Assembly: GCF_025252405.1 (NCBI RefSeq)
Contig: NZ_CP104307.1
Location: forward strand, 3,782,001 to 3,846,000
Origin: Flavobacterium sp. TR2
Lineage (GTDB): Bacteria; Bacteroidota; Bacteroidia; Flavobacteriales; Flavobacteriaceae
Length of the DNA: 64,000 nt
Direction: 5' to 3'
Both the position numbers and the translations under genes were made by a program. Numbering within the stretch: the first letter of the stretch is position 1; each line of letters opens with the position of its first letter. The notes under the pieces were generated by a model, which worked only from the letters and a program-made list of their open reading frames with translations, was not told the origin of the DNA and searched no databases. Positions 1 to 64,000 of the stretch are shown in pieces.

Positions 1-500
1 TTGAAACCAACTTCTTTGGGACATTGTGGCTGACGCAAGCAGTGCTTCCTATTATGAGAGCGCAGAAAAACGGTCATATCATTCAGGTTTCATCTATTTT
101 AGGATTGGCAACTTTACCGACAGGAATGGGACTTTACAGCGCTTCTAAATTTGCTGTTGAAGGTTTGAGCGAAACATTAGCTTCAGAAGTGAAGCAATTT
201 GGGATCAATGTCACTTTACTGGAACCAAACGGATACGAATCTAACATTTGGCATACTGGAATTACCAGTGAAAGTATTCCTGCATATGATGACATTAAAA
301 GGGCTCTAGCAGAGAGAGAAAATATCTTTGGAAAAGTTGAAGCAACAGCTCCAATAGTGGTAAAATTAGTAGAAAACGAAAATCCGCCTTTACGTTTATT
401 ACTTGGAAAAGTGGCCTTTCCGTTTGTAAAACAAAGCTACGCGCAAAGATTAGAAAGCTGGGAAAAATGGAACGATGTTTCGGTTGAAGCGCATGGATAA
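1..500 (+). CDS. Short-chain dehydrogenase/reductase, C-terminal part (cut by window edge)
   Basis: The reading frame is open from the first bases of the window (codons start at base 3) and stops with TAA at 498-500, so the N-terminal Rossmann half with the nucleotide-binding glycines is outside the window. The visible part has the SDR catalytic signature: Ser in IIQVSS, then YSASK with the catalytic Tyr and Lys, followed by the usual FAVEGLSETLASEV helix. It is a classical SDR oxidoreductase, probably NAD(P)-dependent and cytoplasmic. The substrate cannot be read from the sequence. An internal TTG at 24 is not the start, because homologous sequence (ETNFFGT) continues upstream of it. Downstream come palindromic repeats and a bidirectional terminator. 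Confidence 0.85.
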   Translation, partial: ETNFFGTLWLTQAVLPIMRAQKNGHIIQVSSILGLATLPTGMGLYSASKFAVEGLSETLASEVKQFGINVTLLEPNGYESNIWHTGITSESIPAYDDIKRALAERENIFGKVEATAPIVVKLVENENPPLRLLLGKVAFPFVKQSYAQRLESWEKWNDVSVEAHG

Positions 501-527
501 TAAACTTTTTTTCAAAACTAAGATTGT

Positions 528-709
528 CATTCCGTAGGAATGTTTCGTCGGTAGAAAAAAAATCACAACCACCCAAATTCACGTTCCGTAGGAACGTTTG
601 ATGCCCATTATCATTTAAAAATTATATTCAAATCAGACGTTCCTACGGAACGTACAATAATGACAACAACATAATTTTTCTACCAATTATATGTTCCTAG
701 GAACATATA
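528..709. repeat. Cluster of four REP-like palindromes with CCGTAGG/CCTAGG cores
   Basis: Four near-perfect palindromes lie within 180 bp of non-coding sequence: 528-542 (CATTCCGTAGGAATG), 581-597 (ACGTTCCGTAGGAACGT), 637-653 (the same element inverted, core CCTACGG) and 688-709 (a perfect 22-bp palindrome centred on CCTAGG). They share the TTCC..GGAA core but differ in their arms. They look like dispersed extragenic palindromes. A related core recurs at 40764-40776. Confidence 0.7.
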
Positions 710-720
710 ATTTACAAAAA

Positions 721-757
721 AACGGGATTATCTGAACAGCAATAATCCCGTTTTTAT
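721..757. terminator. Bidirectional intrinsic terminator between convergent genes
   Basis: A perfect 10-bp stem, AACGGGATTA (721-730) with TAATCCCGTT (743-752), has a T-run on the plus side and an A-run on the other side, so it can end both the SDR transcript (+) and the PepSY gene transcript (-). Confidence 0.75.
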
Positions 758-773
758 CTTTTAGTAGAAATTT

Positions 774-1865
774 CTAATTTTTAATTTTCTTACTCTTCTT
801 CCCTTTCTTCCACCAAATAATAAATCCAGTTATAGGCAAAGAAGCGCCAATCAAACTTACCAAACTCCAGATTATTTTTCCTGTAAGCCCAAAGAAAACT
901 CCTGTGTGCAAATCATGATTGCTCGCTTCGTAAACATCTGCAGCGTTGTTGTCTTTGTACAATTTTGTTCGCAGCATCTGCCCTGTTTTTCCGTCAAAGA
1001 AAAGGGTGTTTTGGTTTCTTGCCCAATCGTTCGGATAGGTCATTCTTAACCGAAGCTCACCTGTCTTTCTGATGGAAAATGAAACCGAAGCAGCACCTGG
1101 ATATTTTGCATTTGCACTTTCGTAAATGTTATTGTAACGAACAGGAATTGTAGTCGAATCTATTCTGGCATTAGAAACCACTTCATCACCTTTTCTAAGT
1201 TTGCTTCCAGTCACCAAACTCACTCCTTTTTTGACAGTATCATATTTAAAATACGTTCCCGAAAAAGCAATTAAAAGCAGAACAATAGAAGCATAAAATC
1301 CTAAAACTTGATGCAGATCAAAATTGATTCTTTTAAAAGAACCGCTCCATTTTATCTTTAAAGATTGCTTGAACTGGCGTCTTTTTTTTGGAAACCATAA
1401 AACTAGTCCCGTTAGAAGCATAACGATAAAAATCACAACCGACCAGCCTTGAATTAACTCTCCAACTTCTCCCAACAATAAAGTTCGGTGAATTTCCAAA
1501 ACCGTATTCAGCCAGTCTGCTCCCTGCTGGTTGATTAAAGTTCCATCGTACGGATTAAAATAATACGTCTTTTTCTTTTTGGTCGAAATTTGAACTGCCG
1601 CATTCGGCTCTGCCCTATCTATTTTTAAAGCCGTTATTTTCTGCTTAGGCTCAAGACGTTCGTAATTTTCAATTATTGTTTTTAACCCAATAAATGGCTT
1701 TTTCTGAACAGGAACATGAAGATATTCCTTGTTTGCAAAGTCACGAATTTCTTCTTCAAAAACATAAAGAAATCCTGTAATGCTCACTATAAAAACAATG
1801 AGGCCCGATGCTAAACCGAGCCACAAATGTATTTGTCTGATAGTATTTTTAAAACCTTTGGTCAT
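774..1865 (-). CDS. PepSY-associated transmembrane protein (PiuB-like)
   Basis: An inner-membrane protein of about 363 aa, read from the ATG at 1865; a longer reading would need a TTG at 1874. It has an N-terminal membrane helix (HLWLGLASGLIVFIVSITGFLYVFEEE), a periplasmic PepSY-like region, two central helices (WSVVIFIVMLLTGLVLWFP and the following FYASIVLLLIAFSGTYF), and a final helix before a basic tail (WWKKGKKSKK). This order is typical of the PepSY-TM family found beside TonB-dependent siderophore receptors, where it is thought to help reduce or release iron from the siderophore. The siderophore receptor lies directly upstream on the same strand (54 bp gap), which supports an operon and an iron-uptake role. 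The biochemical activity is inferred. Confidence 0.8.
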   Translation of the reverse strand: MTKGFKNTIRQIHLWLGLASGLIVFIVSITGFLYVFEEEIRDFANKEYLHVPVQKKPFIGLKTIIENYERLEPKQKITALKIDRAEPNAAVQISTKKKKTYYFNPYDGTLINQQGADWLNTVLEIHRTLLLGEVGELIQGWSVVIFIVMLLTGLVLWFPKKRRQFKQSLKIKWSGSFKRINFDLHQVLGFYASIVLLLIAFSGTYFKYDTVKKGVSLVTGSKLRKGDEVVSNARIDSTTIPVRYNNIYESANAKYPGAASVSFSIRKTGELRLRMTYPNDWARNQNTLFFDGKTGQMLRTKLYKDNNAADVYEASNHDLHTGVFFGLTGKIIWSLVSLIGASLPITGFIIWWKKGKKSKKIKN

Positions 1866-1919
1866 AATTTGCAATAAAATCCAAATGTAGAAATATCATT
1901 TTAAATGATGAATTGTATT

Positions 1920-4301
1920 TTAGAATTTAAACGTAATATTTCCTGTAACTCTCGTTGGGTTTTGAGCCGCTAAACGATATGACCAGTATTTTTCGTTGGT
2001 AAGATTATCTACTTTTAAACCTAATCTGAATTTTGGCCTATCATAAAATACAGAAGCGTCTAAAACCGTATAAGAAGGAATGCTGAACTTGAATGTCGAA
2101 GTATTGGTCTGGTAATACTCGCTTCCATAAATTCCTCCAAAACCAAATCCAAAACCAGAAGCTGCGCCCTCTGTCAATCTGTAGCTTGCCCAAAGATTGG
2201 CAGTTGTTGGCGAACCCGCTGTTGTAGGTCTCAAACCATTAATGCTCGGATTGGCTTTTGTGTATTTACTGTCGTTATAAGTATACCCCGCCACAATATT
2301 CAAACCTTTGATCGGGTTGGCAATCAGCTCGGCTTCAAAACCTTTGCTCAATTGCGTTCCGTCCTGAATTTGAAAGTTTACATGATCAGGGTCATCACGC
2401 GTAATATTTGTCACTTTGATGTCATAATAGCTGAAAGTAGCACTGATTTTATTAAAGTCAAGCTTAACTCCACCCTCTAACTGATTCGCCTGATTTGGTT
2501 TAAAAGTATTTCCATAAAAATCAGATCCCCCAACATTGTTAAACCCGTTCATGTAATTTCCAAAAACAGAAACTTTTTCTTTAACCACTTGGTAAACTGC
2601 ACCAAATCGAGGAGAAAACGCCGTCTGATTGTAATTTCCAGCAATAGAATCACGGCTCGGATAATATACTCCTTTGTTGATATAACGATCGGCTCTTACA
2701 CCTCCCATTACCAACAATCTATCCGTCACATTCAACACATCTGACACATAAGCACTGTACGTTCTTTCGTTGTTTGACACCATATTAGTGTAAGTAGCAT
2801 TTACAAATAAAGGCTCAATTTTATTGATTGTAAAATTATTGTAAGCATCGCCAGGTTTCCTAAAATTAAGTGCCGGCATATTTACCGTTGCATCATTACG
2901 CGTTGCGCGAAGACTGTAAAAATCTAGCCCTGCCACTACTCTATTGCGCAATTTTCCTATTTTAAAATCACCGTTAAAATTCTGCTGAATATCGGTTCCG
3001 TAATACGGATAATCCTGATTGGTAACCTGCTGTCTCAAAGTTTCATTGCTCAACATCGTCAAAGCCACCACATAACCTTCTGATGACGATCTCGTACGCG
3101 AAACGATAGTCTGCGAAGTCCATTCGTCTGAAATTTTATATTTTAACTGGGCAAAAATATTATACTGCTGCCCTGTATAATTTACTGTATTATTGGCAAA
3201 TGAAAGATTATACGGAATTCCAAGTTCTTCTATGCTATGAGCCTTAGCATCAGCTTTTGTATAAGGCGTTAATCGTGTTGGAGACGTTCCTTTTGAGGCG
3301 CTAAATTCGGCATCAATTAGTAAAGTCAATCTTTCGTTTACTTCATAAGAAAAGCTTGGCGCAATAAAAAAGCTTTTATTAAAACCTGCATCCTGAAAAC
3401 TTCTTTCGCTATGCAATGCCGTATTGATTCTAAAAAGAGCGGTTTTTTCTTCATTTAAAGGCGTATTAATATCAGCCGTTAAACGATTCAAATCCCAATC
3501 GCCAGCAGAAAAAGAAACTTCTCCTTTAAAGAAGTTGAAAGGCTTTTTGGTCACTCTATTAAACAAACCTCCAAAAGAAGAAATTGTACTTCCAAACAAA
3601 GTTGCCGATGGTCCTTTAATCACCTCAATACGCTCCAAATTTGACGGATCAATTGAATTATATGTAAAACTTCCCACACCGTTTCTTACCAATTGAGGCG
3701 TTACAAAACCTCTAGAAATATTGGTTGTTCTCCCTTGATTTCTCACTTCGGCGATACCTGCACCAGGAACGTTTTTAAAAGCGCTGTTATAATCTGTAAT
3801 AACCTGTTCCTTCATAAGCTCCTTACTCACAATCGTATAAACCTGAGGATTTTCCATGTTTTTCAGTTTCATTTTAGAAACTTCTTCGCTTTCTTTTCTG
3901 GCAAATCTATTTCCTCCCGAACTTACAATTACCTCTTCTAATTTTTGCGAAGTGTAAGTCAGCTCAAAATCAAGCGTAACTTCTGTGTTGTTTTGATCTA
4001 CGATAACCGAAGCCGGAGACGATTCATAACCATTTAGTTTTATCTCGACCAGATACGTCCCGAAAGGAATATTTTTTAATTGATAAGTGCCATCAGAATC
4101 AGTGGTAGCAGTTTTATTTAACTCTGAAATTTTAACTGTTGCGCCTTGTAAATAATTTCCGTCTTTGACAATAGCCTTACCCGAAATTGTACCAACAGTA
4201 GATTGGGAAAAAGCCGTTTCTGAACCTGCCAAAAGAATCAAAAAGGCTGTAAACACTTGACATAAAACATTGTTTTTAAGTGTTTTGAAAATTGTTTTCA
4301 T
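1920..4301 (-). CDS. TonB-dependent siderophore receptor with N-terminal carboxypeptidase-like regulatory domain
   Basis: A 793-aa outer-membrane receptor. It has a signal peptide of about 32 residues ending near TAFSQS, and a carboxypeptidase-regulatory-like beta-sandwich at about 35-115 (GTISGKAIVKDGNYLQGATV). The plug domain at about 150-250 includes ERIEVIKGPSATLFGS, the typical siderophore-receptor plug signature. A 22-strand barrel of usual length follows and ends in an aromatic residue (NITFKF). Family knowledge points to ferric-siderophore import across the outer membrane, energised by TonB. The specific siderophore cannot be told. The PepSY membrane protein follows immediately, consistent with an iron-acquisition operon. 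No convincing Fur box was found by eye upstream. Confidence 0.88.
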   Translation of the reverse strand: MKTIFKTLKNNVLCQVFTAFLILLAGSETAFSQSTVGTISGKAIVKDGNYLQGATVKISELNKTATTDSDGTYQLKNIPFGTYLVEIKLNGYESSPASVIVDQNNTEVTLDFELTYTSQKLEEVIVSSGGNRFARKESEEVSKMKLKNMENPQVYTIVSKELMKEQVITDYNSAFKNVPGAGIAEVRNQGRTTNISRGFVTPQLVRNGVGSFTYNSIDPSNLERIEVIKGPSATLFGSTISSFGGLFNRVTKKPFNFFKGEVSFSAGDWDLNRLTADINTPLNEEKTALFRINTALHSERSFQDAGFNKSFFIAPSFSYEVNERLTLLIDAEFSASKGTSPTRLTPYTKADAKAHSIEELGIPYNLSFANNTVNYTGQQYNIFAQLKYKISDEWTSQTIVSRTRSSSEGYVVALTMLSNETLRQQVTNQDYPYYGTDIQQNFNGDFKIGKLRNRVVAGLDFYSLRATRNDATVNMPALNFRKPGDAYNNFTINKIEPLFVNATYTNMVSNNERTYSAYVSDVLNVTDRLLVMGGVRADRYINKGVYYPSRDSIAGNYNQTAFSPRFGAVYQVVKEKVSVFGNYMNGFNNVGGSDFYGNTFKPNQANQLEGGVKLDFNKISATFSYYDIKVTNITRDDPDHVNFQIQDGTQLSKGFEAELIANPIKGLNIVAGYTYNDSKYTKANPSINGLRPTTAGSPTTANLWASYRLTEGAASGFGFGFGGIYGSEYYQTNTSTFKFSIPSYTVLDASVFYDRPKFRLGLKVDNLTNEKYWSYRLAAQNPTRVTGNITFKF

Positions 4302-4337
4302 ATAAAAATTGTAATTTATCCTTATTTAGACTGGTTA

Positions 4338-4370
4338 CAAATATATAAACGAGAACGGAATTCTTAGCAA
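4338..4370 (-). promoter_or_regulatory. Candidate promoter of the siderophore receptor
   Basis: On the minus strand, TATATTTG (4345-4338) fits the flavobacterial -7 element TAnnTTTG, and TTG (4370-4368) lies 22 nt upstream as a -33 element. It sits about 40 bp before the receptor start. The rest of 4302-4636, between this receptor and the divergent fructokinase gene, is AT-rich sequence in which nothing else was recognised. Confidence 0.45.
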
Positions 4371-4636
4371 AAGATTAAAACTTTATTAAAAAATAATTAA
4401 AAACCATCGGCAAAAAAATTATACACTTATAAACAGGCAGAAAAATCGATTTTGCAAAACAAATTAAGCCTTTTTCCATTTGCTCTTTACAAGCTAATTT
4501 TCAATCTCTTACAGCTTTAAAAAAGCAATTCACATAAAAAACAGGTTGCACAAGCCGTTATTCTTTTTTATTTTTATGAAATCTGATGAAACTCTACTCA
4601 TCCGATTTAATGATTAAAAAACAACGACAAATTATA

Positions 4637-5536
4637 ATGAGCAACGACAAAAAACTAAAAGCTGTAGCTTTCGGAGAAGTACTGTGGGATATTTTTGGCA
4701 ATCAGAAAAAAATTGGCGGAGCACCTTTAAATGTGGCTCTTCGAATGAAAGCTCTAGGTGTTGATTCTACCATGATTAGCTGTGTCGGAAATGATGCAGA
4801 TGGAGAAGCCATTATTAACGAAGTCAATAAATTAGGTTTAAATACCAATACCATTCTAAAATCTGATTATTTTCCGACAGGATTGGTAAATGTAACATTA
4901 GACGAAAGCAAATCGGCTACTTACGAAATCATTTATCCATCTGCCTGGGACAAAATTATTCTCAACGAAGAAGCGAGAGAATTAGTAGTAAATTCAGATG
5001 TTTTAATTTACGGAAGTTTGGTCTGCAGAGACCAAGTCTCTAGAGAAGCATTAAACGAATTGCTTAACACCCACACTTATAAAGTTTTTGATGTCAATCT
5101 ACGAAAACCACACTACGATTATGAAACCCTGCAGCATTTAATGCAATCTGCCAATTTCATCAAATTTAATGATGAAGAAATTATGGAAATCAGCGCAGCT
5201 CTTAATTCTCCTTATAATACTTTGGAAGAAAACATGAATTTTATCTGTTCTCTAAGTAATGCTACTGCGATTTGTGTTACGAGAGGAAAAGATGGTGCCT
5301 TATTATTATGGGATAAGCATCTTTATGAAAATGAAGGCTATACCGTAAAAGTCGAAGATACCGTTGGTGCAGGAGATTCTTTCTTAGGAGCTTTGATCAC
5401 TTCTCTTTTAAACGGGAAAGAGCCTCAAGCCGCCTTAAATTTTGCCTGTGCAACTGGAGCTTTAGTCGCTGGATCGGCAGGCGGAAACCCCGAAATTTCA
5501 ATATTTGACATTGAAAATTTAATCAATAAAAATTAA
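4637..5536 (+). CDS. PfkB-family fructokinase
   Basis: A 299-aa cytoplasmic sugar kinase. The ATG at 4637 (MSNDKKLKAVAFGEVLWD) is preferred over an ATG 17 codons upstream because fructokinases begin with this AFGEVLWD strand. PfkB signatures are visible: GGAPLNVA near residue 33, and the C-terminal ATP/anion-hole motif DTVGAGDSFLGAL with the catalytic Asp. The family makes fructose 6-phosphate from fructose and ATP. The next genes are a sucrose-phosphate synthase/phosphatase and a GH32-like hydrolase, so fructose released from sucrose is the likely substrate. A terminator follows the gene, so it may be transcribed separately from the next one. Confidence 0.85.
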   Translation: MSNDKKLKAVAFGEVLWDIFGNQKKIGGAPLNVALRMKALGVDSTMISCVGNDADGEAIINEVNKLGLNTNTILKSDYFPTGLVNVTLDESKSATYEIIYPSAWDKIILNEEARELVVNSDVLIYGSLVCRDQVSREALNELLNTHTYKVFDVNLRKPHYDYETLQHLMQSANFIKFNDEEIMEISAALNSPYNTLEENMNFICSLSNATAICVTRGKDGALLLWDKHLYENEGYTVKVEDTVGAGDSFLGALITSLLNGKEPQAALNFACATGALVAGSAGGNPEISIFDIENLINKN

Positions 5537-5560
5537 TGCTTCTTAAAAACATAACATCCA

Positions 5561-5597
5561 AACCCGACAGATTTTTAATACCTGTCGGTTTTTTTAT
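5561..5597 (+). terminator. Intrinsic terminator after fructokinase
   Basis: The stem CCGACAG (5564-5570) / CTGTCGG (5582-5588), with flanking AA/TT pairs, is followed by a run of seven T. Confidence 0.75.
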
Positions 5598-5744
5598 TCT
5601 ATTTCAAATCCATCAGTCTTTTTTTATAGTTAAAGCATTAGCTTAATCCTTCAAACATGGGAACTATGTAAATTTAAACTGGAATTATTTCTTCCTAATC
5701 AATATGGGCGCAGTAACTTGTGTTTTCAAATAATACAAGGAAGA

Positions 5745-7922
5745 ATGATGAAAAAATTACGAATTTCACTTATCAACATACATGGACTTTTGAAGGGTTC
5801 TGGTCTAGAAATCGGACGGGATGCAGACAATGGAGGTCAGACCAAATACATCTACGAATTAGCAGAATTTTTATCCCAGCATGAAGATGTAGAACACGTT
5901 CATCTTTTTACCAGATTAATAGACGATCCTGCCCTTTCGCCAGAATATGCAGTGCCTGTCGAGATCATCAATGATAAATTGGATATAAGACGAATTCCGT
6001 TTTTGGGGAAGAAGTACAAGCCAAAAGAACAGCTTTGGGAAGGTCTTGATATTTTTGTAAATGGAGCGATGCAGCACATCAAACAGCACAACATTTTCCC
6101 CGACTGGATTCATTCCCATTATGCAGATGCAGGCTATGCCGCAGCCGAATTATCAGCCGTTTTAAATATTCCTTTTGCGCATACAGGACATTCTTTAGGG
6201 TTTTACAAAAAGAAAAAATTAATCGAAAGCGGAGAAACTGAAGAAGAACTCGAAAAAAAGTTTAAGTTTAAAACCCGAATTGCAGCAGAAGAAAGAACCT
6301 TAGAACTCGCAGAATTTATTGTCACTTCTACCGAACAGGAAATTGAAACCTACAAAGCATACAAAAACTTCGAATTAGGAAAATACCACGCCATTTCACC
6401 CGGAATCGATACGCGAAAATTCGTTCCTTATTACTATCAGGAAAACGATTCTGAGAAAAACATGGAAGAAATACAGCGAAAATACTGGGTTCAAGAAAGC
6501 ATTTCCAAATTTCTTACCAATCCGCACAAGCCTATTATTCTGGCACTTTCGAGGCCTGACCGCCACAAAAACTTGAACACTCTAATTGAAGTTTACGGAA
6601 AAGACAAAGAGCTGCAAAGTATTGCCAATCTGGTCATTTTTGCTGGCATTAGAAAAGATATTGCCAAAATGCCCGAATCGGAGAAAAATGTTCTTACCGA
6701 TTTGCTCCTTTTAATGGATAAATACGATTTGTACGGAAAAATGGCCATTCCGAAAAAGCACGATGTCGAAAATGAAGTTTCAATTATCTATCGTTATGCT
6801 GCCGAAAAAAGAGGTGTTTTTGTGAATTTGGCACTGCACGAAAACTTCGGCTTAACCGTTATCGAGTCGGCTAGTTCGGGGCTTCCTGTTGTGGTGACAA
6901 AAAACGGCGGGCCTTCTGAAATTATTCCAGTTTGCCAGAACGGAGAGTTAGTCAATCCCCAAGAAGAAAGCCAGATAAAAAAAGCTTTGAGAAATATTTT
7001 AACCGATGAAAATCAGTGGAAATATTACTCGAATAACGGCGCGATCAATATTCAGAAATATTACAGCTGGATCAGCCACGTCAACCAGTATGTGGATTTG
7101 ATCAACGAAAATCTGTCCGTCTCCTCGGCTGGAATCAAAAAACAGCACTATCCCAATATCAATATCAGCCGATTAAAAAGAAAAATAGATCATTTATTGG
7201 TTTCCGATATTGACGGAACATTGATTGAACCCAAATTGGCCAACCCGGGTTTAAAAGAACTCAAAACCCATTTAATCAATCGCACCGATAAAATGGCGTT
7301 TGCAATGGCTTCTGGAAGAAATCTGGCTTTGGTCAAAAAAGTAATTGACGAAGAAGAATTTCCCCTGCCCGACTTTATCATTTGTTCTGTCGGAACAGAA
7401 ATCTATTACACCAACGGAAAGGATTATATTTTAGACAAAGGATGGGCAAAATTTCTGTCTGGAAGATGGAAAAGAGACGATATTGTAAACAGGTTAACAG
7501 CCATTAAATGGATAAAATTGCAGGAAGAAGAAGCTCAAAATCCGTATAAAATCTCCTATTATTACGACAAAGAACAGTACAATCATGACGAATTAATTGC
7601 TGCTTTAGGAACAGGCTGGTATAAGGTCAATATTATTCCGAGTCATGGCCAGTTTTTAGATTTTATTCCAAAAAGGGCTTCCAAAGGCAATGCTATTAAG
7701 TTTTTATGCAGAAAATGGTCTATTCCTTTAAGCAACGTCATTGCTGCAGGAGATTCTGGAAATGATATTGATATGTTTAGAGGTCCAGTAAAAGGAATTA
7801 TTGTCGGAAACAGAAGTGCAGAACTCTTGGCGTATCAAACAACCAAAAGCATTTATGTCGCTAAAACTTCAGCTTCCGAAGGAATTTTAGAGGGTTTAAA
7901 ATATTATAAGATTATAAAATAA
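5745..7922 (+). CDS. Bifunctional sucrose-phosphate synthase / sucrose-phosphate phosphatase
   Basis: About 725 aa from the ATG-ATG pair at 5745/5748; the longer frame would start at a TTG and adds no conserved sequence. Residues 1-450 form a GT-B glycosyltransferase of the sucrose-phosphate synthase type: the N-terminal LINIHGLLKGSGLEIGRDADNGGQTKYIYEL region is diagnostic, and the family-4 E-x7-E motif appears in ENFGLTVIESASSGLP. The C-terminal part, from about residue 485, is a HAD hydrolase of the sucrose-phosphatase type with VSDIDGTL (nucleophile Asp and DxD) and AAGDSGNDIDMF (motif IV). Expected reactions are UDP-glucose plus fructose 6-phosphate to sucrose 6-phosphate, then sucrose. 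This fused form is known in cyanobacteria and some other bacteria. Sucrose synthesis is unexpected in Flavobacterium and may serve as osmoprotection or storage (inference). Confidence 0.85.
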   Translation: MMKKLRISLINIHGLLKGSGLEIGRDADNGGQTKYIYELAEFLSQHEDVEHVHLFTRLIDDPALSPEYAVPVEIINDKLDIRRIPFLGKKYKPKEQLWEGLDIFVNGAMQHIKQHNIFPDWIHSHYADAGYAAAELSAVLNIPFAHTGHSLGFYKKKKLIESGETEEELEKKFKFKTRIAAEERTLELAEFIVTSTEQEIETYKAYKNFELGKYHAISPGIDTRKFVPYYYQENDSEKNMEEIQRKYWVQESISKFLTNPHKPIILALSRPDRHKNLNTLIEVYGKDKELQSIANLVIFAGIRKDIAKMPESEKNVLTDLLLLMDKYDLYGKMAIPKKHDVENEVSIIYRYAAEKRGVFVNLALHENFGLTVIESASSGLPVVVTKNGGPSEIIPVCQNGELVNPQEESQIKKALRNILTDENQWKYYSNNGAINIQKYYSWISHVNQYVDLINENLSVSSAGIKKQHYPNINISRLKRKIDHLLVSDIDGTLIEPKLANPGLKELKTHLINRTDKMAFAMASGRNLALVKKVIDEEEFPLPDFIICSVGTEIYYTNGKDYILDKGWAKFLSGRWKRDDIVNRLTAIKWIKLQEEEAQNPYKISYYYDKEQYNHDELIAALGTGWYKVNIIPSHGQFLDFIPKRASKGNAIKFLCRKWSIPLSNVIAAGDSGNDIDMFRGPVKGIIVGNRSAELLAYQTTKSIYVAKTSASEGILEGLKYYKIIK

Positions 7923-7944
7923 GCCTTTGAGCATAATTTTTTTT

Positions 7945-8115
7945 AAACACATAAAAACATAGATTTTTAATCTAAACTAAAGAGCAAAAAAAGAAACTAG
8001 TTTCTAACACATAGAAAGTTAAACAGCCAACTTTGTCAAAGTCTACAGCTATGTGTTTTATTTTAAAGTGAAATGCCTTTCTAGACAAAGTGAAGCTATG
8101 TTTCTATGTGTTAGA
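7945..8115. mobile_element. MITE-like element, left copy flanking the GH32-like gene
   Basis: This 171-bp non-coding element begins AACACATAAAAACATAG and ends CTATGTTTCTATGTGTT (imperfect 17-bp terminal inverted repeats). Its interior (GAAACTAGTTTCTAACACATAGAAAG, then AACTTTGTCAAAG, then TACAGCTATG.GTTTTA) matches the reverse complement of 9815-10017 over most of its length. The two copies therefore lie in opposite orientation on either side of the GH32-like gene. No transposase is present, so this is a non-autonomous repeat at most. Clear target-site duplications were not found. Confidence 0.6.
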
Positions 8116-8199
8116 AAAAAAGCCAAGAAATTAGAATTCGGAAAAATTGGTGCAATTGAGGCAAAAAAATATACTAACAGTTTAAAAGTAAACAATAAA

Positions 8200-9711
8200 A
8201 TGTATTCAGGTTCAGGATTTAGCAATTGGGAAATTGGAGATGTCGATGTATTTATAGATGAGAAAGGAATTCATCATTTATTTCATTTAATCATTCCCAA
8301 TCACGATTATATTGCCCACGCGGTATCTAAAGACGGTCTTTCGTGGAAACGAGTAAAAAACGCCTTATTTGTAGGCGATCCAGGAGAATGGGATGATGAT
8401 ATGCTATGGACGATGCATATCAGTAAAAAATCGGATGGCGAAGGTTACGAAATGTATTACACTGGCTTGAAACGTCAGGATAAAGGAATTGAACAAAAAG
8501 TAGGACGAGCCATTTCTACCGATTTAATTGCTTGGAAGAAAGAAAATCTATACGGTCTTCCTTTTAAAAGTGAAGCGCCACATTATGAAGGCCCGAACAA
8601 CAATCCGCGCCAATGGATTAGTTTTCGCGACCCTTTTAAATACCAATACAAAGGTGACGATTATTTGCTAATCTGCGCCCGAAGCGCCTCTGGACCAACA
8701 TACCGCAGAGGCTGTATTGGTGTTGCCAAAAGAGAGAAAGAAGGTTTTGTGCTGCAGAAACCGCTTCATATTCCGTATGTATATGATGACGTCGAATGTC
8801 CTTGTGTTTTTGAAATTAAAGGCTCACATTATCTTTTAGGATCGATCAGAGAAGATATAAAAGTGCGTTATTGGTCTGCACCTGAGTTTAAAGGCGAATA
8901 CAGCGCTTTTCATAATAATGTTTTAATGCCTCAGGGAAATTATGCCGCAAGGGTTGTCAAAGAAGGGAAACATTTTTTAGTCTATAATTTTTATTTCGCA
9001 GACGGAAATGTCAATACGCACCGCGTAATTCCGCCTCCAAAAGAACTCGATGTCGACAAAAGCGGACGGCTTTTATTGAAGAGCTATTATTATTGGCAGA
9101 AACTCTATAAAAAAACCATTCTTCAAAAAGATCTTCCTCTTCCTTTGCCGATTTTAGGAAATCCAACAGCCGAATTTGTTTTAGAAAATGAAAGCAAATG
9201 GCGCTTTGGATGCCGAAGCGGTTACGAAATATACGGTTTCGAAAAACCTTCTAACGATTTTGTCTGGGAAGGAACTTTGTCTGTTGAAGGAATGGGAAAA
9301 ACAGGTTTTGTGATTGAATGTGACAAAGAAGGAACGGGATATTATATTTCGATTGATTTTATGAATGGTTTTGTGCAGTTTAGAGCTTGGGGATTTAATG
9401 AGAAAGACGTCAAGAATAATTTTATCTTCGAGAACATTCAAACCAACCAGTTTGAAATTGGAGAAGAAAAACAAATTTCTTTTAAAATCATCCGCTACGG
9501 AAATTATTATGAACTCTCCATTAATGACATTGTAAAACTGACTTTACTGGATTTTAAATACAGCGAAGGAAAAATTGGCATTTATGTCTGTTCTGCTGTA
9601 ATTTCAATCAGTGATTCTAAAATTCATGTCATTCCAGAACCCGAAAATGAATATGCAGCTTCAGATCCTGAAAAATATGATAATGAATTGCAGCCAAATT
9701 CTATTGTGTAA
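8200..9711 (+). CDS. GH32-like glycoside hydrolase (putative invertase/fructan hydrolase)
   Basis: About 503 aa from the ATG at 8200. The open frame extends upstream to 8053, but that part lies largely inside the MITE-like repeat and is unlikely to be coding. The N-terminal 320 residues fit a clan GH-J five-bladed propeller. WEIGDVDVFID near residue 10 is in the place of the GH32 nucleophile motif, SFRDP at about 141-145 is the RDP motif, and DVECP at about 197-201 is the EC motif with the acid/base Glu. Residues about 345-490 look like a beta-sandwich module. No signal peptide is seen, so it is probably intracellular. Beside sucrose synthase/phosphatase and fructokinase, cleavage of sucrose or a fructoside is likely. 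The classic WMNDPNG form is absent, so specificity is uncertain. Confidence 0.65.
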   Translation: MYSGSGFSNWEIGDVDVFIDEKGIHHLFHLIIPNHDYIAHAVSKDGLSWKRVKNALFVGDPGEWDDDMLWTMHISKKSDGEGYEMYYTGLKRQDKGIEQKVGRAISTDLIAWKKENLYGLPFKSEAPHYEGPNNNPRQWISFRDPFKYQYKGDDYLLICARSASGPTYRRGCIGVAKREKEGFVLQKPLHIPYVYDDVECPCVFEIKGSHYLLGSIREDIKVRYWSAPEFKGEYSAFHNNVLMPQGNYAARVVKEGKHFLVYNFYFADGNVNTHRVIPPPKELDVDKSGRLLLKSYYYWQKLYKKTILQKDLPLPLPILGNPTAEFVLENESKWRFGCRSGYEIYGFEKPSNDFVWEGTLSVEGMGKTGFVIECDKEGTGYYISIDFMNGFVQFRAWGFNEKDVKNNFIFENIQTNQFEIGEEKQISFKIIRYGNYYELSINDIVKLTLLDFKYSEGKIGIYVCSAVISISDSKIHVIPEPENEYAASDPEKYDNELQPNSIV

Positions 9712-9715
9712 TAAA

Positions 9716-9751
9716 CTTTGTCAAAGTTTTGAACTTTGACAAAGTTGGCAA
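9716..9751. repeat. Long perfect hairpin right after the GH32-like gene
   Basis: AAACTTTGTCAAAGTT, a 3-nt loop, then AACTTTGACAAAGTT form a long stem immediately after the stop codon. The same hairpin recurs at about 9897-9931 inside the right MITE-like copy, and half of it occurs at 8028-8042. It could act as a 3' stabilising or terminating hairpin, but it lacks a clear T-run. Confidence 0.5.
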
Positions 9752-9814
9752 CTAGCTTTCCATATGTTAAAACTTATTCTTCTTCAGTTTTTCTGCAGTC
9801 TCCATGTGCCCGTA

Positions 9815-10017
9815 CTTCTAACACATAGAAACATAGATTATTGAAATCTTAAAAATAGGCGTTTCACTTTTATAAAACGCATAGCTGTAAACATTAAACT
9901 TTGTCAAAGTTTTGAACTTTGACAAAGTTGCCCGTTTAGCTTTCTATGTGTTAGAAACTAGTTTCTTTTATTGCTCTTTTGCACTAGAGGGTAAATTCTA
10001 TGTTTCTATGTGTTAAA
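9815..10017. mobile_element. MITE-like element, right copy (inverted relative to 7945-8115)
   Basis: This ~203-bp element is bounded by perfect 17-bp terminal inverted repeats, AACACATAGAAACATAG at the left end and CTATGTTTCTATGTGTT at the right. It contains the TTTGTCAAAG hairpin and the inner GTGTTAGAAACTAGTTTC palindrome. Its reverse complement aligns with 7945-8115. Together with 9716-9751 it fills the 333-bp gap between the GH32-like gene and the next gene; nothing else was seen there. Confidence 0.6.
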
Positions 10018-10044
10018 ACTTATTTTTCTTTAGTAAAAACTATT

Positions 10045-10413
<369 letters not shown>

Positions 10414-10541
10414 CTATTTTGGGGCAAAAGTAAAAATTATCTTTTAAAAGAATTTCTTTTAATTTTTTTACCATAAAATTCATTTTAGCCTTTTAAGAGA
10501 AAAGTTGAAATTTTGTTAATTTATTATCGAATTAAGTAAAG

Positions 10542-10549
10542 TACGTTTG
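10542..10549 (+). promoter_or_regulatory. Candidate -7 element of the polyketide operon
   Basis: TACGTTTG matches TAnnTTTG and ends 24 bp before the first ATG of the operon. A -33 TTG at the usual distance is not evident, so this is tentative. Confidence 0.35.
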
Positions 10550-10573
10550 AGATTTTATGACTAAATTGGTAGT

Positions 10574-11701
10574 ATGAGAACAAATCCTGACGTACTTATT
10601 ATTGGTGGCGGTCTTGCTGGTCTGGCAGGCGCTTTGCACTTGTCCAAAAAAGGATTGAAGGTTGTGCTTATAGAAAAAAACACCTATCCTAAACATAAAG
10701 TCTGCGGAGAATATATTTCAAATGAAATTCTTCCTTATTTATTTTGGCTTGGCATTGATGTTTCAAAATTGCATCCCACAGCAATTTCAAATTTCGAATT
10801 TACAGCACAAAACGGCAAAACCGCTAAAACAAAACTTCCATTGGGCGGTTTCGGAGTCAGCCGTTATAAGTTGGATCATTTTTTATTTCAAAAAGCGGTC
10901 GAAAACGGCTGTACCATTATTACAGAAACGGTTACGGATATTTCTTTTGAAAATGACATTTTTACCGTAACAACATCCAAAGAAATTCTTTCTGCAAAAA
11001 TAGTTTTGGGCGCTTTTGGCAAAAGATCCAATATCGATCAGGTCTTGTCAAGAGATTTTATTGCTAAAAAATCGCCGTGGCTTGCTGTCAAAGGGCATTA
11101 TGCTGGAAATTTTGATCAAAACCTTGTGGCGCTGTACAATTTTCAAGGCGGTTATTGCGGCGTTTCAAAAGTTGAAAATGATGTCATAAACATTTGCTAT
11201 CTAGCCGATTTTGAAACTTTCAAAAAATATAAGAATATTGAAGAGTATCAGAAATCTGTGCTTTATAAAAATAAGAAACTCAAAGCAGTTTTTGAAAATA
11301 GCACTTCCCTATTTGAAAAACCAATAACGATAAGCCAAATATCATTTGACAAAAAAGAACCTGTAGAAAATCACATATTAATGATTGGCGATACCGCAGG
11401 ATTGATTCACCCCATGTGCGGCAATGGTATGGCAATGGCTATTCACAGCGCTAAAATTGCTTCTGAACTGGTATTGGATTTTTATTATGGAAAGATAGCA
11501 TCAAGAAGCGAATTTGAGAAAAAGTATATTCAAGAATGGAAAAAACATTTCAGTAAAAGATTATTCTTTGGAAGACTATTAGCCAAAGCGCTCACACACA
11601 AAAATTTTACGCATATAATGACGACTGTTACGGCTTCGATTCCGTCATTACTTTCCATCATCATCAAACAAACGCATGGCAGCCCCATAACAATCGAATA
11701 A
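10574..11701 (+). CDS. FAD-dependent oxidoreductase (geranylgeranyl-reductase/monooxygenase-like)
   Basis: A 375-aa flavoprotein. The N-terminal dinucleotide fold has GGGLAGLAGALHLSKKG (GxGxxG) with an acidic residue at the end of strand 2 (VVLIEKN). HKVCGEYIS is a motif typical of the geranylgeranyl reductase and halogenase branch. LMIGDTAGLIHPMCGNGMAMA is the second FAD-binding GD motif, where flavin ribityl and phosphate are held. It is the first gene of a seven-gene operon with a type III PKS, and its stop overlaps the methyltransferase start (TAATG). By analogy with type III PKS operons that pair the synthase with a methyltransferase and a flavoprotein hydroxylase, it probably oxidises the polyketide ring or reduces a side chain. 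Which of the two cannot be decided here. Confidence 0.8.
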   Translation: MRTNPDVLIIGGGLAGLAGALHLSKKGLKVVLIEKNTYPKHKVCGEYISNEILPYLFWLGIDVSKLHPTAISNFEFTAQNGKTAKTKLPLGGFGVSRYKLDHFLFQKAVENGCTIITETVTDISFENDIFTVTTSKEILSAKIVLGAFGKRSNIDQVLSRDFIAKKSPWLAVKGHYAGNFDQNLVALYNFQGGYCGVSKVENDVINICYLADFETFKKYKNIEEYQKSVLYKNKKLKAVFENSTSLFEKPITISQISFDKKEPVENHILMIGDTAGLIHPMCGNGMAMAIHSAKIASELVLDFYYGKIASRSEFEKKYIQEWKKHFSKRLFFGRLLAKALTHKNFTHIMTTVTASIPSLLSIIIKQTHGSPITIE

Positions 11702-12414
11702 TGAGTGTAAACACTAAATATAGAACAGAAGAAATTGAAATAATGGACGATTTTTCGCTTGAAGGCGAAGAATTGATCGGCGCTTTAGATCAGATTGCTG
11801 CAATCAATCAATTGCTTGGAGGTAATAAATTAACGCTTCACGGAATAAAAAAACTTTTAAGGAAAACTGATATTTCAAAAACGATAATAATCGCCGATAT
11901 AGGTTGCGGCAATGGCGATATGCTGAGAATGCTTGCAAAATATGGAAAAAAGTGCAATCTGAATTTTAAACTCGTTGGCATTGATGCAAATGCTTTTACA
12001 ATTGCTTACGCTAAGATGCTTTCAAAAGATTTTTCAAACATTGAGTATCTCTGTATGGATATTTTTAGCGAAGAATTCAGCCAATTAAGATATGACATTG
12101 TTTTATGCACCCTAACGCTCCATCATTTTTCAACAAATCAGATAGAAGAAATAATGGATGTGCTGAACAAAAACGCTTCAATGGGCATTGTCGTAAACGA
12201 TTTGCACCGAAGCAAACTTGCTTACCGCTTATTTCAACTGATTGGCTATGTTTTCAATCTCAACGATATGTCTCGCAATGACGGATTAATCTCTATTTTA
12301 AAAGGGTTCAAAAAGAACGAATTAGAACATTTGTCTAAAAAATTAAATTTAAAAAACTACTCCATAAACTGGAAATGGGCATTTCGCTACCAATGGATAA
12401 TTACTAAAATATGA
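11701..12414 (+). CDS. Class I SAM-dependent methyltransferase
   Basis: A 237-aa cytoplasmic protein with a Rossmann-like methyltransferase fold. Motif I is IADIGCGNGDMLRML near residue 65, the acidic residue that binds SAM ribose is in KLVGIDANAF, and motif IV is YDIVLCTLTLHHF. It overlaps the preceding flavoprotein gene by one base and the type III PKS gene by four (ATGA), so translation is probably coupled. The likely substrate is the product of the neighbouring type III PKS (O- or C-methylation); this is inferred from context. Confidence 0.8.
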   Translation: MSVNTKYRTEEIEIMDDFSLEGEELIGALDQIAAINQLLGGNKLTLHGIKKLLRKTDISKTIIIADIGCGNGDMLRMLAKYGKKCNLNFKLVGIDANAFTIAYAKMLSKDFSNIEYLCMDIFSEEFSQLRYDIVLCTLTLHHFSTNQIEEIMDVLNKNASMGIVVNDLHRSKLAYRLFQLIGYVFNLNDMSRNDGLISILKGFKKNELEHLSKKLNLKNYSINWKWAFRYQWIITKI

Positions 12415-13463
12415 GTGTCAAAATAATCACAGCTGTTAAGCAGCTTCCGCAATATTCCAGAACAACAGAAGAAATTCTTCCGCTTGTCGATGTCTGGCTA
12501 GAAGGTCAGGAAGAACGTTTTATCAAAAAAGTAAAAAAGATATTTGAAGGAGCTTCTGTAGATAAACGGTATTCTATCATGGAACCTTCGGAGGTTTTTA
12601 CTGCCACTTCATTTGAAGAAAAAAATGACATCTACAGTCGCGAAATGATTGTTTTAGGCCATCAGGTTCTCGAAAAAGCATTGGGCAAAACAGGTTGGGA
12701 TCCACAGAGTTTAGACTACATTATCACGGTAAGCTGTACCGGAATCATGATTCCTTCGCTTGACGCTTATCTGATCAATAAAATGAAATTGCGACAAGAT
12801 ATCGTTCGGCTTCCTGTAACCGAAATGGGCTGCGCGGCTGGAATATCTGGAATTATTTATGCGAAAAATTTCCTGAAATCAAATCCTGGCAAACGTGCAG
12901 CCGTAATTGCGGTAGAATCGCCAACAGCAACTTTCCAGCTGAATGATTTTTCGATGCCGAATATCGTCAGCGCAGCCATTTTTGGCGATGGCGCTGCCTG
13001 TTGCCTGTTATCCTCGAAAGAAGAAGATTTAGGTCCTGAAATTATCGACGAACAGATGTATCATTTTTACGATGCCGAACACATGATGGGCTTCAAACTC
13101 ACCAACAGCGGATTGCAGATGGTTCTCGATATTGAAGTTCCAGACACCATTGCTTCGCATTTTGAGGAAATTATCCATCCTTTTTTAAAACAGAATAATC
13201 TAGAAATTAAAGATATTGACCACATGATATTTCATCCCGGCGGAAAAAAAATTGTCACAACCGTCGAAGCGCTTTTTGCTGGACTGGAGAAAAATATTGA
13301 TGATACTAAAGAAATCCTCAGGGATTATGGCAATATGTCGAGCGCTACCGTTTTGTACGTTCTGGAAAATATTATGAACCGAAATCCGAAAAAGGGAGAA
13401 AAAGGTTTAATGCTAAGTTTTGGCCCAGGTTTTTCGGCACAAAGAGTTTTATTGCAATGGTAA
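12411..13463 (+). CDS. Type III polyketide synthase (chalcone/stilbene synthase family)
   Basis: A 350-aa protein, the normal size for the family. The full catalytic triad is visible: Cys141 in TEMGCAAG, His275 in IFHPGG and Asn308 in YGNMSSAT. The C-terminal LSFGPGFSAQRVLLQW matches the family GFGPG loop. Type III PKSs extend an acyl starter with malonyl-CoA and cyclise it to resorcinols, pyrones or similar rings. The operon also encodes a ketosynthase, a dehydratase, an ACP and a phosphopantetheinyl transferase, which could supply a dedicated ACP-bound fatty or polyene starter. The expected product class is an alkylresorcinol, alkylpyrone or quinone-like phenolic lipid; the actual product is unknown. 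Confidence 0.9.
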   Translation: MSVKIITAVKQLPQYSRTTEEILPLVDVWLEGQEERFIKKVKKIFEGASVDKRYSIMEPSEVFTATSFEEKNDIYSREMIVLGHQVLEKALGKTGWDPQSLDYIITVSCTGIMIPSLDAYLINKMKLRQDIVRLPVTEMGCAAGISGIIYAKNFLKSNPGKRAAVIAVESPTATFQLNDFSMPNIVSAAIFGDGAACCLLSSKEEDLGPEIIDEQMYHFYDAEHMMGFKLTNSGLQMVLDIEVPDTIASHFEEIIHPFLKQNNLEIKDIDHMIFHPGGKKIVTTVEALFAGLEKNIDDTKEILRDYGNMSSATVLYVLENIMNRNPKKGEKGLMLSFGPGFSAQRVLLQW

Positions 13464-13474
13464 TTTGAAAGCTT

Positions 13475-13912
13475 ATGAAATTTAACAACATTATCTCGCA
13501 GCTTCCGTACAGCGAGCCTTTTCTGTTTGTTGACGAACTGCTTCATGTAGACGAAAATGGCGCGACAGGAACTTATACATTCAAAAAGAATCTTGACTTT
13601 TACAAAGGTCATTTTAAAGATAATCCTGTAACTCCAGGCGTTATTCTAACCGAAACGATGGCTCAGATTGGAATGGTTTGTTTGGGGATTTTTCTTTTAG
13701 GAAATGATTTGGGAGCCCATACCGTGATCGCTTTTACTTCTGCCGATATGGAGTTCTTAAAACCTGTCTATCCAAATGAAAAGGTAACGGTAACTTCTGA
13801 AAAATTATTTTTTCGCTTTGGAAAATTAAAATGCAATGCGGTAATGAAAAATGAAGCTGGTCAAGAAGTCTGCCGAGGTGTTTTGGCTGGAATGATAACC
13901 AAGAAATTATGA
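13475..13912 (+). CDS. 3-hydroxyacyl-ACP dehydratase (FabZ/hotdog family)
   Basis: A 145-aa single hotdog-fold protein. The FabZ-type active-site segment is GHFKDNPVTPGVILTETMAQ, with the catalytic His and, in the long helix, Glu in place of the FabA Asp. The start lies 11 bp after the PKS gene, and the end overlaps the ketosynthase gene by four bases. It would remove water from beta-hydroxyacyl-ACP during starter-chain building. No ketoreductase is encoded in the operon, so that step would have to come from general fatty acid synthesis. Confidence 0.82.
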   Translation: MKFNNIISQLPYSEPFLFVDELLHVDENGATGTYTFKKNLDFYKGHFKDNPVTPGVILTETMAQIGMVCLGIFLLGNDLGAHTVIAFTSADMEFLKPVYPNEKVTVTSEKLFFRFGKLKCNAVMKNEAGQEVCRGVLAGMITKKL

Positions 13913-15177
13913 AAAAACGAGTTGTAATAACAGGTCTTGGAGTTGCCGCACCAAACGGTGTTGGAATTCCTGCGTTTACTCATGCGCTGGAAAACGGCAT
14001 TTCGGGCATTCGTCATGATGCTCAGTTAGAAGAATTGCAATTTTCTTGTCAGATTGCGGGCCAGCCTCAAATAGCTGAAGAACTGAAAGCGCACTATTTT
14101 ACCGAGCTGGAACTTCGCGGATTTAATAGTACAGGAATCCTATATGGCGTTATTGCAGGTATGGAAGCTTGGCAAAATGCAGGACTGCCTTTAAATGAAA
14201 ATCCAGACTGGGACAGCGGCGCTATTTTTGGCTCAGGCACATCAGGAATCGATAAATTTCGTGAAAGCATTTATAAAATTGATGAACTGCAAGTCCGAAA
14301 ACTAGGAAGCACAGTTGTTGCACAAACTATGAACAGCGGTGTAAGCGCGTATCTTGGCGGTAAAATCGGATTAGGGAATCAGGTTACAACCAATTCTTCG
14401 GCTTGCACAACAGGCGCAGAAGCTATTTTGATGGCTTATGACCGAATACAGTCTGGACAGGCAATACGAATTCTAGCAGGAAGCACCTCTGATAGCGGTC
14501 CGTATATTTGGGCAGGTTTTGATGCGCTTCGCGTCTGTTCTTCCAAGTTTAACGACAAACCAGAAGAAGGTTCAAGACCCATGAGCGCTTCGGCAGCAGG
14601 ATTTGTTCCCGGGAGCGGTGCTGGTGCTTTAGTCATTGAAGACTTAGAAACTGCTTTGGATCGTGGAGCGGTAATTTATGCCGAAATATTGGGCGGAAAT
14701 GTCAATTCTGGCGGACAAAGAGACGGCGGCACTATGACGGCTCCAAACAGCACAGCCGTGCAAAGATGCGTTAAAACAGCCATCGAAAATGCAGGAATTA
14801 ATCCGAATGAAATTGATGCAATAAACGGTCATTTGACAGCCACAACAAAAGACAGTCTCGAAATTGAGAACTGGACAAAAGCATTGAACCGAAATGGATC
14901 AGATTTTCCATATATTAATTCTTTAAAAAGCCTCACGGGACATTGTTTAAGCGCTTCTGGAAGTATCGAAAGCGTTGCTGTGGTTTTGGAGCTTCATAAA
15001 GGTTTTTTGTTTGGAAATAAAAACTGTGCTGACCTTCATCCTGAAATCGCTGCGCTAATTGCCCCTTCAAAAATACTTTTAGAAACAATTAAATTCAACC
15101 CAAAAGTAATTGCAAAAGCCAGTTTTGGTTTTGGCGATGTAAATGCGTGTATACTATTTAAAAAATTTGAAAACTAA
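13909..15177 (+). CDS. Beta-ketoacyl-ACP synthase (KAS I/II, FabF-like)
   Basis: A 422-aa thiolase-fold condensing enzyme. The catalytic residues can be read: Cys166 in SSACTTGA, His308 in AINGHLTATTKDS, Lys340 and His345 in SLKSLTGHCLSASG. The acyl-pocket and glycine-rich loops (GFVPGSGAGALVIED, AKASFGFGDVNACILF) are intact. It condenses malonyl-ACP with acyl-ACP. It lies between the dehydratase and the ACP gene with one base to the ACP start, so it probably works with this dedicated ACP. No chain-length-factor partner is present, which argues against a type II aromatic PKS. Confidence 0.88.
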   Translation: MKKRVVITGLGVAAPNGVGIPAFTHALENGISGIRHDAQLEELQFSCQIAGQPQIAEELKAHYFTELELRGFNSTGILYGVIAGMEAWQNAGLPLNENPDWDSGAIFGSGTSGIDKFRESIYKIDELQVRKLGSTVVAQTMNSGVSAYLGGKIGLGNQVTTNSSACTTGAEAILMAYDRIQSGQAIRILAGSTSDSGPYIWAGFDALRVCSSKFNDKPEEGSRPMSASAAGFVPGSGAGALVIEDLETALDRGAVIYAEILGGNVNSGGQRDGGTMTAPNSTAVQRCVKTAIENAGINPNEIDAINGHLTATTKDSLEIENWTKALNRNGSDFPYINSLKSLTGHCLSASGSIESVAVVLELHKGFLFGNKNCADLHPEIAALIAPSKILLETIKFNPKVIAKASFGFGDVNACILFKKFEN

Positions 15178-15178
15178 G

Positions 15179-15433
15179 ATGGACAGACAGGAACTTATTG
15201 CAAGACTAAAAGTAATTATCAAGCCGTTTGCTGCAAACGAAGAAGCTTTTGAAAACCTAACCGAAGAAACCGATTTTATTAAAGATCTTAATATCAATTC
15301 GGCCAATCTGGTTGATATTGTACTGGACATTGAAGAAAATTTCAATGTCGTAATTGACAACACTGATATGGAACGTATGCTTAATGTAAAAACGGCTGTG
15401 GAAATCATTGAAACCAAACTCGCCGAAAAATGA
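15179..15433 (+). CDS. Acyl carrier protein
   Basis: An 84-aa acidic helical protein starting at the ATG at 15179 (MDRQELIARLKVIIKPFA). A longer in-frame reading overlaps the ketosynthase end and is not needed. The phosphopantetheine serine is in DLNINSANLVDIVLDIEE, a variant of the usual DSL motif. It overlaps the phosphopantetheinyl transferase gene by four bases. It is probably the dedicated carrier for the acyl chain handed to the type III PKS. Confidence 0.85.
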   Translation: MDRQELIARLKVIIKPFAANEEAFENLTEETDFIKDLNINSANLVDIVLDIEENFNVVIDNTDMERMLNVKTAVEIIETKLAEK

Positions 15434-15927
15434 TCGGTAATGATGTAATAGATCTTGCGCAGTCACGGATAGAAAGCCGATGGCAGCGCAAAGGTTTTGC
15501 CGAAAAGCTTTTTACTGCTGAAGAACAAAAATTGATTAAAGAGCATTCTTACCCCGAAATCATGGTGTGGCTGCTTTGGAGCATGAAAGAAGCGGCATAC
15601 AAAATTTACAATCGGCAGACTAAAATACGAGAATTCAGCCCTAAAAAGCTGTGCTGTTTTTTAGATTCTTTAAATTCAAGTCAGGCTTTTGGGAAAGTGC
15701 TTTGCAATGAAAATGTGTATTATACCAAAAGTATATTTTCTTTGGAAAGCATCCATACAATTGCAGTCAAAAATCGGGAAAATATACCTAATGTAATTGA
15801 AGTTGAAAATAAAGAGATTATAAAAGATGAAAATGGCATTCCATATTTAAAAACTGCCCAATCGCTTCAGGACATTTCAATCAGCCATCATGGACGTTTT
15901 GAAAAACGGGTAATTATTAAGAAATGA
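15430..15927 (+). CDS. 4'-phosphopantetheinyl transferase (holo-ACP synthase type)
   Basis: A 165-aa protein with the family motifs IGNDVIDL (Mg-binding Asp) near the start and LLWSMKEAAYKIYN (WSxKEA) near residue 60, and a late SISHHGRF segment. It would load the phosphopantetheine arm onto the ACP encoded just upstream. It is the last gene of the operon, and its stop codon directly abuts the remnant of a DUF488 gene on the other strand. No obvious terminator lies between them. Confidence 0.85.
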   Translation: MIGNDVIDLAQSRIESRWQRKGFAEKLFTAEEQKLIKEHSYPEIMVWLLWSMKEAAYKIYNRQTKIREFSPKKLCCFLDSLNSSQAFGKVLCNENVYYTKSIFSLESIHTIAVKNRENIPNVIEVENKEIIKDENGIPYLKTAQSLQDISISHHGRFEKRVIIKK

Positions 15928-16041
15928 ATTCAGGTCGTCTGTTTTCTTTATCCCTCGCGGCCACAAACGGTCTATCAATATTCGATAAGTGCCATCGCTT
16001 TGCCTATAATCGTAAACTCTTTTGATATTTATTGTTTTCAT
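15877..16041 (-). pseudogene. Truncated DUF488-family gene (N-terminal fragment only)
   Basis: The ATG at 16041 lies one base after the acvB-like stop codon. The first ~37 codons read MKTINIKRVYDYRQSDG, then YRILIDRLWPRGIKKTDDLN, which is the conserved start of DUF488 proteins (IKRVY..DG.R.LVDRLWPRG..K). Those proteins normally continue to about 115-120 aa. From about 15927 down, the frame runs antisense through the 3' end of the phosphopantetheinyl transferase gene and stops at 15877 after 54 codons. The rest of DUF488 is not visible here. The break coincides with the end of the polyketide operon, so the operon or a deletion probably destroyed this gene. Confidence 0.7.
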
Positions 16042-16042
16042 T

Positions 16043-17476
16043 TTACTTCATTTCCTTCAAAATACTTTCTGCTATTTTATTATAATCATCGTTGTAATGA
16101 TGCGAACCAGGAATTTCGACAGTTTTTATATCTGATTCTGCGAAACGTTTACGGGTTTCGGATTCTTCTTCACTTCCAAAAAAACAGACTGGGTTATAAG
16201 CTTTGATTTTTTTTATTTCAGCAATCACATCGTAGTCGTCATTTGAGCTTTCCAAACTTAACATATCGGCAATATGAATTTCAAAATCGGCTTTTACATC
16301 TGGCGATAACGAATAAATACCTTTTAGTTTTTCTTTTAAAGTTTCTGGCAAATTAGCAGCCGCAAACGGAACAACAGATGCTCCAAATGAATAACCTACC
16401 AGAATAAACTTTTTTTTGTTCCATTGCTGCAAATAATGCTCGACTGCTTTTGAAATAGAAGTTGAGGTTTCGGATGGCGTTTTGGCATTCCAAAAATATT
16501 TCTGAGCATCAAGTCCAATAACTGCAACTCCCCTTTCGGCAAGCGCCTCTCCAACCGATTGGTCAAAACTTGTCCACCCGCCATCACCTGAAATTAAAAA
16601 AGCAACGGGAAGATTTTCGTCTTTATTTTTTGTCGGGATTAATGTTAAAGGCATTTCAAACGGAAGGGGAACCAAATGCTGCTCTTTTAATAATGAATTT
16701 TGTTCTGATTTCTGTTTTGCGTAACTAGGCGTATTTATAATTTCTTTATAAGCTTCAATAAATTGCGGCAGCCAGTTTTTTGTAACAGAAAATCCATGTC
16801 CTACTTTAGAAAGCGAAATTAATTTTCCTAGCTTCAGTCCATCCATATACTTTTTTGTATCTGCGTAATTGCACACCTGATCGGTTGTGCCTTGCAAGAC
16901 AATAAAAGGCGCAGTGAGTTTTTCTGTTTTTTCAAGATAATAGGCTTTTCCTGCTTTTAAAACATGAGATGTCAATCCAGAACCATCGCATAGAGTCCGA
17001 TCTGTTTCTATATCTGGACAAAATCCTAAAGCAATTCCACCGCTAAAAGTATTCGCTGGCGCTTGGGCTAACATTCCATAAACTAAAGTTGCTCCAGAAG
17101 AATAGCCTACCAAAATAGGTTTTAAATATTGCTTCAGTTTTAATTTTTTCTGCAAAATCAGACTCAATTCTTCAAAATCGCCTGCAGGATAATAACATTT
17201 CGATTTTTCTTTTTTTATGCTTTTAAAGTAATGCTGAATATCAACTCCTGCCACCAAAGCTCCTTGATCTACAATATTTTTTGCCATATCTACAACGCCA
17301 CTATTCCAACCTCCATCACCAGAAATAAATAGCACCACTGCATTAGGCGCTGTTTTGGGTTTGTATAATGTAACTTTTCCAAATGCACCAACTTTTATGG
17401 TGTCAGCATTTGAGGCAAAAATGTTATTTCCAAAAATAAAAACGAAAAGAAAAATTAGAGCTGTTTTATCCATCAT
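16043..17476 (-). CDS. AcvB/VirJ-family protein (putative aminoacyl-phosphatidylglycerol hydrolase)
   Basis: A 477-aa protein with a signal peptide (about 20 residues, ending near NIFASNA) and two alpha/beta-hydrolase-like VirJ domains. Domain 1 (about 30-240) has VVLFISGDGGWNSGVVDMA and the nucleophile elbow VGYSSGA. Domain 2 (about 275-477) has VAFLISGDGGWTSFDQ, the elbow VGYSFGA and a late SHHYN histidine. It is periplasmic by prediction. Agrobacterium AcvB is encoded with the MprF homologue LpiA and hydrolyses lysyl-phosphatidylglycerol. Here it is the third gene after an MprF homologue on the same strand (20-bp gap to DUF998), so the same pairing is likely. Confidence 0.82.
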   Translation of the reverse strand: MMDKTALIFLFVFIFGNNIFASNADTIKVGAFGKVTLYKPKTAPNAVVLFISGDGGWNSGVVDMAKNIVDQGALVAGVDIQHYFKSIKKEKSKCYYPAGDFEELSLILQKKLKLKQYLKPILVGYSSGATLVYGMLAQAPANTFSGGIALGFCPDIETDRTLCDGSGLTSHVLKAGKAYYLEKTEKLTAPFIVLQGTTDQVCNYADTKKYMDGLKLGKLISLSKVGHGFSVTKNWLPQFIEAYKEIINTPSYAKQKSEQNSLLKEQHLVPLPFEMPLTLIPTKNKDENLPVAFLISGDGGWTSFDQSVGEALAERGVAVIGLDAQKYFWNAKTPSETSTSISKAVEHYLQQWNKKKFILVGYSFGASVVPFAAANLPETLKEKLKGIYSLSPDVKADFEIHIADMLSLESSNDDYDVIAEIKKIKAYNPVCFFGSEEESETRKRFAESDIKTVEIPGSHHYNDDYNKIAESILKEMK

Positions 17477-17496
17477 AATTCTTTTTTAGCATTAAA

Positions 17497-18150
17497 TTAA
17501 AACTTAATTTTCTTATCATACATTAGTATAGCAAGAACAATAAAATAGATATAGAGATTCAGCATGAAAAGCCTTTGCCATAAACCTTTGTAAAGAGAAA
17601 TAAAATTAGTTTCGCTTGAAGAGAAACGAAATGTAAACAGTATTGTCATTATGAGTCCGAGGGTAAAAACAATCCATGAAAAAACATAAAATTGAGGCTT
17701 TCTTTCTATTGCAATTGCTTTTCTGAGCACCAAAGGGAGCACTAAAGCCGCAACAACTCCAACGCCTCCTGCCAAACTGTGCATCAAAAAAGAGCTGGTC
17801 ATCTTTCCATCAATTTTATCTGCCTTAAATAAACCAGAACCAATTCCTTCACCTAAACCATAAAGAATAATGAACAGTGAACCTAATTTTATATTTTTAG
17901 AATGGCCATGAAATGTATTTCTAAAAATAATTCCGAAGCAGATAAATATCATTCCAATGCAGATCCACCAAATCGAAATTATATTTGAAACCGGACTCAT
18001 GCTGGCTCCTAAAGAACTCATAGTATTTTTTAGCTGACTATACCCAGCATAATAGCTTCCCAATGCAAACACAACAATAAAATCTGAAACACAAGTCAAA
18101 ATGCAGATTACTGCCACTATTTTTGCCCAATTGAATTGTGTTGTTTTCAT
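17497..18150 (-). CDS. DUF998 membrane protein
   Basis: A 217-aa integral membrane protein with about six hydrophobic segments (KIVAVICILTCVSDFIVVFAL, IISIWWICIGMIFICFGIIF, LGSLFIILYGLGEGIGSGLF, LAGGVGVVAALVLPLVL, FYVFSWIVFTLGLIMTILF and the C-terminal LFMLNLYIYFIVLAILMY). The pattern, with a Gly-rich GLGEGIGSG helix and a following SFLMHSLAGG, fits the DUF998 family. It lies between MprF (11-bp gap) and AcvB (20-bp gap) in one transcription unit. A role in aminoacyl-lipid handling is possible by association only. Confidence 0.72.
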   Translation of the reverse strand: MKTTQFNWAKIVAVICILTCVSDFIVVFALGSYYAGYSQLKNTMSSLGASMSPVSNIISIWWICIGMIFICFGIIFRNTFHGHSKNIKLGSLFIILYGLGEGIGSGLFKADKIDGKMTSSFLMHSLAGGVGVVAALVLPLVLRKAIAIERKPQFYVFSWIVFTLGLIMTILFTFRFSSSETNFISLYKGLWQRLFMLNLYIYFIVLAILMYDKKIKF

Positions 18151-18161
18151 ACTGCCTACAA

Positions 18162-20789
18162 TTACGGTTTTACAACTTTATTCAGAACAATTGGAGCTTG
18201 AAGCAAATCGTAATCATGAGAATAAACCAAGTATTTGTTATGCCAAACGGGAGAAAATTTTTCTTTAAAGTCACGCAAACCTTTATAGTGAGAAAAAAAC
18301 TTGATTCTTTCGTAAGCAAACTTCATTGATTTTTCTGGAAAAGTAGTGGCTTCTTCCATTCCGCTCATTGCCGCCAATCCGAGATTTACTGAGGCATATC
18401 CCTGCGATTTTAAATACGTAAAAAGCTCTATAAGAATAAAATCCATGATACCATTTGGAGCATCGCTTGTTTTGCGAATCAAATCATAAGTTCCTTCGTT
18501 TTCAGCATAATCTGGAATTACATTTAAAAAAGCGACAATTTTTTCTTCTGCATTATCAACCGTAATAATAGTCTGCTGTTTTAGTTCTTCCCAGTCAAAT
18601 TTTCCTTGCGAAAAGATAATTTCGTTTCTTCCTGTGCTATCCAGCCATTCATCGCTTACGGCTTTAATTTTCTGAAGCACTCCATCTTTTATTGGCGGCG
18701 TATAAATAGTAGTTTTAAAACCTTTCTCTTTGACTTTGCTTATTGCATTCCGCAACGATTTTTTTGCACCGCCTTCTAATGTAAATAGCGATAAATCGAC
18801 AACTCCCTCCTGACCAATAAACAAGTTCTTTTTTTGCAATGAAGCAAACAAACCTATATTTTCTTCTGAAACACGATAATAGATGCTTCTGAGCCCATTT
18901 TCGTAGCAGTAAACATCAAATTCTGTGATGCATTGCTTCATTTCTTCAGCTGATTCTGCAACTGGATTTTCTAATACGACAGCAAAATTATCTGCAACAC
19001 GATATGCTAAAAAAGCCTTCTGATTTTTGGAAATAAAAATAGTCTTATCATCATAGGTTTTAAAATAATCCAAAGAAGATGAGCCGTATTGCTTTAGAAT
19101 CTCATTCGCTACAGCAAAATCATTTTCAACCGCTTCTTTTTTAATCGTATACGGACGGATTAACGCATAAAGCAAAAATCCTAACGATAAGAATCCGCAG
19201 ATATTTATCGATATTAGAAAGTGCCTTGCAAAACGATCCAAAGGAACTAAATCTGAACTTCCAATCAGAAAATAATTTTGAAGCGTATATTTTATCGATT
19301 GAAGCCAGTTGAAATCAATATTAAAATGTTTTTTGTCTAAGAAATAAAAACCTAAAACGCCATAAATTAAAACAGCTGAAATGCTAATTAAAACGGTCTT
19401 AAAACCTACATTCTGCAAATGAGAATTGCTTTTTACATAGTACTCTTTCCTGGTTACAATGAGACTGATCAGAACGATTAATGCAATTAGGGCTTCTTCA
19501 TAATCTATTGCTTTGGCAAGGTTTCCTAGAACAGAAATACCTGTCAGGAAAACAGAAAACCACCACGCGGTACGTAATCCTTTGAGCATAAAAGCGGCGT
19601 TAACGAGCATAAATAACCCAGCAGTTATCACAAAATAATTGGACACTTTAATGGCAGAAATTGGAATTATATCTTCTAAAGCATCCAAACGTTCTGAAAT
19701 AGCAGGCGTCAAAACAGATATTATATTGATTAGCCCTAATATAAAAATTAGGAAAGAAGGTATAATACGCATTAATAGTTTATTGGCACTCAATAAAAAC
19801 AATGCTGCTCCTGCCAATAGCGGAATCCAAAATTCAAAGAAACGATACAAAAAAGTTATGGCTATCGCATTGACGTTCTGAAAGCCAAACTGTATCAATA
19901 CGAAACTCATTGAGATTTCTATGGCTCCAAGCCCGCGAAGAAAAGGAGAAACGATTAAAAATATAACCGAAATAATATAGCCCATTATAGCCGCTGTTAA
20001 CGATGGCGAAAATCCTAGCGCAATCATGGCTACATATAAATGCGCGATTCCGACAAACTCAATCATTACGGAATAAAAAACAACTAACAGGAATTTATTT
20101 TTGATGATTCTATTATTTCTCAAATCCTCCATGAAAACCTCGGCCGAAGGAAAAAATCTTATGATAATGTTGTAGAAAAATCCTCTCTCCAGAACCGAAA
20201 CATAAATATAATACAGCAAAATGCTTAATCCTGCCACGGTAGCAAAGGCATACCATTCGCCAGCGCCTGTAGTGCCTTGAAAAAAAGAATAGATTAATGC
20301 AGGAATTGCCACAATGATCACAGAGAGTATTCCGACGAAACCATAAACAATTGAGGCAAAATGAATTTGAGTTGCTTTTATCCCCTTCTTTTCTATGGGT
20401 TTTGTAAAAAAAGCTAAAGACGAAATTCCGCCGGCAGGAAGAAAAACACTAACAAAGTTTCGTTTTAAAAAGAGAACAACTGCATCTGCAAATGCAATTT
20501 TACTTTGCACCGCCTTAAAAGAAGCATAATACATTAATGCTTGCAATGCTATATAAATAACGGCTAAAAAGACACCGCATAAAACCCAAAAACTGCTGGC
20601 ATTTGCAATTACATTTTTGACTTCTTTCAGTTCCGAATTTTCATGTTTGATAAACCAAATTCCTATTCCGAGAAAAAAAATAGTAAAAACAGATTGTCTA
20701 ATAATTTTATCATTTTCTCGTATAAAGGAGATTCCTTTTTTCTCTTTAAAAAAAACAAGAAATCTATTAGAAATGGATTGTACTTTCAT
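18162..20789 (-). CDS. mprF: MprF-like aminoacyl-phosphatidylglycerol synthase/flippase
   Basis: An 875-aa membrane protein of MprF length. The N-terminal ~560 residues contain about 14 membrane helices of the LPG flippase/synthase type (e.g. FLPAGGISSLAFF, FLRGLGAIEISM). The C-terminal ~300 residues are the cytoplasmic DUF2156 transferase domain with SLDYFKTYDDKTIFISKNQKAFLAYR and the late conserved LGLAAMSG and FKEKFSPVW. The family transfers Lys, Ala or Arg from aminoacyl-tRNA to phosphatidylglycerol and flips the product, which lowers surface negative charge and protects against cationic peptides. The amino acid used cannot be predicted. It is the first gene of the mprF-DUF998-acvB unit. 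Confidence 0.88.
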   Translation of the reverse strand: MKVQSISNRFLVFFKEKKGISFIRENDKIIRQSVFTIFFLGIGIWFIKHENSELKEVKNVIANASSFWVLCGVFLAVIYIALQALMYYASFKAVQSKIAFADAVVLFLKRNFVSVFLPAGGISSLAFFTKPIEKKGIKATQIHFASIVYGFVGILSVIIVAIPALIYSFFQGTTGAGEWYAFATVAGLSILLYYIYVSVLERGFFYNIIIRFFPSAEVFMEDLRNNRIIKNKFLLVVFYSVMIEFVGIAHLYVAMIALGFSPSLTAAIMGYIISVIFLIVSPFLRGLGAIEISMSFVLIQFGFQNVNAIAITFLYRFFEFWIPLLAGAALFLLSANKLLMRIIPSFLIFILGLINIISVLTPAISERLDALEDIIPISAIKVSNYFVITAGLFMLVNAAFMLKGLRTAWWFSVFLTGISVLGNLAKAIDYEEALIALIVLISLIVTRKEYYVKSNSHLQNVGFKTVLISISAVLIYGVLGFYFLDKKHFNIDFNWLQSIKYTLQNYFLIGSSDLVPLDRFARHFLISINICGFLSLGFLLYALIRPYTIKKEAVENDFAVANEILKQYGSSSLDYFKTYDDKTIFISKNQKAFLAYRVADNFAVVLENPVAESAEEMKQCITEFDVYCYENGLRSIYYRVSEENIGLFASLQKKNLFIGQEGVVDLSLFTLEGGAKKSLRNAISKVKEKGFKTTIYTPPIKDGVLQKIKAVSDEWLDSTGRNEIIFSQGKFDWEELKQQTIITVDNAEEKIVAFLNVIPDYAENEGTYDLIRKTSDAPNGIMDFILIELFTYLKSQGYASVNLGLAAMSGMEEATTFPEKSMKFAYERIKFFSHYKGLRDFKEKFSPVWHNKYLVYSHDYDLLQAPIVLNKVVKP

Positions 20790-20977
20790 ATTTACACCAT
20801 AAGAAAATTTAGTAATGAAAATATATGTCTTGGCTCGTAATAAATTTACAATAATTATCTCTTAGTTAAAAATTTACCTCAATATTTTTTAGCTCGCAGC
20901 CACACCTATTATTAAGAAGATTCTCTATATTTGAATTAAATTGCATCTTATATTTTATACGCTAGAAATCTAAATCT

Positions 20978-21763
20978 ATGAGAATACATTTTACTAAAGC
21001 AGTATTATTTTTATTGTTCTTATCTTTATTTTCATGTGAAAATAAAAAACCGAAATCAGCCCCTAAACCGGCATACAAAGCGGGTGTAATTTTATCTTTT
21101 GATGATGCTTATGTTGACGAATGGTCAGAAGCAGATCAAGCCTTGCGAAAGTATGCTTGGAAAGCGACTTTTAATGTCTGCCGCATAGATTCTATTGGCG
21201 CGCCAGAAATTAAAACACTATTAGAAATGCAAAAATACGGCCATGAGATCGCTGGACATGGTTATCATCATTACAATGCTGTAAAGTTTACTAAGCAATT
21301 TAACGTCAAAGAATACTTAAAACAAGAAATAGATCCAATGATTGTTTCTATGAAAAAAAAGGGATTCAATGTGACTTCTTTTGCTTATCCGTACGGCGAA
21401 AGATCAGATTCTTTAGATCAGGCATTATCTCCTTTGTTTAAAATTATTAGAGGACGAGCATTTGGAGGTGAAATCCCAGAAAAACAGGACAGTTATTTTG
21501 ATAATTCTAAAATTGTTTTTGCTTTTGATATTGACAACAGCCATATTCATTTCAGCATTCCGTATGTACTTGAACTATTGGATTATGCCAAAAAGAACAA
21601 TAAAATTCTCCTTCTATGCGGTCATAAACCCGTTAAAGAAGTAACCGAAAATTATCAGGTCAAAATTGAAACTTTAGAATTTATCTGTAAATACATGAAA
21701 TTGAATGATCTTAAATTCTATAAACTTTCAGATTTAGACAATTTGGTTTCGCCTCAGCTTTAA
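20978..21763 (+). CDS. Polysaccharide deacetylase-family lipoprotein
   Basis: A 261-aa protein. The signal peptide ends in a lipobox (LSLFSC, Cys20), so it is probably a lipoprotein. The NodB-like domain begins with VILSFDDAYVDEW (motif 1, catalytic Asp and metal Asp) and has AGHGYHHYN (the metal-binding HxxxH-like motif 2) and FAYPYGERSD (motif 3). Such enzymes remove acetyl groups from chitin, peptidoglycan or other polysaccharides. The spacing of the two histidines (HGYHH) is slightly unusual. A TATATTTG -7-like element at 20926-20933 may be its promoter. The next gene, 46 bp downstream, is a serine hydrolase. Confidence 0.78.
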   Translation: MRIHFTKAVLFLLFLSLFSCENKKPKSAPKPAYKAGVILSFDDAYVDEWSEADQALRKYAWKATFNVCRIDSIGAPEIKTLLEMQKYGHEIAGHGYHHYNAVKFTKQFNVKEYLKQEIDPMIVSMKKKGFNVTSFAYPYGERSDSLDQALSPLFKIIRGRAFGGEIPEKQDSYFDNSKIVFAFDIDNSHIHFSIPYVLELLDYAKKNNKILLLCGHKPVKEVTENYQVKIETLEFICKYMKLNDLKFYKLSDLDNLVSPQL

Positions 21764-21809
21764 TACCTATAGATTGAATTACCACTAACATAAAAATAGC
21801 TTTTTTAAA

Positions 21810-22934
21810 ATGAAAAAATTTCTACTAACATTAAGCCTAATTCTATGTATTGTAATGGCTTATTCACAAAAAAGTGCAATTCCTGCAGACAACAAACTCC
21901 AAACAAAGCTAGATTCGTTGGTAAACAAATCTGCGATCCCGTTTATGTCAGAAAGTTCAAGAGTTGGTCTCTCTATAGGAATCATTAAAGACGGAAAAGA
22001 ATATTTTTATAATTACGGCTCGACTCAAAAAGAAAAGCAGATTCTGCCAACTGCAAGTACGATTTACGAATTGGCTTCAAACAGTAAAACATTCTCTTCT
22101 ACATTATTAGCAAGAGCCGTTTTGAACAAAAAAGTAAACCTCACAGATGATATTCGAAAATACTTAAACCAAGATTATCCAAATCTTCAATATAATGGAA
22201 CTCCAATTACACTGTTAAATCTAGCCAATCTTACTTCTGCCCTCCCAAATTGGATGCCAGACAGCAGAGAACTTTTTGCCAAAGCAAACCCAGATTCTAT
22301 TGCATACCTATTAGATGCCGTACATAGAAAGTATAGCAGAAACCAATTTTACACCGATTTGCATAAAGTGAAATTAGATACAATTCCTGGTGCATTGGCA
22401 AGACACTGCAACACCGCCGCTCAATTATTGGGACATATTATGGAAACGGTTTATGGAGAAAAATTCGGAACATTAATAAGAAACCAATTTACAACTCCGC
22501 TCAAAATGAAAAACACAGTTTTATTGGGCAATGGCAAAATTCCGGCTTCAATGGCATTTGGATATGATGCCAAAGGAAGAAAAATGCCTTTTATAGATTG
22601 GGAAGATATTCAGGTTGCGGCGTCTATCGCTTCTTCAACTTCAGATATGTTGAAATATATCAAATATCATTTGAATGAAAAAAATGAAGATGCCAAACTT
22701 AGCCATCAGCCAACTACGGGAGACATTCGCAAAGGTGCAATTGCCTTAAACTGGAAAATAACCAAACCTGAAAATGGCCCAATACGAATTTCGCACACAG
22801 GCGGAAGTTTAGGTTTTAGTTCTTATGTTGTTTTTTCTCCAGAAATGAATTCGGGAATAATTCTTTTTGCAAATGATTCTGATATGAAAACTCAAAATGA
22901 ACTCATCAAATTGGCTGAAATGATTTTGTATTAA
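21810..22934 (+). CDS. Beta-lactamase/DD-peptidase-fold serine hydrolase (class C-like)
   Basis: A 374-aa secreted protein with a signal peptide ending near AYSQKS. The active-site SxxK is in ELASNSKTFSS, and the KTG-equivalent is HTGGSLGFSSY. The second motif, usually YxN, reads HCN in LARHCNTAAQLLGHIME, so the general-base Tyr appears to be replaced by His. This makes ordinary beta-lactamase activity doubtful and suggests an esterase, peptidase or altered enzyme. It may be co-transcribed with the upstream deacetylase (46-bp gap). Confidence 0.8.
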   Translation: MKKFLLTLSLILCIVMAYSQKSAIPADNKLQTKLDSLVNKSAIPFMSESSRVGLSIGIIKDGKEYFYNYGSTQKEKQILPTASTIYELASNSKTFSSTLLARAVLNKKVNLTDDIRKYLNQDYPNLQYNGTPITLLNLANLTSALPNWMPDSRELFAKANPDSIAYLLDAVHRKYSRNQFYTDLHKVKLDTIPGALARHCNTAAQLLGHIMETVYGEKFGTLIRNQFTTPLKMKNTVLLGNGKIPASMAFGYDAKGRKMPFIDWEDIQVAASIASSTSDMLKYIKYHLNEKNEDAKLSHQPTTGDIRKGAIALNWKITKPENGPIRISHTGGSLGFSSYVVFSPEMNSGIILFANDSDMKTQNELIKLAEMILY

Positions 22935-23059
22935 AAACCGAATTTAAAAGCCTGATTCTTTCAGTTTTTTTTCTTTTTGCTGCGCAAAGATTTACTCTTA
23001 AAAAAATACAGAGAATAAATACTTTTAATTACTTTTAATGCATCAATTCTATTTGCAAA

Positions 23060-23977
23060 ATGATTATTAAGAAAAAAGATAACTGGTTTAAAATGCTCTT
23101 CGAATGGAAAGGTTCAGTTTTACCCCAGCTTATTCCGCGATTGTTTTTACTCTTTCTATTTTCTTTTCTTGTTTTCTATTACAAATCTTTTTTACTAGAA
23201 TATAATCTCCATATAAATCCTGCAATTTTTACTTTATTCGGAATTGCGCTTGCAATATTTCTTGGTTTTAGAAACAATGTGAGCTACGACCGTTTTTGGG
23301 AAGGAAGAAAACTCTGGGGTGCTTTATTGAATGATTCCAGATCACTTGCAAGACAAAGCATTACACTTTTAAACTCTAAAGAAAATAAAGCTGAAAGTCA
23401 AAATTTTATCAATTTGCTGATTGCTTTTGTGTATGCTTTAAAACATCAATTGCGAGATACTGATGCTAGTGAAGATTTAAATCGCCTGCTTTCCTCAGAT
23501 TTTAGGGATAGGTTAAAAGATGTCCATTTTAAGCCAATCATTATTCTAAAAGAATTGGGACTTTGGGTAAAAAAGGCAAAAGAAGAAGGCAAGATTGATG
23601 GTTTGGCACAATTGGCATTTGAAGAAAATTTGAATAAACTTTCAGACATTGTTGGCGGATGCGAAAGAATTGCCAGCACTCCTATTCCGTATACTTACAG
23701 TGTATTATTACATCGAACTGTTTACATTTATTGCTTTATGCTTCCATTTGGTTTTGTTGAAACATTAGGATGGATTACACCATTCGTAATTGTTTTTATT
23801 GCCTATACTTTTGTTGCGTTAGAAGCAATTGCAGACGAATTGGAAGAACCTTTTGGCGTTCAGCCAAATGATCTTGCATTAGATGCTATGTCTCTTATGA
23901 TCGAAAATACACTTTTAGAATTAAACAATCAGGAAACAATTGCCAAGAAAACTTCTAATGAATATTATATTACCTAA
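23060..23977 (+). CDS. Bestrophin-family ion channel
   Basis: A 305-aa membrane protein of the bacterial bestrophin (UPF0187) size. It has paired N-terminal helices (LIPRLFLLFLFSFLVFYY, INPAIFTLFGIALAIFLGFR), the signature FRNNVSYDRFWEGRKLWGALLNDSRSLARQ, two later helices (IYCFMLPFGFVETLGWITPF), and the DELEEPFG segment that corresponds to the acidic gate-proximal region. Bacterial bestrophins conduct monovalent ions across the inner membrane. The two-component system follows 15 bp downstream, so the channel may be in the same operon. Confidence 0.88.
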   Translation: MIIKKKDNWFKMLFEWKGSVLPQLIPRLFLLFLFSFLVFYYKSFLLEYNLHINPAIFTLFGIALAIFLGFRNNVSYDRFWEGRKLWGALLNDSRSLARQSITLLNSKENKAESQNFINLLIAFVYALKHQLRDTDASEDLNRLLSSDFRDRLKDVHFKPIIILKELGLWVKKAKEEGKIDGLAQLAFEENLNKLSDIVGGCERIASTPIPYTYSVLLHRTVYIYCFMLPFGFVETLGWITPFVIVFIAYTFVALEAIADELEEPFGVQPNDLALDAMSLMIENTLLELNNQETIAKKTSNEYYIT

Positions 23978-23992
23978 TTTACTTCAAAAGCC

Positions 23993-24691
23993 ATGAACAA
24001 AGTTTTATTAGTTGAAGATGATCCTAGAGTAGCATCTTTTATTACAAGAGGCCTCGAAGAACAGTTGTATCAGGTAAAAAATGTCAGCAAGGGTTTTGAT
24101 GCCATTAATGAAGTAATGGAGAATACTTATGATATTATCATTCTTGACATTATGCTTTCTGACCTTTCTGGTTTTGAAGTCTGCGAAGTTTTGAGAAACC
24201 GAAAAATAATTGTTCCTATTCTTATTTTAAGCGCTCTTGACACTCCGCAGGAAAAAGTGAGAGGATTAAAAGCTGGAGCCGATGATTATTTGGCCAAACC
24301 CTTTTTATTTGAAGAACTTCTTGCCCGAATCAACGCTCAGCTTCGCCGTACTGAATTTAGCTCTGGTGTTTTAGATTTTCAATCTTATGCTGGAATCAAA
24401 ATCAATATGAAAGAACAAAGCGCCACTAGAGATGGTAAAGATTTGAAACTTTCTTCCAGAGAACTAAAACTTCTGATCTTTTTTATGAAAAACCGAGAAA
24501 CAGCTTTGTCTAGAATTGCCATTGCAGAAGCTGTTTGGGATATGGATCTTGATATGAGCATCAATACGGTTGATGTTTATATTAATTATTTAAGAAATAA
24601 AGTCGACAAGAACTTTCCTTTTCCGCTTATACATACCATAAAAGGCACCGGATATATGCTTAAAAATAAGGTTCATGAATCTCAAGAATAA
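23993..24691 (+). CDS. OmpR-family response regulator
   Basis: A 232-aa protein. The receiver domain (1-120) has the acidic pair VEDDPR, the phospho-acceptor Asp in DIIILDIMLSDLSG, and the late Lys in DDYLAKPF. The winged-helix DNA-binding domain (about 130-228) has LSSRELKLLIFFMKN and the recognition-helix region INTVDVYINYLRNKVD. The 3' end overlaps the histidine kinase gene by 17 bp, so the two are a cognate pair. Targets are unknown; the adjacent bestrophin and Oar-like receptor are candidates. Confidence 0.92.
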   Translation: MNKVLLVEDDPRVASFITRGLEEQLYQVKNVSKGFDAINEVMENTYDIIILDIMLSDLSGFEVCEVLRNRKIIVPILILSALDTPQEKVRGLKAGADDYLAKPFLFEELLARINAQLRRTEFSSGVLDFQSYAGIKINMKEQSATRDGKDLKLSSRELKLLIFFMKNRETALSRIAIAEAVWDMDLDMSINTVDVYINYLRNKVDKNFPFPLIHTIKGTGYMLKNKVHESQE

Positions 24692-26042
24692 ACTTGCCAT
24701 AAATTCGACTCTTCTATTTGCGTTTATCTTAGGATTTGTCCTTATTGGGTCTTTTTTGCTTTTTAAAAGCCATAGAGAAGATTTGTATTATGAAAAGCTT
24801 GAAGACAATGCCTTAATAACCGCTTTTTTCTATTTTGAAAAAGATGAAATTAAAAAAATTGATAGTGTAAGCTATCAAGAAATAGAATCGAAATACAATA
24901 AAATTGCAAACCAGTCCATCAGAATTTATAATGCAAAAACAAAAAAGCTGTATTTGCAAGATGATGTTCCTGTTGAACTAACCGATCGAAAATTAAAAGC
25001 GATTTCAAAAAACAAAATACTGCATTTTATTATAGACAAAAGGCAATTTTGCGGTTTGTATTACAAAGACAATCAAGGTGATTTTATTATAGTTGTTTCT
25101 GGAATTGACGATGTTGGAAATCGGCAGTTAGAAGTTCTTGCCTTAGTCTTTTTCTGTTTTTATCTCGCTGGGATCGCTCTCAATTATCTTTTAGGGCGGT
25201 TTTTGGCCAGACAGACTTTCAGACCTTTTGAAGACGTCATTTCGAAAGTAAACACGATTACAACAGAAAATCTCCATTCGAGACTTGAAATGCCTGCTGC
25301 AAGCGGAAAAGATGAAATAAAAGAACTTATTGCAACCTTTAATTATCTTTTAGAAAGGCTTGAAAGCGGTGTTACGATACAGAAAAATTTTCTGAAAAAT
25401 GCTTCTCACGAGCTCAAGACTCCGCTGACTTTTATTATTGGCGACATCGATGTCTCTTTACAGCACCCGAGAACCAATGCAGAATACGAAGAGGTTCTAA
25501 AATCGCTCAGAAAAGATACTTTCCATTTAAAATCGACTCTAGACGGATTGCTTATTCTGTCTGGATTGGAACTTTCAGAACCTGACCAGATGGAAACGAT
25601 TCGAATTGATGAAATTTTGTGGAATATTTTCGAAAAAAAAGCAATCGAATATCCTGAAGTCAAAGTCGCTCTAAATTTGGATGCTATTGCCAACAACGAA
25701 GATTTATTGTCTGTGCAGGCTAATAGACATCTGCTTTTTATTGCACTTTATAATATTATAGACAATGCAATTAAATTTTCTTTTCCGTTGCAGGTTAATG
25801 TTCTCGCTTCTGAAAAAAATGGAAAACTTCTTTTAAAAATAATAGATCAAGGTGCTGGAATTGCAGAAAAAGATATTGAATCTATTTTTGATTTATTTTT
25901 TAGAAGTGACCGCACCAGACATATTCAAGGTCAAGGATTAGGTCTCTTCATTACGACTCAAATACTCAAGCGTCATAATATCATTTTGACTGTGGATTCT
26001 GAACTTGAAAAAGGAACTGTTTTTTCACTTCTTTTCCCTTGA
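24675..26042 (+). CDS. Sensor histidine kinase
   Basis: A 455-aa inner-membrane kinase. TM1 is at about 10-30 (LLFAFILGFVLIGSFLLF), followed by a sensory loop to about residue 155 and TM2 (LEVLALVFFCFYLAGIALNYLLG). A HAMP region lies near 180-240. The H-box is NASHELKTPLTFIIGD, the N-box NIIDNAIKFS, and the G-boxes DQGAGI and GQGLGLFI. It overlaps the response-regulator gene. The signal is not predictable. Confidence 0.92.
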   Translation: MNLKNKLAINSTLLFAFILGFVLIGSFLLFKSHREDLYYEKLEDNALITAFFYFEKDEIKKIDSVSYQEIESKYNKIANQSIRIYNAKTKKLYLQDDVPVELTDRKLKAISKNKILHFIIDKRQFCGLYYKDNQGDFIIVVSGIDDVGNRQLEVLALVFFCFYLAGIALNYLLGRFLARQTFRPFEDVISKVNTITTENLHSRLEMPAASGKDEIKELIATFNYLLERLESGVTIQKNFLKNASHELKTPLTFIIGDIDVSLQHPRTNAEYEEVLKSLRKDTFHLKSTLDGLLILSGLELSEPDQMETIRIDEILWNIFEKKAIEYPEVKVALNLDAIANNEDLLSVQANRHLLFIALYNIIDNAIKFSFPLQVNVLASEKNGKLLLKIIDQGAGIAEKDIESIFDLFFRSDRTRHIQGQGLGLFITTQILKRHNIILTVDSELEKGTVFSLLFP

Positions 26043-26057
26043 TTTTTGATTAAAATA

Positions 26058-26230
26058 TTAAGCCGTTTTCTCAATTTCAGAAAGCCATTTTTTGCAATTG
26101 GTAACATTGGCATAATATTCTAATCTATCTCTAATCTTGTTCAAATTTACCTCTAATGCCTTGTTTTATGGCATCTGACACAAACTGCTTGATTTTAAAG
26201 AGATAGTCAATTTTTCAATAAATAACATCT
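26058..26230 (-). pseudogene. Possible decayed coding remnant
   Basis: On the minus strand one frame reads KIDYLFKIKQFVSDAIKQGI and then RGKFEQD before a stop. A second, shifted frame continues LNKIRDRLEYYANVTNCKKW and then LSEIEKTA before a TAA at 26060-26058. Both stretches look protein-like and together suggest a helical C-terminus broken by a frameshift. I do not recognise the family. The rest of the 300-bp gap between the kinase and the Oar-like receptor gene shows nothing else. Confidence 0.25.
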
Positions 26231-26342
26231 TCGTCATTTTAAGTTAACAAAGAATTGTTTTTTGATTTTACGTTAACATAAGCCTTAAATCCAATCAAAG
26301 GAAAGGGATTTTATTTGTCGTGAATAAAAACTAATAAATAAC

Positions 26343-29300
26343 ATGACAAAACTAAAACTCTTTTTTTCGGCTTTAATGCTCCTTACCGCTGGAAGCATTT
26401 TTGCCCAAATTACAACTTCATCTTTGTCTGCAAAAGTCAATGATGGAACAAGTGCAGTTATTAATGCAGATGTTACCTTAACACACCTGCCTACAAATGC
26501 GGTTTATAAAACGACGACAGACAAGCAAGGCCGTTTTAGCTTTGAAAACTTAAATGCCGGCGGACCGTACGAATTAGAGATAAAAAGTGCAGACACCAAA
26601 GATTATTCAAACGCACAAATACACTTAGCCCTTGGAGATAATGATCTGCCAGCTATCACAGTAGGAAAATCAGATAATAATGTATTGGAAGAAGTTGTTA
26701 TTACAAGCTCTAAACCTTCTTCTAAAAATAATGGCACAAGCATTAATGAAAAACAAGTTAATTCGCTACCGATCATTAACCGAGGAATTCAAGATGTTAC
26801 AAAACTTGTTCCTCAAAGTTCTAACAATTCTTTTGCAGGTACCAATTTCAGATACAATAACGTTACAATTGACGGTTCTATAAATAACGATGCCATTGGA
26901 TTTAGCCCATCTTTAGGAGGACAATCAGGGACTTCTGGAATGCCGGGAAGCAGCACACGTTCTAATTCTATCAGCTTAGATGCGATACAAGATATTCAGG
27001 TTTATATTGCTCCTTACGATATTAAACTAGGAAACTTTTTAGGAGGAAGCGTAAATGCCGTGACAAGAAGCGGAACAAATACTGTTAGTGGATCTATCTA
27101 CAGCTACGGAAGAAATGCTGCGCTTACAGGTCCAAACAACGCAGGAGATGGTTCAAAAATGCCAAATTCTTTTGGAGATTATCAAGTTGGCTTTAGATTA
27201 GGATTGCCAATCATTAAAGACAAATTGTTCTTCTTTACCAATATGGAATATGCAGAAAGAACAGATCCTGTTTTCTACAACGCTGGTCAGACCGATTCTA
27301 ACGGAAAATTGACTTCTTTGGTTGACAATGCAACTGCAGAACAGATTACACAATTTGTAAAATCAAACTATGGATTTGATCCCGGAACTTACGGTGCTTA
27401 TAACAATTTCTCTAAAAGCCAAAAGTTCTTCAATAAGATCGACTGGAAAATCAACGAGAAAAACTCACTTTCTATACGAAACAATACTGTAATTTCTCAA
27501 GCGACAAACTTAGAACGCGATGCCGCAAACTTTAGATTTGCAAGCATGGATTTTACTCAGAAAAATCAAGCAATCAGCACTGTTTTAGAATTAAAAACAC
27601 ACTTCAACAGCCAGTGGTCAAATTCATTTATTGCAAGTTATTCGGCAATAAAAGATTATCGTGACCCAAAATCAAGCAACATCATGTTTCCCCAAACCGA
27701 AATTGGGTATAACGGAGGAACTATTTTCTTAGGAAATGACCGTGAGGCAACTGTTTTCAATATGAAGCAAAATACAACTGAGATTACAGACAACCTTACT
27801 TATAAAACAGGAAATCATACTTTGTTGTTTGGTACGCACAATGAGTTTTACGACATTAACTATGGTTTTGTAAATGCGCTTAACGGAAGAGTTTCTTATA
27901 AATCTCTAGCAGATTTCTTCAACAAATTGCCTACTCGTGTTCGCGGAACTTATCCTTTTGATGGTTCAACTAGAGATGAAATCTTTAATGATCCTTATGC
28001 TAAATTCAAAATAAACCTTTACAGCGCTTACGTTCAAGACGAAATAAGAGTTGGAAGCAAATTAAAAGTAGTTCCAGGTGTTCGTGTAGATTATACTGAT
28101 TTGCCAAACAAACCAAAATTAAGCCAACAGGTGCAAAACTCGCCTGAAGATCCAAACTACGGAACAACGTATACGTATACTCCATTAAATCAGATTAAAA
28201 ACAATTTCTTTAGCACAGCATTGGTTTCTCCAAGAATTGGATTTACCTATAATGTTGACGAAGATAAAACATTTGTCATAAGAGGTGGATCGGGAGTATT
28301 TACAGGAAGAATTCCGTTTGCATGGTTAGGATATGCTTATTACAATGACGGTGTTGGATACGGAAGTTATGACAAAAACAATCTAACTCCAGCTCAGGTT
28401 GCTGCGGCAGGAGATCCTCTGGCAACTGGAGGTTTAAACGGTTACCATGATGCTACTCCAAAAGTACAGGCCGATTTAGTTGACAATAAGTTTAAAATGC
28501 CTGCTGTTTTAAGAAACTCATTGGCTTTTGACAAAACAATTGACGGATATAAATTTACTGTTGAAGGTATTTATACTAAAGTAATTCGCGATTTAGAATT
28601 CCAACAAGTAAATAAAACCGACAATCCATATTATTTCTCTTATGATACAAACCACCAAATGCCAATTTATGCCGCTAACATAAATCCAGCTTTTTCAAAT
28701 GCTTATTTGTTATCAAACACGAATAAAGGATATCGTTACAGCATTACCGAAATGATTTCTAAAACTTACGATTTTGGTTTCAACTTTATGGTGGCTTACA
28801 CTTATGGAGATTCTAGAGACATCACAAACGGAATTCGCAACTCTATGGAAAGCAATTTTCAGATGAACCAGTCGTTGGCACCAAACAACCCTCAGTTGGC
28901 CACTTCTAACTTTAATATCAAACATCGAATTGTTTCAAATGTAGGTTATGGTGTAAAATTGGCTCCAAACAACACTTTTTCTGCTAATGTCTATTTTAAT
29001 GCACAATCAGGAAATCCGTTTTCTTGGGGATTTGTTAACTCAACCATTGCAGGAACAGGACAAGCTGCCGGTTTAGCGTACATCTTTAAAGACGCAGCAG
29101 AAGCAGCAAAATATATTGGAGTAAACGCTGCAGGAGTTCCTTCTGCTACAGCTGCACAGCAAGTTGCAGATTATGAAGCATTCATAAACGGAAACGATTA
29201 TTTGAAAAGCCGTAGAGGAACATTCACACAAAGAAATGGAGACACTACACCTTGGAACATTCAAGCCGATTTAAAATTTATGGATGAAATTCAGGTAACA

Positions 29301-29558
29301 AAAGTTGGAACATTCCAAATCTCATTCAGCATGGCCAACATCGGAAACCTTATCAATAAAGATTGGGGAAGAAGTTATTTTGTTCCTAATACTTACAATT
29401 CAACAGCAAGCCTTGGTTTAACAAAATCTGGAAACTTAGGAGGAGTTGCAACAGGCGACCCTACTTACACTTTCCAAAAACCAACCTCTGCACCTTATAC
29501 TGTAGATCAATTAGCTTCAAGATTCCAAGGTCAGCTTGGCTTAAGGTATTCGTTCTAA
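26343..29558 (+). CDS. Oar-like TonB-dependent outer-membrane receptor
   Basis: A 1071-aa protein with a signal peptide (to about residue 22, SIFAQ), then a carboxypeptidase-regulatory-like domain at about 25-110 (TDKQGRFSFENLNAGGPYEL). The plug has NSLPIINRGIQDVTKLVP and DAIQDIQVYIAPYDIKLGNF. A long barrel ends in aromatic LGLRYSF. The lack of a SusD partner and the Oar-type features (RSNSISLDAIQDI, GGSVNAVTRSGTN) place it in the Oar/protease-secretion-linked receptor group common in Bacteroidota. Its ligand is unknown. It follows a two-component system and is ended by its own terminator. Confidence 0.88.
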   Translation: MTKLKLFFSALMLLTAGSIFAQITTSSLSAKVNDGTSAVINADVTLTHLPTNAVYKTTTDKQGRFSFENLNAGGPYELEIKSADTKDYSNAQIHLALGDNDLPAITVGKSDNNVLEEVVITSSKPSSKNNGTSINEKQVNSLPIINRGIQDVTKLVPQSSNNSFAGTNFRYNNVTIDGSINNDAIGFSPSLGGQSGTSGMPGSSTRSNSISLDAIQDIQVYIAPYDIKLGNFLGGSVNAVTRSGTNTVSGSIYSYGRNAALTGPNNAGDGSKMPNSFGDYQVGFRLGLPIIKDKLFFFTNMEYAERTDPVFYNAGQTDSNGKLTSLVDNATAEQITQFVKSNYGFDPGTYGAYNNFSKSQKFFNKIDWKINEKNSLSIRNNTVISQATNLERDAANFRFASMDFTQKNQAISTVLELKTHFNSQWSNSFIASYSAIKDYRDPKSSNIMFPQTEIGYNGGTIFLGNDREATVFNMKQNTTEITDNLTYKTGNHTLLFGTHNEFYDINYGFVNALNGRVSYKSLADFFNKLPTRVRGTYPFDGSTRDEIFNDPYAKFKINLYSAYVQDEIRVGSKLKVVPGVRVDYTDLPNKPKLSQQVQNSPEDPNYGTTYTYTPLNQIKNNFFSTALVSPRIGFTYNVDEDKTFVIRGGSGVFTGRIPFAWLGYAYYNDGVGYGSYDKNNLTPAQVAAAGDPLATGGLNGYHDATPKVQADLVDNKFKMPAVLRNSLAFDKTIDGYKFTVEGIYTKVIRDLEFQQVNKTDNPYYFSYDTNHQMPIYAANINPAFSNAYLLSNTNKGYRYSITEMISKTYDFGFNFMVAYTYGDSRDITNGIRNSMESNFQMNQSLAPNNPQLATSNFNIKHRIVSNVGYGVKLAPNNTFSANVYFNAQSGNPFSWGFVNSTIAGTGQAAGLAYIFKDAAEAAKYIGVNAAGVPSATAAQQVADYEAFINGNDYLKSRRGTFTQRNGDTTPWNIQADLKFMDEIQVTKVGTFQISFSMANIGNLINKDWGRSYFVPNTYNSTASLGLTKSGNLGGVATGDPTYTFQKPTSAPYTVDQLASRFQGQLGLRYSF

Positions 29559-29585
29559 AAATGTGTTTTTTTTTATTTTTTGATT

Positions 29586-29625
29586 ATCTCCTGGTTTCTG
29601 ATTCATGAAACTGGGAGATTTTTCA
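29586..29625 (+). terminator. Intrinsic terminator after the Oar-like receptor
   Basis: The 13-bp stem ATCTCCTGGTTTC (29586-29598) / GAAACTGGGAGAT (29607-29619), with two G-U pairs in RNA, is followed by TTTTTCATTTT. Confidence 0.75.
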
Positions 29626-29734
29626 TTTTAATGGACTGATCTAAAACCATATTTCAAAAAACGGCATTCGTAATATATGAATCTTTTTTTTGTATTTTTA
29701 ATCCTTTACAAGCTGCTTCTATTACTTGATTAAA

Positions 29735-30808
29735 ATGCTAAAAGAAAAAACATTCCAGATTTTCTTCTTGACAATCTTTATAACTTTCTCTATTCCGACT
29801 TGCTACGGACAATACAAGATTTCGGGTTATATTGATGCCGAACAGCCAAACAAAACCGTTTACCTAAGTCTGCTGAAATATGATGAAGAAAATATGATTA
29901 CTGAAAATCAGATTCTTTTTTCGACTCAAACCAATAGCTCGGGGTATTTTGAATTTAAAGGACAGCTCTTGTCTGAAAAAGACAAACTTTACCGAATTCA
30001 TTCTAATATCAATACAATCAATGGACTGCAATTAGTGCGTGATCATGAGAAAAACAATTATTATAATTTTATTTTTTCAAACAGAAATTCGATCTATTTT
30101 CCTAAATCTGGAGACACTTGGTTTAGCCAATCCAAAAACAGCAATTTGGCCGATAAGGAATGGAGAAAACTTCAATCTTTTGAGGATCAACTAAAAAAAG
30201 ATAATATTCAAATCAAAAACAAAGAAGCACAACTCCAAGCTGTAAATGATTTTGCCGAAAAAGTAAAATCGTATAGCGAAAAGAGCATTAAGCATCCGTT
30301 GCTGCAGCTTTTGGCTTTTTCAGACTTGAAACGAAATGATTTTAATATCAAAAAAGATTTTGAAAAGAATGGGGCGTTTTATGAGGCCATTTCAAATTCT
30401 CTGAAAAACTACTACGGAGAAACCTCTTATTACCTTCAGTATCAAGATGAAATTTCAAAAATTTCCCATGCTATTTTGCAGCAGCAATATGCATTTCAAA
30501 AAAAGCTGAATTATACGCTGGGTATATTGGTTTTCATTTTGGTGCTTACTTCCATTTTTCAATTCAAAAAATTAAAAGCTTTAAAACCCAAAAAAGCAAT
30601 ACAAGAAATTTCAAATCTGACATTGACCAATCAGGAAGAGAAAATTACCAAACTGATTCTGGAAGACAAATCAAACAAAGAAATTGCCGATGCGCTTTTC
30701 ATTTCCCTAAGTACGGTAAAAACGCATATTCGAAATCTATATGCTAAATTGGATGTAGCAAACCGCCACGAATTGGCAGAAAAACTGAAAAATCATCCTT
30801 GGGATTAG
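29735..30808 (+). CDS. Membrane-anchored LuxR-type transcriptional regulator
   Basis: About 357 aa from the ATG at 29735; a TTG three codons upstream is less likely. Unusually for a DNA-binding protein, it starts with a signal peptide or TM (IFFLTIFITFSIPTCYGQ). It continues with a beta-rich extracytoplasmic domain (YKISGYIDAEQPNKTVYLSLL), a helical region, and a TM helix near 265-282 (YTLGILVFILVLTSIFQF). It ends in a LuxR/GerE HTH (LTNQEEKITKLILEDKSNKE, then IADALFISLSTVKTHIRNLY). The topology implies an envelope-sensing, one-component regulator. The HExxH protein gene lies 81 bp downstream on the same strand and is a plausible partner or target. Confidence 0.85.
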   Translation: MLKEKTFQIFFLTIFITFSIPTCYGQYKISGYIDAEQPNKTVYLSLLKYDEENMITENQILFSTQTNSSGYFEFKGQLLSEKDKLYRIHSNINTINGLQLVRDHEKNNYYNFIFSNRNSIYFPKSGDTWFSQSKNSNLADKEWRKLQSFEDQLKKDNIQIKNKEAQLQAVNDFAEKVKSYSEKSIKHPLLQLLAFSDLKRNDFNIKKDFEKNGAFYEAISNSLKNYYGETSYYLQYQDEISKISHAILQQQYAFQKKLNYTLGILVFILVLTSIFQFKKLKALKPKKAIQEISNLTLTNQEEKITKLILEDKSNKEIADALFISLSTVKTHIRNLYAKLDVANRHELAEKLKNHPWD

Positions 30809-30889
30809 TCCCAATTTCAGCCTTTGCTTAACTGATTTTCAAAATCCCCAACCCTAATTTTGTCTCCGAAATCTTAAAATTAATCGGAA

Positions 30890-32245
30890 ATGAAAAAGAA
30901 TCTTTTATTGATAATCTTCGGCACAATTCTGCAATTTGCCACTGCACAGAACACAGAAAAAGCATTAAAAAACAGACAAAATATTCAAACGAGTCTTTTA
31001 GAAGCAAAAGCGCTTTTGGAAAAGGATAACGGAAAACTTTGGGGAAAACCAATCTGGAACGACAGCATCATCGTAATCGATTTTGACAATTCCATCTATA
31101 GTTTAATAAAACTGCAAAATAGCAAAACTGACAACGGCATTTTGTATTCTAAAATTATGGAACCCAATTCGCTGGTTTTTGTCAATACAACTCAAAAATA
31201 TGAAGGGAAAGAATATGCAACGGTTCTCAATAATTACTTGGACGACAAAAGCGCTACTATTATCCATGAATTATTCCATCTGCTGCAAATGAAATCTCGA
31301 AAATTTAACGGAAATCCGATTGAATATCTCGACGAAACCAATGCCCGTATTTTACTGCGATTGGAATATCAGTCATTAAAAAACGCTTTGAAAGCCATTA
31401 TTGAAAAAAGAAAAACCGATGAGGTTAAAAACCATTTAAAAGATGCTGTCATTTTTAGAAAAGAAAGGCAACAGCTATATTCCAAATATCTGAATGATGA
31501 ACTGGAAATAGAAACATTAGAAGGTTTGGCCAATTATACCGGTTTTGTTTTATCATCTAATGACAATAAATACGAAAAAACAATTGAAGAAATTAACCAG
31601 CGAGAAGAAGCTAAAACATATACCAGACCTTTTCCTTATGCCACTGGTCCAGCCTACGGATTGGTTTTTGATTATCTAAATATAAGTTGGAGAAATGGTT
31701 TAGATAAAACATATAATTTTACTGATATTTATGAAGTTATGGTTTTAAAATCAAAATTAACTATTACCGAAACAGAATTAGAATCAGCCAAATCCAGAAA
31801 TAATTTTGCTGCAATACGCAAACAAGAAATTACCCGTGAAGAAGAACAAAAAAAGCTAATTGCCTACTACGCTGATTTATTAATTAACAAGCCAACTCTA
31901 AAAGTCGCGCTTACGGATATTGACCATTACGGCCGCACATTTAACATGAATGGCACATTGACTTTAAATGATAAAGAAATTGTTTATTCCAGCATTAAGG
32001 GACGAGACAAATCAGGCAAAAACTTTGGAAATTTTACTACTATTGAAGGCAAAAATCAATTGGGAAAAGCCGGTATTTTAAGTTATGAAAAAAACGGACA
32101 AACCTATTTTGTTTTTCCGATTCCCTCAAAAATTGAAGGCAAAAAAATTATAAGCGAGTTTTACGAAATAGAGCTGAATGCAGATTGGGAAATTGTAAAG
32201 CAAAATGATGGAAATATGGAAATTGCAAAAATCTCCAAAAGCTAA
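30890..32245 (+). CDS. Putative secreted HExxH zinc metallopeptidase
   Basis: A 451-aa protein with a signal peptide (MKKNLLLIIFGTILQFATAQ). A gluzincin-like zinc site is suggested by SATIIHELFHLLQMKS at about residue 125 and a downstream Glu in LEGLANYTGF at about residue 207, the spacing and context expected for a third ligand. The C-terminal ~110 residues are beta-rich, with VALTDIDHYGRTFNMNGTL. I do not recognise a named family. It sits immediately after a membrane-anchored LuxR regulator. Protease activity and substrate are inferred from the motif only. Confidence 0.65.
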   Translation: MKKNLLLIIFGTILQFATAQNTEKALKNRQNIQTSLLEAKALLEKDNGKLWGKPIWNDSIIVIDFDNSIYSLIKLQNSKTDNGILYSKIMEPNSLVFVNTTQKYEGKEYATVLNNYLDDKSATIIHELFHLLQMKSRKFNGNPIEYLDETNARILLRLEYQSLKNALKAIIEKRKTDEVKNHLKDAVIFRKERQQLYSKYLNDELEIETLEGLANYTGFVLSSNDNKYEKTIEEINQREEAKTYTRPFPYATGPAYGLVFDYLNISWRNGLDKTYNFTDIYEVMVLKSKLTITETELESAKSRNNFAAIRKQEITREEEQKKLIAYYADLLINKPTLKVALTDIDHYGRTFNMNGTLTLNDKEIVYSSIKGRDKSGKNFGNFTTIEGKNQLGKAGILSYEKNGQTYFVFPIPSKIEGKKIISEFYEIELNADWEIVKQNDGNMEIAKISKS

Positions 32246-32265
32246 CTAACAGCTCTTATAAAACG

Positions 32266-32318
32266 AAAGCAGTCTGTCTTAAGAGGTTATCTCGACTTTT
32301 TAAAACAGACTGTTCTTT
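32266..32318. terminator. Hairpin between convergent genes
   Basis: The stem CAGTCTGT (32270-32277) / ACAGACTG (32305-32312) is followed on the plus strand by TTCTTTT. It lies between the HExxH gene and the MscS gene, which converge, and probably ends one or both transcripts. Confidence 0.55.
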
Positions 32319-34102
32319 TACAATAACGTCTCCTGATTATCAGGATTAAAACTGCCCTTTGCAGGATATTGTATGCTATCTTTTAATTCTTCTACTTTTT
32401 TTGGATCAAATTTAGGCAGCTGCAATTCATTATTTTCTTTCCATTTTTTTACTGTTTTGGTAATTTCACTGCTTTTTTCGCTTGAAACAGGTGTATCGCG
32501 CGCCATGTATAATGTTTGTGACGGATAAGCCAATGAGGTACCGCTTTTTTCTATAATGTCCATCATTCTCAATAAAAGATCTTCCTGAGCTTCTTGTGAG
32601 GTTTCAAAATTTATAGCTTCAATATAAGCTGTAATTTCCACTTTTAAAGAATCTGCAGTAATTCCCGTAAAACGGACTATTGGCGTTGAATTTAAAACAG
32701 CTGGATGCGCATACAGCAGCGATTTTATTTCTACAAGCAGATAACGCATCTGGTCTGGAGTCGTTTCCATTCTAAACCCTAATATCGGATTGAATATAAA
32801 ACGATCTCGGTGGGCATAATTCTCTATTTTGCTAGCCGATAATTGGCCATTTGGAATGGTTACAATGCTTCGCGCTGCCGTACGTAACGTAGTAGAACGC
32901 ATACCGATAGATTCTACAGTTCCCTTGATATCATCAACTCGGCAGTAATCTCCAACACGCAGCGGCTGGTCTGCAATAAGGCTCACGCTTCCGACAAAGT
33001 TTTCTATAGTTTTTTGAGCTCCCAGAGCCAATGCAATCCCCCCAATTCCAAGTGCGGCAAGTCCGGCTGTAACATCTACTCCTATAATTCCTAAGATTGC
33101 AATGATCCCGATTACAACAATTGCCGCTTTCATCGTACGGCTTAAAAACAATACTGCCGATACTGCAGAAGCACGTCCGCGACTAGTCATTCTGCTTCGC
33201 GTAAACATACTCACAAAATCGGTCATTCTCCAAAGCAGAATTAAAAACGCTACAATGCCAATCGTCATTATGATAATGCTAAATCGCTGGCGAACAATTA
33301 TCGAGATTCCCATGCGCTGCGTAAATGCCACAAACAAAATTACCGTAAGATACATTTGAACGGGCAGCGTGAAAGCTTCAATAATTGCGTTTCCTTTCTC
33401 GCTATCGGCTTTTTTCCATACTTTTTGAAGCAAAAATATAAAGACAAATATAAGCAGTCTTGACAGCAGATAAGTAACAACAGTCATGATAACCACTACT
33501 CCCCAATGTCCAATAGGAACATTTCCGAACTTCTTTTCTATTAAAACTTTTGGCAATACCCGGTCTAGAAACGTCTTTTCTCCGCTAACATCTGCCGCCA
33601 GAATCGCTTCTATTGTTTCAGCAGAAAAAAGCCACAAAGCAGGCTGGCTGTCATCTGACTGATTTTCTAAATATAGCTGTATATCGACTTTGTCTGTAGA
33701 TATATTTCCAACCAAATCTATGCCTGTTGCCAAATTATCGTCTACTCGCCCTAATTCTTTACTGCTTAAAATTGATGATGGCGAAAAATTACCGCCCTGA
33801 TCCAACAGCTGCTGAAAAGTCTTTGCAATTTGTATTCTTTCAGCCGTTTTGCGATACGAACGTTTGCTGAGCATAAAATACTGGCTGGCTCGCAGGTAAT
33901 TCTGATCTCCAATTGCTTTTATAAATCCGTTTACAGTTCCCTGAGGCGTTCTTCTTCCTAATGAATCATCCGGAACTTTTACAGGTTCTTCGGTCGTAGT
34001 TTTTGCTCCGCCTAAAAGCTGTGCTTCTAGTTTACAAGGGGTTATCATTAATACTGACAAGAACAGTAAAAAAGATAATAAACGTTTAGCATCTACCATC
34101 AT
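32318..34102 (-). CDS. MscS-family mechanosensitive ion channel
   Basis: A 594-aa protein. A signal peptide (to about residue 27, KLEAQ) precedes a periplasmic domain (about 45-170, GRRTPQGTVNGFIKAIGDQN). Several membrane helices follow at about 195-350. The pore-lining helix is Gly/Ala-rich (GVDVTAGLAALGIGGIALALGAQKT), and the adjacent MscS beta domain has GDYCRVDDIKGTVESIGMRSTTLRT and TIPNGQLS. It is longer than E. coli MscS because of the N-terminal domain. It would release osmolytes on hypo-osmotic shock from the inner membrane. It lies downstream of the IlvN-like gene, but a likely terminator separates them. Confidence 0.9.
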   Translation of the reverse strand: MMVDAKRLLSFLLFLSVLMITPCKLEAQLLGGAKTTTEEPVKVPDDSLGRRTPQGTVNGFIKAIGDQNYLRASQYFMLSKRSYRKTAERIQIAKTFQQLLDQGGNFSPSSILSSKELGRVDDNLATGIDLVGNISTDKVDIQLYLENQSDDSQPALWLFSAETIEAILAADVSGEKTFLDRVLPKVLIEKKFGNVPIGHWGVVVIMTVVTYLLSRLLIFVFIFLLQKVWKKADSEKGNAIIEAFTLPVQMYLTVILFVAFTQRMGISIIVRQRFSIIIMTIGIVAFLILLWRMTDFVSMFTRSRMTSRGRASAVSAVLFLSRTMKAAIVVIGIIAILGIIGVDVTAGLAALGIGGIALALGAQKTIENFVGSVSLIADQPLRVGDYCRVDDIKGTVESIGMRSTTLRTAARSIVTIPNGQLSASKIENYAHRDRFIFNPILGFRMETTPDQMRYLLVEIKSLLYAHPAVLNSTPIVRFTGITADSLKVEITAYIEAINFETSQEAQEDLLLRMMDIIEKSGTSLAYPSQTLYMARDTPVSSEKSSEITKTVKKWKENNELQLPKFDPKKVEELKDSIQYPAKGSFNPDNQETLL

Positions 34103-34160
34103 ATTTTTTTGCTTTAGAAACTTGGTCTTTTAAAAATAAGAAATATAGCAGAAAAATAAA

Positions 34161-34195
34161 ACGTTTCGGCAAGAAAACAGCTTTCTTACCGAACA
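34161..34195 (-). terminator. Probable terminator after the IlvN-like gene
   Basis: In minus-strand RNA, TTCGGTAAGAAA pairs with TTTCTTGCCGAA (one G-U pair), and a T-rich tail (ACGTTTTATTTTT) follows. It ends just before the MscS gene. Confidence 0.55.
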
Positions 34196-34200
34196 TTTTT

Positions 34201-34707
34201 CTAAATATCTACGCAAAAACCTTCTGGAGACTTTATCAAGGCAATTTTGGCGCTCTTTACAAATTCAATTACCCCTAACCGATTAAATGTTTCAGTTAAA
34301 TATTCTATTTCCTCATCTGCACCTGCTGCCTGCAGTATGGTGAAGTCTTTTTGAATCTCTGAAACTTTAAGATCATTTTCACGAAGCAGGCCTTCCATTT
34401 TTGCATCTGTCATAAATAGTGCTGTTGGAATCTTAAATAATACGATCTGCACTGCAGCTATTTCTTCGTTTAACGAGTAATAGCATTTAAAAACTTCTAT
34501 AATTTTCTCTATCTGCGCCGCTAAATTTGTAATCGTATCCAATGTTTCATTTACCACAATAGTGTGTCTGTACATTTTATCAATTTCACAAATAGAAATA
34601 TTAAGGCTCAAAATCTCTATTTGTTTTCTTATAAACATTGAGCTTAACTTAGCGATTAATCTTATCTGATCTTCTGAATAAATGGTAAGGGTAAATTCTT
34701 TTTTCAT
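34201..34707 (-). CDS. IlvN-like acetolactate synthase small (regulatory) subunit, without a linked IlvB
   Basis: A 168-aa protein. The N-terminal ACT domain (about 1-80: EFTLTIYSEDQIRLIAKLSS, RHTIVVNETLDTITNLAAQI, IEKIIEVFKCYY) and the second domain (LLRENDLKVSEIQKDFTILQ, FNRLGVIEFVKSAKIALIKS) follow the order of Bacteroidota IlvN. IlvN binds valine and regulates acetolactate synthase in branched-chain amino acid synthesis. No catalytic IlvB, IlvC or IlvD gene is near, so this is a stand-alone and rather divergent copy. Expression is probably controlled by two upstream Ile-rich leader peptides with terminators (34752-35062). That control supports a branched-chain amino acid role despite the isolation. 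Confidence 0.75.
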   Translation of the reverse strand: MKKEFTLTIYSEDQIRLIAKLSSMFIRKQIEILSLNISICEIDKMYRHTIVVNETLDTITNLAAQIEKIIEVFKCYYSLNEEIAAVQIVLFKIPTALFMTDAKMEGLLRENDLKVSEIQKDFTILQAAGADEEIEYLTETFNRLGVIEFVKSAKIALIKSPEGFCVDI

Positions 34708-34751
34708 TGCTGATTTTTATTTGTGTTTTTGAAGGGATTTGAAGGAGAAAT

Positions 34752-34791
34752 AAAAAAAGCCTTTCACATTTGACTGAGAAAGGCTTTTTTT
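34752..34791 (-). terminator. Attenuator terminator 2 of the IlvN-like gene
   Basis: A perfect 13-bp stem (AAAAAAAGCCTTT, 34752-34764, with its complement at 34779-34791) is followed on the minus strand by a T-run. It lies between leader peptide 2 and the IlvN-like start codon, so in that position it can only act as a conditional (attenuator) terminator. Confidence 0.8.
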
Positions 34792-34816
34792 GAATAGACA
34801 ATAGCATCCTGACTCG

Positions 34817-34876
34817 TCATGTGATACGAATAATGATAATTGAAATAATAATGCTATTCTGAACTGAAATTTTCAT
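34817..34876 (-). CDS. Ile-rich leader peptide 2
   Basis: A 19-codon ORF, MKISVQNSIIISIIIIRIT, ends in TGA. Nine of its 19 residues are Ile, mostly in one block. The RNA segment AATAGCAT inside the ORF can pair with ATGCTATT just downstream of the stop, and the terminator at 34752-34791 follows. This is the classic arrangement of a translation-controlled attenuator: ribosomes stalled at Ile codons would change RNA folding. The alternative antiterminator pairing is less clear here than in leader 1. Confidence 0.75.
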   Translation of the reverse strand: MKISVQNSIIISIIIIRIT

Positions 34877-34890
34877 ACTTGCCATAAACA

Positions 34891-34919
34891 AAAAAACCTC
34901 CCGCTGAGGGGAGGTTTTT
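34891..34919 (-). terminator. Attenuator terminator 1 of the IlvN-like gene
   Basis: A perfect 11-bp stem, AAAAACCTCCC (34892-34902) with GGGAGGTTTTT (34909-34919), has a 6-nt loop and a T-run in minus-strand RNA. It lies between leader peptides 1 and 2. Confidence 0.85.
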
Positions 34920-34962
34920 CTAAATTGTAAATTTTACTTATTTATATAACATCCCTTCACTA

Positions 34963-35016
34963 CTATCGAATGATAATTGTGATAATAATTGAAGCGATGT
35001 TAATTATATTTTTCAT
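34963..35016 (-). CDS. Ile-rich leader peptide 1
   Basis: A 17-codon ORF, MKNIINIASIIITIIIR, ends in TAG. Nine of its 17 residues are Ile. In RNA, AACATCGCTTCA within the ORF (35001-34990) pairs 11 of 12 with TGAAGGGATGTT after the stop (34959-34948). GGGATGTT can instead pair 7 of 8 with AACCTCCC of terminator 1. These are the segments 1:2, 2:3 and 3:4 of a classical attenuator. Confidence 0.8.
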   Translation of the reverse strand: MKNIINIASIIITIIIR

Positions 35017-35033
35017 TTGCTTATTTGGAAGCA

Positions 35034-35062
35034 CAAATATATTGATATTTTTTAATCTCCAA
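35034..35062 (-). promoter_or_regulatory. Promoter of the leader-IlvN transcript
   Basis: On the minus strand, TATATTTG (35041-35034) is an exact TAnnTTTG -7 element. TTG, as part of TTTG, lies 18 nt upstream as the -33 element (35062-35060). The expected transcript starts a few bases later and reaches leader peptide 1 within about 15 nt. Confidence 0.6.
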
Positions 35063-35080
35063 ACATTAATTATGGCAAAC

Positions 35081-35112
35081 AAAAAATCCGTTCTCTGAAA
35101 CGGACTTTTTTT
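35081..35112 (-). terminator. Terminator after the alcohol dehydrogenase gene
   Basis: The stem TCCGTT (35087-35092) / AACGGA (35099-35104) is flanked by A-run and T-run on both sides. It ends the alcohol dehydrogenase transcript just before the promoter of the leader-IlvN unit. Confidence 0.65.
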
Positions 35113-35123
35113 GCTTTTGAATT

Positions 35124-36149
35124 TTAAGGTATTAAAACAGCTCTGCCTTTTATTTTTCCCTGTCTCATTCTTTCATAAACTTCGTTGGCATCATCAAGTT
35201 TATGTTTTTCAATTTCTATATGAATTTTCTTTTGTCTTGCCAAACCCACAACTTCCATCAGTTCTGTTCGAGATCCCCAATACGGATTGGTCATGCTTAC
35301 GCCAAAAGGCAAGCCGTTCATGCTGTACTGATAGTGCCCTCCGCCAAGGCCGACAATTGTAAGATCTCCATCAAGACTTACTACCTTTGTGCCTAAATCT
35401 ATTGTTGAAGTTGCTCCTACAAAATCAAGAACCACTTTTGCTTTTTTGATTCCTGTGATTTTCAAAATCTGTTCTGCTGCATCAGCATCTTTAGAATTAA
35501 TTGCAAAAGCTGCTCCCAGTTCTTTGGCAAAAGCCAATTTATCTTCGGTAACATCGCAGGCAATAATGGCTGCGCCGCTTATTTCTCTTAATATTTGCAA
35601 TGCCACATGACCCAATCCTCCAACACCAATTACGACAACATATTCGTCGGGCATTAATTTAGGAAGAGAACGCTTTATGGCAGAATATGGCGTAAGTGCC
35701 GCATCTGTCAGTGGAGCGGCAATAACTGGGTCTAAATCAAATATTGGCACCAAAAGTCTAGAAGATGGCACCAGCATATAGTCGGCCATACCGCCGTCTA
35801 AACCTAAACCGCCACCGTAAGCCTGCTCAGATTGATGATCGCAATAATTTTCTTTGGATTGCTGGCAAGGCTTGCAGTGTCCGCATCCCCAAGGACCGTA
35901 TACCAAAACGGCATCTCCTTTTTTATATCCTTCAACATTTTCACCAATTTCCTCAATCCATCCAGCATTTTCATGTCCTAGCGTAAAAACGGTTCCAACC
36001 ACTGTTCCTTCATCTATAATATGCAGGTCTGAGTGGCAGACACCAGCACCGCCAATCTTTAATAACACTTCATCACCTTTAGGAACAGGTTTTTCGATAT
36101 CATTAACCACACGGACATCTTTATGCCCAAAAAAACGTACTGCTTTCAT
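35124..36149 (-). CDS. Zinc-dependent alcohol dehydrogenase (medium-chain family)
   Basis: A 341-aa cytoplasmic enzyme. The catalytic zinc ligands are in GAGVCHSDLH (Cys) and LGHENAGWIEEIG (His-Glu). The structural zinc site is CGHCKPCQQSKENYC (four Cys). The Rossmann cofactor motif is VIGVGGLGHVALQ, followed by the acidic residue in IIACDVTEDK, which favours NAD. The substrate is a primary or secondary alcohol or aldehyde; which one cannot be told. It is transcribed alone, with terminators on both sides. Confidence 0.9.
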   Translation of the reverse strand: MKAVRFFGHKDVRVVNDIEKPVPKGDEVLLKIGGAGVCHSDLHIIDEGTVVGTVFTLGHENAGWIEEIGENVEGYKKGDAVLVYGPWGCGHCKPCQQSKENYCDHQSEQAYGGGLGLDGGMADYMLVPSSRLLVPIFDLDPVIAAPLTDAALTPYSAIKRSLPKLMPDEYVVVIGVGGLGHVALQILREISGAAIIACDVTEDKLAFAKELGAAFAINSKDADAAEQILKITGIKKAKVVLDFVGATSTIDLGTKVVSLDGDLTIVGLGGGHYQYSMNGLPFGVSMTNPYWGSRTELMEVVGLARQKKIHIEIEKHKLDDANEVYERMRQGKIKGRAVLIP

Positions 36150-36314
36150 AAAATAAACTTTTAGATTACTATTCTACTAATTTACAACTTGTATTTTTTA
36201 TCAGGTTTATCAGACCAGTTAAGTTTATCCTAATTTATTGCTCACAGCAGGTAATTCTTAGCCAAAAACGGCTATCATTTGGAGAAAGGGATAGTAAAAA
36301 TCTAGTTTATGGAT

Positions 36315-36345
36315 ATAAAAAAAGAGAACCTAAGCTCTCTTTAAT
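36315..36345 (-). terminator. Probable terminator after the L,D-transpeptidase-like gene
   Basis: A short stem AAGAGA (36322-36327) / TCTCTT (36336-36341), with an A-run on the left, gives a T-run in minus-strand RNA. It is short, so moderately supported. Confidence 0.45.
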
Positions 36346-36379
36346 TTTTTTATCTAAATCAATGTTTTAACTATTGATT

Positions 36380-36982
36380 TTAATAGTAAACTGACAATAA
36401 GATTTTAGAGTTTGAACTCTCTATATATTTTGAAAGTCTGCCTAAAAATTCTTGATTAACCATTGGGCAGCCATGACTATTGATGATATAGTATTCTTTT
36501 TCATCAGAAGGAACTTCTTTGTAAGAATGCAATACAATGGCACGTTTCATGGCATTATTATTCGATTCGTCTAATCCGGCAAGTCTGAAAGCTTTTCCGA
36601 ATATTCCTTTATATGGTTTTTCTACCGAATATCTTCCTAGCGAAGTGCAGTTAGATTCTGGAGCATTGCTAAATTGCAAGATGTCTCCTTTTATTCCAGT
36701 TTCAGAACCTTTTCCGTGTGCTACCAAACCCTGATCAAGAATTTGATTGTTCTCTAGATCGTAAACAAAAAAACGGTTTCTTCCCGATTTAATTTTCATA
36801 TCCACAAGAAAAGCAATTTTGTTGCTATACTTATGATTTGATGCCGTAAAAGCTTTAATCTCATTTACGTGCTCAGTAAGTCTAGCAAATTCAACTTCGC
36901 TTAAAATATCATCCTCGTCCCACATATTTAAAGACGTGAAAGAACTTAAGGAAAAAAGGAGTGCCACTAAAAATACTCTCAT
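36380..36982 (-). CDS. Murein L,D-transpeptidase catalytic-domain family protein
   Basis: A 200-aa secreted protein with a signal peptide (MRVFLVALLFSLSSFTSL). The conserved core is KIAFLVDMKIKSGRNRFFVYDLENN, LVAHGKGSETG, TSLGRYSVEKPYKGIFGKAFRL, AIVLHSY and IINSHGCPMVN. The SHGC motif with its Cys is the YkuD-type active site, and the HSY His is the second catalytic residue. The family is thought to cross-link or modify peptidoglycan in the periplasm. It is monocistronic, with a terminator downstream. Confidence 0.8.
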   Translation of the reverse strand: MRVFLVALLFSLSSFTSLNMWDEDDILSEVEFARLTEHVNEIKAFTASNHKYSNKIAFLVDMKIKSGRNRFFVYDLENNQILDQGLVAHGKGSETGIKGDILQFSNAPESNCTSLGRYSVEKPYKGIFGKAFRLAGLDESNNNAMKRAIVLHSYKEVPSDEKEYYIINSHGCPMVNQEFLGRLSKYIESSNSKILLSVYY

Positions 36983-37214
36983 ACCAGGCAGACAGTTAAG
37001 TTAATAATCATAATTTGGGGGATTGATAAATTAATGTTGCAAAAATATACACAAAGTTTATACAATTCCCATATCATAAGTTAAAGTTATTATAATTATC
37101 TGAAAATAACAACATTGTATGTTAAAATTCGATTAACCTACCACATTTCATGACAAAACGTGTTAACATTATCTCAACCTAACTTTTTTTCTTCTAATTT
37201 ATTGCGAATGAGCC
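36983..37214. other. Intergenic region, nothing recognised
   Basis: This is AT-rich sequence upstream of the L,D-transpeptidase-like gene. A TATTTTTG stretch on the minus strand near 37045 could be a -7 element, but no convincing -33 partner was found. No ORF or repeat was seen. Confidence 0.4.
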
Positions 37215-37264
37215 TAAAAAAAAATAATTTCTGCTAAGTGAAATATCACTTTACAGAAATTATT
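37215..37264 (-). terminator. Terminator after the S37 peptidase gene
   Basis: A perfect 11-bp stem, AATAATTTCTG (37223-37233) with CAGAAATTATT (37254-37264), has an inner GTGA/TCAC stem and a T-run of eight in minus-strand RNA. Confidence 0.8.
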
Positions 37265-37308
37265 AGAAACATAAGCACATTAGTAATTTTTATTTTACTT
37301 GTGGCTTT

Positions 37309-38589
37309 CTAATCCAGCCACTTTTTTAGCGTGTCCATTATGAGCGCTTGATCTTTCTCAGGAAAATCTTTTACTCTTGTGGAATGGCTTCCTCCTGGAA
37401 GCACCATTTTTAATGCATCAACACTAGGCTTTGGCATTGGAGAGCAAGAGAACCATGTGTCATAACCTCCGTAGATGTACAAAATTTTATCTCCTTTATT
37501 TTCTACATACTTACGCACTTTCTTAATGTATTTTGGATTGTATTTTATAACAACATCTTTTGGAGCAAATCGGGCGTTAGAACTGCTTTTTACAATAGTC
37601 AGCAAATCGGCAACAGGCTCCAAATCAAACCCATAATAGCCTAACTCGCTTAAATGCTGATAATATGACGGCAGATAGACGAAAGACATTTTATCGTTAT
37701 AAGTGGCTACACCCACTATTTTGTTTAAATAATCGAAAAGCTCTTTTGCAGGGGCGTTTGTTGGCGGAATTTCATCGCATTTGCCTCCCCATTGCCAAAA
37801 CGAAAAGGGAAATTCTAAAACGGCATATTCCAATGCTTCAGCGAAAGGAACTTCAGTAAATGACATCTTTTTTGCTGTCGAATAGTCTTTAAAAGCCTCC
37901 AATACTGCTTCTTTATTTTGCAAAACAGCTCTTTGAAACGCTGTTATCTTTTCTCTGCATTCTGGTGTTCCAATTGTTCTGGTATGCTGTATTGTTCTAG
38001 GATCCTCACAAGTATTTATAAGCGGAGCAACATAAGGCATTGCCACATCAATATCATTTGGATATATAGATTTATAAATTAAGGCTGTCTCTCCTCCTTT
38101 GCTAATTCCTGTTGAAATCCATTTGCCTGAATATATTTCTTTCAATTTAGTCACAATTCCATGATAATCTGCAATAGCTTGATCATTGGTTAAATATTCC
38201 CACTGAATCGGATTTGGTCTTGATTTTCCGTAAAAGCGATATTCTACAGCAACCTGATTGGCTTGCAGCAGACTGCTCACTTCACTTTTAATGTTTTCGG
38301 TATTATAACCATGAGTTTCAATTACTGTGGGTCTATCGTAACCCAAGTGAGAAAGGTAAATGTAATGCTGAAAAGTTCCTTTTTCTGGGTGTTTATGATC
38401 TAAAGGCTCATCTAAAATGAGCTGGTAAGATTCGGTATAATTTTCTAAATTTTCAATTCGAGTAATACTGGCTTTTGGGAATAATTCGGTCAGCTTTTGC
38501 TGCAAGTCTGTTGAAGATTCTTGTGCCGTAACTGCAATGTAGTTTAAGCAAAGAAAGAACAGCGCAATAATAAAGGATTTTCGATTCAT
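37309..38589 (-). CDS. S37-family (PS-10) secreted tripeptidyl-type aminopeptidase
   Basis: About 426 aa from the ATG at 38589 (MNRKSFIIALFFLCLNYIAV); a TTG three codons earlier is less likely. The signal peptide ends near AQES. The alpha/beta-hydrolase core has HLGYDRPTVIETHGYN, the nucleophile elbow ISTGISKGGETAL (Ser163), YIYGGYDTWFSCSP near the acid, and LPGGSHSTRV with the catalytic His. This is the pattern of the S37 family, whose Streptomyces members release tripeptides and prefer proline-containing sequences. It stands at the edge of the hydroxyproline locus and carries the shared operator in its promoter. Confidence 0.82.
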   Translation of the reverse strand: MNRKSFIIALFFLCLNYIAVTAQESSTDLQQKLTELFPKASITRIENLENYTESYQLILDEPLDHKHPEKGTFQHYIYLSHLGYDRPTVIETHGYNTENIKSEVSSLLQANQVAVEYRFYGKSRPNPIQWEYLTNDQAIADYHGIVTKLKEIYSGKWISTGISKGGETALIYKSIYPNDIDVAMPYVAPLINTCEDPRTIQHTRTIGTPECREKITAFQRAVLQNKEAVLEAFKDYSTAKKMSFTEVPFAEALEYAVLEFPFSFWQWGGKCDEIPPTNAPAKELFDYLNKIVGVATYNDKMSFVYLPSYYQHLSELGYYGFDLEPVADLLTIVKSSSNARFAPKDVVIKYNPKYIKKVRKYVENKGDKILYIYGGYDTWFSCSPMPKPSVDALKMVLPGGSHSTRVKDFPEKDQALIMDTLKKWLD

Positions 38590-38614
38590 TTTAATCAAGT
38601 TATTTTTGAGTTTT

Positions 38615-38659
38615 TAAAAGTAAGTGCTATACAAAGCAAAAACCGATACTATATTACCC
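38615..38659 (-). promoter_or_regulatory. Shared operator plus promoter of the S37 gene
   Basis: Read toward the gene, GGGTAATATAGTATC (38659-38645) is followed after exactly 22 nt by TACTTTTA (38622-38615), which is TAnnTTTG with the last base changed. The ATG follows about 25 nt later. The same 15-mer and spacing occur before the M43 and deaminase genes. It may also serve the divergent M24 gene. Confidence 0.55.
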
Positions 38660-38797
38660 TTAAAATGTAATATTTTATCTAGTTTACATCAACATAGAAC
38701 AAAATCGAAATAATCCTTTAATTTTATTGAAAAATTGAAACTTTACATCAGTTTGGCAAATTACAGCACATTAAATAATAACTAAAAAAAATAAAAA

Positions 38798-40015
38798 ATG
38801 ACAATAGGAGTTGGCGGATCAACTATAGCTATCGAATTAGAAAAAATACAAAACATGACGCTTGGCGTGGTGCCCATAGCGTTATCAGAATACAAACAGC
38901 GTATCAAAAAAGCGGTTTCTTTAATGAAGGAACTTAACTGTAAAGCGCTTTATGTAAATGCAGGAACCAATCTGTATTATTTTACAGGCACAAAATGGAA
39001 TCCGTCTGAGCGTATGGTTGGCGCTATACTTTTTGAAGATGAAACAGTTGAATATATTGTTCCTAAATTTGAAGAAGGAACTTTTAAGACTTTTATGCAG
39101 ATTGAAGGAAACTTAAATTTCTGGGAAGAACATGAAAGTCCTTCTGAATTGTTTGGACATATTCTGAAAAATAAAAATATTACTGATGGCGGTATTGCGT
39201 TAGATGAGTCGGCTGCTTTTTTTCTTATTGATGGAATCTCAAAAGCAAATCCAAACTTTAGTTTTGTAAATGCTCAACCTATAACTGCGGAATGCAGAAT
39301 GCATAAATCAGCCAATGAAATTGCTATCATCCAAAGAGCCAAAGACATAACCATGACTGTGCAAAAAGCGGCGGCGCGCATTTTGCATCCGGGAATTTCA
39401 GTAAGCACAGTAGTAGATTTTATACACAAAGCACATATCAAAGCGGGTATTGCATCGGGTTCTTATTTCTGCATTGTCCTTTTTGGAGAAGATTCTCAGT
39501 ATCCGCATGGGGTTACTGCTCCTCAAAATTTAGTAGAAAATGATGTGGTTCTGATCGATACTGGCTGCCGCTTAGAAGGGTATTTATCTGATATCACCAG
39601 AACTTACGTATACGGAACTCCAAATGAAGAACACCGAAAAATCTGGAATCTTGAAAAAGCAACTCAAAAAGCAGCTTTTGATGCAGCACAAATTGGAGCC
39701 ACTTGCGGTTCTGTCGATGATGCTGCTAGAAAAGTTCTGGCACAAGCTGGTTTAAGCGGCGATTATGAAATTCCGGGCTTACCACATCGCGTGGGACATG
39801 GCACAGGGTTAGACATCCATGAATATCCATATTTAGTACGAGGCAATCAAACCACTTTAAAAGAAGGAATGGTCGTTAGCAATGAGCCTATGATCTGTAT
39901 GCCAGGACAATTTGGTATTCGTCACGAAGATCATTTCTATATGACTGCAGATGGACCAAAATGGTTTACGGAACCGATGCTGAGCATTGATAATCCTTTT
40001 GGATTAGACGTTTAA
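38798..40015 (+). CDS. M24-family Xaa-Pro peptidase (prolidase-like)
   Basis: A 405-aa protein with no signal peptide, so probably cytoplasmic. An N-terminal creatinase-like domain (about 20-170: YFTGTKWNPSERMVG) precedes the pita-bread catalytic domain. The five metal ligands are readable: Asp in VVLIDTGCRLEG, Asp in LSDITRTYV, His in GLPHRVGHGTGLDIHE, Glu in VSNEPMI and Glu in FGIRHEDHFY. It would cleave Xaa-Pro bonds in imported di- or oligopeptides. It is divergent from the S37 gene and shares the intergenic region with the 38645-38659 operator. Together with the second M24 and the S9 enzyme, it points to proline-rich substrates. Confidence 0.88.
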   Translation: MTIGVGGSTIAIELEKIQNMTLGVVPIALSEYKQRIKKAVSLMKELNCKALYVNAGTNLYYFTGTKWNPSERMVGAILFEDETVEYIVPKFEEGTFKTFMQIEGNLNFWEEHESPSELFGHILKNKNITDGGIALDESAAFFLIDGISKANPNFSFVNAQPITAECRMHKSANEIAIIQRAKDITMTVQKAAARILHPGISVSTVVDFIHKAHIKAGIASGSYFCIVLFGEDSQYPHGVTAPQNLVENDVVLIDTGCRLEGYLSDITRTYVYGTPNEEHRKIWNLEKATQKAAFDAAQIGATCGSVDDAARKVLAQAGLSGDYEIPGLPHRVGHGTGLDIHEYPYLVRGNQTTLKEGMVVSNEPMICMPGQFGIRHEDHFYMTADGPKWFTEPMLSIDNPFGLDV

Positions 40016-40035
40016 AATAATTCCGCGATTATATA

Positions 40036-40068
40036 AGAGAGCTGTCATAAAAGACGGCTCTTTTTTTT
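40036..40068 (+). terminator. Terminator after the M24 gene
   Basis: The 9-bp stem AGAGCTGTC (40038-40046) / GACGGCTCT (40053-40061), with one G-U pair, is followed by T8. Confidence 0.8.
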
Positions 40069-40075
40069 ATGTGCC

Positions 40076-40776
40076 GCTCCGCTGGAGCTTTTGATCTTTG
40101 GGAACTGAATTTTTCTATAAATATTTGGCTTCTCCGAAGCTTTGTATTTTTGCGCATCATTATAAACATAGTCCAAGATTTCAATCTTGGAGACACAAAA
40201 TATTCACATTGCGTACCAATGGTTAAAACCATTGGCTATATTTTTTTTACATTTCGTTATATATGTCGCTCCGCTGGAGCTTCTGGTCTTTGGCAAACTG
40301 AATTTTTCTATAAATATTTAGCTTCTCCGAAGCTTTTGTCTTTTATTCAAACTTTGTCATAATTTGAAATTTGATTATTCTATAAATATTTGGCTTCTCC
40401 GAAGCTTTGTATTTTTACGCATCATTATAAACATAGTCCAAGATTTCAATCTTAGAGACACAAAATATTCACATTGCGTACCAATGGTTAAAACCATTGG
40501 CTATATTTTTTTGCATTTCGTTTTATATGTCGCTCCGCTGGAGCTTCTGGTCTTTGGCAAACTGAATTTTTCTATAAATATTTAGCTTCTCCGAAGCTTT
40601 TGTCCTTTGTTCAAACTTTGTCATAATTTGAAATTTGATTATTCTATAAATATTTGGCTTCTCCGAAGCTTTTTTACACAACTTTATCAAATTTTGCGTA
40701 GGCTTTCAAAAGCCCCAGCGGGGCAAAATATTTATAGAAATAAATTTTACACGCTTAGAGAAAGCTCCGTAGGAGC
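40076..40776. repeat. Tandem ~265-bp repeat built from several palindrome families
   Basis: The 846-bp gap between convergent genes holds about 2.5 copies of a ~265-bp unit. GCTCCGCTGGAGC occurs at 40076, 40268 and 40532. GCTTCTCCGAAGC occurs at 40128, 40321, 40393, 40585 and 40657. A CCAAGATTTCAATCTTGG-type palindrome and an ACCAATGGTTAAAACCATTGG palindrome each occur twice. Copy 1 lacks a 72-bp segment that is itself a duplication in copy 2. Single related palindromes follow at 40712-40724 and 40764-40776. Short open frames in this region are repeat artefacts. Confidence 0.8.
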
Positions 40777-40800
40777 GAAATATTTCCATCAAATACAATT

Positions 40801-40836
40801 AAAAAAAATAGAGCTGCCTATTTTCATAGACAGCTC
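40801..40836 (-). terminator. Terminator after the M43 protease gene
   Basis: In minus-strand RNA, GAGCTGTCTA pairs with TAGGCAGCTC (10 bp, one G-U pair) and is followed by TATTTTTTTT. Confidence 0.8.
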
Positions 40837-40861
40837 CCTTTCATTTTAACTAAATTAACTA

Positions 40862-43800
40862 TTACTCAACCAATAATTTTTTCTTTTCGACAAATTTTCC
40901 ATCAGTTGCCACAACAATGTAAATTCCTTTATTCAAATATTTAAGAGAATAAACTGTTGTATTGTGCACTGTCTCTACTAGATGTCCTGTACTATTGTAA
41001 ATTGACACTTTCACTTTGCTTATATCTATGTTTTCAAAAGTAAAGTTAACAACATCTGACGCTGGGTTTGGATACATTGCGAATGCTTTTGTCGTATTTG
41101 TATTTATACCTGCTAAACCAGCGCTTCCAGATTGTAAATCAATGGTGCGAGAAGCGCTCCATTCGCTAAAAGCTTGTCCATTTATTGCTCTTACTCTAAA
41201 TTCATATACTGTTTGAGTTCCTTGTTTTGGAATCCATAAATAATATGTCGTAGAAGTTCCAGCCGATGTCCATCCTGATGAAGTATTTAACTGCACTTCA
41301 TAAGATGCTGCATCTGTTGATGTTGCCCAAGATGCATAAAATCCTGATGAGTACACACCTGCATTTCCAAGATTAGAAGGAATTGTCAAAGTTGCCGGAT
41401 TTGGAGGTACAGAAGTTCCTGCAGTTACTGTATAATCTTCGATTTCGCCATCTCCAAGATTTCCGCACGTAGAAGACGGGTTTGCATTGTACTTCATTAC
41501 AACTCTCATTCTAGTGCTTCCTGTAAATGCTATCGGTGTAAAACTTGCTGTTACCGCACCATTTGAAGAAATATTATTAATTACTTTTTCTGATGCTTCA
41601 AATTGGTTGTTTTTATTGTAGTCAATCCAAACTCCCCAATATTCAGTGTATGCAGAACCTGTAAAACCAGGTGTTAGGGTAACGCTCGTGTTTGCATTAG
41701 GATTTAGTGTAATTACTTTTGAAGTATAATCGGCATAACCATTAGCCTCTTTTCCTGATGCATTTACAAAACTTCCTACTGCTACAGAACTTATATATTC
41801 GTAACCGTTTGTGCCTTGCGCAGTACACAATGGAGCTGCCGGAATTGTTACAGTAGCTACATTAGAATAGGCTGAATAATCTGTTCCTGATTTTGCTCTT
41901 GCTCTATATTTATACGTGCTTCCAACAGTTAAACCAGTATTTGTATAAGTTGAAGCAGTGCCTGCTAGTGTAGCAATTTCTGCATAAACATCATCTGATC
42001 CTGCTCTTTCTATAATTACATTTGAAGCGTTTGTCGCATTATTTGTCCAATTAAGCACCGTTTCTAAATTTGCTGCATTTGCTGTCGCAGTCAAGTTTGT
42101 TGGAGCCAGTACTGTATTAGTCGTTTGTACTCCTGCTAAAATTGGTTCGTTTGGTTTTGTGTTATAAGCAAAATCTAAAACAGTATAACCTACACCGCCT
42201 GCTTCTACTTTTACGTGAAGCCATCCGTAACAAGTACGTCCTCTGCTTGTATATTCAAAACCAACATATCCTGTTTTGTTATCCCAAGCTGTATAAGAAG
42301 CCGTTCTCAAATCCAATTGATTTGGATAATTTCCTGGCGCTGCAAAATTGCTCGAAGCTCCAATAGAAGTTCCTTGGCTCAAGAATGATATGTTTCTTGT
42401 TCCAGCTTCAGAAACCAGTCTTTTTCCATAAGTTTCAATTTTTAAAGCTGCGGCCGCATATTGCCATGCTCCATACTCAGTATTGTCTCCAATACCCAAA
42501 TCAAAATATTGCCAAGTTGATGCCGCGTTGGCTGTATAATCTGGATTGTTTACATAAAATACTCCGTAAGGCGCGTCAAATTTCAAATTGATTGTTTTAG
42601 AAGCGGTGTCCAAAGTAGCAATTCCTCCAGTTATGGCAGCATCTTTAAACGTAATTGTAACAACAGCGTCATTTGTCGTATTGTGTGCCGTTGCTTTTCC
42701 TGTAAAAGAAAGCACGGTTTTCGTATTGCTTTCCATCGTTAAAACTGCTGTTAATCCAGCTGGAACGCCTGTAATTGTATAGTCTGTCCCTGCTGTAAAA
42801 GTACCAGTACTTTTTGTGAATGTACCATTATTGGTAGTCAAAGCAATTGTCGCTGTCGAGGTTATGCTTCCGTCATTAACTTCAGCTTCATACAAGGTAT
42901 CTGCCGATAAAGTTGTAGCTGTTTTATCAGTCATTCCTGTATAAATTGGAGTGTTTGGTTTAGTATTATAAGCATATTCCAAAATGGTATAGCCATCTCC
43001 GTCAGCGTTTACTTTAATTTTAAACCATCCGTAACACGTAAGTCCATCCATTAAATAATCAAATCCTACATAACCTGTTTTTCCATCCCATGTTGTATAA
43101 CTAGCGGTTCTTAAATCTAACTGGTTCGGATATGCTCCCGGAGCAGTCATATTGCTTGTCGGTCCAACAGCAGTATTTGAATTCAGCAATGAAATGTTTC
43201 TAGTGCCTGGCTCGCATACAAGTTTTTTTGCATAAGTTTCTATTTTTAAGGCATTAGCAGCATAACGCCAACCGCCAAATGCACGATCATCTCCTTTTGC
43301 AATCTCAAAATATTTCCATGTCAATGCTGATGAAACAGTAACATCTGGCATATCTACAAAAAAGATTCCGTATGGGTCTGAGAATTTAAAATTAAAGAAT
43401 AAAGAAGTGCAAGATAAATCTATTGTACCTCCTGTGAATGCAGCTGGTAAAAAGCTGATGCCGCCTGAAGCATTATTAACTAAAGCATGATTAGTTGCTT
43501 TACCTGTTAGCGTAACCGTAATTTGATTGTTTGAATTTACAGTAAGAACAGGAGTTATTCCTGCTGGGAAAGTGTGCGTAAAATGAGTTCCAGCTGTCAG
43601 TGTTCCTGAAGAAACAGCAAAAGTTTTGGTTCCGTTTAGTTTAATTATTGATGAAGTATCAAAAGAACCGTCATTTATAACCGCTTCTTTAAAAGCTGTA
43701 GCTGATGCAGTAAGCGTGCTTCCAGTTGCATTAACACCGGTATCAATTAAATTTTGTGCCTGCCACAAAGATTTTCTCGCAGGGTGTTCCAAAGCTGCCA

Positions 43801-44713
43801 GCATTCTGTCAATCTGACCTTGGGTGTACATTTTGTAACAGCCTTGCGCTCCATTGTACCCCATATAGTTTTCAAAATTTACTTTATCTCCACTGCAATT
43901 TGTTCCTGGAGTACAACCTAAAGTATGTTTACCATCTTCGGCAGGAGTATCGGCAACTTCGTCAGTGCCAGTACATCCTCCTTCAAAAGTATGAATCAGA
44001 TTTAGGAAATGGCCAAATTCATGCGTAAGTGTTGCAGAAAATTCTTTACTATAGGAGTTATCATACAAATAAGCTCCGTTAAAAACGACACGAGCCGTAT
44101 TGTTTGCTGTCATAGCTGAGTTAGGATACCATGCAACTCCCGAATTATTTGTAGCTCCGTCATTGTACAAATCATTTTGTATGTAAACATTCATATATTT
44201 GGTGTTGTCCCAAGCATCGGCAGCGATTTGATCATCATAGCCGCCTCCATTTCCGTAGCCATTTTTTGTCGGGTGAAATACAACTCCTGTCGTACATCCT
44301 CCGTTAGGGTCTTTCTTAGCCAGTTTAAACTCTATATTCAGCGTTCCGCGTCGAGCCTGAAAAAAGGGTTCTACTGTCTGGTAGTCAGCGTTACGGCCAT
44401 TAAAGTCATCATTTAGTTGCGCCAAATGATTGACAATCTTTTCGTATGTAACAGTTTTCCCGCCTTGCACGTCGCCGTAAATGTGAAATACAACCGGGAT
44501 GGTATAAGTAACTGCAGCCATTTTTGAAGTTGCAGATTTGCGTTGGGCGGCAAAATTTTTACTAAAAACATCAAAGTTCTTTTTCTCTTGAAGTGCATGC
44601 GGGTTGTTCCGGTACACTTTTTCATTTTCTTCGCTTGTCCGACATGGCAGACCTTGTGCACTAACTTTCATTATACTGAAAATCAGAAAGCAGATTAGTA
44701 ATTTTGATTTCAT
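40862..44713 (-). CDS. Secreted M43 metalloprotease with duplicated central domains and type IX secretion signal
   Basis: A 1283-aa secreted protein. The signal peptide (about 1-19) is followed by an M43 (pappalysin/cytophagalysin-like) catalytic domain with the zinc motif HEFGHFLNLIH near residue 230, then MGYNGAQGCYKMYTQGQIDRM. Two homologous ~270-aa modules follow (about 330-600 and 603-868; both end AYNTKPN.PI). Then come a fibronectin-III-like domain (about 870-960), a GEVED-type domain (about 975-1090, NQFEASEKVI), a second Fn3-like domain, and a C-terminal sorting domain (about 1205-1283: FAMYPNPASDVVNFTF and YLNKGIYIVVATDGKFVEKK) for type IX secretion. Its place in a proline/hydroxyproline-peptide locus suggests gelatin- or collagen-like substrates. 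Confidence 0.88.
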   Translation of the reverse strand: MKSKLLICFLIFSIMKVSAQGLPCRTSEENEKVYRNNPHALQEKKNFDVFSKNFAAQRKSATSKMAAVTYTIPVVFHIYGDVQGGKTVTYEKIVNHLAQLNDDFNGRNADYQTVEPFFQARRGTLNIEFKLAKKDPNGGCTTGVVFHPTKNGYGNGGGYDDQIAADAWDNTKYMNVYIQNDLYNDGATNNSGVAWYPNSAMTANNTARVVFNGAYLYDNSYSKEFSATLTHEFGHFLNLIHTFEGGCTGTDEVADTPAEDGKHTLGCTPGTNCSGDKVNFENYMGYNGAQGCYKMYTQGQIDRMLAALEHPARKSLWQAQNLIDTGVNATGSTLTASATAFKEAVINDGSFDTSSIIKLNGTKTFAVSSGTLTAGTHFTHTFPAGITPVLTVNSNNQITVTLTGKATNHALVNNASGGISFLPAAFTGGTIDLSCTSLFFNFKFSDPYGIFFVDMPDVTVSSALTWKYFEIAKGDDRAFGGWRYAANALKIETYAKKLVCEPGTRNISLLNSNTAVGPTSNMTAPGAYPNQLDLRTASYTTWDGKTGYVGFDYLMDGLTCYGWFKIKVNADGDGYTILEYAYNTKPNTPIYTGMTDKTATTLSADTLYEAEVNDGSITSTATIALTTNNGTFTKSTGTFTAGTDYTITGVPAGLTAVLTMESNTKTVLSFTGKATAHNTTNDAVVTITFKDAAITGGIATLDTASKTINLKFDAPYGVFYVNNPDYTANAASTWQYFDLGIGDNTEYGAWQYAAAALKIETYGKRLVSEAGTRNISFLSQGTSIGASSNFAAPGNYPNQLDLRTASYTAWDNKTGYVGFEYTSRGRTCYGWLHVKVEAGGVGYTVLDFAYNTKPNEPILAGVQTTNTVLAPTNLTATANAANLETVLNWTNNATNASNVIIERAGSDDVYAEIATLAGTASTYTNTGLTVGSTYKYRARAKSGTDYSAYSNVATVTIPAAPLCTAQGTNGYEYISSVAVGSFVNASGKEANGYADYTSKVITLNPNANTSVTLTPGFTGSAYTEYWGVWIDYNKNNQFEASEKVINNISSNGAVTASFTPIAFTGSTRMRVVMKYNANPSSTCGNLGDGEIEDYTVTAGTSVPPNPATLTIPSNLGNAGVYSSGFYASWATSTDAASYEVQLNTSSGWTSAGTSTTYYLWIPKQGTQTVYEFRVRAINGQAFSEWSASRTIDLQSGSAGLAGINTNTTKAFAMYPNPASDVVNFTFENIDISKVKVSIYNSTGHLVETVHNTTVYSLKYLNKGIYIVVATDGKFVEKKKLLVE

Positions 44714-44741
44714 TTGTTTAGGTTTTTAATTAGTAATTGAT

Positions 44742-44786
44742 CAAAGTTACTGGAGGCATTCCTATTTTTCTGATAGTATTTTACTC
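44742..44786 (-). promoter_or_regulatory. Shared operator plus promoter of the M43 gene
   Basis: Read toward the gene, GAGTAAAATACTATC (44786-44772) is followed after 22 nt by TAACTTTG (44749-44742), an exact TAnnTTTG -7 element. A weaker second copy, about 9 of 15 matching, lies 21 bp further upstream (about 44793-44807). Confidence 0.55.
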
Positions 44787-44916
44787 GGAATTAATACATA
44801 ATTATCATATTTTTAACCTTAAAAAAACACATAATAAAAAAATATTCACAATTAAACACTAAAAACAAAATCAACTTACAATATGCAAAAGCACCGTCTT
44901 TCCTTGTAAATGCTAT

Positions 44917-44946
44917 AAAAAAAACCAGCACCTAAAAAGGTGCTGG
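44917..44946 (-). terminator. Terminator after the SusC/SusD pair
   Basis: A perfect 9-bp stem CCAGCACCT (44925-44933) / AGGTGCTGG (44938-44946) has a T8 tail in minus-strand RNA. Confidence 0.85.
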
Positions 44947-44975
44947 CTCAAAAAACAAATTAAACTAACTCAAAA

Positions 44976-46436
44976 TTAAAATTTGTCCCAAAAAATCTTC
45001 GTTGTCATTAAATCTCCTCCTATTGCCGCTGCAGCCGCTTCATAATTAGCTGCGTTCAGCGTTTTGTCAGATGTCGAATAAATATTTCTAACAGGAACTT
45101 TTCCGTTGGCTTCCTGCACTGCTGTAGGAGGCGCTACCAATATCGGATAATCTAGTCTACGGTATTCTGTCCATGCTTCAAAACCGCGATTGTAGTAAGC
45201 AATCCAAAGCTGATACGCAATTTTTTGTTTATCTGTACCTGTCGCAGTTGCGAAAGCAACATCAGGGCGCGCTAGATAAGTTTGAATATTCGCATCAGAA
45301 ACTCCCCAAAATTTCATGCTTGCCTCTATTCCTTTCGTATAATATGTCGCTGCATCGGCTCCAACATTAAAACCTCTGCTTGCCGCATCAGCCAATAAAA
45401 AACACGTTTCTGTATAATCGAAAATCACTCCAGGATTTGTTTCTTTTCGCAATCTAAGTCCTGTGTTTGAGTAATCAACATATTTAACTAGCTGAGCGTA
45501 TGGAGCTCCTTTGTACTTGCCATTTATTTTTGAAGCTGGATCAAAGAAAATATCACGTCTTGGATCTTCTTTAGCATTTAATTCATTAACAAAAAACTCT
45601 GCTATGTTAATCTGACTGCTATTCACCAAACTATCGTATAACGGATTCATATCTATAACCGAAGAATAGTACTGAAACAAAGCTGTATCAGCTTCTTTGC
45701 TCATTACTCCAGAGCTATAAGCACTTTCTACCATAGCTTTAGCTCTTGCAGGATCGACATCAGCAAGATGCAAGCCCATTTTTAGCTTTACGCTATTTGC
45801 CAATACTTTCCATTTAGCAACATTTCCTTGAAAAATTAACTCCGCTTTTTTATCAAAACTTGCGTTTGCAGTATCCAAATTTGCAATAGCCGCATCCAAA
45901 CGAGAAGCCAAATCCAAATAGATTGTTTTAGCGTCATCATATTTTGGAAGAGGGAATTTTTTAATATCCAAAGCCTCAGTGTACGCCACATTTCCAAACA
46001 AATCAACCAATGTCTGATACGTCATTACAATTTGTATCTCAAGAATTGCCAGCTGATTTTTTTGCACTGCCTCTTCTACCGGACCTAATGCTTTTATCGC
46101 TTTAATTTGTTTTTGGGCATTAGTTAAATCTTGCAACACATCTCTATAAAGCAATACCGCATGATTGCTTCCTAAATTTCTTTTTGCCTGATTGTAGTTG
46201 GCTTCATCTGTATAAGTTGAAGTTGACCAATGCTGAACGTAAGCTCTGAAATTGTTTGAATTAACAGAAGCATTAGTCAAAAAATAAGCGTAATTTACTT
46301 GAGCGCTGGTCATTAAGGCTGCTGGCACTGCTGTTTCATAACCTTTTTTGTCCTGATTCATATTGTCCAGGTTATCGCATGAAGCTATTGTGCATAGAAT
46401 AGCTCCAGCAAAAAATATTGTTTTTATAATTCTCAT
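44976..46436 (-). CDS. SusD/RagB-type nutrient-binding lipoprotein
   Basis: A 486-aa protein with a lipobox signal peptide (ILCTIASC, Cys20), so it is anchored in the outer membrane. The helical TPR-like SusD fold is suggested by AVLLYRDVLQDLTNAQKQIK, YQTLVDLFGNVAYTEALD and AYYNRGFEAWTEYRRLDYP. These features place it in the SusD-like_2 branch. It pairs with the SusC channel encoded 11 bp upstream and would capture oligomeric substrate at the cell surface. Context suggests peptides rather than glycans: the neighbours are proteases, with no glycoside hydrolase in the unit. Confidence 0.88.
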   Translation of the reverse strand: MRIIKTIFFAGAILCTIASCDNLDNMNQDKKGYETAVPAALMTSAQVNYAYFLTNASVNSNNFRAYVQHWSTSTYTDEANYNQAKRNLGSNHAVLLYRDVLQDLTNAQKQIKAIKALGPVEEAVQKNQLAILEIQIVMTYQTLVDLFGNVAYTEALDIKKFPLPKYDDAKTIYLDLASRLDAAIANLDTANASFDKKAELIFQGNVAKWKVLANSVKLKMGLHLADVDPARAKAMVESAYSSGVMSKEADTALFQYYSSVIDMNPLYDSLVNSSQINIAEFFVNELNAKEDPRRDIFFDPASKINGKYKGAPYAQLVKYVDYSNTGLRLRKETNPGVIFDYTETCFLLADAASRGFNVGADAATYYTKGIEASMKFWGVSDANIQTYLARPDVAFATATGTDKQKIAYQLWIAYYNRGFEAWTEYRRLDYPILVAPPTAVQEANGKVPVRNIYSTSDKTLNAANYEAAAAAIGGDLMTTKIFWDKF

Positions 46437-46447
46437 GTCTTTATTTT

Positions 46448-49400
46448 TTAGAATTGAACTTTCAATGTAAAACTATACTCTTTTGTTGTTGGTAAAACCC
46501 CTGATTGAAAGCCTTGTAAATTACCAGAAGATGCTCCCGCTTCTGGATCTGCGTAAGGAAGATTTTTGTGGATGATCCAAAGGTTGCTTCCATTTACAGC
46601 AAAGACCATATTATTGATGAATGTATTGTTTAAGAATCTTTTTGGGAATCTGTAGCTTAACCCAACTTCACGTAATTTAACATAAGACGCATCGTAAACA
46701 TATTCTTGCTGTGGCATAGAACCATAGAAATCGTATCCTGCAGCATCTGCAATTTCTGCAACCACGTCATTTGGCGTTCCATCTGCTTTAACTCCGTTTA
46801 GCAATACACCACCGCCATTTGCAACAGGCTCACGCTGTGGAACTCCATTGTGATTTTTACTCACTGTGCTTTCATAAATACCTGTCTGATGCCCGAATTG
46901 CTGATCTAAAGAATAGACATCTCCTCCTTTTTTAACATCGATTAAGAAGTTAAACGAAATGTTTTTATAGGTTAACACGTTGTTGAAACCGCCAATCCAA
47001 TCTGGATTTACATCACCGATTACTGCTCCTGAAGTCTTTTTGTAAGTTCCGTCAGGATTAACAACTCTCTGTCCGTTTAAGTAAGTATAGCCTGAACCCA
47101 CAAGCTGACCAACCGGTTTGCCCACTTCTGCCACATAGCTTACCCCTTGAAAACCTCCTAATGAAATCTGATTTGCTCCTCCTAAAGAAATCACTTCATT
47201 TTTATTAGTTGACCAGTTTACGGTCGCTTGCCATGTAAAATTGTTTGTTTTGATTGGAGTAGCATTTACTGTTAACTCAAATCCTTTGTTTTGAACATCT
47301 CCACCATTAATCCATGCTCTTGTATAACCTGTTTGAGTAGGCGTTTCAATAGACAGAATCTGATTTGTGGTATTTGATTTGTAGTAAGAAAAATCAACTC
47401 CTAATCTATTTTTGAAGAATTTAAGTTCAAGACCTGCCTCAAAACCTTTTGTCAACTCACTTTTTAAGTCAGAATTACTTCTGCTGTCTTCTGTTGAAAA
47501 ACGAATTCCGTTAGGTCCAAAATTATTATTTTTAGAAAATCTTGGAGAAGTCACTGCAAATTGAGCGTCATTTCCTGTTTCAGCATAGTTTAAACGCAAC
47601 TTACCGAAAGAAAGCCAATCTGCTTTGATGTGATTGCTAAAAATATATGTTCCTGTAATTGAAGGATAAGAATAAGTGTTATTGTCTTTTGGCAAAGTAG
47701 AAGACTGATCTATTCTATATGTTCCCTCTAAAAAGTAAGTATCTAGATAAGCAAAATTTGCTGTTCCGTAAATACTGTTTGTTCCCAAAGTCTGTTCAGC
47801 CTCACCTGGATAGTTGATTAGATTAATTGAGTTTGTCAAAGCATAAATTCCTGGCACAACCAATCCGCCATTTGTCTCAGCATAAATAGAATTTAATACA
47901 GAACGTCTAGAGTTTCCTCCTAACATTCCTGTAAAATTAAGGCCTTCTGTGATAGCTGTTTTAAAATTTAAAACTAAATCTAAGTTGATTTCACGAAAGT
48001 TTTTATCATATCTAGAGTATTGCCCTAATCCATTTGACGTTCTTTTTGAACCTACAGCAATACGCTCTTCCTGCAACTGATGGTAAAAATCGACAGCACC
48101 TCTACCCATAATATCAAACCAGCTTGTTACCTCTGTTTTTAAGATTACATTTCCAAAGAAACGATCTCTTTTCATAGAGTTGTAATTGTTGTAACGCTGA
48201 AAATACGGGTTATCATGAAACAAAACAGTCAGCTTAGTTGGCGATTGCACGTTCCATGTTATGTTTTTACCTGTCAATTCGTAAGCTTCTTTAAGGTCTC
48301 CAAAATCGGCACTTGTACTATACCATTGTCTCACACTGCTCAAATAGTTGTTTCCACCATCTCCATACCCAGTCTCATTCATACCAATTGCGTCCGACTT
48401 CATATAATTTGATGATGCTGAAATTCTTGTTTTTGGTGCAATTTTATAGCTGGCAGAAAAATTAAAATTATCTTTTCTGTTGTCGCTATTAGGCAGAATT
48501 CCTTGTTGCTGATTGTAATTAGTATATCCAAATCTAAAATCACCTTGCTCATTTGCTCCCGAAATAGCAATATTATTAATGTAAGTCAAACTGTTTTGGT
48601 AAAAGCTGTTTGGATTCTTTTTTACCGCTGTATAAGGCGACAATTTTCCGTAAGTTGGTAAATTAGGATAAAAAGAATTCCAATTGTAAACCAATATCGA
48701 AGGATCAAATTTCGGTCCCCAAGAAGCATCTTCAATACTTACAGACGGATGAGAACCACTTCCTAAATCTACCGTCGATCCAAAAGATCCATATCCTCCA
48801 CCATATTGGTTTTGATATTCTGGCAATGTTTCCTTATCAACCACACCAACGTTTATTCCAGTGCTGAAATCTATTCCTAAACCTCCTTTAGCTTTGCTTC
48901 CTTTTTTAAGTGTTACGATAATAACTCCATTTGAAGCTCTTGATCCGTATAACGCCGTTGCCGCAGCACCTTTTAAGACGTTCATTGTCTCAATATCATC
49001 AGGGTTTATATCTGAAGCAGCATTACCATAGTCATATCCTCCTTTATTACCGCTTGTCTTTTGTTCGTTTGTATTAGTGTTGTCATTGTTTAATATAATT
49101 CCGTCTACAACCCATAATGCTTGATTGTTTCCTGTCAAAGAGGTAGTACCACGAATAATAACATTTGTAGATCCTCCAATATTATTATTTCTTCTAATTT
49201 GCACCCCAGCAATTTTTCCAGAAATATTATTAGAAACGTTACCCGTATTTATTTTAGTAAGTTCAGATCCGCTTATTTCTTGTGTTGCATAACCCAGAGA
49301 TTTTTTCTCTCTTTTAAGTCCTAATGCCGTAACTACGATTTCCTGCAATTGTGTAGACCCTGCAGACATTTTTACGTTTACGCTTTTGTCGCGTGCTGGA

Positions 49401-49654
49401 ACTTCTTTAGTCTGCATTCCAATAAAGCTAAACACAAGCACAGCATTTGCATCGGCTTTTATTGAATATTTTCCATCAAAATCAGTCTGAGAGCCCGTTT
49501 GAGTTCCTTTAACCAGTATGCTAACGCCTGGCAAAGGCACTCCATTCTCATCTGAAACAATTCCTGACACTACCCGATCTTGGGCAAAGGTCAGTTTAGT
49601 TAACAGTACAAAAAAGAGTACTGCAATTTTTCTAAAATTAATCTTCAATTTCAT
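46448..49654 (-). CDS. SusC/RagA-type TonB-dependent transporter
   Basis: A 1068-aa outer-membrane protein with a signal peptide (to about residue 24, TFAQ). The carboxypeptidase-regulatory-like domain is RVVSGIVSDENGVPLPGVSI. A TonB-box-like region (LQEIVVTALGLKREKKSLGY) precedes the plug with NNIGGSTNVIIRGTTSLTGN and LKGAAATALYGSRASNGVII. The barrel ends KEYSFTLKVQF. It forms a SusCD pair with the next gene. Given the surrounding peptidases and hydroxyproline enzymes, oligopeptide import is the likely role (inference; RagA of Porphyromonas is a peptide-importing relative). Upstream are three copies of the shared operator. Confidence 0.9.
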   Translation of the reverse strand: MKLKINFRKIAVLFFVLLTKLTFAQDRVVSGIVSDENGVPLPGVSILVKGTQTGSQTDFDGKYSIKADANAVLVFSFIGMQTKEVPARDKSVNVKMSAGSTQLQEIVVTALGLKREKKSLGYATQEISGSELTKINTGNVSNNISGKIAGVQIRRNNNIGGSTNVIIRGTTSLTGNNQALWVVDGIILNNDNTNTNEQKTSGNKGGYDYGNAASDINPDDIETMNVLKGAAATALYGSRASNGVIIVTLKKGSKAKGGLGIDFSTGINVGVVDKETLPEYQNQYGGGYGSFGSTVDLGSGSHPSVSIEDASWGPKFDPSILVYNWNSFYPNLPTYGKLSPYTAVKKNPNSFYQNSLTYINNIAISGANEQGDFRFGYTNYNQQQGILPNSDNRKDNFNFSASYKIAPKTRISASSNYMKSDAIGMNETGYGDGGNNYLSSVRQWYSTSADFGDLKEAYELTGKNITWNVQSPTKLTVLFHDNPYFQRYNNYNSMKRDRFFGNVILKTEVTSWFDIMGRGAVDFYHQLQEERIAVGSKRTSNGLGQYSRYDKNFREINLDLVLNFKTAITEGLNFTGMLGGNSRRSVLNSIYAETNGGLVVPGIYALTNSINLINYPGEAEQTLGTNSIYGTANFAYLDTYFLEGTYRIDQSSTLPKDNNTYSYPSITGTYIFSNHIKADWLSFGKLRLNYAETGNDAQFAVTSPRFSKNNNFGPNGIRFSTEDSRSNSDLKSELTKGFEAGLELKFFKNRLGVDFSYYKSNTTNQILSIETPTQTGYTRAWINGGDVQNKGFELTVNATPIKTNNFTWQATVNWSTNKNEVISLGGANQISLGGFQGVSYVAEVGKPVGQLVGSGYTYLNGQRVVNPDGTYKKTSGAVIGDVNPDWIGGFNNVLTYKNISFNFLIDVKKGGDVYSLDQQFGHQTGIYESTVSKNHNGVPQREPVANGGGVLLNGVKADGTPNDVVAEIADAAGYDFYGSMPQQEYVYDASYVKLREVGLSYRFPKRFLNNTFINNMVFAVNGSNLWIIHKNLPYADPEAGASSGNLQGFQSGVLPTTKEYSFTLKVQF

Positions 49655-49686
49655 AAAATGGTTTTATAATTAATGTGGCAAATATT

Positions 49687-49786
49687 TTGCTTTTTAGATA
49701 ATTTTTCTGATAATATATTACCGAAAAACCTGATTATATTATCCTATAATTATTAATTTCATAATTACACCATTACTATATTACCC
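49687..49786 (-). promoter_or_regulatory. Three operator-like copies upstream of SusC
   Basis: Read toward the gene the copies are GGGTAATATAGTAAT (49786-49772), a degenerate AGGATAATATAATC (49745-49732) and CGGTAATATATTATC (49723-49709). Successive starts are 41 and 22 bp apart, close to whole helical turns. A weak -7-like AAATATTG follows the last copy after 21 nt; it matches TAnnTTTG less well than at the other promoters. Confidence 0.5.
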
Positions 49787-49841
49787 TTTAGGAAAGTTTT
49801 TAAAATCAAACATTTAACTCACACCAAAATGAGATGAATCC

Positions 49842-49877
49842 AAAAAAAAAGAGAATTTCAATTTGATGAAATTCTCT
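49842..49877 (-). terminator. Terminator after the S9 peptidase gene
   Basis: A perfect 11-bp stem, AGAGAATTTCA (49850-49860) with TGAAATTCTCT (49867-49877), has a T-run in minus-strand RNA. It separates the peptidase/dehydrogenase transcript from the SusC promoter. Confidence 0.8.
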
Positions 49878-49902
49878 TCTCTTTTTATGATATACATTTT
49901 TT

Positions 49903-52062
49903 TTATTTTGCTCCCGGTGGACAATTTTTTTCAATATATCGAACAAAAGTATCTACCAGATGTTTTGTTGTTCCGTCACCTTCATTAATGCTATGAGAAC
50001 GATTTGGATAAATCATTAAATCAAACATTTTATCGTACTTCACCAATTCATTTATTAAAACTTCTGCATTTTTATAATGTACATTGTCATCGCCAGTTCC
50101 GTGAATGTAAAGTAAATTTCCTTTCAGATTTTTAGCGTGCGTTACAGGAGAAGCTTGCGCATAAGCGGCCTGATTTTCATCTGGCAATCCCATGTAGCGT
50201 TCTGTATAAATGTTATCATAAAAATGCTGGTCTGTTACAGCGGCAATGGCAATACCAGTTTTATAAATCTCCGGGTACTGAAACATCAGATTTAAAGTTA
50301 CTGCTCCTCCTCCGCTCCATCCGTGAATTGCAACACGGTCAGAATCAATAAAATTCCATTTTAAGACTTCTTTGGCCGCCATAGCCTGATCGCGCGTATT
50401 GATGATTCCAATGTTCTTGTAAATTGATTTTCTCCATTGCGTACCTTTCATTACAGGAGTTCCTCTATTGTCCATAGCAATTCCGATATATCCTTTTGGA
50501 ATCAGCTGGCTGATGAATGGATTAAAATACGGTCTGTCATTGGCTACAGAAGCCATTGGCTCTCCATAAACAAAGAAGAAAACGGGATATTTTTTTGAAG
50601 GATCAAAATCTAATGGTTTTGCCATTACTCCATCAATTTCTACTCCATCTGCTGTTTTTACTTTGAATTTCTCCATCGAATAATTTCGTTTAGGAGCTGC
50701 AAAAACATCTACCTCTTTCGGATAAATCTTCTGATGCCCAGACAACGCAATCAGCCTCTGATTGTTATCTCTAGAAATGCTAGAATTGGTGTGTTTTGCG
50801 TAAGCTGCATCTGTCGAAAAAACATATCTGTTGGTGCCATCAAAAATAGCTGGAGTTACTCTTTTTGTTTTTTTCGAACTTAAATTCGTTTCATACAGAT
50901 AGTGCTGAGTAGCATCTTCTGGACTGGCAATAAAATATATTGTTTTTGTCTTTTCATTATAAGCTTTAAAATAAGCATCAAAATTAGTTTTGGTAATTAA
51001 TTCTTTTGATTTTCCGTCAAGGCTTATTTTATAAATATGCATCCATCCATCTGCGTCAGAACTCCATAAAAAGGCTTTTCCGTTGTCTACAAACTGGCAC
51101 GGAAAAGTATCATACTCACCTGCAGAAGTATCAAATACATCTATCCATGCAGCAGATTCTTCCTTGTAAATTACTCTCGCTTCTCCCGATTTTGCATTGC
51201 AATCGTACATAGTCACCTGATTCTGATTTCGGTTTAACTGAACCACCATAATAGATTCACTGCTAATCCATTTCATTCGAGCTAAATAATTATTATCAGG
51301 TTCGCCAGGAATATTTAACCAATTGGTTTGCAAAGATTCGATATTTACGATTCCGATTTTTACAGAAGAAGGTTTTTCTCCTGCTTTTGGATATTCTACA
51401 GGAACAATAACAGGATACAATGAGTCGGTATTATTGATCATGAAATGAAACTTGGTAGAAGTCGCATCGACTCTCCAAAACGCAATGCTTTTTCCGTCAG
51501 GGCTCCATCTAAATCCGTCACGTGCAGCAAGCTCTTCTTCATAAACCCAATCAAAAGTTCCGTTGATGATTTTATCTGTGCCATCTGTTGTCAAAGGCGT
51601 AATTTTTCCTGTATTTACATTTTCAACATAAATATTGTGTTTTGAAACATAGGCAACATTTTCATTATCGCTCGAAAATTTTGCGAACATTAAAGATGAA
51701 GCATCGAGATTTTTCCCTAATTGTTTTCCCTTTCCAGTAGCTAGATCAAAATACCAATAATCGCCTCTGGTATTGTCTCTCCACACTTTCTTTGAATTGG
51801 TGTAGATCAATACTTTTGTCTTTGAATCGTTCCAGACCAATTGTTCAATTTTGCCGGCAAACCCAGCTGCATCCAATTGTGCTTTAGATAAAATGGTGTT
51901 TTGTTTATCTAGTTTATCAACATCATAAACGACAACATTATTATCTTTACTGACCCAAAACGAATGCGAATTTGGCAGCCACTTCAAATCATTAAGATCA
52001 ATGCTTTGCTGAGCAAAAACAGATGTGCAGATAAACAGCAGAAACAACAAATACTTTCTCAT
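49903..52062 (-). CDS. S9-family dipeptidyl-peptidase IV-like protease
   Basis: A 719-aa protein with a signal peptide (MRKYLLFLLFICTSVFAQ), so it is periplasmic or surface-exposed. An N-terminal eight-bladed propeller-like DPP-IV domain (about 60-440) contains the TFDWVYEEELAARDGFRWSP segment, whose Glu pair binds the substrate N-terminus in DPP-IV. The C-terminal alpha/beta hydrolase has the nucleophile in IHGWSGGGAV (about Ser582), then GTGDDNVHY (Asp) and NRSHSINEG (His). It removes Xaa-Pro dipeptides from peptide N-termini. It starts 1 bp after the M24 gene ends, so it is co-transcribed with that gene and the dehydrogenase. Confidence 0.9.
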   Translation of the reverse strand: MRKYLLFLLFICTSVFAQQSIDLNDLKWLPNSHSFWVSKDNNVVVYDVDKLDKQNTILSKAQLDAAGFAGKIEQLVWNDSKTKVLIYTNSKKVWRDNTRGDYWYFDLATGKGKQLGKNLDASSLMFAKFSSDNENVAYVSKHNIYVENVNTGKITPLTTDGTDKIINGTFDWVYEEELAARDGFRWSPDGKSIAFWRVDATSTKFHFMINNTDSLYPVIVPVEYPKAGEKPSSVKIGIVNIESLQTNWLNIPGEPDNNYLARMKWISSESIMVVQLNRNQNQVTMYDCNAKSGEARVIYKEESAAWIDVFDTSAGEYDTFPCQFVDNGKAFLWSSDADGWMHIYKISLDGKSKELITKTNFDAYFKAYNEKTKTIYFIASPEDATQHYLYETNLSSKKTKRVTPAIFDGTNRYVFSTDAAYAKHTNSSISRDNNQRLIALSGHQKIYPKEVDVFAAPKRNYSMEKFKVKTADGVEIDGVMAKPLDFDPSKKYPVFFFVYGEPMASVANDRPYFNPFISQLIPKGYIGIAMDNRGTPVMKGTQWRKSIYKNIGIINTRDQAMAAKEVLKWNFIDSDRVAIHGWSGGGAVTLNLMFQYPEIYKTGIAIAAVTDQHFYDNIYTERYMGLPDENQAAYAQASPVTHAKNLKGNLLYIHGTGDDNVHYKNAEVLINELVKYDKMFDLMIYPNRSHSINEGDGTTKHLVDTFVRYIEKNCPPGAK

Positions 52063-52063
52063 T

Positions 52064-53365
52064 TTATTCTTTTTTATTTTTAATTAAATTTTCAATTTCG
52101 GCAATTTCAATTGGCATAGCTTCGCTCAGATTAATATTTCCGTTCTCTGTTATCAGATAATCGTTTTCTAAACGGCAGCCAATTCCTTCTTCCCTAATAT
52201 AAATTCCGGGTTCGCAAGTCAGCACCATTCCTTTTTCAAATGGTCGCGAATACAAGCCAACATCATGAACATCCAGACCTAAGTGATGTGCGGTTCCATG
52301 CATGAAATATTTTTTGTAGGCAGGTTTTTCTGGGTCTTGAGACTTAATTTCCTCTTCTGTAATCAGCCCTAGCTTTACCAATTCTATTTCAATTAACTTA
52401 GCCATTTGAAGTTCGTAATCTTTTGATAAAACTCCAGGTTTCAACAATTTTGAACCTTCTTTTAAGCAATACAAAACAGACTCATAAACTGCTTTTTGTC
52501 TCGGACTGAAAGTTCCATTAACCGGAATACATCTTGTAGTATCTGAGTTATAATTGCCATAGCAGCTTCCAAAATCAACAAGAACCATTTCATTCTCTTG
52601 GCAAGTATCATCATTGGTGTTGTAATGCAGCGAACAGGCATTTTCGCCAGATGCTACAATTGATTTGAATGCTTGTCTTGTTCCTCCGTTTTTTACGGTG
52701 GCATACAACAGCTCGGCTTCTAATTCGTATTCTTTAATATTTGGGCGGATTGCGCCTAAAATTCTATGAAAACCTTCAACACTAATTGCAATTGCTTTTT
52801 TAATTAAATCAATTTCCTCGTTTGATTTTATTGGACGCAAATCGCGGGTTATTTTTGCCACACGCTCATATTGATGCAATGGATATTTTTCTCTGCACCA
52901 TGCAATCATACGGTCCTGTCTGGTTTGCATTTCGGCAGTTACCCTTTTGATATGCTCATTATGGCCTAAATAAAAAATATCTGCCTCAAAGGCAAAAAGC
53001 TGTATGGTTTTCTCAAATTCATGAATCCATTTCACATTCGAGATTCCAGAAATGGCCGTAGCCTGTTCTTTGGTTAAAAAATTACCATCCCAAAGCAACG
53101 AGTGTTCACTTGCTTCTTTAACAAAAAGTATTGCCCTATTTTCTTCTTTAAAAGCGTCTGGATAAAGTATCAAAATGGTTTCATCCTGATCAATTCCAGA
53201 TAGATAAAACAAATCATTGTTTTGCGAAAAGCCCATCACATCGTCTGCATTGTTGGGCATTACATCGTTTGAAGTCAGAATAGCCAAACTATTTGGCAAC
53301 ATTTTATCGGTAAATCTTTTTCGGTTTTCTATAAACAAAGAAACCGGAATCTGGTTGTATCTCAT
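52064..53365 (-). CDS. Aminopeptidase P-like M24 metallopeptidase
   Basis: A 433-aa protein, cytoplasmic by prediction. The N-terminal AMP_N-type domain has NSLAILTSNDVMPNNADDVM and QNNDLFYLSGIDQDETILIL, which is diagnostic of aminopeptidase P. The catalytic domain shows all metal ligands: Asp pair in VLVDFGSCYGNYNSDTTR, His in FMHGTAHHLGLDVHD, Glu in LTCEPGIYI and Glu in GCRLENDYLITE. It cleaves N-terminal Xaa before Pro. It sits 3 bp after the D-hydroxyproline dehydrogenase gene and 1 bp before the S9 peptidase gene, which ties peptide cleavage directly to hydroxyproline use. Confidence 0.9.
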   Translation of the reverse strand: MRYNQIPVSLFIENRKRFTDKMLPNSLAILTSNDVMPNNADDVMGFSQNNDLFYLSGIDQDETILILYPDAFKEENRAILFVKEASEHSLLWDGNFLTKEQATAISGISNVKWIHEFEKTIQLFAFEADIFYLGHNEHIKRVTAEMQTRQDRMIAWCREKYPLHQYERVAKITRDLRPIKSNEEIDLIKKAIAISVEGFHRILGAIRPNIKEYELEAELLYATVKNGGTRQAFKSIVASGENACSLHYNTNDDTCQENEMVLVDFGSCYGNYNSDTTRCIPVNGTFSPRQKAVYESVLYCLKEGSKLLKPGVLSKDYELQMAKLIEIELVKLGLITEEEIKSQDPEKPAYKKYFMHGTAHHLGLDVHDVGLYSRPFEKGMVLTCEPGIYIREEGIGCRLENDYLITENGNINLSEAMPIEIAEIENLIKNKKE

Positions 53366-53368
53366 ATT

Positions 53369-54604
53369 TTATATTTGGAATCTGTCAATAGCTACAGAGG
53401 TCGGTTTGCCAGAAATAATTTCAGTTATAATTTTTCCTGTTGCCGGCGCAAGACTTAATCCCATCATGGCGTGCCCTGTTGCTAAGGTCAAATTTACGAT
53501 TTTTTTGTCTCTCGCAATAATAGGCATTCCCGATGGCGTGCATGGTCTAAAGCCAAACCAAGTGTCTTCTGTTTTAGGCATTTCCACTTTCATGTCAGGG
53601 TAAAAATCATTGATGCTGTTTATAATTCCCTGAAGCCTGTTCGCATTTATTTTATTGTCTTTGGTATGCGTAATTTCCATAGTTCCTCCAAATCTGATAT
53701 CATTGGCCATTGGGGTTACGGCTACTTTTCCTTCACATAAAATAGATGGAATGCTTGGCTTTTGGTCTTTATCTTTTAAAGTAAAACTATATCCTTTTCC
53801 TGGTAAAATAGAAATGGAGATGTTTAATTTTTTAGCCAAAAAAGGACTCCAAGATCCTGATGCCAAAACTATTTCATCAGCTCTAAAAAGCCCATTGTCG
53901 GTTACAATTTTTTCTATTTTATTTCCTTCTAAAACAAAATCCTTAACACTGGTTTTAGAATGAATTTCGACTTTTAAACGAGCCAATTCTTCTTTAATAA
54001 AAGCCATAAACTTTTGAGGATACAGATGGGCATCACTTTTATAATGAACTCCTCCAATTACATTGGTATTAGTTCCTTTTTCTAACAGTGCCACTTCAGA
54101 CTTTGACAGATAATCGACTTCAAGCCCAAGGCGTTCTGCTTCTTTTCCTTCATGATGCATTTCCTGCCCCACTTTATCGCTTTTGTAAAGCATTAAAAGT
54201 CCTTTCTCTTCATAGAAAAAAGAATTGTTTTCTTTGGCAAAATCCTGATAAAGCTCTTTACTTAAAAGAGAAAGATCGCGTAAGGCTGGCATTGCTTTTT
54301 CTACATGGCCTAGATTGGCGTGTTTATAAAACTGCATTCCCCATCCTAATAAATCTTTACTTAAACGCGGTTTTACATAAAACGGACTACGGCTATCAAA
54401 CATCCATTTTATTCCCTGCGCAATCATGCCGGGCTGTGCCAGCGGAATAATATGCGACGGCACAATCATACCTGCGTTTCCGTATGAACAGCCATTGTCC
54501 ATATCAGATTCATCAAATACGCTTACTTCATAACCTTCCTTTGCGAGATAATAAGCAGAACATAAACCAATAATTCCACCGCCAATAACAGCAACTTTTT
54601 TCAT
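53369..54604 (-). CDS. FAD-dependent D-amino-acid dehydrogenase, probable cis-4-hydroxy-D-proline dehydrogenase
   Basis: A 411-aa DadA/DAO-family flavoprotein. The N-terminal FAD fold is VAVIGGGIIGLCSAYYLAKE with acidic FDES at strand 2. NGCSYGNAGMIVPSH is the conserved family loop after the FAD site, and ATGHAMMGLSLAPATGKIIT is the C-terminal FAD motif. DadA-like enzymes oxidise D-amino acids. With an epimerase, a deaminase and a semialdehyde dehydrogenase encoded next door, the expected reaction is cis-4-hydroxy-D-proline to 1-pyrroline-4-hydroxy-2-carboxylate. Specificity is assigned by context. It leads the transcription unit with the two peptidases. Confidence 0.82.
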   Translation of the reverse strand: MKKVAVIGGGIIGLCSAYYLAKEGYEVSVFDESDMDNGCSYGNAGMIVPSHIIPLAQPGMIAQGIKWMFDSRSPFYVKPRLSKDLLGWGMQFYKHANLGHVEKAMPALRDLSLLSKELYQDFAKENNSFFYEEKGLLMLYKSDKVGQEMHHEGKEAERLGLEVDYLSKSEVALLEKGTNTNVIGGVHYKSDAHLYPQKFMAFIKEELARLKVEIHSKTSVKDFVLEGNKIEKIVTDNGLFRADEIVLASGSWSPFLAKKLNISISILPGKGYSFTLKDKDQKPSIPSILCEGKVAVTPMANDIRFGGTMEITHTKDNKINANRLQGIINSINDFYPDMKVEMPKTEDTWFGFRPCTPSGMPIIARDKKIVNLTLATGHAMMGLSLAPATGKIITEIISGKPTSVAIDRFQI

Positions 54605-55037
54605 AAATTTTAATTCGTTAAGAGTCCTTTGAGACTGCTAATTATATTGTAACCCTGTTCGGTGAAATTATATATTCCATTAAGCTAAAATCAATTGCCT
54701 CCGTCTTTATTTATAAATTATTTTTCTGCATCCATTTCTAATGGTTTCAACCACGGGAACACAATCAAAAAACAATCTATATGTACCCATGGCTGAAACC
54801 ACGGGCTATACTTTGAATACAAAAATCTCATTAATTTAATGACGAGGGTGATAATCAAAATTGTAAAAGATGGTTTTAGCTTAAACAACAACCACGTTAA
54901 TTTGGCTAAAGCCCATCCTATTTACAATTTCTAAAAATCCTCTAGTTAAAACTAAGGACTATGCAAAAACAATAACTTAAACCTTTTGTTCAATTTAATT
55001 TGACCAACAGCTTAATTCTATTATAAATTGATTTTTT
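54605..55037. repeat. Non-coding gap with palindromic repeat fragments
   Basis: This 433-bp gap contains two copies of a GTTTCAACCACGGG / CTGAAACCACGGGC hairpin (about 54743-54758 and 54786-54807) related to the AACCATTGG palindrome at 40 kb, and a GGCTAAAGCCCATCC element near 54904. No ORF, terminator or shared operator was found, so transcription may run through it. Confidence 0.5.
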
Positions 55038-56048
55038 TTAAATAACCTGAAATCCAAATGCATAAGGATCGTCACTTTCATCAATTATAATATTATTATA
55101 TCCGTACACTTTTGCCCAGCCTTGAATGCTTGGAACAATAGCCGGGATATCTCCGATAGAAGTTTCTTCTACCACTTTTCCGATAAACTTGCTTCCAATA
55201 TAGCTTTCATGGATAAACTCTTCTCCTTTTTTCAATTTTCCTTTAGCGTGCAATTGCGCCATTCGGGCAGATGTTCCTGTTCCGCATGGCGAACGGTCGA
55301 TTGCTTTATCGCCATAGAAAACGGCATTTCTGCCAGACGAAGTTGAATCTATAGGCGTTCCTGTCCATAACATATGGCTTACGTCTCTAATGGTATTATT
55401 TTCAGGATGAATAAAATAATCTGGGTATTTCTTGTTAATCTTATTGCGCACTTCCTGACTGTATTGAATAATTTTGCTTGCTGTAAAATCCTGAACACCA
55501 GAAAAATTCTTTTGCGGATCGACAATGGCATAGTAATTTCCTCCATAAGCCACATCAAAAACGATCTCACCCAATTCTGGGCAGTCAATAGTAAGCCCTT
55601 CAGCAGCCAGATATGATTTTACGTTGGTCAGACGTACCCAATCTACCTTTTTGCCTGTCTGCTGGTATTCGATATGCACTAAACCTGCTGGAGCTTCCAT
55701 TTTGATGATTCCTGGAGTTTTTGGCGTTATAAGACCTTCTTCTACAGCAATTGTAATGGTTCCAATTGTACCGTGTCCGCACATTGGCAGACAGCCAGAA
55801 GTTTCTATAAACAAGATTCCAACATCGTTTGCAGGATCGGTAGGCGGATACAGAATGCTGCCGCTCATCATATCATGCCCTCTCGGCTCAAACATCAATC
55901 CTTTACGGATCCAGTCATATTCTTTTAAGAAATGCTGCCGTTTTTCGCTCATCGAATTGCCTTGCAGATTTGGCCCTCCACCAGCAACAACCCTAACTGG
56001 ATTCCCGCAGGTATGAGCATCTACGCAAAAAAAAGTTTTCTTTACCAT
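55038..56048 (-). CDS. 4-hydroxyproline 2-epimerase (proline racemase family)
   Basis: A 336-aa cytoplasmic enzyme with both catalytic cysteines: Cys90 in LPMCGHGTIG and Cys255 in DRSPCGTGTSARMA. Two Cys mark a racemase or epimerase; the related trans-3-hydroxyproline dehydratase has Thr instead of the second. RGHDMMSGSILYPP and HTCGNPVRVV are further family motifs. The reaction is trans-4-hydroxy-L-proline to cis-4-hydroxy-D-proline, the first step of bacterial hydroxyproline breakdown. Proline racemase is the main alternative, but the surrounding genes favour the hydroxyproline role. It starts 1 bp after the aldehyde dehydrogenase gene ends. Confidence 0.88.
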   Translation of the reverse strand: MVKKTFFCVDAHTCGNPVRVVAGGGPNLQGNSMSEKRQHFLKEYDWIRKGLMFEPRGHDMMSGSILYPPTDPANDVGILFIETSGCLPMCGHGTIGTITIAVEEGLITPKTPGIIKMEAPAGLVHIEYQQTGKKVDWVRLTNVKSYLAAEGLTIDCPELGEIVFDVAYGGNYYAIVDPQKNFSGVQDFTASKIIQYSQEVRNKINKKYPDYFIHPENNTIRDVSHMLWTGTPIDSTSSGRNAVFYGDKAIDRSPCGTGTSARMAQLHAKGKLKKGEEFIHESYIGSKFIGKVVEETSIGDIPAIVPSIQGWAKVYGYNNIIIDESDDPYAFGFQVI

Positions 56049-56049
56049 T

Positions 56050-57633
56050 TTATATTTGAGATAGTGTTAGTTTATTATTTACCGTACGGACAATTTGCAG
56101 CGGATTCTCATTTTGCAATTCAGCTGGCAGCAAATTATTTGGCCAATTCTGGAAGCTTATTGGGCGTACCCATCTGTAAACCGCATCGATACCAACTGCT
56201 GTATAACGAGAGTCTGACGATGCAGGATAAGGTCCGCCGTGAAGCATTGATGCGCAAACTTCTACTCCTGTAGGCACACCGTTATAAATCAGACGTCCTA
56301 CACGATTCTGCAAGGCGGCAATTACTCCTTTGTGCGTGTCAATTTCATTTTCTTCACTTATAATTGTTCCCGTAAGCTGTCCTTCAAGTTTAGCAATTGC
56401 TTCTATCAGTTCGGCCTCGTTTTCGCATTCAATTAAAATAGAGAACGGACCAAAAACCTCATTATGCAATACTTTATTTGCTAGAAATTCTTTTCCGTCA
56501 ACTTTTAAAACGGTTGGAACTCCATGATTTACCGTTGTTTCTCCTTTAAATTGAGCTATTTTTGAAACTCCGTTCTGCTCTTCTATTTTTGAAATTCCAT
56601 TATTAAAATCTGTATAAATGGAAGGATGAAGCATACAGCCTGGAGTCACTTTTTCAATTGCCTGATCAAGGTTTTCAGCAAATTCATTTAGTTCTTCTCC
56701 CTTTAAAGCTAATAATAATCCTGGATTAGTGCAAAATTGTCCCGCTCCTAAAGTGATAGAACCGGCATAAGCTGATGCCCATTTCTGGCTATTTTTTTTC
56801 AATGCGTTAGGCAGCAGAACCACAGGATTTATGCTTCCCATTTCGGCAAATACCGGAATTGGTTCTGGGCGCTGCGCCGCTAAATCGCACAAAGCGCGTC
56901 CGCCTTTAATGCTTCCTGTAAAACCTACTCCTTTTACTAATGGATGTTTAACCAAACTCGTGCCTAGCGTTCTTCCGTCACCTATAAGATTAGAAAAAAC
57001 ACCTTCTGGCATATTGGTTTTCTGAGCCGCTTTAATAATTGCAGAAGCGACCATTTCGCCTGTTCCGATATGCATCGAATGGCTTTTTACAATAACTGGA
57101 CAACCCGCAGCCAAAGCTGAAGCTGTGTCTCCTCCGCCTGTAGAGAACGCAAAAGGAAAATTACTTGATCCAAAAACCACAATTGGCCCTAAAGGTGTTA
57201 ACATTTTGCGTAAGTCTTCTTTTGGCGCAGGCTGTCTGTCAATTATTGCAGTATCTATTGTGGCCTGTACCCAACTGCCTTCTGTAAGCATATTGGCAAA
57301 GGCTTGCAGCTGTCCGATCATTCTTCCGCGCTCTCCCTCGGCTCTTCCTCTTGGGTAACCCGATTCGGTGCAGTACTGAACTAAAAGATCATCTCCTAAT
57401 GCTAAAATTTCATCGGCAATCGCATTCAAAAATTTAGCTTTTTCAATACCAGAATAATTTTTATAACTCGCAAATGCTTGATTGGCCAAGGTAACTGCCT
57501 CCTCAATTTCATCTTGAGTTGCCTCTGTAAAAACCCATGGATTTTCTGTATTCAATATTGGATTAAACGTTTTTAGTATTTTTGTACCGCCCGCTTTTAG
57601 CTGGCTACCTATATAATTTTTTCCTGTAATCAT
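56050..57633 (-). CDS. 2,5-dioxovalerate (alpha-ketoglutarate semialdehyde) dehydrogenase
   Basis: A 527-aa aldehyde dehydrogenase with the catalytic Cys301 in GAGQFCTNPGLLL and general-base Glu264 in VFAEMGSINPVV. The cofactor region is VVFGSSNFPFAFSTGGGDTA. The SSNFPFAFS and GQFCTNPG patterns are typical of the alpha-ketoglutarate semialdehyde dehydrogenases found with hydroxyproline and sugar-acid pathways. It oxidises the semialdehyde to 2-oxoglutarate with NAD(P), the last step before the TCA cycle. It is co-transcribed with the epimerase and separated from the deaminase gene by 199 bp that include an inverted repeat. Confidence 0.88.
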   Translation of the reverse strand: MITGKNYIGSQLKAGGTKILKTFNPILNTENPWVFTEATQDEIEEAVTLANQAFASYKNYSGIEKAKFLNAIADEILALGDDLLVQYCTESGYPRGRAEGERGRMIGQLQAFANMLTEGSWVQATIDTAIIDRQPAPKEDLRKMLTPLGPIVVFGSSNFPFAFSTGGGDTASALAAGCPVIVKSHSMHIGTGEMVASAIIKAAQKTNMPEGVFSNLIGDGRTLGTSLVKHPLVKGVGFTGSIKGGRALCDLAAQRPEPIPVFAEMGSINPVVLLPNALKKNSQKWASAYAGSITLGAGQFCTNPGLLLALKGEELNEFAENLDQAIEKVTPGCMLHPSIYTDFNNGISKIEEQNGVSKIAQFKGETTVNHGVPTVLKVDGKEFLANKVLHNEVFGPFSILIECENEAELIEAIAKLEGQLTGTIISEENEIDTHKGVIAALQNRVGRLIYNGVPTGVEVCASMLHGGPYPASSDSRYTAVGIDAVYRWVRPISFQNWPNNLLPAELQNENPLQIVRTVNNKLTLSQI

Positions 57634-57669
57634 GTTTTTTTTGTCTTATAAATGAATAAGTGCAGTTAT

Positions 57670-57800
57670 AGTTTTCAGTCGCGGCTTTAGTCCCCGTTTT
57701 CAGTCGCAGCCCCAGTAAAAACAGTAACCGAAAACCCTGACTGTAAATGGAAACTGAAACTGAGACTGCGACTGAAAATGGAGATCCGAGACTGAAAACT
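57670..57800. repeat. ~130-bp imperfect inverted repeat of CAGTC/GACTG units
   Basis: The left arm begins AGTTTTCAGTCGCGG (57670-57684) and contains CCGTTTTCAGTCGCAG. The right arm contains CTGCGACTGAAAATGG and ends CCGAGACTGAAAACT (57786-57800). The whole can fold into one long hairpin between the deaminase and dehydrogenase genes. It resembles dispersed CTGAAACTG-type repeats and could affect read-through or mRNA stability (inference). Confidence 0.55.
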
Positions 57801-57832
57801 AAAAAAGCAAAGCCAATCTTTTTTATATGCTG

Positions 57833-58747
57833 TTATAAATTTTTATAATCTGGCAAAGTTGGTCTAGTGCGCAATCCTTCAGCGATAATAGCTAGAACTC
57901 TTTCTCTTTCTGCTCCTTGCAATGGCAATCTTGGCGCACGAACATATTCTGAACCAATTCCTGTTGCAACTTCTGCCAATTTGATATTCTGAACTAAAAA
58001 TGCATTAATATCCAACTCTAATAATGGTAAGAACCATCTGTAAATTTTAAGAGCTTCATCATATCTTCCTGCTTTTGCCAATTTGTAAATAGCAACTGTT
58101 TCTTCAGGAAAAGCACAAACCAATCCAGAAACCCATCCGTCAGACCCCATAAATAAGCTTTCTAAAGCTAATGTATCTACTCCTGATAATATTTTTAAAC
58201 GATCTCCAAATCTATTGATCATTCTAGTAACATTAGAAATATCTCTTGTTGATTCTTTTACAGCTTGAATGTTATCGTATTTCAACAACTCTTCAAACAT
58301 ATCTAGCGTAACCTCAATTTTATAGTCAACAGGATTATTGTAAACCATAATAGGAAGTGAAGTATTTTTTGCCACTTCACTATAGAAAGCTACTGTTTCA
58401 AAATCTGATGCTTTGTAACGCATTGGAGGAAGCATCATTAATCCTTTTGCTCCATCTTCTTCAGCTTTATTGGCAGCCAAAATTGCATTTTTTGTAGACT
58501 GCTCTGCAATGTTCATAATTACAGGCACTTTATTTTCTGTTAATGCAACAGTATGTTTTACTAATTCTCTTTTTTCATCTTCTAAAAGCGTGCTTGCCTC
58601 TCCTAAAGTTCCTCCTAAAATAATTCCAGATACTCCAGCATTTAATTGTGCTTTCATATTGACTTCGAACATATTAAAGTCTAATTTATCATCTGCAGTA
58701 AATTTTGTAGTTACTGCGGGCATCACGCCATTCCATTGAATACTCAT
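57833..58747 (-). CDS. DapA-family aldolase/deaminase, probable 1-pyrroline-4-hydroxy-2-carboxylate deaminase
   Basis: A 304-aa TIM-barrel enzyme of the dihydrodipicolinate synthase superfamily. The Schiff-base Lys164 is in AVKESTRD, Tyr136 in MVYNNPVDY, and the substrate-carboxylate loop in LGGTLGEASTL. In hydroxyproline loci this family deaminates 1-pyrroline-4-hydroxy-2-carboxylate to alpha-ketoglutarate semialdehyde. Elsewhere relatives act on other keto acids, so the assignment rests on the neighbours. It is the first gene of the minus-strand run and is divergent from the AraC regulator. Its promoter has two copies of the shared operator. Confidence 0.85.
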   Translation of the reverse strand: MSIQWNGVMPAVTTKFTADDKLDFNMFEVNMKAQLNAGVSGIILGGTLGEASTLLEDEKRELVKHTVALTENKVPVIMNIAEQSTKNAILAANKAEEDGAKGLMMLPPMRYKASDFETVAFYSEVAKNTSLPIMVYNNPVDYKIEVTLDMFEELLKYDNIQAVKESTRDISNVTRMINRFGDRLKILSGVDTLALESLFMGSDGWVSGLVCAFPEETVAIYKLAKAGRYDEALKIYRWFLPLLELDINAFLVQNIKLAEVATGIGSEYVRAPRLPLQGAERERVLAIIAEGLRTRPTLPDYKNL

Positions 58748-58770
58748 AATTTTAATTTTTTATTGAAAGC

Positions 58771-58836
58771 CAAAATTATCTAGAAACAGGAGAGCGCACC
58801 CGTTAAAAATTACCACAAAATAATACTATATTACCC
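58771..58836 (-). promoter_or_regulatory. Two operator copies plus promoter of the deaminase gene
   Basis: Read toward the gene, GGGTAATATAGTATT (58836-58822) is followed 21 bp later by the weaker TGGTAATTTTTAACG (58815-58801). Exactly 22 nt then lead to TAATTTTG (58778-58771), an exact TAnnTTTG. The geometry matches the S37 and M43 promoters. The region is shared with the divergent AraC gene. Confidence 0.6.
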
Positions 58837-58897
58837 TATATAGTGGTATTTTTTAAAAAACTGAACATTATAGCATCATTTTTTTATCCAAATGCAA

Positions 58898-58905
58898 TAT
58901 ATTTG
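58898..58905 (+). promoter_or_regulatory. Candidate -7 element of the araC-type gene
   Basis: TATATTTG matches TAnnTTTG and lies 22 bp before the start codon of the regulator. No clear -33 TTG was seen. Confidence 0.4.
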
Positions 58906-58926
58906 GTTATAACTAACTAACCACAT

Positions 58927-59772
58927 ATGAAAGTTTTCCCATTCAAAATCCCAAAATCTGGGGAAGATCCCCTTATTTATCAAGAAGATATCGAAGTGTC
59001 ATTTTATGACAAATTGCATCAGCATGAAGAAATTCAAATTAGTTTTATAGAAAAAGGAGAAGGAGCCGTTTTTGCAGGCGATACTATTTCGCAATATCGC
59101 CAGGGTGATATATTGGTCATTGGAAGCAATCTGCCCCATGTTTTTAGAAGCGACGTTCAGGAGAATGTGATTTCTGTAATGCGCACTTTATTTTTTACTT
59201 TCAATTCGTTTGGCAGAGATTTTTTTGAATTGCCGACTTTCCGAAATATCCATCCAATTCTTGAGAGCAGCAAAAATGGATTCGTAATCCATAATGCGCC
59301 AAAAAAAGTAGTCAAATATTTTAAGAAGCTGAAAAAAGCTGACAGCTATACCCGTTTTATACTATTTCTAGATATTCTAAAATGGCTGTCAACATCAGAA
59401 ACTACTCCGCTTTCTAATTATTTGTATCAAAAGAAAATAACGGATAACGAGGGAAAAAGAATGCAGATTGTGTTTGAATATGTAATGACCAATTTTCATA
59501 AAAACATTACGCTCGACGAAATTGCTTCTATAGCCAGTATGACAAAAAATGCTTTCTGCCGGTACTTTAAAGTCCGGACCAACAAGTCTTTTTTTCAATT
59601 CCTAATTGAAGTGCGTATTGAGAGAGCGGCAAAATTGTTGTCTAATAATGAAGAGCTCTCTGTTTTGGAAATTGCCGAATTGTGCGGTTTTAATAATATT
59701 TCCAATTTTAACCGAAAGTTTAAAGAATTAAAACAGCTTTCGCCTTTGCAGTATAGAAAACTGAATTTGTAG
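58927..59772 (+). CDS. AraC-family transcriptional regulator
   Basis: A 281-aa protein. The N-terminal cupin-like sensing domain (about 15-130) has HQHEEIQISFIEKGEGAVFA and GDILVIGSNLPHVF. The C-terminal pair of HTH motifs (about 180-280) has ITLDEIASIASMTKNAFCRY and LSVLEIAELCGFNNISNFNR. It is divergent from the deaminase gene, and the operator copies lie between the two. It is the only regulator within the locus, so it is the best candidate to bind the shared 15-bp element. A hydroxyproline-related ligand is likely but not shown. Confidence 0.88.
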   Translation: MKVFPFKIPKSGEDPLIYQEDIEVSFYDKLHQHEEIQISFIEKGEGAVFAGDTISQYRQGDILVIGSNLPHVFRSDVQENVISVMRTLFFTFNSFGRDFFELPTFRNIHPILESSKNGFVIHNAPKKVVKYFKKLKKADSYTRFILFLDILKWLSTSETTPLSNYLYQKKITDNEGKRMQIVFEYVMTNFHKNITLDEIASIASMTKNAFCRYFKVRTNKSFFQFLIEVRIERAAKLLSNNEELSVLEIAELCGFNNISNFNRKFKELKQLSPLQYRKLNL

Positions 59773-59790
59773 ATTTTGTAATTTCATGCT

Positions 59791-59806
59791 CCCGATAGCT
59801 ATCGGG
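59791..59806. repeat. 16-bp perfect palindrome after the AraC gene
   Basis: CCCGATAGCTATCGGG is followed by ATTAAAATG. It may serve as the terminator of the regulator transcript, although the T-run is poor. Confidence 0.5.
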
Positions 59807-59873
59807 ATTAAAATGATTTTAGCACATTAAACTGGATTTTTTATAAACGAAATTCCATCCCAATATTCCGTAG

Positions 59874-60208
59874 AGACGCACTGCAGTGCGTCTAACTAGG
59901 CGGAAAAATATTTCACGCAGATTTAAAAAGATTTCAGCAGATTAAATTGGATTTTTTTAAAAATGAAATTCCTTCCAATATTCCGTAGAGACGCACTGCA
60001 GTGCGTCTAACGTATTGTGAATACACATTGTATAGATCCAGCGTATACAAACGTTGCAGATATACGTTGCGTAGACGCACTGCAGTGCGTCTCTACAGAT
60101 ATGCTTGATATTTTCTTTTTTTTATAATATTTCGCGTAAACTATTATGAATCCTATTCTATCTAACATATTGTGGATATACGTTGCGTAGACGCACTGCG
60201 GTGCGTCT
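59874..60208. repeat. Four copies of a 20-bp palindrome in a 532-bp gene-free stretch
   Basis: AGACGCACTGCAGTGCGTCT occurs at 59874-59893, 59989-60008 and 60073-60092, and with one change at 60189-60208. The first two copies are part of a ~115-bp direct repeat that also includes TGGATTTTTT and GAAATTCC..CCAATATTCCG. They are REP/BIME-like extragenic palindromes. Nothing else was recognised between the AraC and alpha-galactosidase genes apart from a terminator. Confidence 0.8.
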
Positions 60209-60230
60209 CTACGGATATGTTTTGGGTTAA

Positions 60231-60285
60231 AAAAACAAATCAGCAGTTTAATCTCATTGTTTAAACGAGACCAAACAGCTGATTT
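60231..60285 (-). terminator. Terminator after the alpha-galactosidase gene
   Basis: The stem AAATCAGC (60238-60245) / GCTGATTT (60278-60285), with an inner GTTTAA/TTAAAC pairing, has a T7 tail in minus-strand RNA. Confidence 0.65.
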
Positions 60286-60304
60286 ATTTTAGAAAATATT
60301 TTTT

Positions 60305-62509
60305 CTAATTACCAGATACTGCGGTTATTTCAAGCACAACACTCGATTCTACTTTTGAAGAAGAAACTCTCAAGCCTACATTCATCAAATAATCTCCTGT
60401 AAAAGATGCTCCCGATTCTTCGAGCGTTTTCTTTGCTTCAGGCATTAAATTGATTTCTTCTACTTTATAGGTTTTATTGGCATCTAAACCTTGAAAACGA
60501 ACCAAATTATATTGTGGATCATAAAGCGGATGAAGCGTGTAAGAAAATAAAACGGCTTTGTCTTTAGATTCATCAACATACATTAATACCGCACGACTAT
60601 CTTCGTAAGGAGAAATCATTCGGTACATATCGCCATGCCAGATTACAGGGCTTAATCTTTTATAATTGGCAACTGCATCCTGAGTATATTTTAGCTCTTT
60701 TTCTTTCAGTTCTTTTACATTTATGTCAAAACCTAATTTGCCCATCATAGCAACATCTGTTTTAAATTTTATAGACTGATTGCCCCATGATGTTACGTGA
60801 TTGCAAATTGAAAAAGCTGGAAAAAACTGTGAATAGCCCCATTGAATAAAAACTCTATTAAACGGATCTGTATTGTCACTAGCCCAAAACTCAGTGAAAT
60901 ATTTTAAGAACGCATAATCTGTTCTTCCGCCACCGCCTGCGCAAAGCATCATTGGCAAATGCGGATATTTTGTTTTAATTCGCTCCAAAACTTTATACAA
61001 ACCTCTAGTGTATTCAATAAATAAGTGTGACTGCTGATTTTTTAAGTACGTAGAATAAGCGTTGGTCATCATACGGTTGCAATCCCATTTAAAGAAAGCG
61101 ACTCCACCATTGGTCTGCATAATATCGTCTACTGTTTTAAACACAAAATCCTGCACTTTCGGATTCGATAAATCCAAAACCAATTGCGTACGGTAATAGC
61201 TTTCTTCCCTATTTTGCAATTTTAAAACCCAGTCTGGATGTTTTTCGTACAATTCACTTTTCGGGTTTACCATTTCAGGTTCAATCCAGATTCCGAATTT
61301 AACACCTGTTTTTTCTGCTTGCTGCATTAGGAAGCCTAAACCGTTTGGCAGTTTTGTTTTTGTGGCTTCCCAATCTCCCAAACCAGATTTGTCTCCACTT
61401 CTTGGATATTTATTTCCAAACCAGCCATCATCCAATAAAAACATATCAACACCCAATGTTTTAGCATCTTCAAACATTTCCGTCAATTTGTTTTCATCAA
61501 AATTAAAAAAAGTGGTTTCCCAATTGTTCAATAAAGTCAAACGAGACTTGTCTCCATCTTTTACGCCATAATTTTTCGCCCAAGAATGCAAATTCCTGCT
61601 TGCCTGCCCTTTTCCTTTGTTTGAAAAAGTATATATAAAGGAAGGAGTCGTAAATATTTCGCCTGGCTGAAGATTATATTCTGAAGCAAACGGATTAATT
61701 CCAGAAGAAATTCTAAGTGAATTTTTATTGTCCAATTCAAAAGTAAACTTAAAATTTCCGGACCACGCAATAGTTCCAGCAACAAGTTCTCCCGTATTTT
61801 CTTTGGCTTTTTCATTCAATCCTAAAAAGAAAACGGGCGTTTGATACATATTGGTTCTAACTCCCAATTTAGAATCAATTACTTTGGCACCGCTTGTCAA
61901 TTGGCTTTCCTGCATTCTAACCTCTTTTGCCCAATCTCCATGAAACTGAGTCAGCCAATACTGATTGGCGTCAAAGTGCAGCATAGATGACGCATAGTTG
62001 TAGAGCGTTACAGGTTTCTTTTCGCGATGTACAATTTCTGTCCATTGCTCGACAACATTTTCTTTATAAAAAGCTTTATAATACAATGTCACCTCCACAG
62101 GATAAACCGGGTCCTTCATTTTTATGATAGTTTCGGTCGTGTTGCCATCTATTTTTTTTGTCTGATGGCTTACGTAAACTAACTCCAAAGCAGGATTTCC
62201 GTCATTATGAGTCATTCGAATCGCTGACTCAAACAAATTGTTTGTACCATAAGTCGGATACGCCTCATGTCTAAGATTAAGCAGTGGATTTCCGTCGTTT
62301 ATAACAAATGTTCTTTCGGTTTCTTTGGAAAGCGTATTATAGGCAGAAGCTTCTAGTTTTGCACCTAAATAAGACTGATAAAGCAATCCGTTTTTAGCCA
62401 CTTTTAAGATTAATGCCGTATTCTGGGTTTCAATTGCTATGGGATCATTTTGTGCATTAGCTTTCCAAAAGAAAGAGATCACAACTAATAGGAGAAGTGC
62501 TTTTTTCAT
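60305..62509 (-). CDS. GH36 alpha-galactosidase
   Basis: A 734-aa secreted enzyme with a signal peptide (MKKALLLLVVISFFWKANAQ). An N-terminal beta-sandwich (about 20-300) precedes the TIM barrel with FLLDDGWFGNKYPRSGDKSG and GVKFGIWIEPEMVNPKSELY. The nucleophile is Asp476 in FFKWDCNRMM, and the acid/base is Asp548 in FWASDNTDPF. These are the diagnostic GH36 motifs at the usual positions. It releases alpha-linked galactose from raffinose-type sugars or galactomannan side chains in the periplasm. It is divergent from the SusC-type gene at 63439, so they may form part of a separate glycan locus that continues outside the window. Confidence 0.92.
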   Translation of the reverse strand: MKKALLLLVVISFFWKANAQNDPIAIETQNTALILKVAKNGLLYQSYLGAKLEASAYNTLSKETERTFVINDGNPLLNLRHEAYPTYGTNNLFESAIRMTHNDGNPALELVYVSHQTKKIDGNTTETIIKMKDPVYPVEVTLYYKAFYKENVVEQWTEIVHREKKPVTLYNYASSMLHFDANQYWLTQFHGDWAKEVRMQESQLTSGAKVIDSKLGVRTNMYQTPVFFLGLNEKAKENTGELVAGTIAWSGNFKFTFELDNKNSLRISSGINPFASEYNLQPGEIFTTPSFIYTFSNKGKGQASRNLHSWAKNYGVKDGDKSRLTLLNNWETTFFNFDENKLTEMFEDAKTLGVDMFLLDDGWFGNKYPRSGDKSGLGDWEATKTKLPNGLGFLMQQAEKTGVKFGIWIEPEMVNPKSELYEKHPDWVLKLQNREESYYRTQLVLDLSNPKVQDFVFKTVDDIMQTNGGVAFFKWDCNRMMTNAYSTYLKNQQSHLFIEYTRGLYKVLERIKTKYPHLPMMLCAGGGGRTDYAFLKYFTEFWASDNTDPFNRVFIQWGYSQFFPAFSICNHVTSWGNQSIKFKTDVAMMGKLGFDINVKELKEKELKYTQDAVANYKRLSPVIWHGDMYRMISPYEDSRAVLMYVDESKDKAVLFSYTLHPLYDPQYNLVRFQGLDANKTYKVEEINLMPEAKKTLEESGASFTGDYLMNVGLRVSSSKVESSVVLEITAVSGN

Positions 62510-63438
62510 AATTTTTTTTAATTAATAATAAGTAAATGTTTTCTTGAAGATTCTAAAAAGAATACAATACAATCACATCAAATTGGAATTGCAGTTCGTT
62601 CTAAAACTCCGAACATCACATTTATCAATCAAACCACGAGAAAAAGTCCATTTAATTATACCGTCAAATAAATAGAGTAAAAGCCGCTATTGTGTATAAT
62701 TCACAAGAAAAATGGTATTGAGCTCTAATAGCCATTTTCAGTCATGAAGAAATGAAATCCAAAAATAGCAAAATATAATTGAAATAAAGGTTTCGCTGCC
62801 GCCTTTTCTTTATAGTCGCAAAAACAGAAAAAATAGGCATTTGATAAAATTTTTATCATTTTTTATCGATTCTGATATTTTATTACCTAAAAAAAGTTCT
62901 TAATCGTAAAACAGGATAAAATATCTGCAAGCTTACTCTTACATATTAGCTTATATTAACGACTGGTATGGTTGAAAAAATAAAATGGAGCAAAAAAACC
63001 GAAATTAAGACGAAAAAAAAATTCTGATACTATATTACCCACTTTCAAAAATCAAAAGAATCGATTTTAACATTCAAATTTATGTTCTATTTCAAAAAAA
63101 TCGATTTTTAAAAATGAATTAGAACAAATCTTCAATAAATTATAAGAAAACATTTGTTTATTTTCTAAAATCGCTGCGATTTGAATTTTATGCATATATT
63201 ATCCACTTTAATTTTGATATTATTTTAAATAAGTCATGTTTTTTAAACATAGCGTAAAAAACTAGTAGGTACTGGTATGTGCGAGTTTAGAACATTTATA
63301 CTTTTGGAATTCACATTTATCTCTTTTTTCATAAACAATCTGCTAGAGCTCAATGCCTTTTGTTTTTTCAAAATGAAAATAAGATAACAACGGACCACGA
63401 GAGAATAAATTACTAACCAACAAAAACCACTAAAAAAC
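62510..63438. promoter_or_regulatory. Long divergent intergenic region with two operator-like copies
   Basis: This 929-bp AT-rich region has no convincing ORF. GATATTTTATTACCT (62874-62888) and GATACTATATTACCC (63026-63040) match the shared element of the hydroxyproline locus; the second matches the 38.6-kb copy in all 15 bases. Both have the orientation that, at the other promoters, points toward the minus-strand gene, but no TAnnTTTG lies 22 nt downstream of either. TACTTTTG near 63289-63296 is a possible -7 element for the plus-strand SusC-type gene. Confidence 0.45.
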
Positions 63439-64000
63439 ATGACCAAACAAAAACCAACAAAAGATTGGCTTTCTTCTGAGACATGGAAGATTACCAAACT
63501 AACATCGGGAGCCCTATTGGCGCTTACGTTACAAGCTTCTTTTGCCGCTGAGTCAAAAGAAACAAAATTTTCTACTAAGCTGACCAGCAATCTAACTTTG
63601 ACAAAAGGCGAAAATGCATCACTGTTTGTAGAAAAACTTGTAAAAGGAAAAGTAACTGGCCCGCAAGGAGAACCGCTTCCGGGTGTAAACATTCTTGTAA
63701 AAGGAACAAAAATAACCGCGACTACTGACTTTGACGGTAATTTTACTATTGAGGTTCCAGATTCCAACAGTATTCTTGTTTTTTCTTACACAGGCTTTGT
63801 AACCAAAGAAGTTCCAGCAGATCAAGCAGCAAGCATTAAGCTTGAAGAGCAAAACCAGACTTTAAATGAAGTTGTAGTTGTAGGATACGGTACGCAAAAG
63901 AAAGCTTCTACAACTGGGGCAATTGCTTCGATTAAAGGAGGCGTTTTAACGCAAAATGCATCTGCAAACGTATCAAACGGAATTGCGGGACGTATGTCTG
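63439..64000 (+). CDS. SusC/RagA-type TonB-dependent transporter, N-terminal part (cut by window edge)
   Basis: It starts at the ATG at 63439 and stays open to the end of the window (187 codons). A long basic N-region before the hydrophobic signal stretch (MTKQKPTKDWLSSETWKITK, then LTSGALLALTLQASFAAESK) is followed by a carboxypeptidase-regulatory-like domain (VKGKVTGPQGEPLPGVNILV, TDFDGNFTIEVPDSNSILVF). The TonB-box/plug start is LNEVVVVGYGTQKKASTTGA. This is the canonical SusC beginning. The barrel and any SusD partner lie outside the window. The divergent GH36 gene suggests a galactoside substrate, but the shared operator copies upstream leave other regulation possible. Confidence 0.88.
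   Translation, partial: MTKQKPTKDWLSSETWKITKLTSGALLALTLQASFAAESKETKFSTKLTSNLTLTKGENASLFVEKLVKGKVTGPQGEPLPGVNILVKGTKITATTDFDGNFTIEVPDSNSILVFSYTGFVTKEVPADQAASIKLEEQNQTLNEVVVVGYGTQKKASTTGAIASIKGGVLTQNASANVSNGIAGRMS

Follow-up and report, generated by a model that had tools for sequence, protein, structure and literature searches.

On the minus strand of the window, by which we mean the whole 64,000-nucleotide stretch of Flavobacterium sp. TR2 DNA analysed here, two full leader-peptide attenuators follow one another (35016-34752), as the initial annotation had claimed and as direct reading of the sequence confirmed. Each consists of a leader open reading frame, competing pairings and its own intrinsic terminator, and both lie upstream of a solitary IlvN paralogue. 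With good confidence, we read them as two isoleucine-reading, ribosome-stalling attenuators acting in series, and the gene behind them encodes an orphan small subunit of acetohydroxyacid synthase (AHAS), the first enzyme of branched-chain amino acid synthesis, which probably joins the sole IlvB of the genome in trans. The features of the locus, in window coordinates, are the following.

35034-35062, minus strand: promoter, read from the sequence, with TTG at 35062-35060, an 18-nt spacer and TATATTTG at 35041-35034
34963-35016, minus strand: leader peptide 1, MKNIINIASIIITIIIR, 17 aa with 9 Ile, ATG at 35016 and stop at 34963
34996-35002, minus strand: leader 1 segment 1, TAACATC, with the partner GATGTTA
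34948-34955, minus strand: leader 1 segment 2, GGGATGTT, with segment 1 or segment 3 as alternative partner
34909-34916, minus strand: leader 1 segment 3, AACCTCCC, which serves both the antiterminator, as pairing partner, and terminator 1, as its 5' arm
34890-34919, minus strand: terminator 1, AAAAACCTCCC...GGGAGGTTTTTTT, from folding
34817-34876, minus strand: leader peptide 2, MKISVQNSIIISIIIIRIT, 19 aa with 9 Ile, ATG at 34876 and stop at 34817
34826-34831, minus strand: leader 2 segment 1, ATTCGT, starting with the final Ile-run codon
34808-34818, minus strand: leader 2 segment 2, GACGAGTCAGG, overlapping the stop codon of leader 2
34772-34783, minus strand: leader 2 segment 3, CCTTTCTCAGTC
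34752-34791, minus strand: terminator 2, AAAAAAAGCCTTTCTC...GAAAGGCTTTTTTT, from folding
34201-34707, minus strand: orphan IlvN paralogue, 168 aa, with ACT and ALS_ss_C domains
34165-34193, minus strand: terminator-like hairpin 3' of the orphan gene, between it and the channel gene, from the terminator scan

The promoter, which we take to be of the Bacteroidetes type (TTG-N18-TATATTTG), includes the element TAnnTTTG, preserved in 13 of 13 aligned relatives. Leader 2 has an alternative in-frame ATG at 34885, which would extend the peptide by MAS. The region of leader 1 folds with a z-score of -6.6 (0 of 200 shuffles as good) and that of leader 2 with -3.4 (1 of 200). A simple terminator scan of the window picked up neither terminator 1 nor terminator 2; despite this miss, both stems fold and lead into T-runs. 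Upstream of the orphan gene lies a gene for an alcohol dehydrogenase, and downstream of it one for an MscS-type channel. The claim that no ilv gene adjoins the locus therefore stands for the window but fails for some relatives, in which ilvA lies directly downstream.

In the proposed mechanism, both attenuators would read the supply of isoleucyl-tRNA, serially on one transcript. When isoleucine is plentiful, the ribosome on the leader would reach the stop codon and cover segment 2, the 3:4 hairpin would form, and RNA polymerase would stop, first near 34890 and, if it escapes, near 34752. When isoleucine is short, the ribosome would stall in the Ile run before segment 2, the 2:3 antiterminator would form, and transcription would continue. 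Because both locks must open, basal expression would be multiplied down and the on-switch would become steeper, and the prediction of a sharper response from serial attenuators is plausible.

We computed the ribosome geometry of this switch for 57 distinct loci with a lone orphan gene, assuming a ribosome leading edge of 15 nt and counting 2:3 as formed at four or more expected pairs. With the ribosome stalled at the third-last Ile codon, segment 2 was left free in 57/57 loci for each leader, and 2:3 formed in 56/57 for leader 1 and 57/57 for leader 2. A stall at the first Ile codon reached the 2:3 threshold in 56/57 for leader 1 and in only 47/57 for leader 2. When the bases between the stop and segment 3 were shuffled as a control, the stalled 2:3 threshold was reached in 24/285 and 88/285. 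With the ribosome at the stop codon, 3:4 formed in 57/57 for both leaders, and 2:3 dropped below one pair in 44/57 for leader 1 and 57/57 for leader 2; at least one 2:3 pair persisted for leader 1 in 13/57, including the window copy (1.2 pairs). Coverage of segment 2 by this ribosome was complete in 57/57 for leader 2, and for leader 1 segment 2 was partly reached in 55/57 and completely covered in 7/57. The folding outcome with no ribosome was mixed for both leaders. The computed geometry fits the classical attenuation switch in 56/57 loci for leader 1 and 57/57 for leader 2.

The pairings themselves were scored on the leader alignments from the same 57 loci. For leader 1, 84.3% of the cells of the 1:2 stem are paired, and 6 of 7 pairs show both-side changes, a level reached by 8 of 500 shuffles; one slid control, however, exceeded the covariation score of this stem, whose further pair types were not above the shuffles. 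The 3:4 stem of leader 1 is paired in 97.5% of cells, with both-side changes in two pairs (13 of 500 shuffles), and the cells with both-side changes outnumber those in every shuffle. For leader 2, 93.2% of cells are paired in 1:2, with a change from G-C to A-U at one pair in 6 sequences, and 95.9% in 3:4, with an A-U/G-C swap at one pair in 27 sequences. Every compensatory change in leader 2 is confined to a single pair, and because the cells count sequences rather than events, these changes may represent one or two inherited events. In the antiterminators, 88.9% (leader 1) and 93.8% (leader 2) of the 2:3 cells are paired; in the 57-locus alignment, covariation did not go beyond shuffles for leader 1, and leader 2 had neither a double change nor covariation. 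Hairpins 1:2 and 3:4 have some covariation support, and the antiterminators rest on conservation and geometry. Together with the folding of the stalled and at-stop states as proposed, this partial compensatory change supports the attenuation reading of the initial annotation.

The conservation of both leaders was followed in relatives drawn from 150 and then 398 Flavobacterium genomes, from a named genome collection (71 loci, among them F. johnsoniae CI04 and F. anhuiense), and additionally by region. The 140 IlvN-like matches reduced to 97 that are distinct by their first 150 residues, comprising 57 lone copies, without an IlvB end within 700 bases upstream, versus 40 ilvB-linked copies. Exactly two Ile-rich leaders were found in all 57 lone loci, at -290 to -347 and -154 to -203 relative to the start codon of the orphan gene, with 6-10 Ile in leader 1 and 5-10 in leader 2 (44% and 42% of residues). 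The Ile runs and pairing segments of both leaders are kept in 57/57, so that the loss of conservation that would have spoken against the initial annotation was not observed among orthologues. In L094, the start codon of leader 2 is TTG. None of the 40 ilvB-linked copies has an Ile-rich leader in the 480 bases before ilvN; two of them have a leader pair before ilvB and one (G060) before the whole operon, and for many of the 40 the upstream sequence ends before such a pair could be seen. Since the neighbouring genes vary between clades, the leaders and the gene are preserved as a unit.

This conservation bears on the possibility that only one attenuator is functional, the other being a relic of duplication or operon rearrangement. 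Leader 1 is similar to the ilvA leader and might be a mere passenger, and in 6 of the 57 loci it reads past its usual stop, to 24-25 aa. We nevertheless consider a relic improbable, because both Ile runs, both terminators and both 1:2 stems are present in 57/57 loci, with some compensatory change, and because ilvB-ilvN-ilvA, ilvN-ilvA and whole operons retain the leader pair as well. The short, Ile-rich peptides could also be imagined as working hydrophobic micropeptides of a type I toxin-like kind, with attenuation incidental. This is very unlikely given the variable residues between the Ile runs, the terminator and alternative pairing after each leader, and the amino-acid-matched leaders that also stand before ilvA and ilvD. 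A T-box or riboswitch, in which the highly structured RNA would bind tRNA or a metabolite with no sensing by ribosomes, is still harder to credit: the Ile codon runs are the conserved element, and the 32 matches to Rfam (E up to 5) include neither a T-box nor a metabolite riboswitch. Nothing in Rfam reached the gathering score for the window leaders, the nearest models being Thr_leader (35.7 bits) and Phe_leader (31.3 bits) against 55. Ribosome-mediated attenuation by both units is the reading that we prefer.

In relatives, the tandem leaders stand before larger ilv units. G060 (L249) has two leaders, each with a terminator, flanked by a DUF4136-like gene on one side and by ilvE-ilvD-ilvB-ilvN on the other (names assigned by eye), and the arrangement in G231 (L297) looks identical apart from a displaced stop of the second leader. 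G299 and G069, whose named counterparts are L073 (F. rhamnosiphilum) and L074 (from a metagenome bin), carry ilvB-ilvN-ilvA behind two leaders, with DUF4136 and globin genes as flanks; the domains were tested for G299 alone. The DUF4136/globin flanks in G323 (L134) enclose two leaders, ilvN and ilvA, with no ilvB, and this ilvA is the only one found in that genome. Since relatives have such leader pairs in front of a whole ilv operon, of ilvB-ilvN-ilvA and of ilvN-ilvA, the lone ACT-domain gene looks like what is left of an isoleucine operon. In our reading, its product is a paralogue of the AHAS small subunit that descends from an ilv operon with tandem leaders of this kind. The simplest reading is a stepwise loss, first of ilvE, ilvD and ilvC, then of ilvB, and then of the linkage to ilvA, in an order that we infer. 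In the protein tree, all 57 lone copies fall on one side of a branch (94% bootstrap, SH-aLRT 39; 100/99 for the same branch without L134), and the IlvN proteins of G069 and G299 are their neighbours. The serial same-amino-acid attenuators form a preserved module that apparently predates the isolation of its target gene, and regulatory RNA and regulatory subunit would then have outlasted the enzyme that they once served.

Several observations were made beside this history. Genome G288 has three orphan copies (L126, L125 and L140), each with its own tandem leaders, and L126 is followed by a second ilvA. The Flavobacterium ilv operons contain two IlvN types that are deeply separated in the tree (L002 versus L011-L025). 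The ilvB gene is broken up into two ORFs in L090 and L123, from Flavobacterium covae and F. davisii. On the minus strand of L306, at 908-1052, there is a Flavo-1 RNA (RF01705, 45.2 bits), which lies about 3.6 kb away from the G056 tandem leaders and shows no sign of a link to them.

Not all relatives retain a full-length protein behind the leaders. We read 13 shorter or divergent relatives with two leaders upstream and an ilvA-like gene next downstream in every case; 12 of them (L298, L300-L308, L278 and L279) encode IlvN-like proteins of 142-146 aa, and L299 encodes one of 170 aa. The single short protein that was scanned for domains keeps ACT matches alone. With these relatives added to the tree, the canonical proteins still fall on one side (92/85), with many weak inner forks and some long branches. 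Such proteins raise the possibility that the orphan no longer contacts IlvB and acts as a free, Ile-responsive ACT-domain regulator, for example of threonine deaminase. The position of ilvA directly after the orphan gene in 4 of the 57 lone loci (L134, L053, L126 and L129) would suit such a role, as would the many alignment columns that distinguish lone from ilvB-linked copies. We regard it as possible but on the unlikely side, since the window protein retains its ALS_ss_C domain, the lone copies are under purifying selection, and no ilvA was found downstream in 53/57 lone loci (2.0-3.5 kb searched).

The orphan protein matches PF10369 (ALS_ss_C) at 3.5e-9, with 37 bits against a cut-off of 23.2, and ACT_5 with 25.8, slightly below the cut-off of 27. 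It scores 58.7 of 119 for NF008864 and 46.5 of 56.9 for TIGR00119 under the NCBIfam equivalog cut-offs, and because it lies below these small-subunit cut-offs we call it an IlvN paralogue. The median dN/dS of 0.18 (range 0.05-0.48, 157 lone pairs) indicates purifying selection on the orphan gene. Among the columns that separate the two groups, position 40 is Cys in 53/57 lone copies and Ser in 39/40 linked ones, and position 75 is Cys in 56/57 lone and 0/40 linked copies. At what we take to be the N11 position, Asp occurs in 53/57 lone and 1/40 linked copies, and also in the aligned Arabidopsis small subunit. The position equivalent to E. coli G14 is replaced in 31/57 lone copies (by Arg in the window), keeps Gly in 26 and is replaced in 0/40 linked copies, of which only 1 is of the type found at the ilv operon of the window's own genome; PMC13158618 assigns this position the decisive part in valine inhibition. 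The residue comparison suggests a changed effector control of the orphan protein. An idea of uniform valine insensitivity was toned down, given the 26/57 copies with Gly at G14 and the N11 Asp shared by the Arabidopsis subunit. The enterobacterial AHAS II, with its IlvM subunit, is described as valine-insensitive with one ACT-like subdomain in PMC5727371.

The genome has one IlvB match, away from the orphan locus, in a cluster read as leuA-leuB-ilvD-ilvB-ilvN-ilvC (leuB and ilvD identified by eye). With a single IlvB, the likeliest task of the orphan would be to join it in trans during isoleucine shortage, and IlvB bound to the orphan might come under a different, perhaps valine-tolerant, control.

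Other ilv genes have attenuators of their own. An Ile+Val-rich leader, e.g. MQISIIITSVVVVNVIHTSASGML, precedes ilvD in 26/26 lone-bearing genomes, where additional Ile/Leu/Val-containing ORFs in some rows were taken as incidental. A single Ile leader, e.g. MKNFNNIIIAIISIIAIQQ, precedes 28 of the 30 ilvA loci read (35 matches), and the remaining two (G323 and G392) belong to operons with tandem leaders. The threonine deaminase gene ilvA of the window's own genome (NF006390, 2.5e-189) has such a leader, followed by a terminator plain in the sequence. In this genome, the leader 1 model scores itself at 2.3e-17, the ilvA leader at 2.9e-7 and the ilvD leader at 0.0019, and by these scores leader 1 resembles the ilvA attenuator. 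The leader 2 model gives weak scores to the ilvA leader (3.6e-4) and to leader 1 (0.0021), both below an unexplained match at 5.5e-5. A recent tandem duplication of one attenuator at the window locus is unsupported, as the leader 2 model scores leader 1 so weakly; a duplication in the far past is conceivable. In another lineage (L295), the two attenuator copies look like recent duplicates. Within one genome, the single Ile attenuator of ilvA and the mixed Ile+Val attenuator of the ilvD operon can be compared with two serial Ile attenuators, which makes the idea of sharpening directly testable.

Leaders for other amino acids were also seen. At L185 1500-1660 (own genome C1:1557201-1557362), the Cys/Met-rich leader MKTIAKRNMMCCKMMQMCIPICCCQK lies upstream of an O-acetylhomoserine sulfhydrylase gene and is likely a sulfur amino acid attenuator. 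On the minus strand of L183 (own genome C1:4157509-4157678), a leader-like ORF with Cys pairs (MKNFSQNIRTSFPCCFAMCC...) is followed by an ORF of 428 aa, glutamate dehydrogenase-like by eye.

The serial arrangement extends beyond the orphan loci. At E 1e-7, matches to the leader 2 model occur in 71 of the 398 Flavobacterium genomes, and all 50 genomes with at least two IlvN-like matches have an attenuator of the leader 2 type, as judged by reading the tables side by side, although in G093 it stands before a whole ilv operon. Across the family, the model matches 8/299 genomes at 1e-6, own genome included. An ilvE-like gene lies behind two leaders with terminators in G382, G196, G310, G328, G009, G335, G060 and G093, and in G490 of another genus, with ilvD and ilvB next where the record extends. 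G009 (L293), and from another genus G657 (L296), add a third, upstream Ile/Val leader with its terminator; G382 also has a third upstream leader, but with a 263-codon ORF intervening. The two triple arrangements are the following.

L293, 867-1254: three serial leaders with a terminator each (Ile/Val, Ile, Ile) before an ilvE-like gene and ilvD
L296, oriented 1080-1458, minus strand: three serial leaders with a terminator each (Ile/Val, Ile, Ile) before an ilvE-like gene and ilvD

An automatic scan at ilvD in 29 other genera, with cases unchecked and some records holding little upstream sequence, counted 3 genera with two serial attenuators, 14 with one and 12 with none. Arrangements in series turn up repeatedly within Flavobacteriaceae, up to three in number and also before whole ilv operons. 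The leaders before ilvA and the ilv operons point to leader-peptide attenuation as a common mechanism in this branch of Bacteroidota; our literature search, which left subscription papers mostly outside, did not find it described there, though older reviews may mention it. The finding is larger than the initial annotation stated: the operon arrangements in relatives, the likeness of leader 1 to the ilvA attenuator and the serial attenuators across the family lay beyond its view.

More tentatively, two or three serial attenuators in Flavobacteriaceae might work as a digital isoleucine switch, and in many Flavobacterium species the double lock might govern an exchangeable small subunit that makes the single AHAS Ile-dedicated and valine-tolerant under isoleucine starvation. 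If true, isozymes would be switched by swapping the regulatory subunit and not by making a second enzyme, and the double-locked orphan subunit suggests a cheap route to a second AHAS isozyme.

Classical attenuators, such as those of the trp, his, thr and ilv operons, combine a leader ORF, 1:2/2:3/3:4 pairings and an intrinsic terminator, and the enterobacterial ilvGMEDA operon places AHAS and threonine deaminase under attenuation, which suits isoleucine synthesis, with a single multivalent attenuator. The Flavobacterium units resemble ribosome-mediated attenuators of this kind in their short ORFs with codons for the regulated amino acid, the same set of pairings with an exclusive antiterminator, their intrinsic terminators, and the coverage of segment 2 by the ribosome at the stop. 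They differ from the classical cases in standing as two same-amino-acid units in series, before an orphan regulatory subunit, in Bacteroidota; unlike ilvGMEDA, the orphan locus lacks the catalytic subunit. The ilvA and ilvD-operon attenuators of the same genome have leaders and terminators also scored by the leader 1 model, but they are single, with Ile+Val at ilvD, whereas the orphan locus has two that read Ile only. The trp mechanism is summarised in PMC3641672, which also describes the tandem attenuators of Salmonella mgtCBR, whose signals are ATP and proline and whose stem-loops are unlike intrinsic terminators. As in mgtCBR, one transcript carries two leader ORFs and two attenuators; unlike mgtCBR with its two different signals, both Flavobacterium leaders have Ile runs and an intrinsic terminator each. 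Tandem homologous riboswitches, described as pseudo-cooperative and more digital in PMC9481103, likewise line up copies of one sensor that each work on their own, but they bind the metabolite directly, whereas the Flavobacterium leaders would be read by the translating ribosome. Our literature search, with most subscription papers outside it, returned only mgtCBR and riboswitches and no same-signal ribosome attenuators in series. The known kin of the double Ile attenuator are single attenuators, the mgtCBR pair (PMC3641672) and tandem riboswitches (PMC9481103).
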